Assembly (NCBI RefSeq): GCF_017313765.1
Contig: NZ_JAFLNC010000001.1
Location: 1 to 64,000 of the forward strand
Direction of reading: 5' to 3'
DNA: 64,000 bases
DNA from: Sneathiella sedimenti
Lineage (GTDB): Bacteria > Pseudomonadota > Alphaproteobacteria > Sneathiellales > Sneathiellaceae
The first letter of the stretch is position 1, and each line of letters starts with the position of its first letter. Below are positions 1-64,000 of this stretch, piece by piece. A program made the translations under genes and the position numbers. Below the pieces are notes generated by a model that had not been told where the DNA came from, searched no databases, and worked only from the letters and a program-made list of their open reading frames with translations.

Positions 1-529
1 TCAAGATACCCGTTGCAACAAAAAGTCGTCATTCAACAACCCCGCCGCCCAGGCATCCCTTCTCATAATATCCACAATGTCAAAAAACAAACCGCCCAAA
101 ATCAAAAATTCCGGACAAAAAAACCAACCAGACAAATCTAATCCAAAAGGCCTAAAACCAAACCCCTAAACCAGACCCGCCCCGTCGGCGTGACGCGGTT
201 TATAGGACCATCATCCAATCACGTCAACGACTAATTTGAATCTTTTTTGACAGGCCATGTTTATGCCGCAAACTTCCCCTACAAACTGCTATTCCTGAGT
301 AAGCGGGATTGTGTTTCCAAGCCTCTGTCGACGACAAAAAATGACGGGCGCCGAAAAGCGACAGACCCAAATGATTGAATCGCCCCGGCCCGTACTGGAA
401 AACCGGCGTTTGAATAACTTAAGGAAAAATTGAGGAATACTTGACAAAATTGCACTCTGAAAGCATCTTTTGTCGCGATATTATGGTTAACGCTTTTTAA
501 TCAACACATTACAGCGGGTGGTTTGACGA
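1..529. other. Intergenic region upstream of M23 peptidase
   Basis: I see no convincing gene here. Bases about 60–180 are strongly strand-asymmetric: the plus strand is rich in A and C with few G or T. A short minus-strand reading frame ends at base 1 but has no credible start. A TTGACA hexamer at 441–446 has only a poor -10 partner near 464, so I do not call a promoter. Two TTAA boxes at 487–490 and 497–500 are separated by 6 bases, one short of the CtrA spacing. Confidence 0.5.
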
Positions 530-1984
530 GTGCTGAATAAAATGAAATCTAGCGCCCTCTCGGGCCCAGTCGGTAAATCCTTGCTGATACCTGTATTAAC
601 AATGATTGCCGGTGGCGCGGCAGGCGCATTGCTGGTCACCACCTTAATAACGGATCCGGACAACGGCCCGGTCCAAGAGATGAATACCGCGCAAATGCAG
701 GAAACGACGGCGACAGACGATACCGTCGTCGCGGCGGCGCCCCCAACAGAGACAGAAGAAGCGGTAACAACGGAAATTCTCGAGAAGGAAGCCGATGTGG
801 CCGTTGCAGCCTATGTGGCCCCTGCTGCACAAAATCTGAATGAGTTAACAAAGACAGTCTCTGTCAGTAAGGGTGATACGCTGATGAAGGTCCTGACCCG
901 TGCCGGGGCTGACCGCACGGAAAGCTATGAGGCCATTACAGCGCTTAACGAGATATTTGATCCGCGGAGCCTGAAGATTGGGCAAGATATAACGCTCTAT
1001 TTCGGCATAGATGAAGCCCGGGAAAGCGACGATACCGCACCAAGCCTTATCCGTGTCTCCCTCAATGAAGATGTCGACCGGCAACTGGCAGCGGTACGCA
1101 CTCCGGGGGAAGGCTTCACAGCCCAGGAAACAATTCTGGAGCTGGACAGGAAAATGGTTAGAGCAGGCGGCATTATCCAAAGCTCGCTTTTTCTATCTGC
1201 AGCGCAGGCCGGCATTCCGACAAAAACCATCGTCGACCTGATCCGGATATTCAGCTATGACGTCGACTTCCAGCGCGAAATCCAGCCAGGTGACAGCTTT
1301 GAAGTCTATTTCGAGCGTTTCGCCGACGAAAGTGGCAATATCCTGAAAGAGGGATCCATCCTCTGGGCTTCCATGACCCTCAGCGGCAAGGAATTCTCCG
1401 TGTATCGCTACAAGACGGATGATGACGGCTTTACCGATTACTATGATGAAAAAGGCCGGAGCGTCAAAAAGACATTGATGCGTACGCCGATTGATGGGGC
1501 TCGCCTTACCTCGGGATTTGGAAAACGCAAACATCCGACGCTTGGCTATACCAAGATGCATCGCGGTGTCGATTTTGGCGCCCGGAGCGGTACGCCGATC
1601 ATGGCGGCCGGTAACGGGACTGTCGAATTTGCGGCACGCAATGGCGGTTATGGCAATTATGTCCGCATCCGCCACAACAATGAATTCAAGACCGCCTACG
1701 CCCATATGCGGAAGTTCGCCAAGGGCATTCGCAAGGGTGCCCGTGTAAAGCAGGGACAGATTATCGGATATGTGGGCTCAACCGGCCGCTCCACCGGCCC
1801 TCACCTGCATTACGAAGTGCATAAAGGCGGTCGGCAGATCAATCCGCTATCTGTCAAACTGCCCGCGGGTCGTAAACTTGATGGAAAAATGCTGGCTGCG
1901 TTCAAAAGCCATTCGGATCAGATCCGGCAGGAAATTGCCAGTGTCGAGCTGGAAACTCAGCTAGCGAGCGCCAAGACCGACTAA
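530..1984 (+). CDS. M23-family murein endopeptidase with LysM-like domain
   Basis: This is a membrane-anchored or exported zinc peptidase predicted to cut peptidoglycan cross-links in the periplasm. A hydrophobic segment spans about residues 17–40, followed by an Ala/Thr/Glu-rich linker. A LysM-like stretch lies near 108–158 and a lysostaphin-type domain follows from about 325. The zinc ligands are visible as MHRGVDFG (His and Asp) and GPHLHYE (HxH), so the enzyme looks active. Length (484 residues) fits the OapA/MepM-like class. The start is a GTG; an in-frame ATG four codons later (542) is an alternative, and neither has a strong ribosome site. The gene converges on clpB and shares a terminator with it. 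Confidence 0.9.
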   Translation: MLNKMKSSALSGPVGKSLLIPVLTMIAGGAAGALLVTTLITDPDNGPVQEMNTAQMQETTATDDTVVAAAPPTETEEAVTTEILEKEADVAVAAYVAPAAQNLNELTKTVSVSKGDTLMKVLTRAGADRTESYEAITALNEIFDPRSLKIGQDITLYFGIDEARESDDTAPSLIRVSLNEDVDRQLAAVRTPGEGFTAQETILELDRKMVRAGGIIQSSLFLSAAQAGIPTKTIVDLIRIFSYDVDFQREIQPGDSFEVYFERFADESGNILKEGSILWASMTLSGKEFSVYRYKTDDDGFTDYYDEKGRSVKKTLMRTPIDGARLTSGFGKRKHPTLGYTKMHRGVDFGARSGTPIMAAGNGTVEFAARNGGYGNYVRIRHNNEFKTAYAHMRKFAKGIRKGARVKQGQIIGYVGSTGRSTGPHLHYEVHKGGRQINPLSVKLPAGRKLDGKMLAAFKSHSDQIRQEIASVELETQLASAKTD

Positions 1985-2008
1985 TCTGTCATTTAGTCTA
2001 AAGTAAAA

Positions 2009-2044
2009 AAAAGCGGCTGCCACATGGCAAGCCGCTTTTTTCTT
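2009..2044. terminator. Bidirectional rho-independent terminator
   Basis: A GC-rich hairpin (arms AGCGGCT…GCC and GGC…AGCCGCT, one bulged base) is flanked by A's on the left and T's on the right. It can therefore terminate both the M23 peptidase and the convergent clpB transcript. Confidence 0.85.
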
Positions 2045-2061
2045 GTCAATGGCTGAACGGT

Positions 2062-4650
<2,589 letters not shown>

Positions 4651-4750
4651 GCTCGTCCTCGACACATAGACCGTTGTTTCCTTGCGCAGCTCCTTATGAT
4701 CCCTGAGAGGCAATCATATTGCAAGCCCGCCAACGGCTTCACTACTGATT

Positions 4751-4781
4751 TATATGTGGGCGGCCAAGGGGTGATTTCAAG
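4751..4781 (-). promoter_or_regulatory. Candidate heat-shock (sigma-32) promoter of clpB
   Basis: Read on the minus strand, CTTGAAA (4775–4781), a 14-base spacer and CCCACATATA (4751–4760) match the sigma-32 -35 consensus exactly. The -10 consensus CCCCATnTA is matched with one extra base. It lies about 100 bp before the clpB start, which is a known heat-shock gene. Confidence 0.6.
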
Positions 4782-4826
4782 CGCATGTTAAAGGCCATCT
4801 GATCCGCATCGCCGCTCAGGAAATGC

Positions 4827-4858
4827 AAAAGGGGAGACCGGTAGCGGCCTCCCCCGTT
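4827..4858 (-). terminator. Terminator after the DUF4167 gene
   Basis: A 10-bp stem with one mismatch (GGGGGAGGCCG / CGGTCTCCCC, loop CTAC) is followed on the minus strand by CTTTT. It separates DUF4167 from clpB. Confidence 0.65.
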
Positions 4859-4899
4859 TCAATTGATCAGCAGAAATTTCCTGAATTCTGGAAATCGTC

Positions 4900-5538
4900 T
4901 TATTCGGTTGTGTTAACTTCTTCCGCGTCTTTTTCACTGACATTCCGGCTGGATGTCCGGCGACGGAGTGTCCGAGTCCGGCTCACCTTGCGTTTCGGCT
5001 TTTCCGTATCGGCCTGCTCACCTTCCGAACTCTCTGAAGCTGCCGAGGAGTCTTTCTCGGGGTCAATGTCAAGAGCCGGTTGTTCTGCAGTGCTCAATTC
5101 AACAACGACCGGATCACTCTGAGCGCCATCGAGTTCGCCATTTTCGGACGCCTGCTCTTCATTGTGACGGCTTCCTGACTTGCGCGATACTGTGGCGGTA
5201 TTTTCTTCTTCAGACGAAGCGGAAGGATTGTCGGAATTCTCAGAAGGCTGCTTTTCTTTCGGTGGAACCGTGTTTGCAGCGATTATCCTGAAATAATGCT
5301 CAGCATGCTGAAAGTAATTCTCGGCGGCGACACGATCACCTGATGTCTGTGCATCGGTTCCAAGAGCCATGTATTTGTCGTAAACCTGATTAGCAGTACC
5401 CCGGATTTTTCCATCAGGACCATTGCTGTCATAATTACGATTACCGCCGTTCTGCCGACGATTATTACTTGACCCGGGTCGATTCCCGCCAGTGTTCGAC
5501 CGCCCACCACGAGGACGTCTGTTACTACTTACTCTCAT
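4900..5538 (-). CDS. DUF4167 domain protein, basic N-terminus
   Basis: The 212-residue protein has a highly basic Arg/Asn/Gly-rich N-terminus (about residues 1–40), then the conserved DUF4167 block near 45–90 (KIRGTANQVYDKYMALGTDA…AENYFQHAEHYFR). The remainder is an acidic, disordered C-terminus ending in a basic patch. This is a standard alphaproteobacterial family found between prmC and clpB; its function is not established. The basic tail and helical block suggest RNA or ribosome contact, which is inference. The ATG at 5538 has no obvious Shine-Dalgarno sequence. A 243-bp gap separates it from prmC, so it may have its own promoter. Confidence 0.88.
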   Translation of the reverse strand: MRVSSNRRPRGGRSNTGGNRPGSSNNRRQNGGNRNYDSNGPDGKIRGTANQVYDKYMALGTDAQTSGDRVAAENYFQHAEHYFRIIAANTVPPKEKQPSENSDNPSASSEEENTATVSRKSGSRHNEEQASENGELDGAQSDPVVVELSTAEQPALDIDPEKDSSAASESSEGEQADTEKPKRKVSRTRTLRRRTSSRNVSEKDAEEVNTTE

Positions 5539-5781
5539 AATTGCAATGGTTCCGCCAATCTAGAGTTTAAAATTTCACTTTAGTGTAAATTTATTCAATT
5601 CGGGCACCTGCAAAACTCACTCGCGCGCCGCCAAGATGTCCATTTTCTGGAAGCTCAGGCCTGAATTTGAATTAAATAGCGATCATGGACCTTAAGATCA
5701 GGTCTTGTTTTTCACGTATGATCTTTAGAAAGCCTACAATCTGTTCGCGCAATAATCCAACCTTTTTTTTAAAAAAGCACG

Positions 5782-6636
5782 CTAATCAAGAAGAAAAGCC
5801 GATACACATCGCTCAATAGCCGCAATATCCTTGTGATATTCAGGTTGTGAAAGACCGGCTTCCTCCATCATTTTCCCGACATCTGCCGCCTGGTCAAAGC
5901 CGACTTCAAACATCAGTTGACCGCCAGGACGCAAAATATTTCGAATGTTTGCGAGAATGGCGCGGTAGCAATCAAGCCCATCCACCCCACCATCCAATGC
6001 AAGATGAGGCTCGAAGTCACGCACCTCCGGTTGAAGCTCCGCTATATCCGCAGACGGGATATAGGGTGGATTACTAACCACAAGATCGAATTTTTCTCCA
6101 AGATCGACATCCCAACTGGAACGACGGAACTCGGTCCGGGTCTCCATGCCTAACCTATGGGCATTCTTCCGGGCGACAGAAAGGGCGGCTTCGCTGAAAT
6201 CTATCCCGACACCTGTCGCCGCAGGTATTTCGCTTAATATCGTGAGGAGCAGGCAGCCACTACCAGTCCCAAGATCGAGCACACGCTGCGGATTAAAACC
6301 CTGCGATTTTGCAGAAACTATCGCCTCAATAAGGGTTTCACTATCAGGTCGCGGGTCGAGAACATCTCCGGTTACCAGGAAGTCAAGGCTCCAGAATTCC
6401 CGATGGCCCGTCAAATGAGAGAGCGGTTCCCGGGCTGCACGCCGGGCAACAAGCTCCTGGTACTTTTGGTATTCATTATCTGTCAGTATACGGTCTGGTT
6501 CCCGATGAAGGTAACCCACATCTTCCCCCAGGACATTGGCGAGAAGCAATGCCGCGTCCCGTTTTGCATCCCCCACGTCTGCCTGCTTCAAAATCTCACC
6601 GGCTGCCAAGACCGCCGATCGCAGGGACGCTTTCAT
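5782..6636 (-). CDS. prmC: Peptide chain release factor N5-glutamine methyltransferase
   Basis: PrmC methylates the Gln of the GGQ motif in release factors, using S-adenosylmethionine. The protein shows the N-terminal helical domain, the SAM-binding VLDLGTGSGCLLL and the diagnostic NPPYIP catalytic motif. The ATG chosen lies four bases after the prfA stop and gives 284 residues. A TTG seven codons upstream would overlap prfA and looks less likely. It is directly downstream of its substrate gene prfA in the same operon. Confidence 0.94.
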   Translation of the reverse strand: MKASLRSAVLAAGEILKQADVGDAKRDAALLLANVLGEDVGYLHREPDRILTDNEYQKYQELVARRAAREPLSHLTGHREFWSLDFLVTGDVLDPRPDSETLIEAIVSAKSQGFNPQRVLDLGTGSGCLLLTILSEIPAATGVGIDFSEAALSVARKNAHRLGMETRTEFRRSSWDVDLGEKFDLVVSNPPYIPSADIAELQPEVRDFEPHLALDGGVDGLDCYRAILANIRNILRPGGQLMFEVGFDQAADVGKMMEEAGLSQPEYHKDIAAIERCVSAFLLD

Positions 6637-6640
6637 CGGA

Positions 6641-7729
6641 TTAATTGCTGCCTTCAATCTCAGCTAACAGCGCCGCCTGATCTTCTGAGATCAACGCTTC
6701 AATAATTTCATCCAGGGCTTCGCCCGTCAGCACCTTATCAAGCTTATAGAGCGTGAGGTTGATCCGGTGATCCGTCACGCGCCCTTGCGGGAAGTTGTAA
6801 GTCCGGATGCGTTCCGACCGGTCTCCTGAGCCAACCTGACCCTTTCTTTCCGCCGAGCGTTCAGCCGCTAGTGCCGCGCGTTCCGCCTCATAAATGCGTG
6901 ACCGCAGCACGCTCATCGCTTTTGCCTTGTTCTTGTGCTGGGACTTTTCGTCCTGCTGCTGAACAACAATGCCGGTCGGAAGATGGGTAATCCGCACGGC
7001 CGAGTCCGTCGTGTTTACCGACTGACCGCCGGGGCCGGACGCCCGGAAGATATCAACACGGATATCGCTCTCGGCAATTTGTACGTCGACTTCCTCCGCC
7101 TCCGGCAGAACCGCCACGGTCGCGGCAGAAGTATGTATCCGCCCGCCGGTTTCCGTTTCGGGTACACGTTGCACCCGATGCACACCGGATTCAAACTTGA
7201 GATTGGCGAAAACGTTCCGTCCGGTCACCTTGACAATCACTTCCTTGATCCCGCCGAGATCGGATTCGGAAAGCGACATGGTTTCACATTTCCAGCCTTC
7301 CCCTTCCGCATAGCGTTGATACATCCGGTAAAGGTCGCCGGCAAAAAGCGCTGCCTCTTCCCCGCCGGTGCCGGCCCGAATTTCCAGGATTGCGTTTTTC
7401 TCGTCAGCGTCGTCTTTAGGCAGTAACTGCAACTTGATGGAATGTTCCAGGTCGGGAAGACGGGCTTGAAGCTCCTCGATCTCGAGCTCAGCCATCTCCT
7501 TCATTTCCGCGTCCGTATCCTCGCTGTCGAGCATTTCCTCCAGCTCGCTCAGCTCGGTGCGGGTCGCCTGATATTTCCCGATTGCCTCAACAAGCGGCTT
7601 AATCTCGGAATACTCACGGCTCATCCGCACGAAATCGTCCGGTGCTACCTCGCCCATTTCGCCGGACATGGCCGCTTCCAATTCCTCGGAACGCGCCTGG
7701 ATCATTTTGAGCTTATCTTGGGGGAGCAT
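6641..7729 (-). CDS. prfA: Peptide chain release factor 1
   Basis: RF1 recognises UAA and UAG stop codons and triggers peptide release on the ribosome. The GGQ motif is present in [15 protein letters not shown], and the codon-recognition PxT motif appears as PET in [14 protein letters not shown]. The 362-residue length is standard. AGGTCAGGA precedes the ATG. It starts 9 bases upstream of the hisS stop region in a tight hisS-prfA-prmC operon. Confidence 0.97.
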
Positions 7730-7738
7730 TTCCTGACC

Positions 7739-8983
7739 TTAACCGAGAGCGCCAAGCGCTGCTGAAATATCCGACAGAGGGACTTCGCTCTGCTCCCCCT
7801 GATCGAGATCACGGAGTGTACATACATTGCGGGCCAACTCATCCTCACCTATAAGAACCGCCGCCCGGGCATTTAATTTGTTCGCACGCTTCATGCGTTT
7901 GCCAACATTGCCCTTGAAGGCCATTTCAATGCTCACCCCGTCTTGCCTCAGCTGATGCGCAAGTTTCGCCGCAACAGCTTCTGCGGCGTCCCCGACCGGT
8001 ACGATGGCCACGGGACGCTCTGCCGCCGGGGCATCATTCATCAGCATAGCAAGACGCTCGATCCCACCGGCCCAACCGATCCCCGGTGTTGGCTTGCCAC
8101 CCAATGTCTCAATCAGGCCGTCATAGCGACCACCAGCTATCACCGCCCCTTGTGCGCCAAGCGCTGTGGTCACAAATTCGAAGGCGGTATGGGTATAATA
8201 GTCAAGCCCGCGCACTAGGCGCCGGTTTAGCTCATATTTGATCCCAAGCAGGGTTAGTCCGTCGAGCACTTCCGCAAAGAAATCACTCGAATAGCTGTTG
8301 AGGTAATCGGTAAAGAGGGGCGCTTTTTCGACGAGGACGCGATCACCCTGGTCCTTGCTGTCAAGAATTCGCAGGGGATTTCGTTCCAGCCGCTCCAGAC
8401 TATCCTTTGACAGACTCGATTTATGATCGCTGAAATACTCGACAAGAGCAGCACGATAGGACTGACGGCTTTCCTGATCGCCAAGGGTGTTGATCTCAAG
8501 GGAACAGTTTTCCAGCACACCAAGAGCATTAAGGATAGAGGCCCCAAGGGCAATCACCTCAATATCCGCCTTTGCCTCCGCCGCGCCGATGCATTCAACA
8601 TCAATCTGGTGAAACTGCCGTTGGCGACCTTTCTGCGGGCGTTCATATCGGAACATCGGGCCGGCAGCGAACACCTTGAACGGTACGTTCTGCTGCAGCC
8701 CATTACTGATAAAGGCGCGGCAGATCCCTGCGGTATATTCTGGCCGCAGTGTCATGCTCTCCCCGCTCCGGCTTTCGAAGGAATACATTTCCTTCGAGAC
8801 CACATCGGAACTCTCGCCCATGGTCCGCGCGAAAACCTCCGTGAACTCGAAAATCGGAGTTGCCATCTCCGCATAGCCAAAACGCGCCGCCATTTCCCGC
8901 GCGGTTGCCTGAACATGGGCATGGCGCGCAAAATCCTCGGGCAACAGGTCATGGGTGCCGCGGACTGGCTGTGGTAGTGACAC
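7739..8983 (-). CDS. hisS: Histidyl-tRNA synthetase
   Basis: This class II synthetase charges tRNA-His. The sequence shows LPQPVRGTHDLLP at the N-terminus, RYERPQKGRQRQFHQ (motif 2), the histidine-specific LVRGLDYYT, and a C-terminal anticodon-binding domain. I chose the GTG at 8983 because GGAG sits nine bases upstream and the protein then begins at the conserved core with 414 residues. Longer in-frame starts would add an unlikely 23-residue extension into the ispG intergenic region and overlap ispG. Confidence 0.96.
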   Translation of the reverse strand: MSLPQPVRGTHDLLPEDFARHAHVQATAREMAARFGYAEMATPIFEFTEVFARTMGESSDVVSKEMYSFESRSGESMTLRPEYTAGICRAFISNGLQQNVPFKVFAAGPMFRYERPQKGRQRQFHQIDVECIGAAEAKADIEVIALGASILNALGVLENCSLEINTLGDQESRQSYRAALVEYFSDHKSSLSKDSLERLERNPLRILDSKDQGDRVLVEKAPLFTDYLNSYSSDFFAEVLDGLTLLGIKYELNRRLVRGLDYYTHTAFEFVTTALGAQGAVIAGGRYDGLIETLGGKPTPGIGWAGGIERLAMLMNDAPAAERPVAIVPVGDAAEAVAAKLAHQLRQDGVSIEMAFKGNVGKRMKRANKLNARAAVLIGEDELARNVCTLRDLDQGEQSEVPLSDISAALGALG

Positions 8984-9020
8984 GTCTTTTCTCCGTCTAG
9001 TAAAAACTTCTAAGGTGGGA

Positions 9021-10166
9021 TCAGGCGATGCGCTTGGCGGCAGGGGCCTCATTCATTTCGCCGTCTGCGTTCAGGGCTTCCAGTTCAGCGGCCTTTTCCT
9101 CGACCAACCCGACAATATGATCCACCATATCTCCGGTTGCTACCTTATGATCCGTAACACCGCTCAAGTAAACCATGTGATTATCTTTGCCGCCGCCCGT
9201 AAGTCCGATGTCCGTTTCCCGCGCCTCACCGGGACCGTTGACAACACATCCAATGATCGAGAGGGTGAGAGGTGTCTGGATATGGGCGAGACGCTCTTCC
9301 AGCATTTCAACCGTCTTGATCACGGGAAAGGCCTGCCGCGCGCAGGACGGGCAGGAAATGATCGTGACGCCGCGACGCCGCAGCCCCAGGCTTTTCAGGA
9401 TTTCGTAACCTGCCTTGATCTCCTCAACCGGGTCGGCAGAGAGGGAAACGCGGATTGTGTCGCCAATCCCCGACCAGAGAAGCATGCCAAGACCGATAGA
9501 AGATTTCACCGTGCCGGAGGACAATCCGCCAGCCTCTGTGATACCGAGATGAAGCGGATAGTCGCAGGCCTCAGCCAGTCCCTGATAGGCGGCGACAGAT
9601 AGGAAAACGTCAGACGCCTTCACGCTGATCTTGAAATTGAAGAAATCATTGTCTTCAAGAATTCTGGCGTGGTTCAGGGCAGACTCCACCATGGCTTCCG
9701 GACAAGGCTCGCCATATTTCTCGAGGAGATCCCGCTCTAGGCTCCCCGCATTGACCCCTATACGCATGGAGCAGTTATGATCTACAGCCGCCTTCACAAC
9801 ATCCCGCACGCGATCAGGGGAACCAATATTGCCGGGGTTGATCCGCAGGCAGGCTGCACCAGCTTCCGCAGCTTCGATACCGCGCTTATAATGAAAATGA
9901 ATGTCGGCGATGATGGGGACGCGTGTCTCCCGAATGATTTCCTTCAAGGCCTTCGTGCTTGCCTCATCAGGACAGGAAACCCGGACCATATCTGCGCCGG
10001 CTTCTTCCAGCGCCTGAATTTGCGCAATGGTTGCCTTGGCGTCGGACGTCAGGGTATTGGTCATCGATTGCACCGTAATCGGTGTATCGCCGCCAACCGG
10101 CACGTCGCCCACAAAAATCTGGCGCGATTTCCGGCGGATAATCTCTCGGTAAGGTCTGATGCTCAT
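9021..10166 (-). CDS. ispG: (E)-4-hydroxy-3-methylbut-2-enyl-diphosphate synthase
   Basis: IspG catalyses the penultimate step of the MEP isoprenoid pathway, reducing MEcPP to HMBPP with a [4Fe-4S] cluster. The TIM-barrel domain is followed by the cluster-binding domain with SCPSCARQ and [10 protein letters not shown]. At 381 residues it is full length. It shows that the host makes isoprenoids by the MEP route, which matters for interpreting the HMG-CoA-synthase-like gene near 55.4 kb. The downstream hisS begins 37 bp away. Confidence 0.97.
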
Positions 10167-10291
10167 GGGATCATACTTTTTAAAATTGGCGTCAAAAATG
10201 CCGCAGTCGCGAATTTCGCCTAAAATGGCTGCAAAACGCGGAAATTACAAGTGATACAATTGCTGGCCGTCTTTCAATCTGCATTACGCAG

Positions 10292-11710
10292 CTATTGAAA
10301 GCCGTTCTTTTCAATCAAACTCTCCGCAACGAGCGGAACTTCGCGTAAAATTGTCCCGGCACCGCCAAGGGGCCTGATCTCTTTGCCATCCACCCGAATT
10401 TCGAGACCGCCCGCATTTCCCGTTGTGAGAATAAGGCCCGGTGCATTTGGTGCCATATAGACATCACCCGGTTTTAGAACCCTGGAAAGAACCGGCTTCT
10501 CGTTCGTCGCCTTGACTTCAATCCAGCTCTCCTCCGTTGCGCGAACAACTATCCGGGCATCCGTATTTTCAACGCCAAAGGTCCGCGGCAACGGATTATC
10601 TGGCGTTTCACCGGTCTCTAGCTTCGACGCCGCAGCCAAATCGAGCGTATCCTGCGGATAAACCGACGGAGTTTCCGTTTCCTGCTGCGGCGCTTCCGGC
10701 GTCACTGTCACCGTCGGATCCTCAGTTACATCTGCCACCGCTGAGCTCTGCGTTTCGCTGGAGACAGGCGCTTGCGACGTGTCCGCAACAGGTTCTGAAG
10801 CCGTCACATTCATTAATGCCGCTGAGCTGTCTGTCGCCACGGTTTCTGACGCGGCACTAGCGGAAGAGGGTTCGCTTTCCGTCCCGGACACCGTGCCAGT
10901 TGAGGCATCATTTGAAAGTCCCGTTTCTACGTTTGCTGCCGTCTCCGTGACTTCAAGATTCTCAGATGCACTTTCTACAGACAAAGTTTCGTCCTGATCG
11001 CGGGCGGGATCACCTTCAGTCACGGAAACAGGATTGTTCCCGGCGCTGACTTCAGGCGCAACTAACGGGGCGGCGATCGGAATTTCCGATTTATTTTGGG
11101 GAGCACCATCAAGACTTGCGGTATCTACCGCGTTTTCAGACGGGGTTTCATCAAGATCGCGAATTTTGCTCGCCAGATGTTCGGGCAATTCCGCAACTCG
11201 TTCAAAGTCCAGACTTTCGCTCTCCTGATAAAGAAACCAACCGGCCAGCAGGATGAGAGTAACCACGAATGTCCCAAGCAAGATGCCTGCACCCGGTATA
11301 CGTCCGCCGGATGAAGGTTCCGGAAAGGCAAGCGACGGGACATGCAATCCACCGCCCTCCTCATGCTTGTAGAGCTCGACAATCGCTACCGCGTCTAGAT
11401 CCAGCAAATTCGCGTAAGAGCGTAAAAATCCGGTTACAAACGTCTGTCCGGGCAGGCTGCTGAATTCGCCCTCCTCCAGAGCATGAACCTGACTTGCCCG
11501 AAGACGCAGAATATCCGCAACCTGATGGAGGGAAAGGCCTTTCTCTTCCCGCGCCGCACGCAGCTGGGCACCAACTGTAGGGGAGCCTTCTTCCACCGGT
11601 TCAATTTTCTCTTCGGGGGTCTTTAACAAAAGCCTGCTTTCCTTGGACGCATTTCTGCTGAACAGGTTAGGCTGCCTTACGACATCTCTTCGGTTGCTGT
11701 CTCTCGCCAT
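10292..11710 (-). CDS. RodZ-like helix-turn-helix membrane protein
   Basis: The 472-residue protein has a cytoplasmic HTH_25-type domain (about residues 45–115; VGAQLRAAREEKGLSLHQVA), one transmembrane helix (about 140–162), a long Ser/Thr/Glu/Ala-rich periplasmic linker and a C-terminal DUF4115 domain (about 370–450). That order matches RodZ, which couples MreB filaments to the cell-wall elongation machinery. It lies upstream of ispG, as commonly seen. The linker is low-complexity and much longer than in E. coli RodZ. No strong ribosome site is visible at the ATG. Confidence 0.85.
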   Translation of the reverse strand: MARDSNRRDVVRQPNLFSRNASKESRLLLKTPEEKIEPVEEGSPTVGAQLRAAREEKGLSLHQVADILRLRASQVHALEEGEFSSLPGQTFVTGFLRSYANLLDLDAVAIVELYKHEEGGGLHVPSLAFPEPSSGGRIPGAGILLGTFVVTLILLAGWFLYQESESLDFERVAELPEHLASKIRDLDETPSENAVDTASLDGAPQNKSEIPIAAPLVAPEVSAGNNPVSVTEGDPARDQDETLSVESASENLEVTETAANVETGLSNDASTGTVSGTESEPSSASAASETVATDSSAALMNVTASEPVADTSQAPVSSETQSSAVADVTEDPTVTVTPEAPQQETETPSVYPQDTLDLAAASKLETGETPDNPLPRTFGVENTDARIVVRATEESWIEVKATNEKPVLSRVLKPGDVYMAPNAPGLILTTGNAGGLEIRVDGKEIRPLGGAGTILREVPLVAESLIEKNGFQ

Positions 11711-11792
11711 AATGGAACGCCAAATTACCGTTAATTAACTCGTCTCAACAGCTTACTCGCCATTATCGGCGAAAATAAGGAAAGCACAAACT

Positions 11793-14057
11793 CTATATTA
11801 TTATTGAATGATCCCGGGCAAATGCACGCAATTGATCACGCACCGAATGATCCCGAGATTGACAAAGGCCCCGGACAAAGTCCTCTAGCTTGTTGATATC
11901 TGCGCTTAGGGCCATCTGCTTGACCCGCCCCAAGGCTTCAGACGACATAGAAAAATTTCTGTACCCCAAGCCAAGCAATGCCATAGCTTCCAGGGGCCGG
12001 CCGGCAATATCTCCACAGATGGAAAAAGGTTTGCCGGCCTGCTCACATTGCTCTGCGATATGGTGCAATAGTGATAAAAGGCTAGGGCTCAACGTATCAT
12101 AACGGTCACTTATTTTCGGATTGCCCCGATCTACCGCAAAAAAGAATTGCATCAAATCATTTGATCCAACGGATATAAAATCAACTTCCTTCAGCAAATG
12201 CGGCAGCTGCCAGACGATTGAAGGGACTTCAATCATTGTGCCGACACTTACCTTTGTGGGCGGCCCTTCTTTCTTTTGTGCGGCACGCTCCACCTCTTTA
12301 TTAAGAAGTGCTTTCGCTTCCTGAAATTCTGACACTTCCGCGATCATGGGAAACATTAATGACAGTTCGCGACCAGCTGCCGCCTGAACCAGCGCCCTGA
12401 GCTGGCTGCGAAGCAGCGCAGGACGATCAAGGCCGATACGAATTGCACGCCAGCCCAGTGCCGGGTTTTCTTCCCGTTTGGTCTTTAGATAGGGCAGAAA
12501 CTTGTCTCCCCCAATATCTAGCGTACGAAAGATAACCGGTTTTCCATCCATTTTCTCGAGAACACGCGAATAAAGCCGCGTCTGCTCGTCAATCTTCGGC
12601 ATCTGGGAGCGGACCATAAACTGCAGTTCGGTCCGAAACAGACCTATACCATCTGCCCCAAACTCCGGAAAATGATCAATATCAATGAGCAGCCCTGCAT
12701 TCATATTCAGGCTGAGCGATACGCCATCCTTGGAAATATTGGGCTTGTCGCGGAGAGCAGCGTATTTTGCCTGCCGTTGTGCGCGTTGGCGTTGGCTGCG
12801 GGAAAAAGCCTGCTGGACGTCATCACCAGGACGTAGGAAGACCTGACCATGTTCACCGTCGACAAGGATCAAGTCCCCCTGTTCCACTGTGTCGAGCACA
12901 TCTGCACACTGACCAACCACCGGCACACCAAGGGCGCGTGCCACAATGGCAATATGGCTGGATCGCGTACCTTCCGCCAATACCACGGCCTTCAGGCGGC
13001 GGCGATCATAGTCGAGCAGTTCAGCAGCTCCCATGTTCCGCGCGACCACGACCGTATCATTTTCAAGATTTCGCCGATCGATTTGTGTACGCCCGTCAAG
13101 ATGTAGATAAAGTCTGTTGGCCAGGTCGTCGAGTTCCGACAAGCGCTCCCGCAGATAAGGGTCGGTGATTTCCTTCATCCGGTTACGGGTATCGTCTTGC
13201 ACACGCTTGATCGCGGCTTCTGCGGTCAAGCCAGTATTGACCGCATCCTGCAATTTCTTGAGCCAGCCCTTGTCATGGGCGAACATCTTATAGGCTTCAA
13301 AAATATCCTTGGATTCATCCTTGAAAAGCGTATTCGTGGCGATCAGCAGCTTGTCGACGGAACTTTGCAGAGCGTTAACCGCAGAGTTCAATCTGGTAAG
13401 TTCCTTCGCGCGATTATTGGAAATTGCGTGAACGACCTCGATCCGGGGTTCATGAAGCAGCGCGATACCGCCGCCCAGCCCTTCTGCGAGCACACGTCCG
13501 TTAATATGATGTGGTAAGGTGGCATTTCCGGCAGCGTCCGAAAATTCCGTCGCCGCAACCATCTGTTCCGAACTGACAAGTTCTGCCACGACCATGGCAA
13601 CCGTCTGAAGCGCCTCTACTTCCTCATCGGTATATGTCCGCCGTGTCCGGTTCTGCACGACCAGAACGCCAATGACCCGCCCACCGCGCAAAACAGGTGT
13701 ACCAAGCAGGGAATGATATTCCTCTTCCCCCGTTTCCGGCCGATACGCAAATTGCGGGTGTGACTGAGCATCTGATAGATTGAGGGGCCGCGCACGTGCC
13801 GCAATATCGCCGACAAGGCCTTCGCCAAAGCGCAGGCGGGTTTGGTGAACAGAATTCTTCTTGAGACCTTCTGTGGCATAAAGCTCAAGAACATCTCCGG
13901 CGCGACGTAAATAACAGGAGCAAACTTCGGCAATCATATTGCCCGCGATCAGTCGAACAATCTCATTCAGACGCTGTTCCGCATCGCCATGCCCCGCCAT
14001 GACCTGGTGGAGCTTGCGTAGCAACAATCTTGGCGCGCTGATCCCCAGACCGCTCAT
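11793..14057 (-). CDS. ptsP: Phosphoenolpyruvate-protein phosphotransferase PtsP (EI-Ntr)
   Basis: PtsP starts the nitrogen-related PTS by taking phosphate from PEP and passing it to NPr. The protein has an N-terminal GAF domain (about 1–165), the EI N-terminal domain, the phosphohistidine site GTRSSHIAIVAR near residue 370, and a C-terminal PEP-binding barrel with GSNDLMQ. The 754-residue length is typical. It lies between lysC/nitronate monooxygenase and rodZ. The GAF domain suggests sensing of a small metabolite such as glutamine, known for the family. Confidence 0.96.
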   Translation of the reverse strand: MSGLGISAPRLLLRKLHQVMAGHGDAEQRLNEIVRLIAGNMIAEVCSCYLRRAGDVLELYATEGLKKNSVHQTRLRFGEGLVGDIAARARPLNLSDAQSHPQFAYRPETGEEEYHSLLGTPVLRGGRVIGVLVVQNRTRRTYTDEEVEALQTVAMVVAELVSSEQMVAATEFSDAAGNATLPHHINGRVLAEGLGGGIALLHEPRIEVVHAISNNRAKELTRLNSAVNALQSSVDKLLIATNTLFKDESKDIFEAYKMFAHDKGWLKKLQDAVNTGLTAEAAIKRVQDDTRNRMKEITDPYLRERLSELDDLANRLYLHLDGRTQIDRRNLENDTVVVARNMGAAELLDYDRRRLKAVVLAEGTRSSHIAIVARALGVPVVGQCADVLDTVEQGDLILVDGEHGQVFLRPGDDVQQAFSRSQRQRAQRQAKYAALRDKPNISKDGVSLSLNMNAGLLIDIDHFPEFGADGIGLFRTELQFMVRSQMPKIDEQTRLYSRVLEKMDGKPVIFRTLDIGGDKFLPYLKTKREENPALGWRAIRIGLDRPALLRSQLRALVQAAAGRELSLMFPMIAEVSEFQEAKALLNKEVERAAQKKEGPPTKVSVGTMIEVPSIVWQLPHLLKEVDFISVGSNDLMQFFFAVDRGNPKISDRYDTLSPSLLSLLHHIAEQCEQAGKPFSICGDIAGRPLEAMALLGLGYRNFSMSSEALGRVKQMALSADINKLEDFVRGLCQSRDHSVRDQLRAFARDHSIII

Positions 14058-14072
14058 CTATGATCTGCCCTT

Positions 14073-15101
14073 TTAGTCTCCATAACTTTCGAAAGATTCT
14101 CGTGCCTGGCTCACGAGTTCCTCCATAATCTCCTCTATAGATTGTTCCTTCTTGACCATGCCCACACTCTGGCCTGCCATAACAGAGCCAAACTCGACAT
14201 CCCCGTCGATCACGGCCCGACGCAGGGCACCCGCCCAGAAATGCTCAATAGCGAGCTGCGCAGCTTCAAGATCCATTTCGCCGGCCTTGTATTTTGCGAT
14301 TACCTCGTGCTGCGTTTCTATAAACTTCTTGCCCCCCTCATTATTGAGGGCGCGAACAGGAATAACAGGAAACATCGGATCGACCTGCACCGTCGTCACC
14401 GCGTCACGGGCATTGGCGCGCATAAAAGCCTTCTTAAAGGAAGGATGGGCAATGGATTCATGGGAACAAACGAAACGGGTCCCAAGCTGGCAGCCTGCCG
14501 CCCCCATACGGAGATAGGTGGCGATCGCCTCTCCCCTGCCAATTCCGCCGGCGACAAAAACTGGGACATCTTTAATATTTGGCAGAATTTCCTGTGCCAG
14601 AACGCTCGTTGAAACCGGTCCGATATGACCGCCCGCCTCCATCCCCTCAATAACCAGCGCATCGGCGCCCGTGCGGATAAGCTTTTTCCCAAGTGCCAAG
14701 GTCGGTGTAAAGCAGATTACCTTCGCGCCACCTTCCTTGATTTTGAGAATTGTCTCCTTTGACGGTACCCCGCCGGCAAGAACCACATGGCCAACGTTGA
14801 GTGACAGACACACATCAACCAGCTTTTCCAGGTCCGGATGCATTGTAATCAGATTGACGCCGAAGGGCTTATCGGTCAATGCCTGCGTCGCCTTGATTTC
14901 CGTTTCCAACAGGTCCGGCGTCATCGCACCGCAAGCGATGACCCCAAACCCACCAGCATTTGAGATTGCGGCCACCAGATTGCGTTCCGACACCCATGAC
15001 ATTGCGCCACCAAGTATGGCGTATTTAGTCCCGAGAAACTCACATCCGCTTTTCCAGGCTGCTTCCAGGCTCTCTGTTTTGTTCGCTGCGAAATCGTCCA
15101 T
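14073..15101 (-). CDS. Nitronate monooxygenase-family FMN enzyme
   Basis: This is a TIM-barrel flavoprotein of the NPD/FabK family. Visible features are the N-terminal ILGGAMSWVSERNLVAAISNAGG, the middle LVIEGMEAGGHIG and the FMN phosphate loop AGGIGRGEAI. Family members oxidise nitronates or, as FabK, reduce enoyl-ACP; I cannot decide the substrate. The ATG at 15101 follows the lysC stop by one base; ATG 15113 and TTG 15122 are in-frame alternatives overlapping lysC. Its tight coupling to lysC indicates cotranscription. Confidence 0.85.
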   Translation of the reverse strand: MDDFAANKTESLEAAWKSGCEFLGTKYAILGGAMSWVSERNLVAAISNAGGFGVIACGAMTPDLLETEIKATQALTDKPFGVNLITMHPDLEKLVDVCLSLNVGHVVLAGGVPSKETILKIKEGGAKVICFTPTLALGKKLIRTGADALVIEGMEAGGHIGPVSTSVLAQEILPNIKDVPVFVAGGIGRGEAIATYLRMGAAGCQLGTRFVCSHESIAHPSFKKAFMRANARDAVTTVQVDPMFPVIPVRALNNEGGKKFIETQHEVIAKYKAGEMDLEAAQLAIEHFWAGALRRAVIDGDVEFGSVMAGQSVGMVKKEQSIEEIMEELVSQARESFESYGD

Positions 15102-15102
15102 A

Positions 15103-16323
15103 TTAAGCCGCATCCAGTCCAAAGGCCGTGTGCAATGTCCTTACGGCGAGTTCGGTGTATTCCTCCGCCAGTAGCACGCTAACCTTGATTTCGGATGTCG
15201 AGATTACCTGAATGTTGATACCTTTCTCGGCCAACGCGGCGAACATTGTCTTAGCCACGCCCGCGTGGCTACGCATACCCATGCCAACGATCGACACCTT
15301 GACCACATTGGAATCAGGAACAATCGCCTTGCACGCAACCTCTCCCTTCAGTTTTTCAAGGACGTCCATCGCCTGATTTATTTCCTTCTGCCCAACCGTA
15401 AAGGTCAAATCCGTCGCCTGACCGTCTTCCGATACGTTCTGGACAATCATGTCCACATTGACATTTGCATCCGCCAGCGCCCCGAAAACAAGCGCAGCCA
15501 CACCCGGCCGGTCAGCGACTTGCTGCAACGTCACCTTGGCTTCATCACGCGTGTAGGTTACGCCGCTTACAACCTGATGTTCCACAATATCTTCCTCATC
15601 TACAACCAATGTTCCCGGTAAATCTTCGAAGCTGGATAGCACTTGCAGCTTCACCCGATGCTTCATCGCCATCTCTACGGATCGTGTCTGCAGAACCTTA
15701 GCGCCAAGGGACGCTAGTTCGAGCATTTCCTCATACGTAATTTTATCAAGTTTTGCAGCCTTTGTCGCGATCCTCGGATCCGCTGTATAGATTCCATCGA
15801 CGTCAGTATAAATGTCGCACCGATCCGCTTCCAGCGCGGCCGCCAGTGCCACTGCCGATGTATCAGAACCTCCGCGGCCCAAGGTGGTTATCCGATTGTC
15901 GGTACCAACTCCCTGAAAGCCGGCGCAAACCGCCACCTGATTGTCAGCAAAGCGTTTGATGATCTCGCTGCAATCTATGTTCTCGATCCGGGCAGCGCTG
16001 TGAACCGCGTTCGTGTTCACAGGAACCTGCCACCCGAGCCAGGACCGGGCCGATATCCCGAGGTCCTGAAGCGCAAGCGACAAAAGTCCCACCGAGACCT
16101 GTTCGCCGCTTGAGACAACAACGTCATATTCCCGGGCGTCATGCAGACTGCTTATGTCTGACACGAGGTCAACGAGCCGGTTTGTATCTCCTGCCATGGC
16201 CGAGACGACAACCGCCACTTCATGGCCGGCATCGACTTCGCGCTTTACTTTACGTGCAACGTTCTTGATCCGCTCTACAGTACCAACAGAAGTGCCGCCA
16301 AATTTCATTACCAGCCGTGCCAT
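15103..16323 (-). CDS. lysC: Aspartate kinase
   Basis: LysC phosphorylates aspartate, the first step toward lysine, threonine, methionine and diaminopimelate. The kinase domain begins with KFGGTSVG, has [16 protein letters not shown] and is followed by two C-terminal ACT domains (about 265–400) for feedback control. The 406-residue length is that of the single-gene bacterial enzyme. It is the first gene of the minus-strand group and divergent from ubiG, with about 180 bp between the two start codons for promoters. Confidence 0.96.
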
Positions 16324-16503
16324 GGCCGCATTACCTCTCCCCCCGCCTGCTGCGAGGGTCCAAATATAATCTAAAAGTCACAAATACCCTTTGGTCTTAA
16401 AGGAGCGTATACTTATACTTATCAGGGGGTGTGGGGCAAGCACCGCGATGATTTTTATTGCAAAATAACAACTTTTATTAAGGCATATATCGGCGAGGTA
16501 ATT

Positions 16504-17265
16504 ATGGACAACACAGCCAGGGCGAATTCAGTGGATCCGGGAGAAATCGCCAATTTCGTGGCGATGGCGGATGAATGGTGGGATGAAAATGGCAAGTTCA
16601 AGCCCTTACACAAATTCAATCCGATTCGTATTGGCTATATCCGTGACACAGTTATCGATCATTTCGGCCTGCAGACCGATGACGCGGTCGTCAAGCTAAA
16701 GCCCTTTAAGGGATTGCGTATCCTCGATATCGGATGTGGCGGCGGCTTGCTGTCCGAACCGATGGCGCGCCTCGGCGCCGACGTAGTCGCGGCGGATGCG
16801 GCAGAGAAGAATATCCAGATCGCGCAGTTGCATGCGGAACAATCCGGCCTTGAGATCGATTATCGTCACACAACTGCAGAGGAACTTGCAGCCTCGGGCG
16901 AACGTTTTGACGTCATCCTGAATATGGAAGTCATCGAACATGTCGCAGACATTGAAGGCTTTGTCGAGGCGTGCGCAACCCTTCTCAAGCCTGGCGGTAT
17001 CATGTTTATCGCAACCTTGAACCGCACGGCCAAAAGCTTTGCCTTCGCCATCGTCGGCGCGGAATATATCTTGCGTTGGTTGCCCAAGGGGACGCATAGC
17101 TGGAAGAAATTCCTGAAACCTTCCGAAGTTGCCCGCCTTGTTCGCGGAAATGATCTTGCCGTCCACGATATCTCCGGCGCGACCTACAATCCTTTTGAGG
17201 ATCGATGGCATTTGAGCAAGGATCTCAGCGTTAATTACATGATTGCCGCCGTGAAACCGGAATAA
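16504..17265 (+). CDS. ubiG: Ubiquinone biosynthesis O-methyltransferase UbiG
   Basis: UbiG carries out both O-methylations of the ubiquinone ring, using SAM. The N-terminal motif [22 protein letters not shown] is diagnostic, and the SAM-binding loop is [14 protein letters not shown]. The ATG at 16504 is preceded by GGCGAGG at good spacing and gives 253 residues. The frame is open 25 codons further upstream, but that extension matches nothing in the family. It is divergent from lysC, a frequent alphaproteobacterial pairing. Confidence 0.95.
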
Positions 17266-17329
17266 TCACCCGTAAATCAGAATTGACCCACCCTAGGTCT
17301 TTGCCTTAATTGGGTGTAATTTTTTACTT

Positions 17330-18574
17330 ATGAGATCTGTAATGGCCCCAAATAAATCACCCCTCGCGCCTGAGTCGTTTCCTGATTTTCCGGTAATTCC
17401 CGGCGTGAGATATGCCTGTGGCAACTCCGGAATGCGCTATAAGGGTCGTGATGATGTCATGCTCGCGGAGTTTGATGCCGGCACGACAGTTGCTGGTGTA
17501 TTTACGAAAAATGCCATGCCCGGTGCCCCCGTCGATTGGGGCCGGAAGATACTTCCCACCGGTCTGGCGCGGGGTCTGGTTGTCAATGCCGGGATTGCAA
17601 ATGTCTTTACCGGCGCCGCCGGGAAAAAGACGGTGGAAGATACCGCCACCGCCGCAGCGCAATTGCTGAATGCGTCTCCTGAGCATATTTACATCGCGTC
17701 GACTGGCGTGATCGGTGACCCTATCCCGACAGAAAAAATCACGAGTCTCCTTCCCCGACTGACCGAGGACCTCTCGGCAGATGCAGGGAATAGCGCCGCC
17801 AACTGCATCCTGACGACCGATACATTTGCAAAAGGTGCCGTCGCCACTGCAAAAATTGGGAACACGGACGTTACGATTGCCGGATTCGCCAAGGGATCGG
17901 GTATGATTGCCCCGGATATGGCGACAATGCTCGCGTTCATTTTCACGGATGCCGCAATCCCTGCCTCGATCCTGCAGCAGCTATTATCGGATGCAAATGA
18001 GAGAAGCTTTAACTGCGTAACCGTGGATTCCGACACATCAACCAGTGATACCGCCCTGCTCTTTGCCACCGGACGCGCGCAGAATGTGATACCCGCGACC
18101 AATTCCGATGACAGCCTTGCAGGCTTTAAGCGAGCCCTCCTTGAGGTAATGACGGATCTCGCCCAACAGGTCGCGAGAGACGGTGAAGGCGCAAGCAAAT
18201 TTATTACGGTCAAGGTCACCGGTGCCGAAAGTAATCCATCGGCGAAGACAATTGCGTTGGCCATTGCCAATTCGCCCCTTGTGAAAACAGCGATCGCCGG
18301 CGAAGACGCGAATTGGGGCCGGATTATCATGGCGGTAGGGAAATCAGGTGAAAAAGCCGACCGCGACAAGATGAGCCTGAAAATCGGGGGCATTCTCATT
18401 GCCGAAAACGGTGCCCGCGCCTCATCCTATCAAGAGAAGGATGTCATGCCTCATATGACGGGGAAGGAGATCGACATTGACGTTGATGTCGCGGTTGGCG
18501 ATGGGCGCGCCTTCGCCTGGACTTGTGATCTCACCCATGGATATATTGAAATCAATGCCGATTACCGAAGCTAA
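17330..18574 (+). CDS. argJ: Glutamate N-acetyltransferase / amino-acid acetyltransferase ArgJ
   Basis: ArgJ transfers acetyl from N-acetylornithine to glutamate in the cyclic arginine pathway. The self-cleavage site is intact in KGSGMIAPDMATMLAF, where the bond before Thr is cut to form two subunits. The C-terminal GRIIMAVGKSGE and NGYI-like DLTHGYIEINADYRS ends match the family. The ATG at 17342 (MAPNKSPLAP) is an equally good start, since neither has a clear ribosome site. mutT follows four bases after the stop. Confidence 0.95.
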   Translation: MRSVMAPNKSPLAPESFPDFPVIPGVRYACGNSGMRYKGRDDVMLAEFDAGTTVAGVFTKNAMPGAPVDWGRKILPTGLARGLVVNAGIANVFTGAAGKKTVEDTATAAAQLLNASPEHIYIASTGVIGDPIPTEKITSLLPRLTEDLSADAGNSAANCILTTDTFAKGAVATAKIGNTDVTIAGFAKGSGMIAPDMATMLAFIFTDAAIPASILQQLLSDANERSFNCVTVDSDTSTSDTALLFATGRAQNVIPATNSDDSLAGFKRALLEVMTDLAQQVARDGEGASKFITVKVTGAESNPSAKTIALAIANSPLVKTAIAGEDANWGRIIMAVGKSGEKADRDKMSLKIGGILIAENGARASSYQEKDVMPHMTGKEIDIDVDVAVGDGRAFAWTCDLTHGYIEINADYRS

Positions 18575-18578
18575 CCAG

Positions 18579-18989
18579 ATGGCGGCAACCAAACCAACGA
18601 TCCTTGTGGCCGCCGTCGCCCTTGTGGATGACGAGAATCGCGTCCTTATCGCGCAACGTCCGCAGGGAAAGAGCATGGCTGGCCTTTGGGAATTTCCGGG
18701 CGGCAAGGTCGAGCCCGGGGAAACACCGGAAATAGCGCTTATCCGTGAATTACGGGAAGAACTTGCGATTGACGTCACGGAAGCCTGTCTCGCCCCCTTT
18801 ACCTTCGCAAGCCACCTCTATGAAAAATTCCATCTCCTGATGCCGCTGTATGTCTGTCGCCGTTGGCACGGCATACCCTGTCCGGCGGAAGGCCAGACGC
18901 TAAAATGGGTTCGCGCCAATCGGCTAACAGAATATGAGATGCCGCCTGCGGATATACCCCTCATCGCGATGCTGCGGGATTTGCTGTAA
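18579..18989 (+). CDS. mutT: Nudix hydrolase, MutT/8-oxo-dGTP diphosphatase type
   Basis: The enzyme probably removes 8-oxo-dGTP from the nucleotide pool. The Nudix box is complete: GGKVEPGETPE followed by RELREELAI (G-x5-E-x7-REU-x-E-E). I chose the ATG just after the argJ stop, giving 136 residues, close to E. coli MutT. An ATG at 18555 inside argJ is possible. The argJ-mutT pair is common in alphaproteobacteria and suggests translational coupling. Confidence 0.88.
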   Translation: MAATKPTILVAAVALVDDENRVLIAQRPQGKSMAGLWEFPGGKVEPGETPEIALIRELREELAIDVTEACLAPFTFASHLYEKFHLLMPLYVCRRWHGIPCPAEGQTLKWVRANRLTEYEMPPADIPLIAMLRDLL

Positions 18990-19196
18990 GAGGAAAATCT
19001 TTCCTGAGCAAACCAAAAAGGCCGGCATTTGGACTTTCTCCTCATCCAAAAGCCGACCCAGGTAACCTATTGCTCGAAAGAGAGCGAGAATTCTGGGCAG
19101 GCACCAAGACGCCCATCGTTCTATTAGGTGTACATTAGAAATAACAAACAAAATTACTTGCTATGGCAACTGTTTTTATTGCCACTAGTGGTCAGA

Positions 19197-19607
19197 TTAT
19201 TCCTTAGCAGCCTTGAGTTGCTGCGCGGTTCTTTGAATGAGCTCGCGAGTTTCTTCATACATATCAAGAGATCGGTCCGTATAATACTGAGTTGGCTTCA
19301 CCAGCGTGCGGCGCAAATCGTTCGTGTCTTTTACGAGTATGACGAGATGGTCCTTTTCCATCGACTGAAGTGTTTTGTGAAGGCTTGACCGGCCAAGTCC
19401 TGTCAGAGACGCCAAAGTTTCCAGATCGACTTCCTTCTGGCTCATGCGACGATAGCTAAGCGCCAGCCCTACAAGATAGCGATTTTTAGTCTGGCCCGGA
19501 TCCCGCCGCGCTCGAATAGCACGAACTTCGGTCCAAAAATCATTGATGATCCTGAATTCTTCGGCGTTGAAGTCACGCCCTTCCAGGATTTCCTCAATTC
19601 TACGCAT
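19197..19607 (-). CDS. MarR-like winged-helix transcriptional regulator
   Basis: The 136-residue protein has a helical N-terminus and a central winged helix (about residues 50–105): VDLETLASLTGLGRSSLHKTLQSMEKDHLV has the helix-turn-helix pattern. A C-terminal helix probably dimerises. It resembles MarR-type regulators, but I cannot name a ligand or target. It stands alone between mutT and a methyltransferase gene, with an AT-rich upstream region. No strong ribosome site is visible. Confidence 0.75.
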   Translation of the reverse strand: MRRIEEILEGRDFNAEEFRIINDFWTEVRAIRARRDPGQTKNRYLVGLALSYRRMSQKEVDLETLASLTGLGRSSLHKTLQSMEKDHLVILVKDTNDLRRTLVKPTQYYTDRSLDMYEETRELIQRTAQQLKAAKE

Positions 19608-19729
19608 AATAGATACTACTCGCAGTCCAGCATTGAATTAAATATGGTTAATACTATCGACTGAAATGCGGGCGGTTCGCAACCTTTTAACAAAGAAATA
19701 ATGCGCTTTCGCAAAAATTTCGGAAGCCG

Positions 19730-20626
19730 CTATTTTTCCAGATAATCGCGGAGGTTAATTTTTCCACTGCCGCGCGCGATTGGCTTTTGTTGACTTTCAT
19801 GGGGGGCCCAACCCGACAAATAAATGATCTGAAAAGTTGCGGGAATAAGACCATCCTCATCAGCGTAATTTTCTATATATAACTCTGCAGCGCGGAGCAT
19901 GATCTGACGCTGCGTAAAATATTTCTGCCGCTCGATGAGCGCATTGTTTTCCCCCATACCCCGCAACTCATGCATCAATGCAAACGGATTCTCATACTTC
20001 AACGTTATTAGATCGGTATCCGTAACCGGAAGTGCCAACCCTGCGCGCTGGAGCAAGGACCCCGCATCGCGAATCTCTGTAAACGGGGAGACACGCGGGC
20101 TAACCCCTCCCTTTATCTCTGATTCCGCCTCGATCAGGCAAGCCTTCAACTCTTGCAGGCTTTCAATACCAAAGAGCGCTCCCAGGAAAAGTCCGTTCGG
20201 CTTCAGGGACCTCGCGATCTGGGAAAGCGCCCCGGGGAGATCATTCGTCCAGTGGAGGCCAAGAACACTGCCGATGAGGTCAAATGAGTTTTCCTTGAAA
20301 GGCAAAAACTCCTCATCCGCCACTACGGCGGCATCCGTTCTGTTATCCAGCATCACCTCGGTGAGATCCGTCCGTATAACCCGATCGATCTTTTTCATTG
20401 CAACCAGCTTGTCGCCGAACGCACCATCCCGCCCGCCGAGATCCAGCGCGAGGCTGAAGAAATGGTTGATATCCAGCAGGCGTTCGGCCAGCCGCTCTGC
20501 AATTTCATTAAATAAAAACCGATGTCGCGGCCAATCGAGCGTGGCCGCGCGTCGACGATGTTGGGCAACCTGCACTCGATCAAAAAGGACCTGTTCAGGC
20601 GGGAGAAGCGATGGTGTTCTTTTCAT
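19730..20626 (-). CDS. Class I SAM-dependent methyltransferase, NDUFAF5/BioC-like
   Basis: The 298-residue protein opens with LFDRVQVAQHRRRAA, a signature of the NDUFAF5-like family. It contains a Rossmann methyltransferase core (LALDLGGRDGAFGDKL near 62; LPFKENSFDLIGSVLGLHW; LKPNGLFLGALFG). In mitochondria the homologue hydroxylates an arginine of complex I subunit NDUFS7; the bacterial role is unproven, and BioC-like activity is the other option. It is divergent from comF, an arrangement often seen in alphaproteobacteria. Confidence 0.82.
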   Translation of the reverse strand: MKRTPSLLPPEQVLFDRVQVAQHRRRAATLDWPRHRFLFNEIAERLAERLLDINHFFSLALDLGGRDGAFGDKLVAMKKIDRVIRTDLTEVMLDNRTDAAVVADEEFLPFKENSFDLIGSVLGLHWTNDLPGALSQIARSLKPNGLFLGALFGIESLQELKACLIEAESEIKGGVSPRVSPFTEIRDAGSLLQRAGLALPVTDTDLITLKYENPFALMHELRGMGENNALIERQKYFTQRQIMLRAAELYIENYADEDGLIPATFQIIYLSGWAPHESQQKPIARGSGKINLRDYLEK

Positions 20627-20747
20627 TGGGCTTTTATCGCACCTTCATCAAGCGGAAACAATCTTTGACGTAAGTTTGCGTTCGTTACGCCATTTACAAG
20701 TCAAACTATCTTATGGAATTGGCCGTCCTTGGCGTATACTCCCGTGA

Positions 20748-21512
20748 ATGAGCATGTCCGCCACAACGCGCCTGCTGACGCAACTGCAAAAAACGGCCCT
20801 CGACGCGATATTTCCGCCGGGCTGCATAAGCTGCGCTGAACCGATAGATACTCCGGGCAATCTTTGCGCCAACTGCTGGCCGGAGATGACTTATATCTCA
20901 GCGCCATTTTGCGATAAATGCGGCTTTCCATTTGAATTTGATGCAGGCGATGGCTTCGTTTGCGCGACGTGCCTGAAACAACCTCCAGTTTTTGCAAGGG
21001 CCCGCGCTGTTTTCAAATATGATGACGCAAGCCGGGACATGATTCTCGGATACAAACATTCGGATCAGACAAACCGCGCTCCGACCTTCGCGAACTGGAT
21101 GTCGCGTGCCGGCGCAGATCTGATCAACGATTGTGATATAATTTGTCCTGTTCCGCTCCACCACAAACGACTGATCAAGCGCCGCTTTAATCAGTCGGCG
21201 TTGCTCGTGCGGGAGATTGCGGCCCTGGTGGACAAGCCCGCAATTCCCGACCTTCTTACTAGGAAGCGCCCCACCCGGTCACAGGGGGGATTGAGCGCAA
21301 AAGCACGCCTTCGGAATGTCCGCGGTGTTTTTGAGGTAACCGCCGCGAGGAAAGCGCAGCTTCACGGCGCGAGAGTGCTCCTGATTGACGATGTTTTGAC
21401 GACGGGGGCGACGGTAAACGCCTGCAGTAAATGCCTTCTGGAGGGCGGCGCAATAAAAGTTGACGTCCTGACCCTAAGCCGGGTTGTCCGGGCTTCAAAC
21501 ACGGCTATATAG
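20748..21512 (+). CDS. comF: ComF-family phosphoribosyltransferase-fold protein
   Basis: The N-terminus carries a zinc-ribbon-like set of cysteines (PPGCISCAEP, LCANCW, FCDKCG, CATC). The C-terminus has the phosphoribosyltransferase PRPP loop VLLIDDVLTTGATV. ComF proteins assist DNA uptake in competent bacteria; here the role is inferred from the family. An in-frame ATG two codons downstream (20754) is an alternative start. grxC and a nitrilase gene follow closely on the same strand, suggesting a small operon. Confidence 0.88.
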   Translation: MSMSATTRLLTQLQKTALDAIFPPGCISCAEPIDTPGNLCANCWPEMTYISAPFCDKCGFPFEFDAGDGFVCATCLKQPPVFARARAVFKYDDASRDMILGYKHSDQTNRAPTFANWMSRAGADLINDCDIICPVPLHHKRLIKRRFNQSALLVREIAALVDKPAIPDLLTRKRPTRSQGGLSAKARLRNVRGVFEVTAARKAQLHGARVLLIDDVLTTGATVNACSKCLLEGGAIKVDVLTLSRVVRASNTAI

Positions 21513-21557
21513 TACAGGCAAGGGCGAGAAGAATTTATTTAGGTATGGAAGTAACTC

Positions 21558-21818
21558 ATGAAAAAAATTGAAATATACACGACGATGTTCTGCCCTTTCT
21601 GCTCACGAGCCAAAAAGCTGCTCAATGGCAAAGGAGTCGATTACAAGGAGATTGACGTTACGGTCGCGGGCGATCTTCGCGAAGAAATGACACGCCGTTC
21701 CGGTGGTGCCCATACCGTCCCGCAGATTTTCGTCGATGGCAATCATATTGGCGATAGCGACTATGTCCATATGCTTGATGCGAACGGAAAACTTGATAAG
21801 ATTTTAGGGATTAGCTGA
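21558..21818 (+). CDS. grxC: Glutaredoxin 3
   Basis: This 86-residue dithiol glutaredoxin has the CPFC active site near residue 12, the cis-Pro motif TVPQIFVDG and the C-terminal GG-like region. It reduces protein disulfides and glutathione mixed disulfides in the cytoplasm. GGAAG lies just upstream of the ATG. It sits between comF and a nitrilase gene. Confidence 0.95.
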   Translation: MKKIEIYTTMFCPFCSRAKKLLNGKGVDYKEIDVTVAGDLREEMTRRSGGAHTVPQIFVDGNHIGDSDYVHMLDANGKLDKILGIS

Positions 21819-21835
21819 TCTGGAGGGAGAACAGG

Positions 21836-22690
21836 ATGTCAACTTTTACCGCAGCTTGCATACAATTGACGAGCAAAGGCGATGTTGCAGAAAATCTCGA
21901 TGTTGCGACATCCCTGATTAAAGAGGCTGCGGGTGCTGGCGCTGACTTTATCGCTACGCCTGAGGTCACGAACCTGCTGGAACCCAACAAGGTTGAGGCA
22001 CGCGCGAAAGCCCAGTTCCAGGAAGATGATGTTACCCTCAAGGCATTCCGTTCCCTCGCGGAAGAAACCGGAAAATGGATCATGGCAGGCTCACTCGTGA
22101 TCAAGAAGCCAGATGAGGATCGGTTGGCCAATCGCTCATTCCTGATCCGCCCGGACGGAAGCATCGCAGCGCAATATGACAAGATTCATATGTTTGACGT
22201 CGAACTGGATACCGGAGAGGCTCATAAGGAAAGCCGCGCCTATGCGCCTGGAGAGACCGCGAACCTCGTTGAAACCACATGGGGAACGGTTGGGATGTCA
22301 GTATGCTATGACGTGCGCTTTGCCCATCTGTACCAGAAACTTGCTCTGGCCGGCGCAGGTGTGTTTACGGTACCAGCGGCCTTTACGGCGACCACGGGCG
22401 AGGCTCACTGGCATATCCTGCTCCGGGCACGGGCAATCGAGAATGGTGCGTTTGTCATTGCGCCCGCACAATGCGGCCAGCATTCGGAGAAAAGGCGCAC
22501 TTTTGGTCATTCCCTGATTATCGACCCCTGGGGCAAGATATTGGCGGAGGCAGGAGAGGAACCCGGATTTGTCATGGCCGAAATCAACATGGCTGATATT
22601 GCCAAACGGCGACAACAAATCCCGAACTTGCGAAATATCCGGGAGTTTACCTTACATACGCCGGAGTCTGTCGCTAACGCGGCGGAATAG
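21836..22690 (+). CDS. Carbon-nitrogen hydrolase (nitrilase superfamily, Nit1-like)
   Basis: The Glu-Lys-Cys triad is visible: ATPEVTNLL (Glu), YDKIHMFDV (Lys) and GMSVCYDVRF (Cys). Length (284) and the C-terminal IVNPEF-like region fit the Nit1 group, whose members hydrolyse deaminated glutathione or omega-amides. The substrate here is inferred from the family and from the neighbouring glutaredoxin. A strong GGAGGG ribosome site precedes the ATG. The next gene on this side is on the opposite strand with only a five-base gap. Confidence 0.88.
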   Translation: MSTFTAACIQLTSKGDVAENLDVATSLIKEAAGAGADFIATPEVTNLLEPNKVEARAKAQFQEDDVTLKAFRSLAEETGKWIMAGSLVIKKPDEDRLANRSFLIRPDGSIAAQYDKIHMFDVELDTGEAHKESRAYAPGETANLVETTWGTVGMSVCYDVRFAHLYQKLALAGAGVFTVPAAFTATTGEAHWHILLRARAIENGAFVIAPAQCGQHSEKRRTFGHSLIIDPWGKILAEAGEEPGFVMAEINMADIAKRRQQIPNLRNIREFTLHTPESVANAAE

Positions 22691-22695
22691 TCCGT

Positions 22696-23205
22696 CTAAA
22701 GGGGTTTTCGTGCGACGATAGCCTGGCGGCACGCTGGACTGGGCTCGTCGACAACGCCCTCAAAAAAATCGACAATTTCTAGACTGGCTCCGAAAAATTC
22801 GGCGAGCTCGCCCGGCGCAAGTAGAAAATCGGGATTGCGTGGACGTCCGTATTTTTCATTTCCGAGAGCAAATGTGTCATACAGCAAAATACCGCCCGGT
22901 GTCAGAGATTCCGCGATATCAGCGAATAAGGGACGCCAGAGATAATTTACGACGACGATGCCGGAGAAAGCGCCGCGGGAAAACGGCCATCGATCCTTTT
23001 CCAAATCCGCTTCTACGATGGAAAGCCCTACCTTCTCCTGATACGCCGCGATGGAGGAGATATTTATATCCACCGCGGTCACGTCATAGCCCGCATCCAG
23101 CAAATAGAGACTATGCCTGCCTGCCCCGCAGGCAAGGTCCAGAACGGGTCTACTCTGAGGTATTAAAGACGCATACTTCCGGATCCAGGGTGATATGGGC
23201 CGCAT
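22696..23205 (-). CDS. Small class I SAM-dependent methyltransferase (TehB-like)
   Basis: The 169-residue protein is a minimal methyltransferase with PVLDLACGAGRHSLYL (SAM loop), TAVDI, and VVNYLWRPLF in the region that follows motif 4. This pattern is like TehB and thiopurine-type methyltransferases. GGGAG precedes the ATG. It converges on the nitrilase gene, while DUF1178 lies divergently upstream. The substrate is unknown. Confidence 0.8.
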   Translation of the reverse strand: MRPISPWIRKYASLIPQSRPVLDLACGAGRHSLYLLDAGYDVTAVDINISSIAAYQEKVGLSIVEADLEKDRWPFSRGAFSGIVVVNYLWRPLFADIAESLTPGGILLYDTFALGNEKYGRPRNPDFLLAPGELAEFFGASLEIVDFFEGVVDEPSPACRQAIVARKPL

Positions 23206-23302
23206 GATACTCCCTTTTCAAGCCAACGAAGGCTTGTGTTTAACTGGAAAAAGATTATTTCTTATGAATAGGTGATTTACTTTAACATGACAATTTCAGC
23301 GA

Positions 23303-23743
23303 ATGATTAAGTACGATCTTAAATGTGAAAACGCCCATGTGTTCGAGGCATGGTTCAAAAACAGCGCCACCTACGATGAACAGGCTGGCGCGGGGGCAAT
23401 TGTATGCGCGGTTTGCGGATCTACAAGCGTTAACAAGGCCCCAATGGCTCCCGCAGTTCCGCGCAAAGGCTCATCCACTGCTTCAAGACGTGAAGAAATA
23501 GCGATAAAAGAGGCCGAAAAAGCCGCTATTGCCATGACGACCCTTCGCCAGCTTCGCAAGGCCGTGGAAGAAAATTGCAACTACGTCGGCCCCCGCTTCG
23601 CGGAAGAGGCCCGCAAGATGCATTATGGAGAAGTCGAACGGCACGGAATCTATGGCGAGGCAACGCCCGAAGAAAGCGAAGAATTACGGGAAGAAGGTGT
23701 TGAGGTGGCCGAGATCCCGTGGCTTCCATTAACAGATGCCTGA
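23303..23743 (+). CDS. DUF1178 family protein
   Basis: The 146-residue protein begins MIKYDLKCENAHVFEAWF and has a rubredoxin-like CxxC pair (CAVCGS) that could bind zinc. The C-terminal half is rich in charged residues and ends with GVEVAEIPWLP. This is a conserved alphaproteobacterial family often found near nitrilase and grxC genes. No function is known. A clear terminator follows. Confidence 0.88.
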   Translation: MIKYDLKCENAHVFEAWFKNSATYDEQAGAGAIVCAVCGSTSVNKAPMAPAVPRKGSSTASRREEIAIKEAEKAAIAMTTLRQLRKAVEENCNYVGPRFAEEARKMHYGEVERHGIYGEATPEESEELREEGVEVAEIPWLPLTDA

Positions 23744-23765
23744 ACCCGCTAACTGGTTCAAATGA

Positions 23766-23796
23766 AAAGGCCCGGAAATTCCGGGCCTTTTTTATT
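23766..23796. terminator. Bidirectional terminator between DUF1178 and parvulin
   Basis: A perfect hairpin (AAAGGCCCGG / CCGGGCCTTT, loop AAATT) is followed by T's on the plus strand and by TTTT on the minus strand. It lies between two convergent genes. Confidence 0.88.
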
Positions 23797-23820
23797 GCGT
23801 TTGAGAGGTTCGGAGGCAGT

Positions 23821-24789
23821 CTAGTCAGTCTTCTTTTCTTCCGATTTATCGTCTTCCTTCTCGCCGTCTTCTTTCGCGGCTTCCTCTGCTTTTTCGTCCT
23901 TGGCCGGTGTCATCAGGATTATGGAGGCGTCCGCCTTCAATTCCTCAAGCAGCGTGTCGATAACCGAGCTGCTCACCTTCCCGCGCAGTTCCGCCTCTTT
24001 CTCCTCAAAAGTAGGAGCTTCGGTGTTCCGCTTGTCTTCGGATTTGATGACGTGATACCCGAACTGTGTTTTTACCGGTGTCTTGCTGTATTCACCTGTG
24101 TTCAGGGCAAAAGCCGCATCGGCGAATTCAGGCACCATGCTTTGCTTGGTGAAATATCCCAGGTCGCCGCCATTGGGGCCCGACGGGCCAGTCGAGTATT
24201 CTTTCGCCAGCTCCTCAAAATTGCCTCCGTCATCAAGCAGTTTTATGACATCCTTGGCTTCTTGTTCGGTCTTGAGCAGGATATGGCGGGCATGAAGCTG
24301 TTCTTCAGGCGTAAAATCGGCAACAGCCTTATTGTACTCTTCTTTTAGAAGCTCGTCTGTCACAAGTTCATCGATCTTGCGGGTAATATAGAATTCCTGC
24401 ATCATCTGGGTGCGAATTGTGTCCATGCGATCCTGGAATTCTTTTTGCTCTCCCATATTTTCGGCTTCAGCCGCCTGGGAAATCACTTCCATGCTGATGA
24501 GCTGCTGTAACAGCTGGTCCTTGATGAATTCAATCGGTGCCTGGCGATATTGTGCCGGCAGTGACGCATAGAGCGCCTGAACGTCAGACGACGTAATATT
24601 CTTACCATTTACAGTCGCCAGAACCTCACCTTCGGCTTCCGCGGTCTTTTCGTCGGTTTTCGTCTCTGTAGTCTCCGAGGCAATCATTTCCGCACCCGGC
24701 AACGAACTCCCCTGTGTACCCACATAGTAGCCAATGGCCAGACAGAGCACGGCAACGATCGCCAGTGAAAAATAATGTAATGATTTCAT
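23821..24789 (-). CDS. Periplasmic peptidyl-prolyl cis-trans isomerase, parvulin type
   Basis: The protein has an N-terminal signal anchor (about residues 4–24), a SurA-like helical region (about 55–165) and a PpiC rotamase domain (about 168–260) with HARHILLKTEQEAKD and GGDLGYFTKQSMVPEFADAAF. The tail is Lys/Glu-rich. It probably folds outer-membrane or secreted proteins. It is divergent from secA across a 323-bp region, a sensible pairing because both act in protein export. Confidence 0.88.
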   Translation of the reverse strand: MKSLHYFSLAIVAVLCLAIGYYVGTQGSSLPGAEMIASETTETKTDEKTAEAEGEVLATVNGKNITSSDVQALYASLPAQYRQAPIEFIKDQLLQQLISMEVISQAAEAENMGEQKEFQDRMDTIRTQMMQEFYITRKIDELVTDELLKEEYNKAVADFTPEEQLHARHILLKTEQEAKDVIKLLDDGGNFEELAKEYSTGPSGPNGGDLGYFTKQSMVPEFADAAFALNTGEYSKTPVKTQFGYHVIKSEDKRNTEAPTFEEKEAELRGKVSSSVIDTLLEELKADASIILMTPAKDEKAEEAAKEDGEKEDDKSEEKKTD

Positions 24790-25112
24790 AATACTAAAAT
24801 CCCAATCTATATTTGCGTCCTCGAAGAAGCCGATGCGGCTCTCCTGCGCGCCAAGAGTTCAAGCGAATATAGTAATATTTCTTATCAGGACAACCTTTCA
24901 TACGTTACGATGATTTATTTCCATATTTTTGCCATCAAATATGCCGCTTTTTGCCTCTACCGCGCCGGATAGATTGACATGACTGCGCTGGCCCCTTATC
25001 TGTCAGCATATTCATATAGATGGTTTTTTCTTATAAGAAGAGACTAAATATACAATGTGCCTGCGCGAAATCGCGTATCCAGAAAAAAACCACGACTGGA
25101 GTTTAGTCAGAT
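24790..25112. other. Divergent intergenic region between parvulin gene and secA
   Basis: This 323-bp stretch has no gene. It holds a candidate secA promoter (24974–25002) and a 12-bp palindrome TTCTTATAAGAA at 25028–25039 in the predicted secA leader. The parvulin promoter must also lie here, but I could not pick it out. Confidence 0.6.
24974..25002 (+). promoter_or_regulatory. Candidate sigma-70 promoter of secA
   Basis: A perfect TTGACA -35 box (24974–24979) is followed at 17 bases by TATCTG (24997–25002). The predicted transcript leader is about 100 bases. Confidence 0.45.
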
Positions 25113-27794
25113 ATGTTCGGTTCTATTGCCAAGAAGTTGTTCGGATCACCGAATGACAGGGCTCTTAAAGTCGTTCGAACCAAAGTTGACGAGATCAATG
25201 CGTTTGAAGACAAGATCAAACCATTGAGTGACGCCGAACTGATGGCAAAAACACAGGAATTTCGGGACCGCCTTGAAGCGGGAGCGAAACTCGACGAGCT
25301 CCTACCTGAAGCCTTCGCCTGTGTTCGGGAGGCCGCCTGGCGTGCCCTTGGCGAACGACATTACGATGTCCAGCTGCTTGGCGGTATCGTCCTGCATCAG
25401 GGCAAGATTACGGAAATGAAAACCGGTGAAGGCAAGACCCTTGTCTCTACCCTCCCCGCCTATCTTAATGCCTTAACCGGCAAAGGCGTCCATGTGGTGA
25501 CGGTGAATGATTATCTGGCTCGGCGCGACTCGCAATGGATGGGGCAAGTCTTTGCCAAGCTTGGTCTCTCCGTCGGTTGCATCGTTCATGGCATCGATGA
25601 CCAGGAACGTCGTGCCGCCTATGCGGCTGATATCACGTACGGCACGAATAACGAATTCGGATTCGATTATCTTCGCGATAATATGAAATTTGAAAAATCC
25701 GCGATGGTTCAGCGCGGATTTAATTTTGCCATCGTTGACGAGGTGGACAGCATCCTGATCGACGAAGCCCGGACGCCGCTGATTATTTCAGGGCCCGCGG
25801 AAGATTCCTCCGATCTCTACATGGCCATCGACGCCTTGATCCCGGCCCTTAAAGAGGATGACTATGAGGTCGACGAAAAGACCAAGACAGTTGGTTTTTC
25901 CGAAGACGGGACGGAAAATATTGAGAAAGTACTGGAATCTGCCGGGCTTCTCAAAGGCAGCAATCTGTATGATGTCGAAAACGTCACCATTGTCCATCAT
26001 TTGAACCAGGCGCTTCGCGCGCATAAGCTGTTCGAAAAGGACAAGGACTATATCGTCAAGAATGACAAGGTCATCATCATTGACGAGTTCACGGGACGCA
26101 TGATGGAGGGCCGGCGGTTTTCGGAAGGGCTTCATCAGGCACTGGAGGCGAGAGAGAAAGTCACTATTCAGCCGGAAAACCAGACCCTCGCCTCGATTAC
26201 CTTCCAGAACTACTTCCGTCTATATAACAAGCTTGCCGGGATGACCGGCACCGCGGCAACAGAGGCGGACGAATTTCATGAAATCTACGGTCTGGAAGTT
26301 CTTGAAATTCCGACCAACGTTCCGGTTGCCCGTATTGATGCCGATGACGAGGTATACCGGACCGTAGAAGAAAAATTCGATGCCATCGTCGTGACTATAG
26401 AAGACTGCCTTAGAAGAGGGCAGCCGGTCCTTGTTGGTACCGTCTCGATCGAGAAATCAGAGATGCTCTCTGAGCTCCTGAAGAAGAAGAAAGTCCCGCA
26501 TAAAGTCCTGAACGCCCGCTATCATGAGCAAGAAGCCGAGATCATAAGTCAGGCTGGACGTCTTAATGCGGTAACAATCGCGACAAACATGGCCGGCCGG
26601 GGTACCGACATCAAGCTTGGCGGCAATGAAGAGATGATGATCGCGGCCAGGACCGCTGATCTTACAGATGAGGCGGAAATTGCCAAAATCACCGCAGAAG
26701 TGAAGGCTGAAATCGCGGAGCAGCGCAAGCAGGTTCTCGACGCGGGCGGACTTTTCGTGATCGGCACAGAACGGCATGAGTCCCGGCGTATTGATAACCA
26801 GCTTCGGGGTCGCGCCGGCCGCCAGGGGGATCCGGGAACGTCGCGTTTCTTCCTGTCGCTGCAGGACGACCTGATGCGTATTTTTGGTTCGGAACGCATG
26901 GACGGCATGCTCCGCAAGCTCGGTCTAGAAGAGGGTGAGGCAATCATTCACCCCTGGATTAACAAGGCGCTTGAGAAAGCGCAGCAAAAGGTCGAGGCCC
27001 GTAACTACGAGATTCGCAAGAACCTGCTGAAATTCGATGACGTCATGAATGACCAGAGAAAAGTCATTTATGAGCAACGCATTGAATTGATGGATACACA
27101 GGATGTCTCCGAAACAATTTCCACCATGCGGGACGAGGTGATCGATGACCTTGTTGATACGCATATCCCACCGAAAGCCTATCCGGAGCAATGGGATGTA
27201 GAGGGCCTGAAACTGGCGGTCGCGCGAACACTTGCACTCGAACTGCCCATAGCCGAATGGGCGGCGGAAGAAGGCATTGCCGACGAGGAAATCCGGGAAC
27301 GCCTGAAGGATGCGGCTAAGCGCAGGATGGCAGAGAAGGCCGTCCGCTACGGATCCGAAATTATGCGCATGGTTGAGAAAAGCATCTTGCTGCAGATTCT
27401 CGACCAGGCGTGGAAAGATCATCTCCTGCAACTGGATCAGCTACGTCAAGGCGTGTCGCTTCGGGCCTATGCTCAGAAAGACCCGCTCAATGAATATAAG
27501 AGCGAAGCCTTCAATATGTTCGAGTTGATGCTGAACCAGCTCCGCGAGACAGTGACAACCTATCTTTCGCATGTCCAGCTCCAGAACCCGGCGGAGCAGT
27601 TGCAGCGGCAGGAGCCGGATGAAAGCGAAATCACCGCGACCCACATCGACCCGGTCACAGGTGAAAACGAGTTTGAAACGGCGGAGCTGAATACGGACGG
27701 CACCAATGCTGAAAACTGGGGTAAAGTAAGGCGTAACGCGCCCTGCCCTTGCGGCTCGGGGAAAAAATTCAAGCAATGTCACGGACGGGTTTGA
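25113..27794 (+). CDS. secA: Preprotein translocase ATPase SecA
   Basis: SecA drives export of unfolded preproteins through SecYEG. All main parts are visible: Walker [10 protein letters not shown] near residue 105, the [14 protein letters not shown] motif, the preprotein-binding domain, the second helicase lobe with [13 protein letters not shown], the helical scaffold, and a C-terminal zinc-binding SEC-C motif [13 protein letters not shown]. The 893-residue length is normal. The parvulin gene lies divergently upstream. Confidence 0.98.
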
Positions 27795-27828
27795 AGGAGC
27801 GGTTGGAAATTTCGTTTCAAGGTTGGCC

Positions 27829-28287
27829 ATGATTTCGTTTTTAAGAACTCTTTTGTCCGAAAACACAGCGACGACGCCTGCGACCCAGGACGAGGCTCAC
27901 ATCGCGACAGCCGCCCTCTTGATCGAAGCCGCCCTGTCGGATGACGATTATCAGGATGTAGAACGCGATGCGATAGCCGATGTCTTGGTTCGGCATTACA
28001 AGATTTCGGACGCGGATGCCCGGGATTTGGTCCGGGAAGCGGAAAAAGCTCAGGCCGCGTCGGAACAGCTCTTTTATTTTACCCGTACCGTTAAGGAAAG
28101 CTTTCCTATTGAGACGCGGGTGCAGTTGATCGAGATGCTTTGGGAAATTGCCTATGCGGATGGGGTCTTGAGCAAGTTCGAGGCCAATCTCGTCCGGCGT
28201 ATCGCGGGCCTCATTTACGTCAGCGATCGCGACCGCGGGAACGCGCGGAAAAGGGTGATGGCCCGTCTGGGGATCAATGAAGATTGA
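27829..28287 (+). CDS. TerB-family protein
   Basis: This small helical protein (152 residues) has the TerB domain pattern: HIATAALLIEAALSDDDYQDVERDAIADVL and later EMLWEIAYADGVLSKFEANLVRRIAGLI, with acidic residues typical of the metal-binding fold. TerB proteins are linked to tellurite resistance and stress, though many are housekeeping genes of unknown role. The ATG at 27829 follows AAGG at good spacing; a TTG two codons upstream is less likely. It is downstream of secA by 34 bases. Confidence 0.82.
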   Translation: MISFLRTLLSENTATTPATQDEAHIATAALLIEAALSDDDYQDVERDAIADVLVRHYKISDADARDLVREAEKAQAASEQLFYFTRTVKESFPIETRVQLIEMLWEIAYADGVLSKFEANLVRRIAGLIYVSDRDRGNARKRVMARLGINED

Positions 28288-28295
28288 TTTTTCGA

Positions 28296-28323
28296 CGCCC
28301 CATTGATTTTGGGGTTGTTTTTC
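28296..28323 (+). terminator. Weak candidate terminator after terB-like gene
   Basis: A short hairpin (CCCCA / TGGGG, loop of seven) is followed by TTGTTTTT. The stem is only five base pairs. Confidence 0.4.
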
Positions 28324-28404
28324 GCTGTTATTAGCGATAATCCGTAAAGGGACATTATTCGTGTCGTATTTATGTTGCTTTGATGAACTGGCTGGAGAAC
28401 TTAA

Positions 28405-28743
28405 ATGACCTACGTTGTTACCGAAAATTGCATCCGCTGCAAATTCATGGACTGCGTCGAGGTCTGTCCGGTGGACTGCTTTTATGAAGGCGAAAACATG
28501 CTGGTGATACATCCTGACGAATGTATCGACTGCGGTGTTTGCGAACCTGAATGTCCGGCCGAAGCCATCCTTCCCGACACGGAAGAAGCCGCTGAAAAAT
28601 TCCTGGAACTCAATCGCGAATATTCTGAAGTTTGGCCGAATATTACGCAAAAAGGGGAACCGCCCGCCGACTCGGAAGAATGGGACGGAAAGCCCAATAA
28701 GTACCCCGAAGAATTCAGCGCGAAACCAGGCGGCGAAGGCTAA
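28405..28743 (+). CDS. fdxA: Seven-iron ferredoxin FdxA
   Basis: The 112-residue protein is a [3Fe-4S][4Fe-4S] ferredoxin. The first cluster motif is [18 protein letters not shown] and the second [12 protein letters not shown]. The extended C-terminal tail (about 55 residues, ending KPGGEG) is typical of the alphaproteobacterial FdxA group. It carries electrons in the cytoplasm. GGAG precedes the ATG. carD lies downstream after a terminator, a common alphaproteobacterial order. Confidence 0.94.
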
Positions 28744-28747
28744 CCAG

Positions 28748-28771
28748 GCCGACAGCCACCGTCGGCTTTTA
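28748..28771 (+). terminator. Terminator after fdxA
   Basis: Hairpin GCCGAC / GTCGGC with a seven-base loop is followed by TTTTAT, seven bases after the fdxA stop region. Confidence 0.65.
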
Positions 28772-29017
28772 TAAAGCCGTTACATTTTATACAACAATAT
28801 TAGCTTTACGCGCAGAATTGTGCTATAGTGCCTATCATGCATTAGGTTGGTTATAGCAGTGGTGATGTGTGGATAGTTATTATGGCTATTCGCGCAAAGT
28901 ATAGCATGGCCTATTTTTGACGATTAATGTGAGGATTTGCAGCGCTCTAAACGCAGCTGTTTTTTTTTGCATTAACGCAAGAAGCGTGAATTCCCGCGGT
29001 TGATGAGAAGGACTTAA

Positions 29018-29515
29018 ATGACAAAAGAAATGGATTTTGCACCGCTCGATCATGTGGTTTATCCGACCCACGGCGTTGGACAGGTTATCAGTATCGAAGA
29101 GCAGGAAATTTCTGGAATGGCGTTGACGCTTTATGTCGTTGACTTTGCCCATGAAAAAATGACGCTCCGGGTTCCGGTCAAGCAGGCCAAGAACGTCGGA
29201 ATGCGCCCCTTGTCGACGCCAAAAAAGATGAAGAGTGCCCTGGACACGCTTAAAGGTCGCGCCCGGATCAAACGCACGATGTGGAGCCGCCGGGCTCAGG
29301 AATATGAAGCGAAAATCAATTCCGGTGACCCGGTTCAGATTGCTGAGGTTGTCCGGGATCTGCATCGCAATGACGATCAGCCTGATCAATCATATAGCGA
29401 ACGCCAGATTTATGAAGCAGCGCTTGTAAGGCTCTCTCGCGAGCTCGCTGTTGTTGAACAGATCGAGGCGGATGCCGCCACAGAGAAAGTTCAGAAGGTT
29501 CTAAAAGCCGCCTGA
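29018..29515 (+). CDS. carD: CarD-family transcriptional regulator
   Basis: CarD/CdnL proteins bind the RNA polymerase beta subunit and stabilise open promoter complexes, especially at rRNA promoters. The N-terminal Tudor-like RNA polymerase-interacting domain is seen in DHVVYPTHGVGQVISIEEQE…LRVPV, and the C-terminal helical domain continues to residue 165. AGAAGGA precedes the ATG. The 246 bp between it and the fdxA terminator should contain its promoter, but I see no strong match. Confidence 0.93.
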   Translation: MTKEMDFAPLDHVVYPTHGVGQVISIEEQEISGMALTLYVVDFAHEKMTLRVPVKQAKNVGMRPLSTPKKMKSALDTLKGRARIKRTMWSRRAQEYEAKINSGDPVQIAEVVRDLHRNDDQPDQSYSERQIYEAALVRLSRELAVVEQIEADAATEKVQKVLKAA

Positions 29516-29540
29516 CTTTCGGTGGCAAGAGATCCAAACT

Positions 29541-29570
29541 GAGCCCGGATGAATATCCGGGCTTTTTTTG
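29541..29570 (+). terminator. Terminator after carD
   Basis: A perfect nine-base-pair hairpin (AGCCCGGAT / ATCCGGGCT, loop GAAT) is followed by a run of seven T's. Confidence 0.92.
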
Positions 29571-29638
29571 TATAAAATTTTCGCTAATTTCTTTGTTGGA
29601 CTTGCCAATCCTCACCATAGGTTTCATTGTAAACAACT

Positions 29639-30454
29639 ATGAAGTCCAGAAAATATAAAGAAAAATTCGGATGCCTGACCGCTTCTAAAAGAGTATGGGC
29701 AATAGCCTCTATTCACGGAGAAGCTGACGCCCTCATGGCCATGCATGAAGAAATCTCCCGGCGCTGGAGGCATGGCGACCGGATAGTCTACCTGGGAAAC
29801 TATCTGGGTCGGGGCGCGAAAATCAGAGAAGTATTCGACGAGTTATTATCCTTTCGCATAAATCGGTTGTGCCTTCCCGGCATGATCCCGGACGACATCG
29901 TTTATCTTCGGGGGGCACAGGAAGAAATCTGGCGCAGTCTTCTGCAACTTCAACTTGCCCCGCAACCGACGGAAGTCCTCGACTGGATGGTCGCAAATGA
30001 CCTTGGCTATTCCCTAGCAGCATATGGAGAAAGCCCGGACGAAGTCCGCAAGTATATTCGTGAAGGCATCCTCGCAACGACAAAATGGACGAATCGCCTG
30101 CGGGAGAAAATTCGCTCCTTTCCCGGCCACAACGAAATTTTTATCGCGCTGCGCCGGGCTGCCTACACCGAAAGTGGCGAATTGCTTTTTGTCCATGCAG
30201 GATTGGACCCGACCCTCCCCGTTGTCGAACAAACCGACAGCTTCTGGTGGGGCAATCGCCGGTTTAATGAGATTGACGCCCCCTATTTTGGTTTCAAGCG
30301 CGTTGTCAGGGGATATGAGAAACACCATGGCGGCGTAACGATCAAGCCGTACACGGTTACGCTGGATGGCGGATGCGGTTTCGGCGGCACGCTGGAGGCC
30401 GCCTGCTTAACCCTGGACGGAAAAATTGCGGATCAGGTCAGCATTCCTGCTTGA
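29639..30454 (+). CDS. PPP-type metallophosphatase-fold protein, probable pseudoenzyme
   Basis: The 271-residue protein clearly has the serine/threonine (PPP) phosphatase layout, but most metal and catalytic residues are changed. GDxHG reads as ASIHG (Asp to Ser24, His26 kept). GDxxDRG reads as GNYLGRG (both Asp lost, Arg58 kept). RGNHE reads as RGAQE (Asn to Ala93, His to Gln94). The later HAG His186 is kept and GHT reads as GYE. The C-terminal LDGGCGFGGTL is normal. It is therefore probably non-catalytic or uses different chemistry, perhaps as a ligand-binding protein; that is inference. It is a lone gene between the carD terminator and a convergent M48 protease gene. No clear ribosome site precedes the ATG. 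Confidence 0.85.
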   Translation: MKSRKYKEKFGCLTASKRVWAIASIHGEADALMAMHEEISRRWRHGDRIVYLGNYLGRGAKIREVFDELLSFRINRLCLPGMIPDDIVYLRGAQEEIWRSLLQLQLAPQPTEVLDWMVANDLGYSLAAYGESPDEVRKYIREGILATTKWTNRLREKIRSFPGHNEIFIALRRAAYTESGELLFVHAGLDPTLPVVEQTDSFWWGNRRFNEIDAPYFGFKRVVRGYEKHHGGVTIKPYTVTLDGGCGFGGTLEAACLTLDGKIADQVSIPA

Positions 30455-30465
30455 TCGCGGCCACA

Positions 30466-31959
30466 TTAGTTCCCTTCACGAATATTTTTATAAGGCTGGC
30501 CTGCGGGGGGAACCCCATTTTCAAACGTCGGGTTCAGAAGCAGGAAGAGCGCCATTTTATCTTTTGTAACATCCGCCATACTGGCAACAATTGCGTTCAG
30601 ATCTTTATTTCCCGAAACTGTTTCTATCTTCATCAGAGTTGGCTTGATCGCCGTAGCCTCTGTGGCATCGAGTGGTCGAAAACTCTTGTAACTTTCTGTA
30701 AACCGGGTCTGCAGCGTATTATCAGGATTTTGCGTTTGATAAATAAACCGGGCAACGCGGCCGGCACCAAAGTCAATTACTGCGGCCGTCAGGTAAATCT
30801 TTTGCCCGCCCCGGTCGAGAACAACCCGCGTGACGGCGGCGGGGGCCCCTCCCACTTCCGTCGTCGAGATGGACGGAACCTGTAATTTGGCCAGCCATAC
30901 ATTTTGCAGATAGTCCGCCATTGACTGACCCGGACTATTTAGCTTTCCAAGATCGAAGACCATCTGGCTTCCCTTGCCGTCAACTGCAAAAACGGCCCGC
31001 GAGGAGTTGATAAGCTGGAATCCTTCAGGCGCGAAAAACTTGAACCGCAACTCGGGATGCAGGAATTCTCGCCCGCGGATAATTCCTTCTTTCGGGTCGT
31101 CTCCATAGAGCATGCCGTCTATTACGCCGAGATAGCGACTGCGACCATACTCTCTGTCAAGGTCGTCCGCATTTTCAGCAGCGCTCGCCGAAGCGCGCCC
31201 TATGCGATCTTCCGTTTGAGGGTGAGACGCGAAGAAGTCGAAATTGCCGCCGGACGAGTTCCCTGTCAGGCCAGCCATATATTCTGTTTGTGCGTCCATC
31301 CTTTTGAGAAAATCGGCCATGGCCTCACGTGGATAGCCGGCAAGGCCCAGGTATTTAACGCCGAGTTGGTCCGCTTCATATTCCTGATCGCGTGAATATC
31401 CCGCGACATAGAGCCCGCCAAGCTGTTGCCCCAACTGTTGTACAGCAGAACTTCCCGTAAGAACGCCCGCCAATACGCCGATCAGGCCGATACCGGTGGC
31501 ACGGGATTGACGCGCGGCACCATGGCGGGCCGTGACATGCCCGATCTCATGGGCGAGGACACCGGCCACCTCCGCCTCGTTATTGGCGAGGGCAAGCAAG
31601 CCACGCGTGATATAGACATAACCTCCCGGCAACGCAAAGGCGTTGACCACCGGCGAATTGAGGACCGTAAACCGCCAAGGCAGGTCACGCATTTCGGAGA
31701 CGAAAGCAAGGCGCAGGCCGATATCAAGAATGTAGTCATTCAAGCCTTCCTTCACATACTCGCCGCCATATTGGGCAACGACCCGGGAATGCTGCTCGGC
31801 TCCGATCTTCCTGTCATCGCCTGGCTCGAAAATTGAAAAGAGATTATCGATCAGATCAGCCTTGGCTGGCGTACTGGCTGGCACGGCAATCATCACCATC
31901 AACGGAATAAGAACAAGTCTCATGCGCTGCCATTTTCTGCCTGCGAACTCAATATTCAT
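30466..31959 (-). CDS. M48-family zinc metalloprotease (BepA-like)
   Basis: The protein has an N-terminal signal sequence (about residues 12–34), the HEIGHVTARH zinc site near 140 with a downstream Glu-containing helix (YEADQLG), and a long C-terminal region. This layout matches periplasmic BepA/YfgC-type quality-control proteases, which act on outer-membrane assembly. The ATG at 31959 follows AGGA at good spacing and gives 497 residues; the frame is open further upstream into the neighbouring gene. The upstream nuclease-fold gene ends seven bases before it, so the two form an operon. Confidence 0.87.
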   Translation of the reverse strand: MNIEFAGRKWQRMRLVLIPLMVMIAVPASTPAKADLIDNLFSIFEPGDDRKIGAEQHSRVVAQYGGEYVKEGLNDYILDIGLRLAFVSEMRDLPWRFTVLNSPVVNAFALPGGYVYITRGLLALANNEAEVAGVLAHEIGHVTARHGAARQSRATGIGLIGVLAGVLTGSSAVQQLGQQLGGLYVAGYSRDQEYEADQLGVKYLGLAGYPREAMADFLKRMDAQTEYMAGLTGNSSGGNFDFFASHPQTEDRIGRASASAAENADDLDREYGRSRYLGVIDGMLYGDDPKEGIIRGREFLHPELRFKFFAPEGFQLINSSRAVFAVDGKGSQMVFDLGKLNSPGQSMADYLQNVWLAKLQVPSISTTEVGGAPAAVTRVVLDRGGQKIYLTAAVIDFGAGRVARFIYQTQNPDNTLQTRFTESYKSFRPLDATEATAIKPTLMKIETVSGNKDLNAIVASMADVTKDKMALFLLLNPTFENGVPPAGQPYKNIREGN

Positions 31960-31966
31960 GTAATTC

Positions 31967-32746
31967 CTATTCCTCATTCTCCACGCCGTGTATTTCCAGC
32001 TGTTCGGGAAAATCAAGCTCCAGATAAGGTCCATTATAAAAACGCACCCTTCCCCTTACACTAACTGATCTATTCTTCAGGTCTGCCAACGTCCAGTCCT
32101 TACGCTCAAATTTTTTGCGGGACCGGGACGAAATCGCGACTGTAAAGTCGTTCCGCCAATCATCGCCGAAATTGAGATATGTGGCGCTCGCACCCCGGTA
32201 GACATCCCTCACCACACCTTCTGCGATGATGAACTGGCCATTCCAAAACTGTCGCGCCGGCTGGTTGGCGTCGATGATTTTAAAATTGCGCCACATTCCA
32301 ATCTTCTCGATTGCGGCCCCCTTTTCTGCCCGCACGAGGCGGTCCCGAAGATCGGGAGGATAGCCTGGCGCGCCACTCCAGAGCCCGTATCCGCGCGCAA
32401 TCAATTGTTCCTGCAACCATTGACCATCGGACAGGATAATTGTGCCATGAAGGTCCCCATACCGACTTTGAGCAACGTCGGATCTTTGGAATGCCGCTAT
32501 ATCAAGCTTGAAGGTTGATGGTTCCAATGATTCCAGAAGATAGCGTTGCGCCTTGCGATAAAGCTCTGGATCCTGGCTCTCTTCCACAAGGCGCACGCCA
32601 TAGAGCGATACGCGAACACTGTTCTTTGTAACGATCCGGTCTGCTTCGATCTGTTCCATGACATATGTTTGCATGTCCGCGTCCGCACTGGCCGTGGAAA
32701 TTGCTCCGATGCAAATCACCATTGTCAAGAAACCTGGAAACCGCAT
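31967..32746 (-). CDS. Exported SNase-like fold protein with degenerate active site
   Basis: The 259-residue protein begins with a signal peptide (about residues 1–22) and a staphylococcal-nuclease-like OB domain (about 28–125) recognisable from VSLYGVRLVEESQDPELYRKA and SRYGDLHGTIIL…LIARGYGLW. Aligned to SNase, Arg35 becomes Ser47, Asp40 becomes Arg52 and Arg87 becomes Asp98; only Glu43 (Glu55) remains. It is unlikely to cut nucleic acid by the known mechanism. A second beta-rich domain follows. AGGAGGGG precedes the ATG at 32746, which decides the start over upstream alternatives. It is cotranscribed with the M48 protease. Confidence 0.78.
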   Translation of the reverse strand: MRFPGFLTMVICIGAISTASADADMQTYVMEQIEADRIVTKNSVRVSLYGVRLVEESQDPELYRKAQRYLLESLEPSTFKLDIAAFQRSDVAQSRYGDLHGTIILSDGQWLQEQLIARGYGLWSGAPGYPPDLRDRLVRAEKGAAIEKIGMWRNFKIIDANQPARQFWNGQFIIAEGVVRDVYRGASATYLNFGDDWRNDFTVAISSRSRKKFERKDWTLADLKNRSVSVRGRVRFYNGPYLELDFPEQLEIHGVENEE

Positions 32747-32825
32747 GCCCCCTCCTGTCCTCAGTTTGGGAAAATTCATGCGCGTGATCAATGAAATTGC
32801 GATGCTATTTACAACAAACCTTTTT

Positions 32826-32868
32826 TACATTAATTAAATGTATTTTTATTTTTTTACATTTTTTGTTG
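32826..32868 (+). promoter_or_regulatory. AT-rich inverted-repeat element upstream of cysH (copy A)
   Basis: Arms TACAT (32826–32830), ATGTA (32838–32842) and TACAT (32855–32859) alternate in orientation, followed by TTTTTTGTTG. The block from 32838 to 32868 closely matches 33688–33719 upstream of the DUF2849-cysI operon. It lies about 57 bp before the cysH start. It looks like the binding site of a shared sulfur-assimilation regulator; the regulator is not identified. Confidence 0.65.
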
Positions 32869-32925
32869 ATATTTAAGTCTATACCACATACTTATTTCGT
32901 TAGAACAAATTTGATGGGATAGAAG

Positions 32926-33675
32926 ATGACCAATTCAGCAGTCCAATTTTGCCCCGAATCGGAAGCCGCCCGACTTCGCGGCCTCTACAACCATCTCTCA
33001 GGGCCTGATCTACTGGAGGCGCTTGTCCATAACGAGCTTAATGGTCAGATCATGTTGTCGTCGTCGTTCGGGGCCGAATCAGCCGTTCTTCTGGATATCG
33101 TCGCGCAGGTCGACCCAACAATTCCTGTCATCTTCCTTGATACGCGCCGGCTTTTCGGTGAAACACTCCGGTATCAAAAGACCCTTACCGACTATCTCGG
33201 CCTGGAAGATGTTCGGATAGTCCGGCCTGATGACGGCGTTCTGCTGCGGCTCGACCCCGAAGACATGCTGTTCAATGAGGATCCGGATAAATGCTGCCAC
33301 ATCCGGAAGGTCGCACCACTTGATAACATCATGAATAAGATGGGAAATCTTGGATACAAGGCGTGGATTACAGGCCGAAAGCAGTTCCAGGCCGCGACGC
33401 GCACGACCCTTCCCAAGATCGAAGCGGACGCTGATTTCATCAAGATCAATCCCCTAGCTGACTGGACGACAGAGGATATTAAACAGGCTTTTCTTGCGAA
33501 GAATTTGCCACCCCACCCCCTGGTCGCCGATGGATTCAAGTCAATCGGCTGCATGCCCTGCACCAGCCGCGTCGCCGAAGGCGCCGATCCTCGATCTGGG
33601 CGTTGGGCTGGCAGAGATAAAACCGAATGCGGCATTCACCTATCGAAGCGGCCGGATTTGGTAACGGCCATATAA
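32926..33675 (+). CDS. cysH: Assimilatory adenylyl-sulfate (APS) reductase
   Basis: The enzyme reduces APS to sulfite in sulfate assimilation. The PAPS/APS-binding P-loop-like region SSSFGAESAVLLDIV is near residue 46. A Cys-Cys pair (DKCCHIRKV) and a CxxC pair (IGCMPCTSR) are the [4Fe-4S] ligands that distinguish APS reductases from PAPS reductases. The C-terminal ECGIH carries the catalytic cysteine. The 249-residue length is right. It has its own upstream element (copy A) and is separated from the sulfite reductase operon by 135 bp. Confidence 0.94.
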   Translation: MTNSAVQFCPESEAARLRGLYNHLSGPDLLEALVHNELNGQIMLSSSFGAESAVLLDIVAQVDPTIPVIFLDTRRLFGETLRYQKTLTDYLGLEDVRIVRPDDGVLLRLDPEDMLFNEDPDKCCHIRKVAPLDNIMNKMGNLGYKAWITGRKQFQAATRTTLPKIEADADFIKINPLADWTTEDIKQAFLAKNLPPHPLVADGFKSIGCMPCTSRVAEGADPRSGRWAGRDKTECGIHLSKRPDLVTAI

Positions 33676-33676
33676 T

Positions 33677-33719
33677 ACACTTATTTTATGTGTTTTTATT
33701 TTATTTCACATTTTTGTTG
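33677..33719 (+). promoter_or_regulatory. AT-rich inverted-repeat element upstream of DUF2849-cysI (copy B)
   Basis: Arms ACAC (33677–33680), ATGTG (33688–33692) and CACAT (33707–33711) are followed by TTTTGTTG. Compared with copy A, the arm pair changed from ATGTA/TACAT to ATGTG/CACAT, so complementarity is kept. It lies about 90 bp before the DUF2849 start. Confidence 0.65.
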
Positions 33720-33810
33720 CGAAATTAAAATAAACACCTAAATTTAGAGAATATAAATTGATTGGCTCATTCTCGACTGAATGATGGGCTTTTTTCAAAG
33801 GAGAACGACA

Positions 33811-34125
33811 ATGGCACTGCAGGTTTACACAGCTTCGCTGTTGAAAGAAGGACTCGTTGCATATCTGGCACTCGACAATGGCCGTCCGTCATGGACAACC
33901 GATATTCATCTCGCTACCGTGAGCAATGATGACGCGCTGGAAACATTAAAAACGGCTGCAGAGCAATCAGAGCAGGATAATATTGTCGTCGCGCCTTACG
34001 CAATTGATGTCTTTCAGACCGAGAATGGCATTGTCGCTGCGACTAAGCGGGAACAGATTCGCGCCGCCGGACCGACGATAGCTCTGCCGCAGGACAATAT
34101 TCGCGAGAGCCGTGAGGCTGCATAA
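33811..34125 (+). CDS. DUF2849 protein of the sulfite reductase operon
   Basis: The 104-residue protein (MALQVYTASLLKEGLVAYLA…) belongs to a family always found next to nitrite/sulfite reductase genes in alphaproteobacteria. No biochemical role is known; the context suggests an accessory to CysI. The ATG at 33811 follows AAGGAGAA; an upstream in-frame ATG at 33781 would add ten residues without a ribosome site. cysI starts 15 bases downstream. Confidence 0.85.
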   Translation: MALQVYTASLLKEGLVAYLALDNGRPSWTTDIHLATVSNDDALETLKTAAEQSEQDNIVVAPYAIDVFQTENGIVAATKREQIRAAGPTIALPQDNIRESREAA

Positions 34126-34140
34126 ACTTTAAGGTTTACC

Positions 34141-35796
34141 ATGTATCAATATTCAGAGCAGGATCACCAGCTCCTGTTGGAGCGGGTATCCCAATTCCGT
34201 GGACAGGTGGCACGCCGTCTAAAGGGTGAACTGTCAGAAGAAGAATTCAAGCATCAAAGGCTGCGGAACGGCTTATACCTGCAACTCCATGCCTATATGT
34301 TGCGGGTCGCCATTCCCTATGGACTGCTATCATCGGAGCAGATGCGAACCCTCGCCCATATTGCCCGTAAATATGACAAAGGCTACGGCCATTTCAGCAC
34401 GCGGCAGAATATCCAGTATAACTGGCCAAAGCTAGAAGATGTGCCGGATATTCTGGATGACCTTGCAAAGGTCGAGATGCACGCCATCCAGACCAGTGGC
34501 AATTGCATACGCAACACGACGTCTGATCCGCTTGCCGGTGTCGCCCGTGATGAGATTGAGGACCCTCGCCCCTATTGCGAACTGATCAGACAGTGGTCGA
34601 CATTTCACCCTGAGTTCAATTTCCTGCCCCGCAAATTCAAGATCGCCGTCAGCGGCGCCACTCAGGACCGCGCGGCAGTGGCTGTGCATGATATCGGTCT
34701 TCGTCTGGTCAAGAGTAAAACGTCCGAGGAAATCGGCTTCGAGGTTTACGTCGGTGGCGGCCTCGGCCGGACGCCAATGCTCGGCAAGGTCATCCGCGCA
34801 TTCCTTCCGAAGCAGGACATGCTGACTTATCTTGAAGCTATTTTGCGGGTCTATAACATGCTCGGCCGGCGCGATAACATCTATAAAGCGCGAATCAAAA
34901 TCCTTGTCCATGAAACTGGCGAGGAAAAATTCCGCGAGCTCGTAGAAGCGGAATGGGAGAAGATCAAGGCTGGCGGCCTATATCTGAAGGAAGAGGACTT
35001 TAATTGGGTCAAGGGGTTCTTTAACGACCCTGAATACGACATCCTGCCCGATCAGGATGCGGATTTTGAGAATCTTATGCTCAGCAATGCGGATTTCGCC
35101 CGCTGGGTTGATAAGAACATCGAACTGCATAAACAGTCCGGCTACCGCATCGTTTACTTGTCCCTTAAAACCGCGCATCAACCTCCCGGCGATGTAACGG
35201 CCGATCAGATGGACGCCATCGCGGACCTGGCTGATAAATATAGCCTTGGCCATATTCGTACAACGCATCGCCAGAATCTGGTTCTATCGGACGTCCAGCT
35301 CAAGGACTTGCCCGCGCTGTGGGGAGAGTTGAAGGCGCTTGACCTTGCCACACCCAACTATAACCATGTGACCGATATCATCTCCTGCCCCGGGTTGGAT
35401 TACTGCGCCCTGGCAACGGCACGTTCCATCCCGATTTCACAGGCGATCACGGCGCGCTTTGATGATTATGACTTCATCAATGACCTAGGCGATGTCAGTA
35501 TCAATATATCTGGCTGCATCAATGCCTGCGGACATCATCATGTCGCCAACATCGGTATTCTGGGCGTCAACAAGAAAGGGACGGAAGTCTACCAGTTGAC
35601 CCTCGGCGGGAGTGCCCGGGAAGATGCCGCGATCGGCAAGATCATTGGCCCGGCCTTTGAAGCGGACGAGATAGTGGATGCCGTCAGCGAGGTTCTTTCG
35701 GTTTATCTTGAAAATCGGGAGGATCCGGAGGAAACTTTCCTTACAGCTTACCGGCGGCTCGGCCCCGCCTTGTTTAAGGAACGGCTCTATGGATAA
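34141..35796 (+). CDS. cysI: Nitrite/sulfite reductase hemoprotein
   Basis: The enzyme reduces sulfite to sulfide using siroheme and a [4Fe-4S] cluster. The cluster ligands are CPGLDYC (near residue 418) and CINAC (near 460). Two ferredoxin-like halves of the nitrite/sulfite reductase fold are visible, the first with RQNIQYNWPKLEDV and the second with RTTHRQNLVLSDV. The 551-residue length fits the single-chain type. Its stop overlaps the DUF934 start by eight bases, indicating translational coupling. Confidence 0.93.
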   Translation: MYQYSEQDHQLLLERVSQFRGQVARRLKGELSEEEFKHQRLRNGLYLQLHAYMLRVAIPYGLLSSEQMRTLAHIARKYDKGYGHFSTRQNIQYNWPKLEDVPDILDDLAKVEMHAIQTSGNCIRNTTSDPLAGVARDEIEDPRPYCELIRQWSTFHPEFNFLPRKFKIAVSGATQDRAAVAVHDIGLRLVKSKTSEEIGFEVYVGGGLGRTPMLGKVIRAFLPKQDMLTYLEAILRVYNMLGRRDNIYKARIKILVHETGEEKFRELVEAEWEKIKAGGLYLKEEDFNWVKGFFNDPEYDILPDQDADFENLMLSNADFARWVDKNIELHKQSGYRIVYLSLKTAHQPPGDVTADQMDAIADLADKYSLGHIRTTHRQNLVLSDVQLKDLPALWGELKALDLATPNYNHVTDIISCPGLDYCALATARSIPISQAITARFDDYDFINDLGDVSINISGCINACGHHHVANIGILGVNKKGTEVYQLTLGGSAREDAAIGKIIGPAFEADEIVDAVSEVLSVYLENREDPEETFLTAYRRLGPALFKERLYG

Positions 35797-36283
35797 CTAC
35801 ATTAAGGACCGCAAGGTAGACAGCAATGAATGGATGCCATTCACGGGGCTGGAGGATGGCGATTCCCTGCCGACGGGCGACATTTATGTCCCCCTGGAAG
35901 AATGGCTGAATGCCCGGGAAACTTTGCTCACGCGAAACGGCCGGTTGGGCGTTGCCCTTCGCAACACGGATGATCCGGCAATCATCAAGGATGATCTGGA
36001 AAGGCTGGACCTGGTTGTTCTCGAGTTCCCCAAAATGGCGGATGGACGTGCATTCACCCAGGCCCGTCTTCTTCGTGAACGCTACGGTTTCAAGGGAGAA
36101 ATCCGGGCGACCGGTGATGTCCTGTATGACCAGCTGTTCTATATGCAGCGCTGCGGAATGAACGGTTTCGAGTTACGTGATGACCAGAATGCCTCCAACT
36201 CATTGAAAGCTTTTGATGAAATGACGGTCACCTATCAACCGGCTTCCGATGAGGAGCTTCCCCTCTGGCGCCGCAACAAATAA
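35789..36283 (+). CDS. DUF934 protein of sulfite reductase operon
   Basis: This 164-residue protein has the DUF934 pattern (VPLEEWLNARETLL…LDLVVLEFPKMADGRAFTQARLLRERYGFKGEIRATGDVLYDQLFYMQRCGMNGFEL). The family accompanies sulfite reductase in proteobacteria and its role is unknown. The ATG overlaps the end of cysI and is preceded by AAGGA. A strong terminator follows, closing the operon. Confidence 0.9.
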   Translation: MDNYIKDRKVDSNEWMPFTGLEDGDSLPTGDIYVPLEEWLNARETLLTRNGRLGVALRNTDDPAIIKDDLERLDLVVLEFPKMADGRAFTQARLLRERYGFKGEIRATGDVLYDQLFYMQRCGMNGFELRDDQNASNSLKAFDEMTVTYQPASDEELPLWRRNK

Positions 36284-36325
36284 ACAGTTAAGAATTAGAA
36301 AGTCGTATAACACGGCTTCTTTTGA

Positions 36326-36367
36326 AAGCACCTGGTTCTCGCTCCCCCGCAGCCAGGTGCTTTTTTA
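36326..36367. terminator. Terminator between DUF934 and YHS gene
   Basis: A ten-base-pair hairpin (AAGCACCTGG / CCAGGTGCTT) with a loop of about 17 bases is followed by T's. Its T-run overlaps the last codons of the convergent YHS gene. Confidence 0.85.
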
Positions 36368-36841
36368 TTTCAGGTCCTTGACGATTCCTGGCCAGTTGTT
36401 GTTCGCCAGCTTGATATTACCGGGAATATCCTCTTCCCACGTGCTCTGAACACCTTTTGAATAGTTAAGGTAGAGCTTTCCATCGACAATTTTCCATGCC
36501 TCCGGCACCGTTGAGGCAGTATATCCCTGACTCACAGCCCAGGCGCAGTATCCGCCGTATTGAGGCGCATATTTGTCAGGCTCAGCCTCGAACATTTTCT
36601 TGTGCTCAGCATTTGCAAAATACCAGTCCACACCTTTCCATTCGACGCTGTGGTCCTTACTGCCTTCAACTGGTTTTCCGTCCGTGAAATAGGCAACAAC
36701 GTCATAGCCCTCAACAGCTGTTCCGAAGAGCGTGCTGTAGTAGAGCTTCTCCGCGGAAGCCGTCTGTATCATTGAAAATGAGAGAAGGGCGACAAACAGG
36801 GCAATCGCAAGGCCTTGAAGGCCGGTCAAACGGGCTATCAT
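36365..36841 (-). CDS. Exported YHS-domain protein
   Basis: The 158-residue protein has a signal peptide (about residues 8–30) and a YHS-type domain (VEGYDVVAYFTDGKPVEGSKDHSVEWKGVDWYFANAEHKKMFEAEPDKYAPQYGGYCAWAVS). YHS domains are metal-binding and often linked to copper or other metals. The cellular role is unknown. GGAAGGAA precedes the ATG. It is a single gene ahead of the cysI terminator and downstream of rhomboid. Confidence 0.86.
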   Translation of the reverse strand: MIARLTGLQGLAIALFVALLSFSMIQTASAEKLYYSTLFGTAVEGYDVVAYFTDGKPVEGSKDHSVEWKGVDWYFANAEHKKMFEAEPDKYAPQYGGYCAWAVSQGYTASTVPEAWKIVDGKLYLNYSKGVQSTWEEDIPGNIKLANNNWPGIVKDLK

Positions 36842-36947
36842 CTAGATGTTCCTTCCTTGCATAAAAGAAAAAGCCTATCTATGCATTCTCAAGATAATAA
36901 TATCTGCCTTCCCCGCCAGCCACATTCAATAACAATGGCGTGAACAG

Positions 36948-37610
36948 TTAAGGGGAAGAAGTCCGCCGGCTTGAGTATAGGAGGGCCATGATCAATCCCA
37001 CGGCAAAGCCGGCGATATGCGCAACCCAGGCTATTTCCGCCCCCGGGCCCACAAGAAGGGTGCCGAGCGGGGTCGCGCCAATAACCAGATTGATGCCGAG
37101 CAATACTGATATCATCGTGACAACACCCCTGAACCCGTAACGTGGTAACAAGACAATCATTGTGGCGCCCATGGCGCCAAAGACGGCCCCAGATGCGCCA
37201 TATAGGGTGATATCCACAGTCGGTTCTGCAACCAGATACTCAATGAAGGCCCCGACCCAGCCTGACAGAAAATATAAAATCAGAAATCGCACAGCCCCGA
37301 ACCGGCGTTCAGTCATTGTCCCGAAGGCAAGCAGCATGCCGGCATTTAGAACCATATGGCTCCAGTCATGATGAAGGAACATATGCGTATTGAGGGTCAT
37401 AAATATATGTAACAGACCACCAACAGACGGCTGGTCGAGAATGGCCGAGATAACGGCAGGCCGGAAAGAAAAATTACTGTAGACCCAGTTCAGCGTTTCG
37501 GGCGCCGTAACTGTGAGCAGCAGATGCACACCAATAATCGCCGCTACCAGATAGACAGTTACGGGAGGCACATTGAAGACTGGCTCATGGTCCTGGGATT
37601 CATTTGTCAC
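36948..37610 (-). CDS. Rhomboid-family intramembrane serine protease
   Basis: The 220-residue protein has six hydrophobic segments. The catalytic Ser is in YGASGAVFG and the catalytic His in VAHIAGFAVG, with the conserved HHDWSHMVLNAG loop, so it is probably active. It cuts transmembrane proteins within the inner membrane. The start is GTG at 37610 with a weak ribosome site. It follows the GST gene by 20 bases. Confidence 0.9.
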   Translation of the reverse strand: MTNESQDHEPVFNVPPVTVYLVAAIIGVHLLLTVTAPETLNWVYSNFSFRPAVISAILDQPSVGGLLHIFMTLNTHMFLHHDWSHMVLNAGMLLAFGTMTERRFGAVRFLILYFLSGWVGAFIEYLVAEPTVDITLYGASGAVFGAMGATMIVLLPRYGFRGVVTMISVLLGINLVIGATPLGTLLVGPGAEIAWVAHIAGFAVGLIMALLYSSRRTSSP

Positions 37611-37630
37611 GCGGATCTAACCCGGTTTAA

Positions 37631-38266
37631 TCATGTTGTTGCCGGACCATAGGAGTACTTGCCGCCTTTTTCAAGCGCCTGAATATACGCCGGGCGTGCC
37701 TGAATACGCTCAACAAATGCAGTAAGAGCTGGATAGGCTGACAGAATCCCGCGCGCGCGCGCGGCCTCCAAAGGGAAGGACATCATAATGTCCGCGCCTG
37801 TAAGGCTGGAGCCGACAAAAAACTCTCTCCCCGTCATTTCGCGATCCATGAAAGAAAAGTGATTTTCCGTTTCACTGTCAATTCGGGGCATTAACGGGGC
37901 AGCAGCATCTCCAAGGCGGCTTGTATAAAGCTTAAGGAGAAGCGGCAACATGGCGGAACCTTCGGCATAGTGTAACCATTCCACATAGGATGCATATTCC
38001 GCACTGTCTTGTTTCGGCGCGAGTTGCCCCGCACCGTAGGTCCGGATCAGATAGTCCGTAATTGCCCCGGATTCATGTAGCCGAAGCTCACCATCCGACA
38101 GCACGGGGGATTTGCCGAGCGGATGGATTTGCTTCAATGTGTCCGGCGCGAGGCGAGTCGTGGCGTCACGCTCATAGCGCACCACCTCATAATCAACGCC
38201 TAGTTCCTCTAATAGCCATAAAATACGCTGGGAGCGGGAGTCATTGAGGTGGTGAACCGTAATCAT
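37631..38266 (-). CDS. Glutathione S-transferase-family protein
   Basis: The 211-residue protein has a thioredoxin-like N-terminal domain (HHLNDSRSQRILWLLEELGVDYEVV, GKSPVLSDGELRLHESGAI) and a helical C-terminal domain (about 85–205) with TGADIMMSFPLE. Such enzymes conjugate glutathione to electrophiles or act as isomerases. AAGGAT precedes the ATG. It is next to the CaiB gene on the same strand with a 56-bp gap, so it may belong to the catabolic operon or be separate. Confidence 0.9.
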   Translation of the reverse strand: MITVHHLNDSRSQRILWLLEELGVDYEVVRYERDATTRLAPDTLKQIHPLGKSPVLSDGELRLHESGAITDYLIRTYGAGQLAPKQDSAEYASYVEWLHYAEGSAMLPLLLKLYTSRLGDAAAPLMPRIDSETENHFSFMDREMTGREFFVGSSLTGADIMMSFPLEAARARGILSAYPALTAFVERIQARPAYIQALEKGGKYSYGPATT

Positions 38267-38322
38267 GATCAGCTATCCTTTAAGTAGTCAGTATATAATC
38301 CCCCGCAGACCGGATTTCAGGC

Positions 38323-39522
38323 TTACTTGTGTGCAATGATGTTTGCAATGTCACCGTCAGTATACCCCAGTTCACGCAAGATTTCTTCCGTATGCTGGCC
38401 TACTTTGCCAGGTGACGACGCCACTTTCTTCGGGCCATCTTCATTTGCAATAAACGGCACACCAACCAGGCGCAAGGCCTGATCGAACCCGGTGATATTC
38501 TCGCCCTGCACTACAATACCGCGATGTTCCAGTTGCGGATCGGACGTTGCTTCCGCCAGGGTACGAACCGCCTGAACGACGACCCCGACTTTGCTCATGA
38601 TTTCCACCCATTCCGCTGTCGTTTTGGTTTTCATCGCCTCGCCAACGATCTTCAACCCTTCCTGCAAATTCTCCTGCCTCGCCTCGAAGGTGGCAAAGCG
38701 CGGATCTTCAAGCAGATGTTCCATTCCCGATGCTTTCAGCATGGCAATGTTATGATCCGGCGTAATCGTTGCGATCAGTACATTTCCGTCTTTCGTTTCG
38801 AATACACCCGCCGTCGGCTGACGCGTCGGCGATGCATTTCCGATCAGCGGAGGTACATTCCCGCGCACCATATAATCAGCCATCTGAGAGGCGGCCAGCA
38901 ACATGGCACTGTCATACATGGCAACGTCGACATATTGCCCTTTGCCCGTCTTTTCCTTGCGATGAAGCGCGGACGAGATGGCGAAGGCTGCATTAACGCC
39001 GGTAAACATGTCGATCACCATAATGCCAATACGCATCGGTCCCGACTCTTCACTGCCATTAAGGGTGAACAGCCCAGAGGCAGCCTGAATGGCGGAATCA
39101 TAGGCTTTGTCAGAGCTTCGTGGCCCTTGCTGGCCATATCCGCTGATCGAGCAATAGACGATTTCCGGCCGGCGCTTCTTCACGCTCTCATAGTCGATTC
39201 CCAGCTTCTTTGCGACACCTGGCCGAAAATTCTCGACAACCACATCGGCGTCTTCGATCAAACGATAGACAATCTTCCGTCCCTCTTCCGATTTCAAATC
39301 AATGGCAAGACTGCGCTTGTTCAGATTTGCTGTCAGAAAGGCCGGAGACAGGCGCTTGGCGACCATTTCCGCGTCTGAGAGAGTAGTCCGCAGTTGATCG
39401 CCCTTTACCGGCGCTTCAATCTTGATGACATCCGCACCCAATAGAGAAAACATCTGAGTACTGATCGGACCCGCCAATACTTGCGTGAAATCTACAACTT
39501 TTAGTCCTTCATACGCCTTCAT
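38323..39522 (-). CDS. CaiB/BaiF-type CoA transferase
   Basis: This is a class III CoA transferase that moves CoA between carboxylic acids. The N-terminal VDFTQVLAGPISTQMFSLLGADVIKIE, the catalytic Asp in MVIDMFTG and the GNASPTRQPTAG region are present; 399 residues is standard. Its ATG overlaps the end of the ADP-forming acyl-CoA ligase gene by four bases, so the two are coupled. It may exchange CoA onto the pathway substrate or recycle CoA from a product. Confidence 0.93.
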   Translation of the reverse strand: MKAYEGLKVVDFTQVLAGPISTQMFSLLGADVIKIEAPVKGDQLRTTLSDAEMVAKRLSPAFLTANLNKRSLAIDLKSEEGRKIVYRLIEDADVVVENFRPGVAKKLGIDYESVKKRRPEIVYCSISGYGQQGPRSSDKAYDSAIQAASGLFTLNGSEESGPMRIGIMVIDMFTGVNAAFAISSALHRKEKTGKGQYVDVAMYDSAMLLAASQMADYMVRGNVPPLIGNASPTRQPTAGVFETKDGNVLIATITPDHNIAMLKASGMEHLLEDPRFATFEARQENLQEGLKIVGEAMKTKTTAEWVEIMSKVGVVVQAVRTLAEATSDPQLEHRGIVVQGENITGFDQALRLVGVPFIANEDGPKKVASSPGKVGQHTEEILRELGYTDGDIANIIAHK

Positions 39523-41618
39523 GATGCGTCTCCCTTCGGAACGATCAGAGCATCGACGGCAACGGCCCCCTCCGGAAGAACGATAAACGGATTAACATCG
39601 ATCGTTTCAATCTTGTCAGCATTTTCAGCCGCATAAACGGAGAGCTTGGATAGGGCTTCCGCCAGCGCATTCAAATCAGATGGTGGCGCCCCACGCACGC
39701 CATCAAGCATGGCGCGACCCTGAATTTCATTGATCATCCGATGCGCTTCATCCACACCGAAAGGCGCCAGGCGGAAGGTTACGTCCTTCAGCACTTCAAC
39801 GAAGACTCCCCCCAGTCCGAACATAACGGCGGGACCGAAGACCGGGTCGCAGACAACCCCCATGACAGTCTCGACACCGCCCGAAACCATCTCAGCAACG
39901 ATCACACCGTCAATCTTGGCATTCGGCTTCGCCTTTTTTGCGCGATCGATAAGCGTCGCGTATCCTTCCGCCACTTCTTTTTCTGAATTGAGCTTGAGAA
40001 GGACACCACCGATTTCCGTCTTATGGAGAATGTCTGGCGAGGCAATCTTCATAACCACCGCGCCACCGATTTTCTGCCAGACTTTAACCGCCTCTTCCGC
40101 GGATTGAACGAGTTCTTCGCGGGTAACAGGCACGCCGATACTGTTTAGTACCTTCTTCGCCTCATGTTCCGCAATCGGTTCAACTGGGGCCGGCAAAGCT
40201 CCCTTCGGCAATGCCGAGGGTTTGTCCGGCCGGCCACGCGAGAAAACCTCACCGAAATAGGTGAGCGCCGCCATGGCCCGAACGGTGAGCGACGGATCCT
40301 CAAAACAGGGGATGTTCATTTTTTCAAACGGTTCCACAATGTCCTGCGGTCCGATCAGGCTCATCATCATGACCTCATCGGGATATTTCTTGCGAATGTT
40401 CGCGAAAATCTCCCGGCAGGCATCACGCGTAAAGGGTGATGCCGGAACACCGGCGAGATAAACGATATGGCTGTCGAAATCGGCCTCCTCAATCGTCATC
40501 TCGATGTTGGCTTCCATCAATTTTGGATCATTGAGGGCCTGCGCCGTAAAATCGACCGGGTTATTGACCCCGGCAAACGGGATCAGCTCCTTCAGTTTCT
40601 TTTGCGTCGCTTTGGGAAGCGGGGCCACATCCAGGCCGTACTTCACTGAAGCATCCGCCATCTGCACACCAACCCCGCCGGAGATCGTTTGCAAGTCAAT
40701 CTTGCGGCCCTTCGGGTAGTTGCCAAACTGACAGGCATAGGCGATATCCACGAATTCCTCGGTCGTTTCTGCACGGTACACACCGTATTGCTTAAACAAG
40801 GCGTCATACACCGCATCCGCACCGGCAAGCGACGCCGTATGAGACGCAGCGGCGGCGGCGCCGGCATCGGTTTTACCGACCTTCATAAAAATAACCGGTT
40901 TTTCTGCGTCCCGCGCCATTTCAAGCGCCCGGCAAACCCGGTCCGCATCCTTCATCCCTTCCGCATAGGCAAGGACAACTTTTACTTCGGGGTTCTGGGC
41001 GTAGTACTCAATCACCTCGGCAACATCAACGTCAGATTCATTGCCTGTCGTTACCCAATAGTTCGACCTAACGCCCCTGAGCTGCGAAACGGCAAAGACA
41101 TGTGCGCCATAAGCGCCGCTCTGGCTGACAATGCCGATCGATCCGGGTGGGTGCAGTAAAGCCCCTGGAGCATTACTGAAAGTTCCATACCAGCCTGCAC
41201 TGATGTTAAAGACACCAAGGCAGTTGGGCCCAATAATTTTCATCCCGCTTTCTTTGGCAATGCCCGTAATCTCACGCTGGGCACGGGCTCCTTCGTCGCT
41301 CTGCTCGGCAAAGCCCGACGTAAACATGACCGCACTTTTTACTCCCTGGTCCGCACAGTCACGCAATGTCTGCACCGCCACTTTCGCGGCAACGGCAATG
41401 ATCGCGCAATCGACGCCTTTCGGGACATCCTGTATACTGGCAAAGGCTGGCAAATCCTGGATGGTTTCATAATTTGGATTTACAGGATAAATTTCGCCTT
41501 TATATCCCGCGTTCTTCATCGCATTTATTGGTCGGCCGCCGATCCGGGATGGCGTATTCGAGGCACCGATAATCGCCACAGATTTAGGCCGCAGCATGGG
41601 CTCAAGTTGATGGGTCAT
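39519..41618 (-). CDS. Acetate-CoA ligase (ADP-forming) family protein
   Basis: The protein joins the alpha and beta modules: a CoA-binding Rossmann domain (AIIGASNTPSRIGGRP), a succinyl-CoA-synthetase-like domain with a probable phospho-His in SHTASLAGADA, and a C-terminal ATP-grasp domain (about 480–690). The 699-residue length fits the fused enzyme. It may activate or release a carboxylic acid; the substrate cannot be read from the sequence. AAGGAAA precedes the ATG. It lies between the AtuA-like and CaiB genes. Confidence 0.92.
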   Translation of the reverse strand: MTHQLEPMLRPKSVAIIGASNTPSRIGGRPINAMKNAGYKGEIYPVNPNYETIQDLPAFASIQDVPKGVDCAIIAVAAKVAVQTLRDCADQGVKSAVMFTSGFAEQSDEGARAQREITGIAKESGMKIIGPNCLGVFNISAGWYGTFSNAPGALLHPPGSIGIVSQSGAYGAHVFAVSQLRGVRSNYWVTTGNESDVDVAEVIEYYAQNPEVKVVLAYAEGMKDADRVCRALEMARDAEKPVIFMKVGKTDAGAAAAASHTASLAGADAVYDALFKQYGVYRAETTEEFVDIAYACQFGNYPKGRKIDLQTISGGVGVQMADASVKYGLDVAPLPKATQKKLKELIPFAGVNNPVDFTAQALNDPKLMEANIEMTIEEADFDSHIVYLAGVPASPFTRDACREIFANIRKKYPDEVMMMSLIGPQDIVEPFEKMNIPCFEDPSLTVRAMAALTYFGEVFSRGRPDKPSALPKGALPAPVEPIAEHEAKKVLNSIGVPVTREELVQSAEEAVKVWQKIGGAVVMKIASPDILHKTEIGGVLLKLNSEKEVAEGYATLIDRAKKAKPNAKIDGVIVAEMVSGGVETVMGVVCDPVFGPAVMFGLGGVFVEVLKDVTFRLAPFGVDEAHRMINEIQGRAMLDGVRGAPPSDLNALAEALSKLSVYAAENADKIETIDVNPFIVLPEGAVAVDALIVPKGDAS

Positions 41619-41651
41619 TCTTGTTTCCTTTTTTATCCCTACGACTAATTT

Positions 41652-43463
41652 TTATACTTGGCTTTCCATCAGGTCGCCTGGCACTTTAATCGGCAAGGCC
41701 AGAAGCTGCTGGGCATATGTTTTCGCCAAATTATCGAGATGCAGAGTGGAGGTTCCGCCACCCCCTAGACAATTCGTTAGCAGAAAATTCACCGCATTCA
41801 TACCCGGTAAATCAAACCGCATGACGTCTCCTTCCACGACATGCCCGAAATATTCCTTCACGGCCTCTTCCGTCGCGCTTTGCTTAATCCAGGGAAGGTA
41901 ATCAGGCTTGCGGGCAATGACGCCGACATTGGCATTGTTCCCTTTATCTCCGCTGCGTGCCGCGGCCAATGCAACCAAGGGAACTTCGATCATGGTGTCA
42001 GACGTCAATTTCAAAGGTGTTTCGGGAGCGGCATGACGTACTTTCGGGAAGTTTGAATATTCGCTCGGAACCTTTGTCTCATATTTAACCGGTTTATTAT
42101 TTATATATACTTTCGGCTGAATTCTCGCTTTGTCGATCTGAAAGGCGAATTGCGCCACAACCGGTGTAATCTTGGGTCGGCCCGCTGCTCCGGCGGAGGT
42201 GCGACCTGTAGTCATGGAAAGACCGACACCCGTCGTTTCCTTGGAGAAAAGCTCCAATGCTGCCCGTTCATCATGCCGGACGTCTATCTGAGTAATGATT
42301 TCCCGGGCAGCGGCCGCATGTTCATCTGCATTCTTTCCCCATAGGGTTTGCGCACCGATAATATGCACAGCCGTATCGCGATAATCGCCGAGATTACGTT
42401 CGACAAAAAGACGGCGCGTCCGCTTGAGCAAAGCATTGGCAAAGGCCTGCCCCTTTTCCGCCGCGTCAAACCCGGTGACAACGGTCATTGCGGTCGCGCG
42501 ATATCCATCCTTGTAGGTGCCGGATACTTTATACGTTGCCGTTGGCGGGCGACCCTTAACACCTGCGATCTCCAGCCAGTCTTTCCCTGTCTCGGTCAGG
42601 GTAACCCCGGAAAAATCACAAATCACATCCGGCATGATATAGGCTTCTGGATCGCCGATCTCATAGAGGATCTGCTCTCCCACCGTCAGTCGGGAAACAA
42701 GGCCGCCGGTGCCTTCTGGCTTGGTAATAGCAAAATTACCATCCTCCCAACACACGGCGATGGGATAGCCCATGTCATCCCAACCATCGACGGTATCACG
42801 CCAGTCCGTAAAGTTTCCGCCCGTCGCCTGCGCGCCGCACTCGAGTATATGTCCGGCGAGTGAACCTGAGGCAAGCTTGTCATAGTCATCGACCGTCCAT
42901 CCGAATTCATGGATAAGCGGACCCAGCGTAACGGCACTGTCAACACAGCGCCCCGTAATCACTACATCTGCCCCCTGATCGAGAGCGGCGGCAATCGGAA
43001 ATGCCCCGAGGTAGGCATTGGCGCTTATCATTCCGTCTGGCATCGGGGCGCCCGAAAACATCTCGGTCGTCCCTTCTGTCCTCAAATTTTCAATGTCATT
43101 GGTAAGATTATCGCCTTCGACGGTCCCTATTTTGAGATCCACGCCGGCGTCTTCAGCGACTTTCGCAAGTGCCGCAGCGCATGCCGCAACATTGACACCG
43201 CCCGCATTGGCGACAACCTTTATGCCACGCGCCTTAATTTCGTGAAGTAATGGCTTCATGGCGAGATCGACGAAATCCCGCGCATATCCAAGTTCAGGTG
43301 ATTTCTCTTTCGCGCGCACCAAAATAGACATGGTGACTTCTGCCAGATAGTCGAATACCAAGTAGTCAAGATTGCCCTTCAGGACAAGTTGGCGGGGCGC
43401 CTCTTGAGAATCGCCCCAATACCCCGATGCTCCGCCAATCCGAATGGTTTTAGAACTTGCCAT
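41652..43463 (-). CDS. AtuA-like (DUF1446) acyclic terpene utilisation family protein
   Basis: This 603-residue protein starts with TIRIGGASGYWGDS and contains the DUF1446 core (VVANAGGVNVAACAAAL, GQFCVD-like VITGRCVDSAVTLGP) plus a C-terminal AtuA-like domain (about 500–595) with LAAARSGDKGNNANVGVI. In Pseudomonas, AtuA is required for citronellol and geraniol growth; its reaction is not settled. ATG 43463 has AAAGG nine bases upstream. An ATG at 43472 overlapping the hydratase stop is the alternative. It is in the TetR-ECH-AtuA-ligase-CaiB operon. Confidence 0.9.
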   Translation of the reverse strand: MASSKTIRIGGASGYWGDSQEAPRQLVLKGNLDYLVFDYLAEVTMSILVRAKEKSPELGYARDFVDLAMKPLLHEIKARGIKVVANAGGVNVAACAAALAKVAEDAGVDLKIGTVEGDNLTNDIENLRTEGTTEMFSGAPMPDGMISANAYLGAFPIAAALDQGADVVITGRCVDSAVTLGPLIHEFGWTVDDYDKLASGSLAGHILECGAQATGGNFTDWRDTVDGWDDMGYPIAVCWEDGNFAITKPEGTGGLVSRLTVGEQILYEIGDPEAYIMPDVICDFSGVTLTETGKDWLEIAGVKGRPPTATYKVSGTYKDGYRATAMTVVTGFDAAEKGQAFANALLKRTRRLFVERNLGDYRDTAVHIIGAQTLWGKNADEHAAAAREIITQIDVRHDERAALELFSKETTGVGLSMTTGRTSAGAAGRPKITPVVAQFAFQIDKARIQPKVYINNKPVKYETKVPSEYSNFPKVRHAAPETPLKLTSDTMIEVPLVALAAARSGDKGNNANVGVIARKPDYLPWIKQSATEEAVKEYFGHVVEGDVMRFDLPGMNAVNFLLTNCLGGGGTSTLHLDNLAKTYAQQLLALPIKVPGDLMESQV

Positions 43464-43468
43464 GTCCT

Positions 43469-44296
43469 TCATCCTTTCTTGTTATTGTCGGTGATCTGCC
43501 AGGATGGCTTTCGCTTTTCCGCGAAGGCGGTCTGTCCTTCCTTGCCTTCTCCACCTCGATTGAGTTCAGAGAATTTTGCCGCCGAAAAGCGCACCATTTC
43601 CTCTTCCGGGAGCGATCCGACCTTCAGCATAATCGCCTTGGTCGCCGCGTTGGCCATCGGGCCGCAGCGCAGTACCCGGGCCACCACATCTTCCAACATC
43701 GCATCAATGTCTGCATCGGCGGAGAGATATTGTGCGATACCATACTCATACGCCTTTGCGCCGTCGAAGCGTTCCCCCGTGAGCGCGAGCTGGCGGGCAC
43801 GTGTCAGCCCAATACGTTTCACCACATACGGCGCAATCTGCGCTGGCGCAACGCCGAGTGTCGTTTCAGGCATACCCATCCGGGCGCCTTCCGCAACGAT
43901 TGTAATGTCGGCAAGACAGGCGTAGCCCATGCCACCCCCGAACGCGGATCCCTCTACAACAGCGATAGTCGTCTGTGGCAAATGCTCGAACTTCAGGAAG
44001 GCCATACCGGCGGCCTGGTTACGCTCCATAATCGGGTCGCTGTCCTTGGTGACAACATCCTCGGCCATGTTGCGACGTTCCTTGATATCTCCCCCCGCAC
44101 AGAAATGCCCTCCCACTCCACGCAGGACAACGACCCTCACATCCGGTGTCGCCTCAAGCCAATCAACAACAGCCGCAAATTCCGCTCCCATTTGACTGTT
44201 GATGGCATTTCTCTGGTCGGGCCGATTGAACCACAGGTTCAAGCGCCCCTCAGCAACTTCAAGCTTTAAAAATTCACATTCCGGTAGTTCATGCAT
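43469..44296 (-). CDS. Enoyl-CoA hydratase, AtuE/3-methylglutaconyl-CoA hydratase type
   Basis: The crotonase fold is seen in GHFCAGGDIKERRN (oxyanion loop) and GSAFGGGMGYACLADI. The segment MGMPETTLGVAPAQIAPYVV resembles 3-methylglutaconyl-CoA hydratases and AtuE, with the usual catalytic Glu. It would add water to a 3-branched glutaconyl-CoA made by the carboxylase encoded at 51.5–55.2 kb, giving an HMG-CoA-like product; this is inference. It overlaps the next gene and begins 36 bases after tetR. Confidence 0.87.
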   Translation of the reverse strand: MHELPECEFLKLEVAEGRLNLWFNRPDQRNAINSQMGAEFAAVVDWLEATPDVRVVVLRGVGGHFCAGGDIKERRNMAEDVVTKDSDPIMERNQAAGMAFLKFEHLPQTTIAVVEGSAFGGGMGYACLADITIVAEGARMGMPETTLGVAPAQIAPYVVKRIGLTRARQLALTGERFDGAKAYEYGIAQYLSADADIDAMLEDVVARVLRCGPMANAATKAIMLKVGSLPEEEMVRFSAAKFSELNRGGEGKEGQTAFAEKRKPSWQITDNNKKG

Positions 44297-44332
44297 TTTC
44301 TTTTTCTTTCTTCTTATCGCATCACCTGCCGC

Positions 44333-44953
44333 TTATGCGTCGGTCAGGTATCGTTTGAACATAGCCTTAAATTGATCAATTTGCAGCGAAACTTTTTCAT
44401 TTCCCCCTGGAATCATATTTGTCAACGCCAGGCCGCGGAGCGTCACAAGCAGCATATGCCGCCAAGATCGAATTTCCGCCCGGTTTCGGCCGGTATCCTC
44501 AAAGATCGCCTGCCAAACATCCGCTCTTCGTCTCTCCAATTCTTCGAGCGTCGTCGCAATCGCTTCCTCGAAATCCGGATCCTGCCGTCCGCGTACCGCA
44601 ATTTCAATAAAAGCCGTATAATTAAATCCGCGAAACCCTTGCCAGTAATCATCGACAATCCGGTCGATCCGCTCCGTTAGCGGAAGGCTCGCAAGTTCGG
44701 TTGCATCCAGATGCTGGCTTAGCCGACTTGCAATTTCCTCGATACTGGCAATCAACAGGGATTTGGGGTTTTCGAAATGATACTGAATTGCCCCGCGCGT
44801 CAGCCCGGCTTCGCGGGCGACATCCGCCATGGTAAGCTGTCCCGCCCCCTTTTCATGCAGTAACATAATTGTTGCGTCAACGAGGCGCCGGCGGGTTTCC
44901 ACTCGCCTGTCTTCCTGCCGTCGACGTTTTCCATTCTTTTGCGACTCAATCAT
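44333..44953 (-). CDS. TetR-family transcriptional regulator
   Basis: The 206-residue protein has a basic N-terminal tail, the TetR helix-turn-helix (AGQLTMADVAREAGLTRGAIQYHFENPKSLL; about residues 45–72) and a helical ligand-binding C-terminus. I chose ATG 44953 because the longer frame adds a Cys-rich stretch unlike the family. It heads the ECH-AtuA-ligase-CaiB operon and is divergent from the acyl-CoA dehydrogenase operon. A perfect palindrome midway between them is its likely operator. By family precedent the ligand is probably an acyl-CoA. Confidence 0.9.
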   Translation of the reverse strand: MIESQKNGKRRRQEDRRVETRRRLVDATIMLLHEKGAGQLTMADVAREAGLTRGAIQYHFENPKSLLIASIEEIASRLSQHLDATELASLPLTERIDRIVDDYWQGFRGFNYTAFIEIAVRGRQDPDFEEAIATTLEELERRRADVWQAIFEDTGRNRAEIRSWRHMLLVTLRGLALTNMIPGGNEKVSLQIDQFKAMFKRYLTDA

Positions 44954-45038
44954 GGTCACACCCGCTTTCGCGGAGCCTGAACACGCACCCGAATATTCAC
45001 GGCAAAAACATCCGCAATCGTCATCCCACAATATTTAT

Positions 45039-45067
45039 TTGTAACATTCATGCATGAATGTTAGTAT
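45039..45067 (+). promoter_or_regulatory. Candidate promoter of acyl-CoA dehydrogenase operon
   Basis: TTGTAA (45039–45044) and TAGTAT (45062–45067) are separated by exactly 17 bases, each matching four of six consensus positions. The operator palindrome occupies the spacer. Confidence 0.45.
45042..45063. promoter_or_regulatory. Perfect 22-bp palindrome, likely TetR operator
   Basis: The sequence is two exact inverted 11-mers, TAACATTCATG and its complement. It sits 88 bp from the tetR start and 80 bp from the acyl-CoA dehydrogenase start. It overlaps the candidate promoter, which fits repression of both divergent operons. I found no second copy in the other intergenic regions of the island. 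Confidence 0.8.
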
Positions 45068-45143
45068 GAGCCAACTAAAATAACAATCCCCTTTAGGGGG
45101 CCGGAAACTCAAATCATTCCGGATAAAAGAGACGGGGAAAATC

Positions 45144-46289
45144 ATGCAGCTCACTCAGGAACACCGGGAACTATCCGAAAGTTTGAAAAAATTTATCGAG
45201 GCGGAAATAAACCCCCATGTCGACGAATGGGAAGAGGCGGAACAGTTCCCGGCCCATGAACTGTTCAAGAAAATGGGGAATATAGGGTTCCTCGGCATCA
45301 GCAAACCGACAGAGTTCGGCGGCAGTGGTCTCGACTATTCCTATGAAGCCGTTGCATCCGAGGCGCTGGGCTATATTGCTTGCGGTGGCGTCGCAATGGC
45401 AATCGGCGTACAGACTAACATGTCGACCCCGGCTCTCGCCCGACATGGTTCGGACGAACTGCGTCGTGAATTCCTTGCCCCCGCCATCGCCGGCGATATG
45501 GTCGGCTGTATCGGCGTGACCGAAGCCGCCGCCGGTTCAGACGTCGCGAGCCTTAAGACAACAGCCCGGAAAGACGGCGATGACTATGTGATCAATGGCT
45601 CCAAAATGTATATTACAAACGGGCTGCAGGCGGACTGGATCTGCCTCCTTACCAATACCGGCGACGGCCCCGTGCACAAGAACAAAACGCTGATCTTGGT
45701 CCCAATGGATAGCCCCGGCATTACCAAGCATAAAATCCGCAAGATTGGCATGATGTCCTCTGATACGGCGCAGCTGTTTTTTGACGACGTTCGCGTGCCC
45801 CAGCGCAACCGGATTGGCGAAGAAGGGCGCGGATTTATATACCAGATGCAGCAGTTCCAGGAAGAACGTCTGTTCGCAGCCGCCCGGGGCCCCCGCGTAA
45901 TGGAAGAAGCAATTAACGAAACGATTGAATATACTCGGGAACGCAAGGCTTTCGGCAAAGCCATACTGGACAATCAGGTTGTAAACTATCGACTGGCCGA
46001 ACTCCAGACGGAAGTAGAGGCGTTGCGCGCCCTCACCTATCATGCGGTGGAACTCTATGTCGCCGGAGAGGATGTAACCAAGCTTGCTTCCATGGCAAAG
46101 CTCAAGGTTGGCAGGTTGCAGCGGGAAGTCATGGATAGCTGCCTGCAATACTGGGGTGGGCAGGGATATATGTGGGAATCCTCCATCTCCCGGAAATTTC
46201 GGGATTTCCGACTGACCTCCATTGGCGGTGGCGCTGATGAAGTCATGCTGAAAGTCATTACGAAGCTGATGGGCATATCCCCGGACTAA
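45144..46289 (+). CDS. Acyl-CoA dehydrogenase (AtuD/citronellyl-CoA-like)
   Basis: The FAD enzyme introduces a 2,3 double bond into an acyl-CoA. ACAD domains are evident: CIGVTEAAAGSDVASLKTTARKDG in the middle domain, the FAD-binding RKAFGKAILDNQ, and the end region GQGYMWESSISRKFRDFR. The usual catalytic GTNE-type region reads IGGGADEVM, as recalled for AtuD-type enzymes, in which the base is provided elsewhere. The length is 381 residues. It leads a three-dehydrogenase operon from a promoter controlled by the palindrome. Confidence 0.92.
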   Translation: MQLTQEHRELSESLKKFIEAEINPHVDEWEEAEQFPAHELFKKMGNIGFLGISKPTEFGGSGLDYSYEAVASEALGYIACGGVAMAIGVQTNMSTPALARHGSDELRREFLAPAIAGDMVGCIGVTEAAAGSDVASLKTTARKDGDDYVINGSKMYITNGLQADWICLLTNTGDGPVHKNKTLILVPMDSPGITKHKIRKIGMMSSDTAQLFFDDVRVPQRNRIGEEGRGFIYQMQQFQEERLFAAARGPRVMEEAINETIEYTRERKAFGKAILDNQVVNYRLAELQTEVEALRALTYHAVELYVAGEDVTKLASMAKLKVGRLQREVMDSCLQYWGGQGYMWESSISRKFRDFRLTSIGGGADEVMLKVITKLMGISPD

Positions 46290-46300
46290 GGAACAGACAG

Positions 46301-47512
46301 ATGGACTTAACGGATCAGTCGGAACACAAACAGTTTCGCGAGGAAGTGAGGAAGTTCATCGCCGAATATCGTCATCTCGCACCGGGAGACACGGCACATT
46401 CCTACCGCCTGATGCCGCGCCCCTATTCTGACGACGTCCGTAACTGGCAGAAGCTTCTGGTTGAAAAAGGATATGCAACCCGGACAGTACCCACTGAATA
46501 TGGGGGCTTCGGCGCGAAACCAGATATCCTGAAATCGAAGATCATTGTAGATGAGTTTTTCAGGGCAAATGTCCCGCAGGGACTATATAGCCAGGGTATC
46601 TCCATGCTGGTACCCACCCTTCTTGAACATGGAACAGAGCAGCAAAAGAAAGATTGGGTCGGCCCTACAATCCGCGCCGAGGTTTTCTGGTGTCAGGGCT
46701 ACTCGGAACCGAATTCGGGCTCCGACCTCGCCAGCCTGCAGACCAGCGCAATAGAAGATGGCGATGACTTCATCGTTAATGGTTCGAAGATATGGACCTC
46801 CTCCGCACATGTCGCACAAATGATCTTCTGCCTCGTCCGCACGGAACCTGACGCGGGAAAATATGACGGGATAAGCTACCTGATCTTTCCGATGGATACG
46901 CCGGGGATCGAGATACAGCCACTTCAGACGATGACGGGGCATCCGTCCTTCAATGAGGTTTTCTTTACCGACGTCCGCGTTCCGAAAAGCGCCGTGGTTG
47001 GCGGGCGCGGCAAAGGCTGGAAAGTTGCAAACAGCACACTTGCGCACGAACGGGGCATGCTATCGAGCGCCAATATGTCTCTTGAACGCCTCCAGAAAAT
47101 TGAGAAGCTCATCAAGTCGGAAGAAATATCCAGCCATCCGACCGTTGAAACAGCTGCGTTGATGGACCGGTATATCCGTCTTCAGGCTCGGGTGCAGGGC
47201 ATGCGATTTCATGAAATGCGCCTTATATCGGATGCCGCGGCGGGCAAACCGAGTGGTCTCGGGGATATGGTTTGCAAGCTTCTCGGCTGCGAACTCAACC
47301 ATCAACTGGATGCGCTCGCCATCGATATCCTTGAGGAAACCGGGGTTCTGTATGATGGCATCCCATCCATGGAACTCGATGGCATTTGGCAGCAACTCCA
47401 TATGTACGACCTCGGCTTAATTATCGGCGGTGGCACCGCCCAAATTCAGAAGAACATCATCGCGGAACGCGGGCTTAGTCTGCCGCGGGAGCCGCGCTTG
47501 GGACAAGGATAA
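46301..47512 (+). CDS. Acyl-CoA dehydrogenase, subunit of paired FadE type
   Basis: The 403-residue ACAD has the middle-domain motif CQGYSEPNSGSDLASLQTSA and ends with GGGTAQIQKNIIAERGLSLPREP, typical of actinobacterial FadE steroid or branched-acid dehydrogenases. It is directly followed by a shorter, divergent ACAD, a layout in which the two form an alpha2beta2 enzyme with one functional catalytic site per pair. Here this subunit keeps the full C-terminal FAD-binding motif. AAGGAAC precedes the ATG. Confidence 0.91.
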   Translation: MDLTDQSEHKQFREEVRKFIAEYRHLAPGDTAHSYRLMPRPYSDDVRNWQKLLVEKGYATRTVPTEYGGFGAKPDILKSKIIVDEFFRANVPQGLYSQGISMLVPTLLEHGTEQQKKDWVGPTIRAEVFWCQGYSEPNSGSDLASLQTSAIEDGDDFIVNGSKIWTSSAHVAQMIFCLVRTEPDAGKYDGISYLIFPMDTPGIEIQPLQTMTGHPSFNEVFFTDVRVPKSAVVGGRGKGWKVANSTLAHERGMLSSANMSLERLQKIEKLIKSEEISSHPTVETAALMDRYIRLQARVQGMRFHEMRLISDAAAGKPSGLGDMVCKLLGCELNHQLDALAIDILEETGVLYDGIPSMELDGIWQQLHMYDLGLIIGGGTAQIQKNIIAERGLSLPREPRLGQG

Positions 47513-47516
47513 CCCG

Positions 47517-50677
<3,161 letters not shown>

Positions 50678-51472
50678 CTAGGCGTGGCGCGTTCCCGGAG
50701 CAGGCGGATTGCGCGGTGGCCCGGCGAAACATTGTGCGATGGACATCCAGCGTATCGCGATATCGCCGCGGACCTTCAGCTTGGTATCGGCAATATTGCG
50801 GGTCTGCGTGACCACCTGGCAGAATTCCGCGGCATCGCCCTCAACCAAGTCCGTTTCATTTTCCGAGTTCCATTCCCAGATTTCGCCAGATGGGGCGGTC
50901 AACCTGACGCAGGGAACCGGCTCAGGCACATCCTCCTTGCGATTGATGAAGGTCCAGCCGAAGGTATTCATCCCCATCACGGCAATGCTTTTGATGAGAT
51001 CCCTGTTTTCCCGCTCAACACCCAGCAAATCGTATATTTCCTGCGCGTGGGACCAGGTCTCCATCAGGCGCGCCGAGATACTGGATCGCGCGCTCATGCT
51101 TGGGCCAACCCAGAGCAGCCGCTGTTTCGGGTCTGCCGCATGGAAGCGATCCGCCATCTCAAGATAATAATCCCGCCAGGCATCCCGAAGGGCAATACCA
51201 TTCAAGCCATCCAGCATCTTATCGGTCGCGTCGACAAGCGAGCCGGATTTATCGCGCAGTTCGCCAAGTTTCCCGTAAACTCGCTTGAACTCCTCTTCAT
51301 CCGTGAGGGTCAAGTCGGCAACGTAATTGAAGAAATGGAGATGTTGAAGGACATCATTAATGGTCCAGTCGCGAAATAACGTCACCCGGTCGTAATCCGC
51401 TTCACCAAGCGGCTCTATAAGAGTGTAGAGCGCTTCGCTTTCGTCTCTGAAGTCATAGGCTTCTTTCAGCAT
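50678..51472 (-). CDS. TIGR03084-type / maleylpyruvate isomerase-like DinB-fold protein
   Basis: The 264-residue protein has a DinB-like four-helix N-terminal domain: FRDWTINDVLQHLHFFNYVADLTL, and SARLMETWSHAQEIYDLLG with potential metal-binding histidines. It is related to the TIGR03084 family, common in actinobacteria beside acyl-CoA catabolic genes. Mycothiol-dependent members isomerise or transfer thiols, but this host is not expected to make mycothiol. The function is therefore open. It lies between the biotin carboxylase and reductase genes with small gaps. AAGGAAA precedes the ATG. Confidence 0.78.
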   Translation of the reverse strand: MLKEAYDFRDESEALYTLIEPLGEADYDRVTLFRDWTINDVLQHLHFFNYVADLTLTDEEEFKRVYGKLGELRDKSGSLVDATDKMLDGLNGIALRDAWRDYYLEMADRFHAADPKQRLLWVGPSMSARSSISARLMETWSHAQEIYDLLGVERENRDLIKSIAVMGMNTFGWTFINRKEDVPEPVPCVRLTAPSGEIWEWNSENETDLVEGDAAEFCQVVTQTRNIADTKLKVRGDIAIRWMSIAQCFAGPPRNPPAPGTRHA

Positions 51473-51498
51473 GATCTGAATTTCCTTTTATTTCCGGG

Positions 51499-53490
51499 TT
51501 ATTCCGACGCTTCGATCTCAAACAACAGATCGTCAACCGATACCTGGCTTGCCGCCGTTGCGATTACATTCTGCACGACACCGGAGACTTCCGCCAGAAT
51601 ATCGTGCTGCATCTTCATTGCCTCCAACACCGCAAGGCGTGTTCCGACCTCTACCGTATCGCCGGCTTTGACGAAGACATCCAGTAAAGTACCATGCATG
51701 GGCGCTATCACCTGCCCGCTGCCGGCGGCTCCCGCCGCTGATAGCGGGACGGCAATCTCGTTTGCAAACCGGAGCGTTTTTCCATCATCGGTGAGTTCGA
51801 GGACACCTTCGGACGGGACATCATAATGCACGCGTCTACGATTTCCATCAACGGTCAGCTGTGCCTTATTTTCACTCCGCCCCATGACATCCACAACAAG
51901 GGGGGTGTCGCCGACCATGACCTTATAGCCACCCTCACGTCTTGGTGAAACGGTCACATCTGTCTTGCCATCACCCGCCGCGAACACATACCGCGTCAGT
52001 AGATCACCGCCACTCGACCAGTCCATGAGTTGATCGCTCGCAAATAAGGCGCTGGAAGCGGCCTTATCACGTTCCACCTGATAGAAAAGAACGGCCGCCA
52101 TCGCCATCTCGGCATCACTCGGCACTTTTGCCGCAAGACGGTTCTCGTCAAACAGCTCCCCGATAAAAGCTGTGGTAGCCTCTCCCCTGGCGAAGGTTTC
52201 CTCATTCAAAATATCAATGAGAAATCCACGATTTGTCGTCAGTCCGAACAGAACGGTGTTCTTGAGCGCCTCAATCAGGCGATGACGCGCTATTTCCCGG
52301 CTCTCGCCATAGGCAATAACTTTTGCGATCATCGGATCATAAAAGGGGGAAATCTCCTGTCCGGCATCAATACCGACGTCAAAGCGAATCCCCTCTCCTT
52401 CCGCCGCCTGCCATCTTGAAATCCTGCCTGTACAGGGCAGAAAGTCCTGGGTGGTATCCTCCGCATAAAGGCGGACTTCAATAGCGTGGCCCTGCAAGGC
52501 CACATCCTTTTGCGCCATCCCGAGAGGTTCACCCTGGGCCACCTTTATCTGCAAAGAAACCAGATCTATTCCTGTAACCAGTTCGGTTACCGGATGCTCA
52601 ACCTGCAGGCGGGTATTCATTTCGAGAAAATAGAAATTATTGCCGGCGTCAAGCAGAAACTCGACAGTACCGGCCCCTCGATAGTTGATACTGCGGGCTG
52701 CCTCTACCGCCGCGGCTCCCATCTTTTCGCGCAACTCAGGCGTCATTACCGGGCACGGCGCTTCCTCCACCACCTTCTGGTGACGGCGCTGCACAGAACA
52801 ATCCCGTTCGCCCAGATGAATCACATTCCCGTGGCTGTCCGCAAAAACCTGCACCTCCACATGCCGCGGCTCAATGATCGCCTTTTCAAGGATAAGCTCT
52901 TCAGAACCGAAAGCGTTAAGGGCTTCTGACCGGGCGGAAGCCAACGCGCCGGCAAGGTTTTTCTCCTCATGAACAAGACGCATGCCGCGTCCACCGCCGC
53001 CGGCAGCCGCCTTAACCATGATCGGAAAGCCGATTTCCTTGGCCGCGTTAATGAGGGTGTCATCAGATTGATCCGGATCTTCATATCCCGGAACGCAGGG
53101 CACCTTTGCCGCGATCATCCTTCGCTTGGCCGCCGCCTTGTTCCCCATAAGGTCAATCGCCTCGGCAGACGGCCCGATAAAGACGATACCCGCCGCCTCA
53201 CACGCGCGCGCAAACTCAGCATTTTCAGACAAAAAGCCGTATCCCGGATGAATTGCTTCCGCTCCGGCCTCTTTCGCCGCCGCTAATATCTTGGCCATAT
53301 CCAGATAAGACTGCTGCACTGGAGCCGGACCGATCAACACGGCTTCATCCGCCATTCGGACATGGAGTGCCGCTGCATCCGCTTCTGAGTAAACGGCAAT
53401 TGTTCGATACCCCAGGCTTTTTGCCGATTTAATTACCCTGACGGCGATTTCGCCCCGATTGGCGACCAATATACTGTTAAAATTTCTCAT
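51499..53490 (-). CDS. Acyl-CoA carboxylase alpha subunit (biotin carboxylase + BCCP)
   Basis: The 663-residue protein joins a biotin carboxylase (about 1–450; ILVANRGEIAVRVIKSAK, KAAAGGGGRGMR, LQVEHPVTE) to a BCCP domain. Biotin is attached at Lys626 in VLEAMKMQHD. With the beta subunit encoded upstream it would carboxylate an enoyl- or acyl-CoA. Geranyl-CoA and 3-methylcrotonyl-CoA carboxylases have the same layout. GGAAAC precedes the ATG. Confidence 0.94.
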   Translation of the reverse strand: MRNFNSILVANRGEIAVRVIKSAKSLGYRTIAVYSEADAAALHVRMADEAVLIGPAPVQQSYLDMAKILAAAKEAGAEAIHPGYGFLSENAEFARACEAAGIVFIGPSAEAIDLMGNKAAAKRRMIAAKVPCVPGYEDPDQSDDTLINAAKEIGFPIMVKAAAGGGGRGMRLVHEEKNLAGALASARSEALNAFGSEELILEKAIIEPRHVEVQVFADSHGNVIHLGERDCSVQRRHQKVVEEAPCPVMTPELREKMGAAAVEAARSINYRGAGTVEFLLDAGNNFYFLEMNTRLQVEHPVTELVTGIDLVSLQIKVAQGEPLGMAQKDVALQGHAIEVRLYAEDTTQDFLPCTGRISRWQAAEGEGIRFDVGIDAGQEISPFYDPMIAKVIAYGESREIARHRLIEALKNTVLFGLTTNRGFLIDILNEETFARGEATTAFIGELFDENRLAAKVPSDAEMAMAAVLFYQVERDKAASSALFASDQLMDWSSGGDLLTRYVFAAGDGKTDVTVSPRREGGYKVMVGDTPLVVDVMGRSENKAQLTVDGNRRRVHYDVPSEGVLELTDDGKTLRFANEIAVPLSAAGAAGSGQVIAPMHGTLLDVFVKAGDTVEVGTRLAVLEAMKMQHDILAEVSGVVQNVIATAASQVSVDDLLFEIEASE

Positions 53491-53542
53491 TTGTTTCCGG
53501 ACCTACCTGTTCTTTATCATTATTTTTATTGATTACCGGAGA

Positions 53543-55165
53543 TTAAAGTCGGCCGACGCCAAAGCTGTTTGGCTGCAAGACTCGATTGCGCGCCTCCCAA
53601 CAGGTCTGCAACGCAAAGCCAATGACCTTTCGGGTGTCCCGCGGATCGATGACCCCCTGATCGAGCAGCCGGCCCGAGGTATAAAAAGCATCCGCCTGAC
53701 TATCAAAATGATCAATCAACCGCTTCTTCTGGGCGGCCAGCGCCTCCTCATCGACGGGGATGCCTTTTCTTTCCGCACCGCTTCGGGCCACTTGGTCCAT
53801 GGTGACAGCAGCCTGCTCTCCGCCCATCACGCCTGTCTTGGCGTTCGGCCAAGCGAACAAGAAATCCGGGTCATACGCAAGTCCGGCCATGCCATAGTTT
53901 CCCGCCCCGAAACTTGCGCCGATGTAGAATGTAATCTTCGGCACCCGAACATTGGAGACTGCCTGAATCATTTTCGATCCATGCTTGATCATGCCTTTTT
54001 GTTCATATTCCTTGCCGACCATATAGCCGGTAATATTGTTGAGGAAGATGAGTGGAATATTGGCCTGGTCGCAGAGCTGGAAGTATTGTCCGCCCTTGGC
54101 TGCGCCGTCGGGATCGATCGGACCGTTGTTACCAACAATGCCGCAGGCCTGTCCAAAGATATTGGCCTGTAGACAGACGAGAGTCGAACCATAACGCGGC
54201 TTGAATTCCTCAAAATCAGAGCCATCAACGAGCCGGGCAACAACTTCACGAACATCGTAGGGCTTTCGATAATCCACTGGCACAACCCCGGCAATTTCCT
54301 CGGGATCATAGAGTGGCTCCTTGAAGCTTTTCACCTCCGGCTTAGGGCAATTGTCGTTCCAGCCGAGACGGCCGATAATATCCCGCGCGATCAGGAGGCC
54401 ATGGGCATCATCTTCGGCAAGATACTCAATAAGCCCCGTTGTGGTCGCATGCATTTCCGACCCTGCAAGTTCTTCATCATCCGAAATTTCGCCGGTTGCC
54501 GCCCGCACCAGGGCTGCACCGCCGAGCGAAGCCCGTCCCCGCCCCTTGATGCCGATTACATAATCGCTCATGCCTGGAAAATACGCCCCGCCTGCTGTTG
54601 ACGGTCCGTGTAGCACAACGAAGGTCGGGATACCGGCAGCGCTCAGTTTTGCGAGTCGTTGAAAACCACCCCCGCCATGCGCCCAGGATTCAACCTGATA
54701 TTTCAGGAGATTGGCCCCGGCGCTCTCTACAAGATGTACAAAGGGAAGCTTTTTATCGATGGCGACATCCTGGCACCTACGAAGCTTCTCTCCAGTCTTT
54801 TGGGTCATTGCGCCCGCATTAATACCGCTGTCGCTTGCGAAGATCATGCAGCGCACACCATTGATGAACCCGATACCGGCCAGCGAACTCGCACCGGGAA
54901 TGCTTTTGTCCCGATCATTCGTATCCACCATGTAGTTGGCAAGACCGAACAGCTCCAGAAACGGCATCCCGGGATCGAGAAGGCGTACCAGCCGCTCACG
55001 CGGGGTAAGTTGTCCGCGTTCCTCAAACCTGGCTCGACGGCGTTCAGATAATTGTTTGGCGCGATCCTTGAGTGCCTGCAAATCATCAACAAGCGCTAAC
55101 ATTTCCTGTCGATTGGCGGCAAAACTGTCAGAGGATGTGACGATTTTGGAAGAGAAAACGGTCAT
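53543..55165 (-). CDS. Acyl-CoA carboxylase beta subunit (carboxyltransferase)
   Basis: The 540-residue carboxyltransferase resembles methylcrotonyl/geranyl-CoA carboxylase beta subunits: LNNITGYMVGKEYEQKGMIKHG and GASFGAGNYGMAGLAYDPDFLFAWPNAKTGVMGGEQAA are typical. It transfers CO2 from biotin to the gamma carbon of a 3-methyl-2-enoyl-CoA in that family; the chain length is not readable here. It is the first gene of a minus-strand operon followed by the alpha subunit. It is divergent from the HMG-CoA-synthase-like gene. CCGGAG precedes the ATG. Confidence 0.93.
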   Translation of the reverse strand: MTVFSSKIVTSSDSFAANRQEMLALVDDLQALKDRAKQLSERRRARFEERGQLTPRERLVRLLDPGMPFLELFGLANYMVDTNDRDKSIPGASSLAGIGFINGVRCMIFASDSGINAGAMTQKTGEKLRRCQDVAIDKKLPFVHLVESAGANLLKYQVESWAHGGGGFQRLAKLSAAGIPTFVVLHGPSTAGGAYFPGMSDYVIGIKGRGRASLGGAALVRAATGEISDDEELAGSEMHATTTGLIEYLAEDDAHGLLIARDIIGRLGWNDNCPKPEVKSFKEPLYDPEEIAGVVPVDYRKPYDVREVVARLVDGSDFEEFKPRYGSTLVCLQANIFGQACGIVGNNGPIDPDGAAKGGQYFQLCDQANIPLIFLNNITGYMVGKEYEQKGMIKHGSKMIQAVSNVRVPKITFYIGASFGAGNYGMAGLAYDPDFLFAWPNAKTGVMGGEQAAVTMDQVARSGAERKGIPVDEEALAAQKKRLIDHFDSQADAFYTSGRLLDQGVIDPRDTRKVIGFALQTCWEARNRVLQPNSFGVGRL

Positions 55166-55389
55166 TCGGAACTCCGGATTTTTATTTTTTTCTTTATTGA
55201 TAGCATAGGAAAGTTTGCGTCGTTAAGAAAAAAAGACGCGGACGATCGAAGCACGATTTAATTTTCTGGTGTTACGCCAGCAGTCGTTTTAAACTGTTGG
55301 CCTGCAGGAATTTTCGGTGCGGAAAAGATGGTGCTGCGTTTCCTGCAACATATGTGGCATTAAGAAATAATAAAAAGGAGCCTTTCCAA

Positions 55390-56859
55390 ATGGAAGTAGG
55401 AATATTGGCCTACGGGGGATATATCCCACAAAGCCGATTACAACGCAGTGAAATCGCAAAAGCACACAGCTGGTTTAACCCCGGACTGATGGGTCTCGCC
55501 AAAGGCGAACGAGCGATGGCGAACTGGGACGAAGATAGCGTCACCATGGCAGTTGAAGCCGCACGGGATTGCCTCTCGGAATATGACCGCAGCGATATTT
55601 CTGCCGTCTATATGGCGTCCACCAGCTTTCCATTCATGGATCGTCAGAATGCCGGCATTGTTGCCGATGCCCTTAACCTGAGCACTAGCCTGCAAACCCT
55701 CGACTTCGCCTCTTCTCAGAGAGCTGGTAGCGCGGGATTGGCGACGGCCCTCCAGGTTGCCAAAGGAGGCAGCGGCCCGATCCTCTTCACCGCCGCCGAA
55801 AAACGCCAGACGAAAGCAGCCAGCCCGCTGGAATTTACTTCCGGTGACGGTGCAGCCGCATTCCTGGTTGGCCAGGGAAAGATCATTGCCCGACTTCTCG
55901 GCAGCCATACGGAAGCCGTCGATTTTGTGGACCACTTCCGCGGCGAAGGCGAAGCTTATGATTATAACTGGGAAGAGCGCTGGATCCGGGATGAGGGTTA
56001 TCTCAAGATAGTGCCCAGTGCCATTTCAGCCTTGTTGTCTGAAACCGGCGTCAAGGCAGAAGATATTACCACTTTCTGCTTTCCGGTCGCGGCACGCGGT
56101 GTTGCCGGGATGCTCGCGAAGAAACTCGGCATTCCTGAAAGTGCCGTCGCGGACAACCTCCAGGCAAACTGTGGCGAAACCGGTACTGCGCATTCCATGG
56201 TTATGCTGTCTCTTGCATTGGAAAACAGCAAGCCCGGCGACAAAATTCTGGTGGCAAGCTTCGGTCAGGGCAGCGACGCCCTGCTGTTCGAGGTAACCGA
56301 AGAAATCAAGTCGCTGTCGCCCCGCAAGGGTGTTGCAGGGTATCTCGCCCGGCGCTATGCGGAAACGAACTACAGCAAGTTTCTTGCGTTCCACAATCTT
56401 GTTAAACTGGAACGTGGTATCCGTGCAGAAACCGACAAGAAGACAGGCCTCACGACTCTATACCGCAACAAGGGAATGACTCAGGCTATGATTGGCGGGC
56501 AGTGCTCGCAATGTGGTACGGCACAATTCCCGAAATCAAATATGTGCGTGAACGAAAATTGCGGTGCCATCGGCACGCAGGAGGATTACCCCTTCGCGGA
56601 AAGGATTTCCAAAGTGAATTCCTACACGGCGGACCGCCTTACCTACTCACCCGATCCGCCCGCGTATTACGGTATGATTCAGTTCGAGGAAGGCGGTCGC
56701 CTGATGAGTGACTTCACGGACATCTCACCGGAGACGGATATCCAGGTGGGCATGCCGATGCGGATGATGTTCAGGATTAAGGACTATGACGACAAGCGCG
56801 GATTCAGGCGCTATTTCTGGAAAGCGGCCCCCGCGGACGCTTCAAATAAAGGAGAATAA
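55390..56859 (+). CDS. HMG-CoA synthase-like protein fused to a DUF35 OB-fold domain
   Basis: The 489-residue protein has an HMG-CoA synthase/thiolase-superfamily module (about 1–305) followed by a DUF35 domain (about 360–480) with a zinc ribbon (Cys372, 375, 386, 391) and an OB fold. At the expected HMGCS active site, the Glu of GSES reads Thr78 (ASTS), the nucleophile Cys region reads DFASSQRAG (Ser108–Ser109) and the His of FHQP reads FCFP (Cys230). It therefore probably lacks classical HMGCS catalysis. Archaea use a thiolase–DUF35–HMGCS complex, and the next gene is the thiolase. AAGGAG precedes the ATG; an in-frame extension upstream is not used. Confidence 0.88.
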   Translation: MEVGILAYGGYIPQSRLQRSEIAKAHSWFNPGLMGLAKGERAMANWDEDSVTMAVEAARDCLSEYDRSDISAVYMASTSFPFMDRQNAGIVADALNLSTSLQTLDFASSQRAGSAGLATALQVAKGGSGPILFTAAEKRQTKAASPLEFTSGDGAAAFLVGQGKIIARLLGSHTEAVDFVDHFRGEGEAYDYNWEERWIRDEGYLKIVPSAISALLSETGVKAEDITTFCFPVAARGVAGMLAKKLGIPESAVADNLQANCGETGTAHSMVMLSLALENSKPGDKILVASFGQGSDALLFEVTEEIKSLSPRKGVAGYLARRYAETNYSKFLAFHNLVKLERGIRAETDKKTGLTTLYRNKGMTQAMIGGQCSQCGTAQFPKSNMCVNENCGAIGTQEDYPFAERISKVNSYTADRLTYSPDPPAYYGMIQFEEGGRLMSDFTDISPETDIQVGMPMRMMFRIKDYDDKRGFRRYFWKAAPADASNKGE

Positions 56860-56861
56860 CA

Positions 56862-58067
56862 ATGGCCTCAGGAATTAAAGATAAAGTTGCAATTATCGGT
56901 ATGGGCTGCTCCAAATTCGGGGAACGCTGGAATGACAACGCAGAAGATCTGATGATCGAAGCCTATGTCGAAGCGCTGGAAGACGCCGGTATTGAAAAAA
57001 GCCAGATCGAGGCGGCATGGCTCGGGACAGCTATTGAAGAGGAACATGTCGGTAAGTCCGCCGTGCCTCTTTCCATGGCACTCCGCCTGCCGAATATTCC
57101 GGTAACGCGTGTAGAAAACTATTGCGCCAGCGGTTCCGAAGCTTTCCGCGGTGCCGTCTATGCTGTTGCTTCAGGCGCCTGCGATATCGCGCTCGCCCTT
57201 GGTGTCGAGAAATTGAAGGATACGGGATATGGCGGTTTGCCGCAACGTAACCGCGGTTCCGTCAATGACCTCTTCTGGGCGAATGCCTCGGCTCCCGGCT
57301 CCTTTGCACAGCTGGCATCCGCCTATTCAGCAAAACACGGTGTCAACAAGGACGACATGAAACGGGCTATGGCCCACATTTCCGTGAAAAGCCACGATAA
57401 CGGATCTCGTAATCCAAAGGCGCATCTTCGTAACAAGATCAATGAAGAGAAGGTGATGAACGCCCCGATGATTGCAGAGCCACTTGGTCTCTTCGATTGC
57501 TGTGGTGTGAGTGACGGATCGGCCTGTGCCATTGTCACGACGCCGGAAATTGCGAAATCTCTTGGCAAGAAAGACCTGATCACGGTGAAGGCGCTTCAGC
57601 TTTCCGCCTCCAACGGCACGGAAGCTCAGCACAACTCCTGGGACGGCAGCTATTTCGTCACAACCCGGGCAGCTGCAAATCGGGCCTATAAAGAAGCCGG
57701 CATCACCAAGCCACGCGACCAGATCAGCATGTTCGAGGTTCATGACTGCTTCTCCATTACCGAACTGGTCACCATGGAAGATCTGTTCATCTCCGAAGAA
57801 GGTAATGCCGTCAATGACGTGATGAATGGCTTCTATGATGCGGACGGTAAAGTCCCCTGCCAGATCGACGGTGGACTGAAATGCTTCGGTCATCCGATTG
57901 GTGCATCAGGTCTTCGCATGATCTATGAGATGTATCTCCAGATGCAGGGCCGCGCCGGCGAACGCCAGCGCAAGGAAGAACCGGTCTTCGGCATGACGCA
58001 TAATCTGGGCGGCTTCCCGCATCAGAACGTCTGCTCAATCACGATTGTCGGAAAAGAAGGCGCCTGA
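56862..58067 (+). CDS. SCP2-type thiolase
   Basis: The 401-residue thiolase has an intact active site: nucleophile Cys88 in VENYCASGSEAF, EVHDCFS (His294), CFGHPIGASG (His344) and late Cys391. It resembles archaeal acetoacetyl-CoA thiolases and SCP-x thiolases that partner with DUF35 proteins. Only two bases separate it from the HMGCS-like/DUF35 gene, so the proteins very likely form a complex. It would perform Claisen or retro-Claisen chemistry. A strong terminator follows. Confidence 0.92.
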   Translation: MASGIKDKVAIIGMGCSKFGERWNDNAEDLMIEAYVEALEDAGIEKSQIEAAWLGTAIEEEHVGKSAVPLSMALRLPNIPVTRVENYCASGSEAFRGAVYAVASGACDIALALGVEKLKDTGYGGLPQRNRGSVNDLFWANASAPGSFAQLASAYSAKHGVNKDDMKRAMAHISVKSHDNGSRNPKAHLRNKINEEKVMNAPMIAEPLGLFDCCGVSDGSACAIVTTPEIAKSLGKKDLITVKALQLSASNGTEAQHNSWDGSYFVTTRAAANRAYKEAGITKPRDQISMFEVHDCFSITELVTMEDLFISEEGNAVNDVMNGFYDADGKVPCQIDGGLKCFGHPIGASGLRMIYEMYLQMQGRAGERQRKEEPVFGMTHNLGGFPHQNVCSITIVGKEGA

Positions 58068-58104
58068 CCACGCGTCGCACGAACAGACAATTGACGACAC
58101 TATT

Positions 58105-58134
58105 CCAACCGGCTATTGCCGGTTGGTTTTTTTT
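58105..58134 (+). terminator. Terminator after thiolase
   Basis: A perfect nine-base-pair hairpin (CCAACCGGC / GCCGGTTGG, loop TATT) is followed by eight T's. Confidence 0.92.
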
Positions 58135-58177
58135 CTAGGCCCGACATCTCAATAAAAATAAAAAGGGGAGATAAAAA

Positions 58178-58981
58178 ATGTCAGAATCAAAAGTCGCCGA
58201 AATGATCGTTGAAGATGGTATCGCAACGATTACCATGACCCGGCCCGACAGGCGCAATGCCTTCACACAGGAGTTGCAGGACTATCTGTCAAACGTGGTG
58301 AGTGAAATTACCCGCCGTGATGATATCGATGCAGTCGTGCTAACGGGAAGTGGTGGCTGCTTCAGTGGCGGCGGCGACATAAAAGGCATGCTGAAGAACC
58401 AGCCGAAAGATGGCCAGCCTGGCGCGGATTACCGAAAACGTATCTATGCAATTAATGACTGGATCCAGAGACTTCGAAATCTCGAGGTTCCTGTAATTGC
58501 GGCGGTTGATGGTGCCGCCTATGGCGGCGGATTTGCCCTTGCGCTCTGTGCTGATTTTGTCCTGTGCAGCCCAACAGCGCGCTTTTGCTCGGTATTCTGT
58601 CGTATTGGCGCCGTACCGGATTGCGGCATCATGTATGTTCTTCCGCGCATGATTGGCATGCAAAGGGCCAAGGAGATCATGTATACCGGCCGCCCCGTTT
58701 TCGCGGAGGAAGCAAAGGAGATCGGCATTGCTTTCGCTGTTCATCCGGCCGATGAGTTATTGGACGCCGCGATGACGCTTGCAAAACGCCTGCAGCTTGC
58801 CAGCCGCAAATCCCTCGCGCTCACGAAAAGGATCACAAACCAGTCGCTCGATCTGGACTCACAGTCATTACTTGAGATGGAGGCAGCTGCCCAGGAAATC
58901 TGCTTCAATACAGACTATAACCGGGATGCTGTTGCGAGATTTACCCGCAAGGAGCCCCTTTTATTTAACTGGGAGAGTTGA
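58178..58981 (+). CDS. Crotonase-family protein, PaaG-like isomerase type
   Basis: The 267-residue crotonase has GCFSGGGDIKGML and GAAYGGGFALALC for the oxyanion hole. The active segment reads IGAVPDCGIMYVLPRM: the Glu normally used for hydration is absent, while Asp148 in VPDCG is kept, as in PaaG (2-(1,2-epoxy-1,2-dihydrophenyl)acetyl-CoA isomerase) and related double-bond isomerases. It is therefore probably an isomerase rather than a hydratase. GGGGAG precedes the ATG. It converges on the acyl-CoA ligase gene with a five-base gap. Confidence 0.88.
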   Translation: MSESKVAEMIVEDGIATITMTRPDRRNAFTQELQDYLSNVVSEITRRDDIDAVVLTGSGGCFSGGGDIKGMLKNQPKDGQPGADYRKRIYAINDWIQRLRNLEVPVIAAVDGAAYGGGFALALCADFVLCSPTARFCSVFCRIGAVPDCGIMYVLPRMIGMQRAKEIMYTGRPVFAEEAKEIGIAFAVHPADELLDAAMTLAKRLQLASRKSLALTKRITNQSLDLDSQSLLEMEAAAQEICFNTDYNRDAVARFTRKEPLLFNWES

Positions 58982-58986
58982 GCGGT

Positions 58987-60528
58987 CTAGTTGACGCGCT
59001 CCAAATCCCCTATCTCGTCTTTCAGGACCCTTTTCAGGACTTTTCCTGTCGCATTTCGGGGCAATTCATCCATAAACACGACATGCTTCGGGATTTTATA
59101 GCGTGCGAGTTTGTCCTGGCAAAACAGGATAACATCGTCCGCAGTTAGTTGCTTGCCCGGCGCCACAACGATGACAGCACATCCGACTTCATCCCAACGG
59201 GCGTCGGGCACGCCAATGATCGCGAGATCGGCTATTTCCGGCATCTTGAACAGGATGCTCTCGATTTCCGCCGGGTAGACATTTTCTCCGCCGGAAATAT
59301 ACATATCCTTCCAGCGATCGACGACAAAGTAGTGCCCGTCCTCATCCACCCGGCAGGCATCCCCGGTATGCAGCCAGCCATCCGTTATCGTTTCGGCATT
59401 TGCCTCTGGCCGGTTCCAGTATCCCGGGGTGATATTCGGCCCTTTCACCCAAAGTTCTCCGGTTTTTCCCCGCGGAACATCAACGCCATTCTCATCAACG
59501 ATGCGGGCCTCGGCATTCAGGGCAAGCTTGCCTGCGGACCCGGGCCTGCTGAAGGCCATTTCCGCGTCCTGAACCGTCACTGTCGGGCTGGTTTCGGTCA
59601 TCCCATACCCCTGTTGTAATGCCAACCCTCGCGCCTTGTAGGTTTCCAGCAACGGCACCGGCGTCGGTGCCCCGCCAACTCCCGAACAGGCAAGGCGCGA
59701 GAAATCTGTCGTGGCAAAAACCGGATGCTGGCTCATGAAGAGATAGTTTGCCGGAACGCCAAAAAAATGGGTGAGGCCAATCTCCTCGTCATTGATAAGG
59801 CGAAGACATTCGCCCGGATCAAACGCGCGCATTACCAGCGTCGTTCCGCCAAAATAGAGCGCGACGGAACTGTAACAGTTAAGCCCTCCCGTATGGAACA
59901 ATGGCAGGATAGTGAGTGTCTTAGCATTCGGTGTGAAGTAAGTTGGAATACCGAGATTCACCGCATTGTAAAACGCCATGCCATAGGTATTCATAGCGCC
60001 CTTTGGCAGGCCGGTCGTACCCGACGTATACATGATCGTCCAGACATCATCATGGGTTACTGTTGCAAGTCTCGGGGTCGGGTTTGCCGCTTGTATTGCT
60101 GCCTCATAGGGCGTGTTTCCCCCGCCACCGCTTGTTTCCAGTGTATGTTGTACGCCCGTCTTTTCCTTGAGTTCAGAAATTTCGCTAGCGAATTGTGTAT
60201 CATAGATCAGGATTTTCGGGCCCGCATCGCGAATGATGAAATCAAGCTCACTGACTGTCAGTCGCCAGTTGAGCGGCAGGAAGATGGCACCTATCTTGGC
60301 ACATGCGGCCTGAATTTCGAGCATATCTGTGGAGTTCATGGCGAGGACACCGACCCGATCGCCCTTTCCTATCCCGCAGTTTTCCTGAAAATGGAAGGCG
60401 AGACGCAACGCTCGATCATTTGCCTCAGCGTATGTGAAGTGACGATTGGAATGGAGATCTACCCAGACCTCTTTCTCCGGTACCCTTTCCGCATGATGGT
60501 CCAGCCAGTCGTAATGCGTCACACTCAT
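58987..60528 (-). CDS. AMP-forming acyl-CoA ligase
   Basis: The 513-residue ANL-family ligase has the AMP-binding motif TIMYTSGTTGLPKGAMNT, GYGMTETSPTV and the C-terminal catalytic Lys in GKVLKRVLK. It activates a carboxylic acid to its CoA thioester via an acyl-AMP. It is the third CoA-loading enzyme in the island and a candidate entry step. GGGAGGAA precedes the ATG. Its stop is five bases from the convergent crotonase stop. Confidence 0.94.
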   Translation of the reverse strand: MSVTHYDWLDHHAERVPEKEVWVDLHSNRHFTYAEANDRALRLAFHFQENCGIGKGDRVGVLAMNSTDMLEIQAACAKIGAIFLPLNWRLTVSELDFIIRDAGPKILIYDTQFASEISELKEKTGVQHTLETSGGGGNTPYEAAIQAANPTPRLATVTHDDVWTIMYTSGTTGLPKGAMNTYGMAFYNAVNLGIPTYFTPNAKTLTILPLFHTGGLNCYSSVALYFGGTTLVMRAFDPGECLRLINDEEIGLTHFFGVPANYLFMSQHPVFATTDFSRLACSGVGGAPTPVPLLETYKARGLALQQGYGMTETSPTVTVQDAEMAFSRPGSAGKLALNAEARIVDENGVDVPRGKTGELWVKGPNITPGYWNRPEANAETITDGWLHTGDACRVDEDGHYFVVDRWKDMYISGGENVYPAEIESILFKMPEIADLAIIGVPDARWDEVGCAVIVVAPGKQLTADDVILFCQDKLARYKIPKHVVFMDELPRNATGKVLKRVLKDEIGDLERVN

Positions 60529-60807
60529 TTTTTCCTCCCTGTCTTGTTATTTTATGCAGGTTGACAGACTTGCTAATTGAAAAGCCACTTGCCGAGTAAT
60601 TTCCTGTTTTTGGCTCCGTCTGGTAATCGCCCTGTTAATTGTTCTTTTTAGAAATTCCCTGTTCTCTATTCCATCATGCCTAATTTCAACATTTTGTAAA
60701 AGCCCCAGATATCGTGAGACATGTGAAGGCGTTTGATACCCACTCCGTATCACCGTAAGATAGGGAAAAGTAATATTCACTTTATATCAGGGAAGGACCA
60801 CCCCGCC

Positions 60808-61656
60808 GTGACCTATAGCTGCTTCGACGTTCAATTAGATAAACAGATAGCCCATATCATTCTCAATCGGCCCGAAAAGCGAAACAGTATGATCCCGGCA
60901 TTTTGGAACGAACTCCCCGAGATTGTCCGAGACATTGACGAAAATGCAAAGGCGAGGGTGATCGTCCTCTCCTCGACCGGTCCACATTTCACGTCCGGCC
61001 TGGATGTTTCGTCCTTTGTACAGCCGGAAATTACCGATCCAGCGGAAAAGAGAGCCGCGGAAATCCGCGCCGGCGCCGAGTTTTATGGTGCAGTTAAAAA
61101 CATGCAGCAAACCTTCACGGCATTACAGGATTGTCGTTTACCGGTGCTCGCAGCCGTTCAGGGCGGATGTATCGGCGGCGGCGTTGACCTTATTACCGCC
61201 TGCGATATGCGTTATGCCACGGAAGATGCGTTCATCACAATTTTCGAGACGAACATCGGCATGACCGCCGATGTCGGGACTTTTCCGCGGATCACCAAAT
61301 TGATCGCGGATGGTCTCGCGCGCGAACTGGCCTATACTGGTCGCCGGATGCCCGCAGATGAGGCGAAATCCGCCGGCCTGTTCAATGCTGTCTATCAAGA
61401 CCAGGACGCCTTGCTCAAGGCGGTTATGGAGATGGCGGCGGAAATTGCCCGCAAGGCACCGCTCGCGATAATGGGCTGCAAGCGAATGATGAACTATTCG
61501 CGCGATCACTCGATTGAAGACAGCCTCGATTATATTGCTATCTGGAACGCCAGCATGCTGCAGCGTGATGAAATATTCGAGGCAATGAAGGCCAACGCAG
61601 AAAAGCGGCCCGGAGAGTTTGTCGATCTGCCGCCCATTCGCAAAAATATCGGTTAG
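60808..61656 (+). CDS. Delta(3,5)-Delta(2,4)-dienoyl-CoA isomerase (ECH1-like)
   Basis: The 282-residue crotonase aligns with mammalian ECH1. Residues matching rat Asp176, Glu196 and Asp204 are Asp127 (GGGVDLITACDM), Glu147 (FETNIG) and Asp155 (TADVGTFPR), with identical spacing of 20 and 8. Isomerase activity on 3,5-dienoyl-CoA is therefore well supported. I chose GTG 60808 because GGAAGGA lies upstream; the longer frame from 60733 has no ribosome site. With the reductase at 48.6 kb it handles unsaturated intermediates. Confidence 0.92.
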   Translation: MTYSCFDVQLDKQIAHIILNRPEKRNSMIPAFWNELPEIVRDIDENAKARVIVLSSTGPHFTSGLDVSSFVQPEITDPAEKRAAEIRAGAEFYGAVKNMQQTFTALQDCRLPVLAAVQGGCIGGGVDLITACDMRYATEDAFITIFETNIGMTADVGTFPRITKLIADGLARELAYTGRRMPADEAKSAGLFNAVYQDQDALLKAVMEMAAEIARKAPLAIMGCKRMMNYSRDHSIEDSLDYIAIWNASMLQRDEIFEAMKANAEKRPGEFVDLPPIRKNIG

Positions 61657-61696
61657 ACGATGGGCAATATCGGAAGGTAATAGAGAGATTTGAGAG

Positions 61697-61773
61697 TGGT
61701 GATCCCGACAGGACTCGAACCTGTTACCTCAAGATTAGGAATCTTGCGCTCTATCCTGATGAGCTACGGGACC
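61697..61773 (-). tRNA. tRNA-Arg (anticodon CCT)
   Basis: A complete cloverleaf of 77 bases is present: acceptor stem GGTCCCG/CGGGATC, D stem GCTC/GAGC, anticodon stem CAAGA/TCTTG with loop TTCCTAA, T arm ACAGG-TTCGAGT-CCTGT, and an encoded CCA end. The anticodon CCT reads AGG (Arg). Confidence 0.97.
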
Positions 61774-61811
61774 GTATCCCGGGTTTAGCAGAGAGCTTTT
61801 TTTCGCGCCAG

Positions 61812-61843
61812 AAAAAAGTGGGGGAATCATCACCGCGATTCCC
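61812..61843 (-). terminator. Terminator after the DUF3012 gene
   Basis: Read on the minus strand, GGGAATC / GATTCCC with an eight-base loop is followed by CCACTTTTTT. Confidence 0.65.
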
Positions 61844-61861
61844 TCGCCTTTTCGATAAAAC

Positions 61862-62041
61862 TTAGTCGGAAACCAAAACGCAATTCTTTGCGAAATCTGC
61901 CGCTTCATTCGCGGACCAGTCCCCTTTGGGTTTTTCTTTCATTGAGGCACACCATTCCTTGCTTCCAACTTCCGGATCGCAAGCGGTAAGACCTAAAGCA
62001 AAAAAGGATAGAAGAGTAAGGCCGACAAGTTGTTTAACCAT
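61862..62041 (-). CDS. Small DUF3012-type lipoprotein (59 residues)
   Basis: The reading frame encodes a signal peptide with lipobox LTAC (Cys21), then CDPEVGSKEWCASMKEKPKG and DWSANEAADFAKNCVLVSD. The motif WC..M..KPKGDW.ANEA..FAK.C is characteristic of the DUF3012 family, and the two Cys after the lipobox may form a disulfide. A strong GAGAGGAAAAC ribosome site precedes the ATG. The function is unknown. It lies between the OmpA-like gene and tRNA-Arg on the minus strand and is separated from the former by a terminator. Confidence 0.9.
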   Translation of the reverse strand: MVKQLVGLTLLSFFALGLTACDPEVGSKEWCASMKEKPKGDWSANEAADFAKNCVLVSD

Positions 62042-62057
62042 GTTTTCCTCTCAAGAT

Positions 62058-62093
62058 AAAAAAAGGACGGGGCGCATAGTTGCGTCCCGTCCC
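62058..62093 (-). terminator. Terminator after OmpA-family gene
   Basis: On the minus strand, a GGACGGGACGC / GCGCCCCGTCC stem (one mismatch; loop about six bases) is followed by seven T's. Confidence 0.85.
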
Positions 62094-62108
62094 TTCCAAT
62101 TGTCAAGA

Positions 62109-62984
62109 TTACTTGCTTTCGACGGTGATGACCACGCGACGGTTTGCCGCGTTTTTGACACCATCAGCAGTCGGAACCTTGAGGTCCTTCTTACCATAGG
62201 AGCGCATGATAATCCGCTTCGGTTCCATGCCCTGGTCTATTCCCATGAAGGCAACGTTTTCAGCACGGCGTTCACCAAGCTTATCGTTGTAGGCGACGCT
62301 ACCGACGGTATCCGTATAACCGGCAATGGTAATTTTCGGATCCTTGAATTTCTTCATGTATTCAGCAGCAGCCTTAACTTCTTCCATGGAACCAGGCAGA
62401 GGCGTATCGGAATCGAAATCGAAGTTCACTTCGAAAGATTTCGGCTCCATCATCGGCTCTTTCTTTTCCACGACAACTACTTTTTCTTCAACAACAACGA
62501 CCGGCGCCATTGCTGCTTCAATTTCTTCCATCGCTAAGACGAAGGCATCACGGCAAGCTGCGATGTCTTTAGGCTGCCGGTTTTCTTCCTGTTCCTGAAC
62601 CCAGCAATCAAAGCTGGTCTGGGCTCTAGCTGCCTGCATTGGAAGCTTTTCACCTGCGCCTGCATTGAGAACGTCCATCAAACGTTCCCGCGCGCCCATC
62701 AAGACCGGCTCTCTATCTGTCGGAAGGTGCCATTCTTCAGGATGGTAGGGATCAACCTGTTCCCCGCGCGTCGCCGCCATTGCTTTTTCTGCAAAGCGGT
62801 CGGAATCAATATAGTCGCCTTCGTTATATTCAGCTTTCGCCAATTCAATATAACCCGTATACAGCGCCTGCTGGAATTCAGTACCGCTGGGGCTTAGTCT
62901 TTCAGCCTGTTCCAACTTACCACCACAGGCCGCAAGCACGAGCGAGGCTGCGCCAACTATCGCGAATCTAAACATATTTTTCAT
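62109..62984 (-). CDS. OmpA-family lipoprotein
   Basis: The 291-residue protein has a lipoprotein signal (lipobox LAAC, Cys20), a helical middle region with SDRFAEKAMAATRGEQVDPYHPEEWHLPT, and a C-terminal OmpA domain (about 185–290) with IAGYTDTVGSVAYNDKLGERRAENV that binds peptidoglycan. It probably links the outer membrane to the cell wall. The ATG at 62984 follows GAGGGGAAT; longer starts add 15 residues before the signal and are unlikely. It has a long upstream region with a candidate promoter. Confidence 0.9.
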   Translation of the reverse strand: MKNMFRFAIVGAASLVLAACGGKLEQAERLSPSGTEFQQALYTGYIELAKAEYNEGDYIDSDRFAEKAMAATRGEQVDPYHPEEWHLPTDREPVLMGARERLMDVLNAGAGEKLPMQAARAQTSFDCWVQEQEENRQPKDIAACRDAFVLAMEEIEAAMAPVVVVEEKVVVVEKKEPMMEPKSFEVNFDFDSDTPLPGSMEEVKAAAEYMKKFKDPKITIAGYTDTVGSVAYNDKLGERRAENVAFMGIDQGMEPKRIIMRSYGKKDLKVPTADGVKNAANRRVVITVESK

Positions 62985-63397
62985 AATATTCCCCTCAACC
63001 CTTTTCAAGGTGCACTGGTATGACACCAAGCATGGTTAATACTAGTACGTTGCAAAGCAGCAAACAATAAGAATTGCTATCGTAAACTCAAATAAGTTAT
63101 TTACGCACCATTTCAACTCTTAATTTGCATTCACATAGTAAAAGCTAGGCAGTAAACATGTCCTAATTACGGCAACTAACGACCATAATTATGGTTTTAC
63201 CAGCCATACTTATGAAACATTCGTTACTGTTTCTTGACCATCTACTTTTCCAAATAAAAGATAGATATTCTGGTAACACCGAAGTCATACCCTACACCAA
63301 GACGCGGCAAATTGCCTCTTTATGTCAAAATGCTATGGACAATATATGCCCAAACCCTGTCTAATTAGCCAAAATACTGTTTATAACGGTCAATTTA
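62985..63397. other. Divergent intergenic region between OmpA-like gene and CDF transporter
   Basis: This 413-bp AT-rich stretch has no clear gene. A 50-codon plus-strand frame at 63212–63364 has no ribosome site and uses codons unlike the neighbours, so I do not call it. A weak minus-strand promoter is listed separately. Confidence 0.6.
63036..63063 (-). promoter_or_regulatory. Weak candidate promoter of OmpA-family gene
   Basis: On the minus strand, TTGCTG (63058–63063) and TATTAA (63036–63041) are separated by 16 bases, giving a leader of about 45–50 bases before the ATG. Confidence 0.3.
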
Positions 63398-64000
63398 ATG
63401 ACATCACCCCATTCTCATGATGAGAGCGACGGCGCGGCACACAGTCATTCCCACGACCATGCGCCAACGGTAACAGAAGATAGCGAGCGCCGCATCTTCT
63501 GGGTCATGTGCATGACCGGCGGCTATATGATCTTGCAGGCATTGGGAGGATTACTCTCCGGCTCTCTCGCGCTACTCGCTGACTCCGGTCATATGCTGTC
63601 CGACACGGCCGCACTCGGTCTCGCCTGGTTTGCCTTTCGACTTGCATCCAAACCTGCGGACAGCAAGCGTTCCTATGGCTACCATCGATTTCAGATTCTG
63701 GCGGCGTTCACCAATGGCCTGACCCTATTTTTCATTGCCGGCTGGATCATTTTTGAGGCAATCGAACGCCTGATGCAGCCGGGCGAGGTGCTCGGGGGTA
63801 TGATGCTTGTCATCGCTTGTGGTGGACTGGTGATCAATATTGTCGGCTTTTACCTGCTCCATCGCGGTGATCGGCATAATGTGAATATGCAAGGAGCGCT
63901 TCTTCATATAATGGGGGATTTGCTGGGCTCAGTTGCCGCCATTGTCGCCGCAATCATCATTCTTATGACCGAATGGATGGCGGCAGACCCACTCCTTTCT
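63398..64000 (+). CDS. Cation diffusion facilitator transporter, 3' end beyond window
   Basis: The frame is open from the ATG to the window end (201 codons). It starts with a His-rich tail (SHDESDGAAHSHSHDHA), then transmembrane segments with the metal-binding LLADSGHMLSDTAAL (His/Asp) and HIMGDLLGSVAAI. This matches ZitB/CzcD-type zinc or related metal exporters of the inner membrane. No strong ribosome site is visible. Confidence 0.93.
   Translation, partial: MTSPHSHDESDGAAHSHSHDHAPTVTEDSERRIFWVMCMTGGYMILQALGGLLSGSLALLADSGHMLSDTAALGLAWFAFRLASKPADSKRSYGYHRFQILAAFTNGLTLFFIAGWIIFEAIERLMQPGEVLGGMMLVIACGGLVINIVGFYLLHRGDRHNVNMQGALLHIMGDLLGSVAAIVAAIIILMTEWMAADPLLS

Follow-up and report, generated by a model that had tools for sequence, protein, structure and literature searches.

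PhlACB of Pseudomonas protegens (5M3K, 5MG5) is among the closest described counterparts of the locus analyzed here. According to the available excerpts of PMC6392133, its PhlA subunit has the fold of HMG-CoA synthase (HMGCS) and lacks the catalytic Cys (Gly115) and Glu (Cys83), the subunits assemble as (A2C2)2B4 and are inactive when expressed separately, and the bound ligand is contacted by PhlC residues only, with all catalysis located in PhlC. The authors also note in these excerpts the likeness of PhlACB to an archaeal complex in which Cys114 and Glu82 are present. The archaeal assembly of acetoacetyl-CoA thiolase, DUF35 and HMG-CoA synthase (6ESQ) belongs to the mevalonate pathway, and its HMGCS is a separate protein that keeps Cys and Glu. 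To our knowledge, the benzoylsuccinyl-CoA thiolase BbsAB (7PXP, 7PYT) contains no HMGCS-like part. The portion of PMC12329534 at hand describes only a thiolase and a DUF35 protein for this enzyme. DUF35 homologues fused to members of the thiolase superfamily have been reported as well (PMC2954200), and these fusions may include the HMGCS-like/DUF35 form described below. Among the matches listed in the open-licence PubMed Central literature, no paper describing the fused two-gene architecture came to light.

Gene layout and active-site residues

The analyzed stretch of 64,000 nucleotides (hereafter the window; nearest named relative Sneathiella, 96%) encodes an HMGCS-fold/DUF35 fusion protein and, two bases after its ORF, an SCP2-type thiolase (Table 1). 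This pair had been claimed in an earlier note on the same DNA, and it proved to be real. The HMGCS-like and DUF35 parts form a single ORF with Pfam matches to ACP_syn_III_C, zf-ChsH2 and OB_ChsH2_C, the second ORF matches thiolase domains, and three domain types are encoded together in two genes. By eye, AGGAG was found ahead of both starts, within AAGGAG (55375-55380) in the case of the fusion. Six terminator-like sites were detected in the scanned stretch compared with a mean of 3.6 in shuffles, and the hairpin behind the thiolase has the most pairs among them (nine) together with 8 T. With AGGAG at both starts and a hairpin after the second stop codon, the pair looks like a two-gene operon; the promoter scan returned no plus-strand promoter-like site upstream of the fusion.

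Table 1. Features of the gene pair and of its surroundings, in window coordinates
Feature	Position	Strand	Basis or observation
Fusion protein, HMGCS-like + DUF35, 489 aa	55390..56859	+	ORF, Pfam
HMGCS-like domain, about aa 1-340	55390..56409	+	Closest solved folds: archaeal HMGCS 6esq_I, PhlA-type subunits, MucABC chain A
Thr78, column of HMGCS catalytic Glu	55621..55623	+	T in 80/80 A1 rows
Gln110, column of HMGCS catalytic Cys	55717..55719	+	80 A1 rows: Q 71, L 5, M 3, R 1
Pro232, column of HMGCS catalytic His	56083..56085	+	80 A1 rows: P 79, S 1
DUF35, about aa 366-481: zinc ribbon (Cys372, 375, 386, 391), then OB fold	56485..56832	+	Pfam
SCP2-type thiolase, 401 aa	56862..58067	+	NF004810 (PRK06157) 703.6 bits, cut-off 403
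Cys88, nucleophile position of thiolase	57123..57125	+	41/41 A2 rows
HDCF motif, His294-Asp295-Cys296-Phe297	57741..57752	+	41/41 A2 rows
His344 of GHP motif	57891..57893	+	41/41 A2 rows
Terminator-like hairpin with T run, 37 bases past thiolase stop codon	58105..58136	+	Terminator scan
Carboxyltransferase, divergent neighbour	53546..55165	-	Geranyl-CoA carboxylase beta 578 bits; methylcrotonyl-CoA carboxylase beta 468
Biotin carboxylase/carrier subunit	51502..53490	-	Unspecific with regard to geranyl-CoA carboxylase; best solved match 9tps_G
Enoyl-CoA-hydratase-family protein	43472..44296	-	Putative isohexenylglutaconyl-CoA hydratase 4zu2, 225 bits; next 4k3w, unspecific enoyl-CoA hydratase, 220
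AtuA-family protein	41655..43472	-	PF07287, PF23544

The window fusion and 80 relatives were aligned with archaeal HMGCS (6ESQ_I), PhlA and MucABC chain A. Residue counts refer to set A1, which comprises the window and 79 of the loci L002-L081 (the best 80 of 255 relatives); L011, containing unread letters, was dropped. In this alignment the Glu-Cys-His triad of HMG-CoA synthase is absent from the fusion, where Thr78, Gln110 and Pro232 occupy its columns. The earlier note had also concluded that the triad is lost and was right about Thr78 in place of Glu; its assignments of Ser108/109 to the Cys and of Cys230 to the His lie one or two columns off, which leaves the conclusion unaffected. Alignment to archaeal HMGCS had been singled out beforehand as a comparison that might overturn the claim, and it placed no Glu-Cys-His set in the pocket. 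In a broader collection of 33 fused sequences (31 in a second alignment, plus L126 and L127), Glu and Cys occur at the triad columns in none, and His is retained in three (L121, L125 and L098); at the Gln110 column, L, P, A, T, R or S is seen in those fused relatives that are more distant. The second alignment also provides a check on the columns themselves, since L093, L094 and L095 show E, C and H in it, and the KAS III-like L096 and L097 show C and H. The four zinc-ribbon Cys of DUF35 are found in all 80 A1 rows. Three or four of them are missing from 8 of the 33 fused sequences (L085, L086, L088, L090, L091, L098, L115 and L125), which means that the family can do without zinc.

Homology to archaeal HMGCS (213 bits with PRK04262) would agree with a genuine HMG-CoA synthase that works with its thiolase in isoprenoid synthesis. 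We consider the probability of this explanation negligible: an active HMG-CoA synthase is rejected on the absent triad, on scores below the curated HMGCS cut-offs (PRK04262 213.4 versus 244; TIGR00748 163.4 versus 353.35; TIGR01835 53.8 versus 360.35) and on the metabolism of the host. IspG and IspH are present in the host genome, HMG-CoA reductase has no match there, and matches to the HMG-CoA synthase model, with its cut-off of 360, are limited to the fusion at 54 bits and a single weaker site at 32 bits. By these marks the mevalonate pathway is not recognized in the host, and its earlier assignment to the MEP pathway stands.

SCP2-type thiolases employ a nucleophilic Cys assisted by His/Cys/His residues, here Cys88 and His294, Cys296 and His344. 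The full catalytic set attributed to the window thiolase was confirmed, all of its elements being invariant in set A2 (the window and 40 of 71 full-length thiolases). The nearest relatives by sequence are archaeal thiolases, and by fold benzoylsuccinyl-CoA and archaeal thiolases, with a predicted structure of middling confidence (pLDDT 75.9). These residues also bear on a retro-aldolase of the Sal/Ltp2 sort, for which the combination of DUF35 with a thiolase fold can be cited, together with one relative, L118, that lies in a steroid cluster. However, CtSal carries a YDCY motif in the excerpts of PMC12329534, and its nucleophilic Cys is replaced by Gly. This aldolase signature (YDxx; Gly for Cys) is not found in the window thiolase, and given the presence of Cys88 and HDCF in all 41 A2 rows we reject the aldolase reading as having hardly any probability.

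Conservation, linkage and descent of the fusion

Altogether we confirmed 255 relatives of the fusion, the best 80 of which (L002-L081) are all proteobacterial by title, except for one SAR324 contig. Comparison of the window with eight near loci (L002-L006, L008, L009 and L021) gave dN/dS of 0.01-0.03 in the thiolase and about 0.02-0.08 in the HMGCS-like part, which are rough ratios as dS mostly exceeds 1. The fusion is a widespread family under purifying selection, and this rules out a local oddity or a decaying gene. The term 'degenerate', if taken to mean a remnant or something peculiar to this host, is not supported, given the same observations and the solved triad-less precedent PhlA. Triad loss is fixed in A1, and the catalytic Glu and Cys are absent from all 33 fused sequences and from the 80 A1 rows, yet selection is purifying, which we count for a structural HMGCS-like part. 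Conservation within the fusion is highest, over 12 residues, in DYNWEERWIRDE (aa 191-202), which spans in the predicted structure the end of a low-confidence loop (pLDDT about 65-72, aa 181-200) and a helix start at 196; it may become ordered upon partner binding.

Conservation of the pocket can also be read as a sign that the HMGCS-like part was rebuilt as a second active site (Thr78, Ser109, Gln110, Arg111, Glu/Asp263, His268), for instance a decarboxylase or hydrolase whose step precedes or follows that of the thiolase. The A1 counts agree with this idea (T78 80/80, S/T109 80/80, Q110 71/80, R/K111 80/80, E/D263 78/80, H268 79/80), as does the replacement of Cys by Gln at aa 110, which we take to resemble KSQ decarboxylase domains. 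However, the HMGCS/KAS His column reads Pro and the KAS Asn column Glu/Asp, while Gln110 gives way to Leu or Met in 8 of 80 rows and to Arg in one, and varies in more distant fused relatives. A second site appears unlikely.

Fusion and thiolase genes occur together in 76 of the best 80 loci according to ORF comparison, separated by at most 150 bp in 67 of them (at most 20 bp in 35) and by 182-6587 bp in nine. Among the four loci without a thiolase, the contigs of L064 and L076 stop just past the fusion and that of L007 stops inside a partial thiolase; in L066, the 5.3 kb that follow the fusion contain no thiolase, and only 112 bases are present upstream. In a sample of 398 Pseudomonadota genomes, a full-length fusion was found in ten (16 have any match, six of these distant or partial). 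An NF004810 thiolase above the cut-off occurs in exactly the same ten genomes, and 353 genomes contain a weaker thiolase-family match (289 bits at best). The naive probability of this agreement equals 4e-20, a figure that ignores shared descent. One internal stop was counted in the fusion match of G139 and one in the thiolase match of G241. Two genomes have the genes on different contigs: in G147 a long stretch of contig lies on at least one side of each gene, and in G285 both are close to contig ends, perhaps merely an assembly split. Each of the 13 plasmid loci examined, out of 60 records with a match, has a thiolase match beside the HMGCS-like gene; in L116 this match is split into two parts, perhaps a broken gene, and L123 (Priestia) carries an unfused three-gene set.

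A tree of 41 HMGCS-like domains unites the proteobacterial fusions and the SAR324 fusion in one clade of 26 rows (support 100/98), with the long-branched L118 outside it. The Rhodococcus fusions join this clade weakly (84/55), and PhlA, MucABC chain A and the Priestia sequence constitute a separate clade (100/99). Support for the deep branching between the fused clade, PhlA and archaeal HMGCS is only 72/21, and the triad may have been lost on one occasion or on several. The A-B fusion occurs in Rhodococcus and haloarchaea as well. In the alphaproteobacterial locus L092, a thiolase, a triad-less HMGCS-like gene and DUF35 stand in a row, unfused, and the fusion could arise from an arrangement of this type.

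Gene neighbourhoods and possible substrates

Next to the pair in the window are geranyl-CoA-carboxylase-like genes, and the AtuA-family gene and the hydratase gene lie 11-14 kb away. The carboxylase stands beside the pair in seven other loci (L002-L006, L008 and L009) and not in L007, L014 and L021. The adjacent carboxylase genes provide a plausible but weak hint that in a Sneathiella-type host the pair acts on an acyclic-terpene intermediate. A branched acyl-CoA, as proposed earlier, may be the substrate, the sole argument for it being these neighbouring terpene-type genes. In the excerpts of PMC4097962, no thiolase is named for acyclic-terpene catabolism. A terpene link as a family-wide trait was rejected: outside the nearest Sneathiella-type loci, the gene most similar to the geranyl-CoA-carboxylase-like one reaches 29% and the neighbours differ (flanks of at most 8 kb).

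For 71 loci outside the nearest Sneathiella group, neighbours were counted in flanks that extend to 8 kb at the most and are often shorter. The clustering of neighbours mixes real and antisense ORFs, and only its ten annotated clusters were used (one of them without a Pfam match). Acyl-CoA ligase was found in 23 loci, SDR in 21, and crotonase and acyl-CoA dehydrogenase in 10 each. Unrelated neighbours include nucleotidyl transferase (10), APH-type and UDP-sugar dehydrogenase (8 each), and TPR and APS-kinase type (7 each). Acyl-CoA dehydrogenases, MaoC or crotonase hydratases, CoA ligases or similar genes lie close by in 11 of the 13 plasmid loci. The surroundings of L117 comprise SDRs, a VOC protein and an amidohydrolase, and those of L123 an NRPS.

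The acyl-CoA catabolic neighbours seen in many loci speak against a biosynthetic acyltransferase like PhlACB or MucABC, even though PhlA-type chains come top in the profile search of solved structures (166 and 162 bits, versus 141 for archaeal HMGCS). The archaeal and benzoylsuccinyl-CoA relationships of the thiolase point the same way, as does its HDCF motif: the NRPS-adjacent Priestia homologue reads YD, without Cys, and this YD aligns with Tyr298-Asp of PhlC. We regard an acyltransferase as very improbable.

A steroid-associated case is provided by L118 (Novosphingobium sp. ES2-1), whose gene order equals that of the edc estrogen cluster in the excerpts of PMC7793797, save for one gene, described there as fused in N. 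tardaugens. The same excerpts give no step to the 'HMG-CoA synthase' EGO55_13555 of Novosphingobium tardaugens, as a condensation makes no sense, and suggest another activity for it, such as a thiolase. As in the window, an 'HMG-CoA synthase' gene here stands next to a thiolase gene (EGO55_13550) in a degradation cluster, as far as these excerpts describe it. The L118 fusion is triad-less (T, L, S) like that of the window, yet only 32% identical to it, and it has steroid neighbours, whereas those of the window are of the terpene type. By analogy through the L118 locus, we propose that EGO55_13555 could be a partner subunit of the adjoining thiolase EGO55_13550.

A proposed thiolase complex and known systems

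The products of the two genes probably form a single enzyme, namely an obligate bipartite thiolase complex that cleaves bulky 3-oxoacyl-CoAs and in which the HMGCS-like part is structural. The fusion would correspond to PhlA plus PhlB (or archaeal HMGCS plus DUF35) in one chain. Its HMGCS-like part would make no HMG-CoA and, together with DUF35, would form a scaffold that keeps the thiolase in place and gives the acyl-CoA entrance its shape; the precedent of PhlA within PhlACB supports such a scaffold, as the earlier note had suggested. Chemistry would be carried out by the thiolase alone: Cys88 would attack the 3-oxoacyl-CoA with assistance from His294, Cys296 and His344, and the acyl group would then pass to CoA in a retro-Claisen thiolysis. 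The likely setting would be the breakdown of chains that are branched, isoprenoid or derived from steroids. Homology and co-occurrence suggest that the fusion binds the thiolase, although shared descent favours co-occurrence too. If this is true, database entries with the HMGCS-like/DUF35 fusion architecture represent non-catalytic thiolase subunits, and such thiolases expressed without their partner may fail, as PhlC did in the excerpts of PMC6392133. The partner role would also account for the occurrence of 'HMG-CoA synthase' genes in degradation clusters, and it makes the edc-cluster puzzle open to direct test.

A wider generalization, which we hold to be rather doubtful, is that a broad class of HMGCS-like proteins from bacterial and haloarchaeal degradation clusters belongs to one type of catabolic thiolase complex with a fused substrate-shaping subunit, whose conserved, rebuilt pocket (Thr78, Gln110, Arg111, Glu/Asp263, His268) would have a second task, for example to grip or decarboxylate the acyl chain.

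The proposed bipartite thiolase complex resembles PhlACB in combining a triad-less HMGCS fold, DUF35 and a thiolase fold as the sole catalytic part. However, PhlACB is encoded by three genes and performs biosynthetic C-acylation without CoA, whereas the window has two genes, with A and B fused, in a catabolic-looking context; the separate three-subunit arrangement of PhlACB and the archaeal complex is not found in the pair. An equivalent of PhlC Tyr298 is also lacking in the window thiolase, as His294 takes this position in a two-step alignment through the Priestia homologue and HDCF stands in all 41 A2 rows where PhlC reads YD. The description of the pair as a two-gene relative of the archaeal thiolase-DUF35-HMGCS complex is borne out by the joint presence of the three domain types and by homology to the 6ESQ chains. 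The Sal-Shy(DUF35) and Ltp2-ChsH2(DUF35) aldolases share with the pair a thiolase fold and DUF35, but they have aldolase residues and no HMGCS-like part, whereas the window has a thiolase residue set and an HMGCS-like part. A triad-less HMGCS fold in a thiolase complex is already known, and the fused two-gene form with a PRK06157 thiolase is a variant of it.

Gene content upstream of the pair

The window carries genes of the acyclic-terpene-utilisation type in a Sneathiella-type genome, alongside three acyl-CoA dehydrogenases. Between these dehydrogenases and the carboxylase genes lie genes for an old-yellow-enzyme family protein and a TIGR03084 protein, and this placement recurs in seven near loci with the carboxylase beside the pair (L002-L006, L008 and L009).

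Coordinates of the features discussed
Locus	Position	Feature	Remark
Window	41655-55165	Putative acyclic-terpene-utilisation-type genes	AtuA family member; isohexenylglutaconyl-CoA-hydratase-like; geranyl-CoA-carboxylase-beta-like
Window	48623-50653	Old-yellow-enzyme family protein	Closest models mycofactocin/BaiCD-type, scores below their cut-offs
Window	50681-51472	TIGR03084 protein	
L116	7448-8634	Thiolase	Two-piece match
L092	326-2906	Thiolase, HMGCS-like, DUF35	

Variation among relatives of the pair

Three or four zinc-ribbon cysteines are gone in the fusion relatives L085, L086, L088, L090, L091, L098, L115 and L125, all of which retain the OB part. At the plasmid locus L116, the thiolase, which is absent from the PLSDB gene table, is perhaps broken; the adjoining fusion gene is intact.

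Unfused and haloarchaeal forms

In the alphaproteobacterial locus L092, thiolase, triad-less HMGCS-like protein and DUF35 are encoded by three unfused genes. Two haloarchaeal plasmid loci (L121, L122) each carry an HMGCS-DUF35 fusion preceded by a thiolase gene, with phenylacetate-type genes close by; the triad columns of both fusions lack Glu and Cys.
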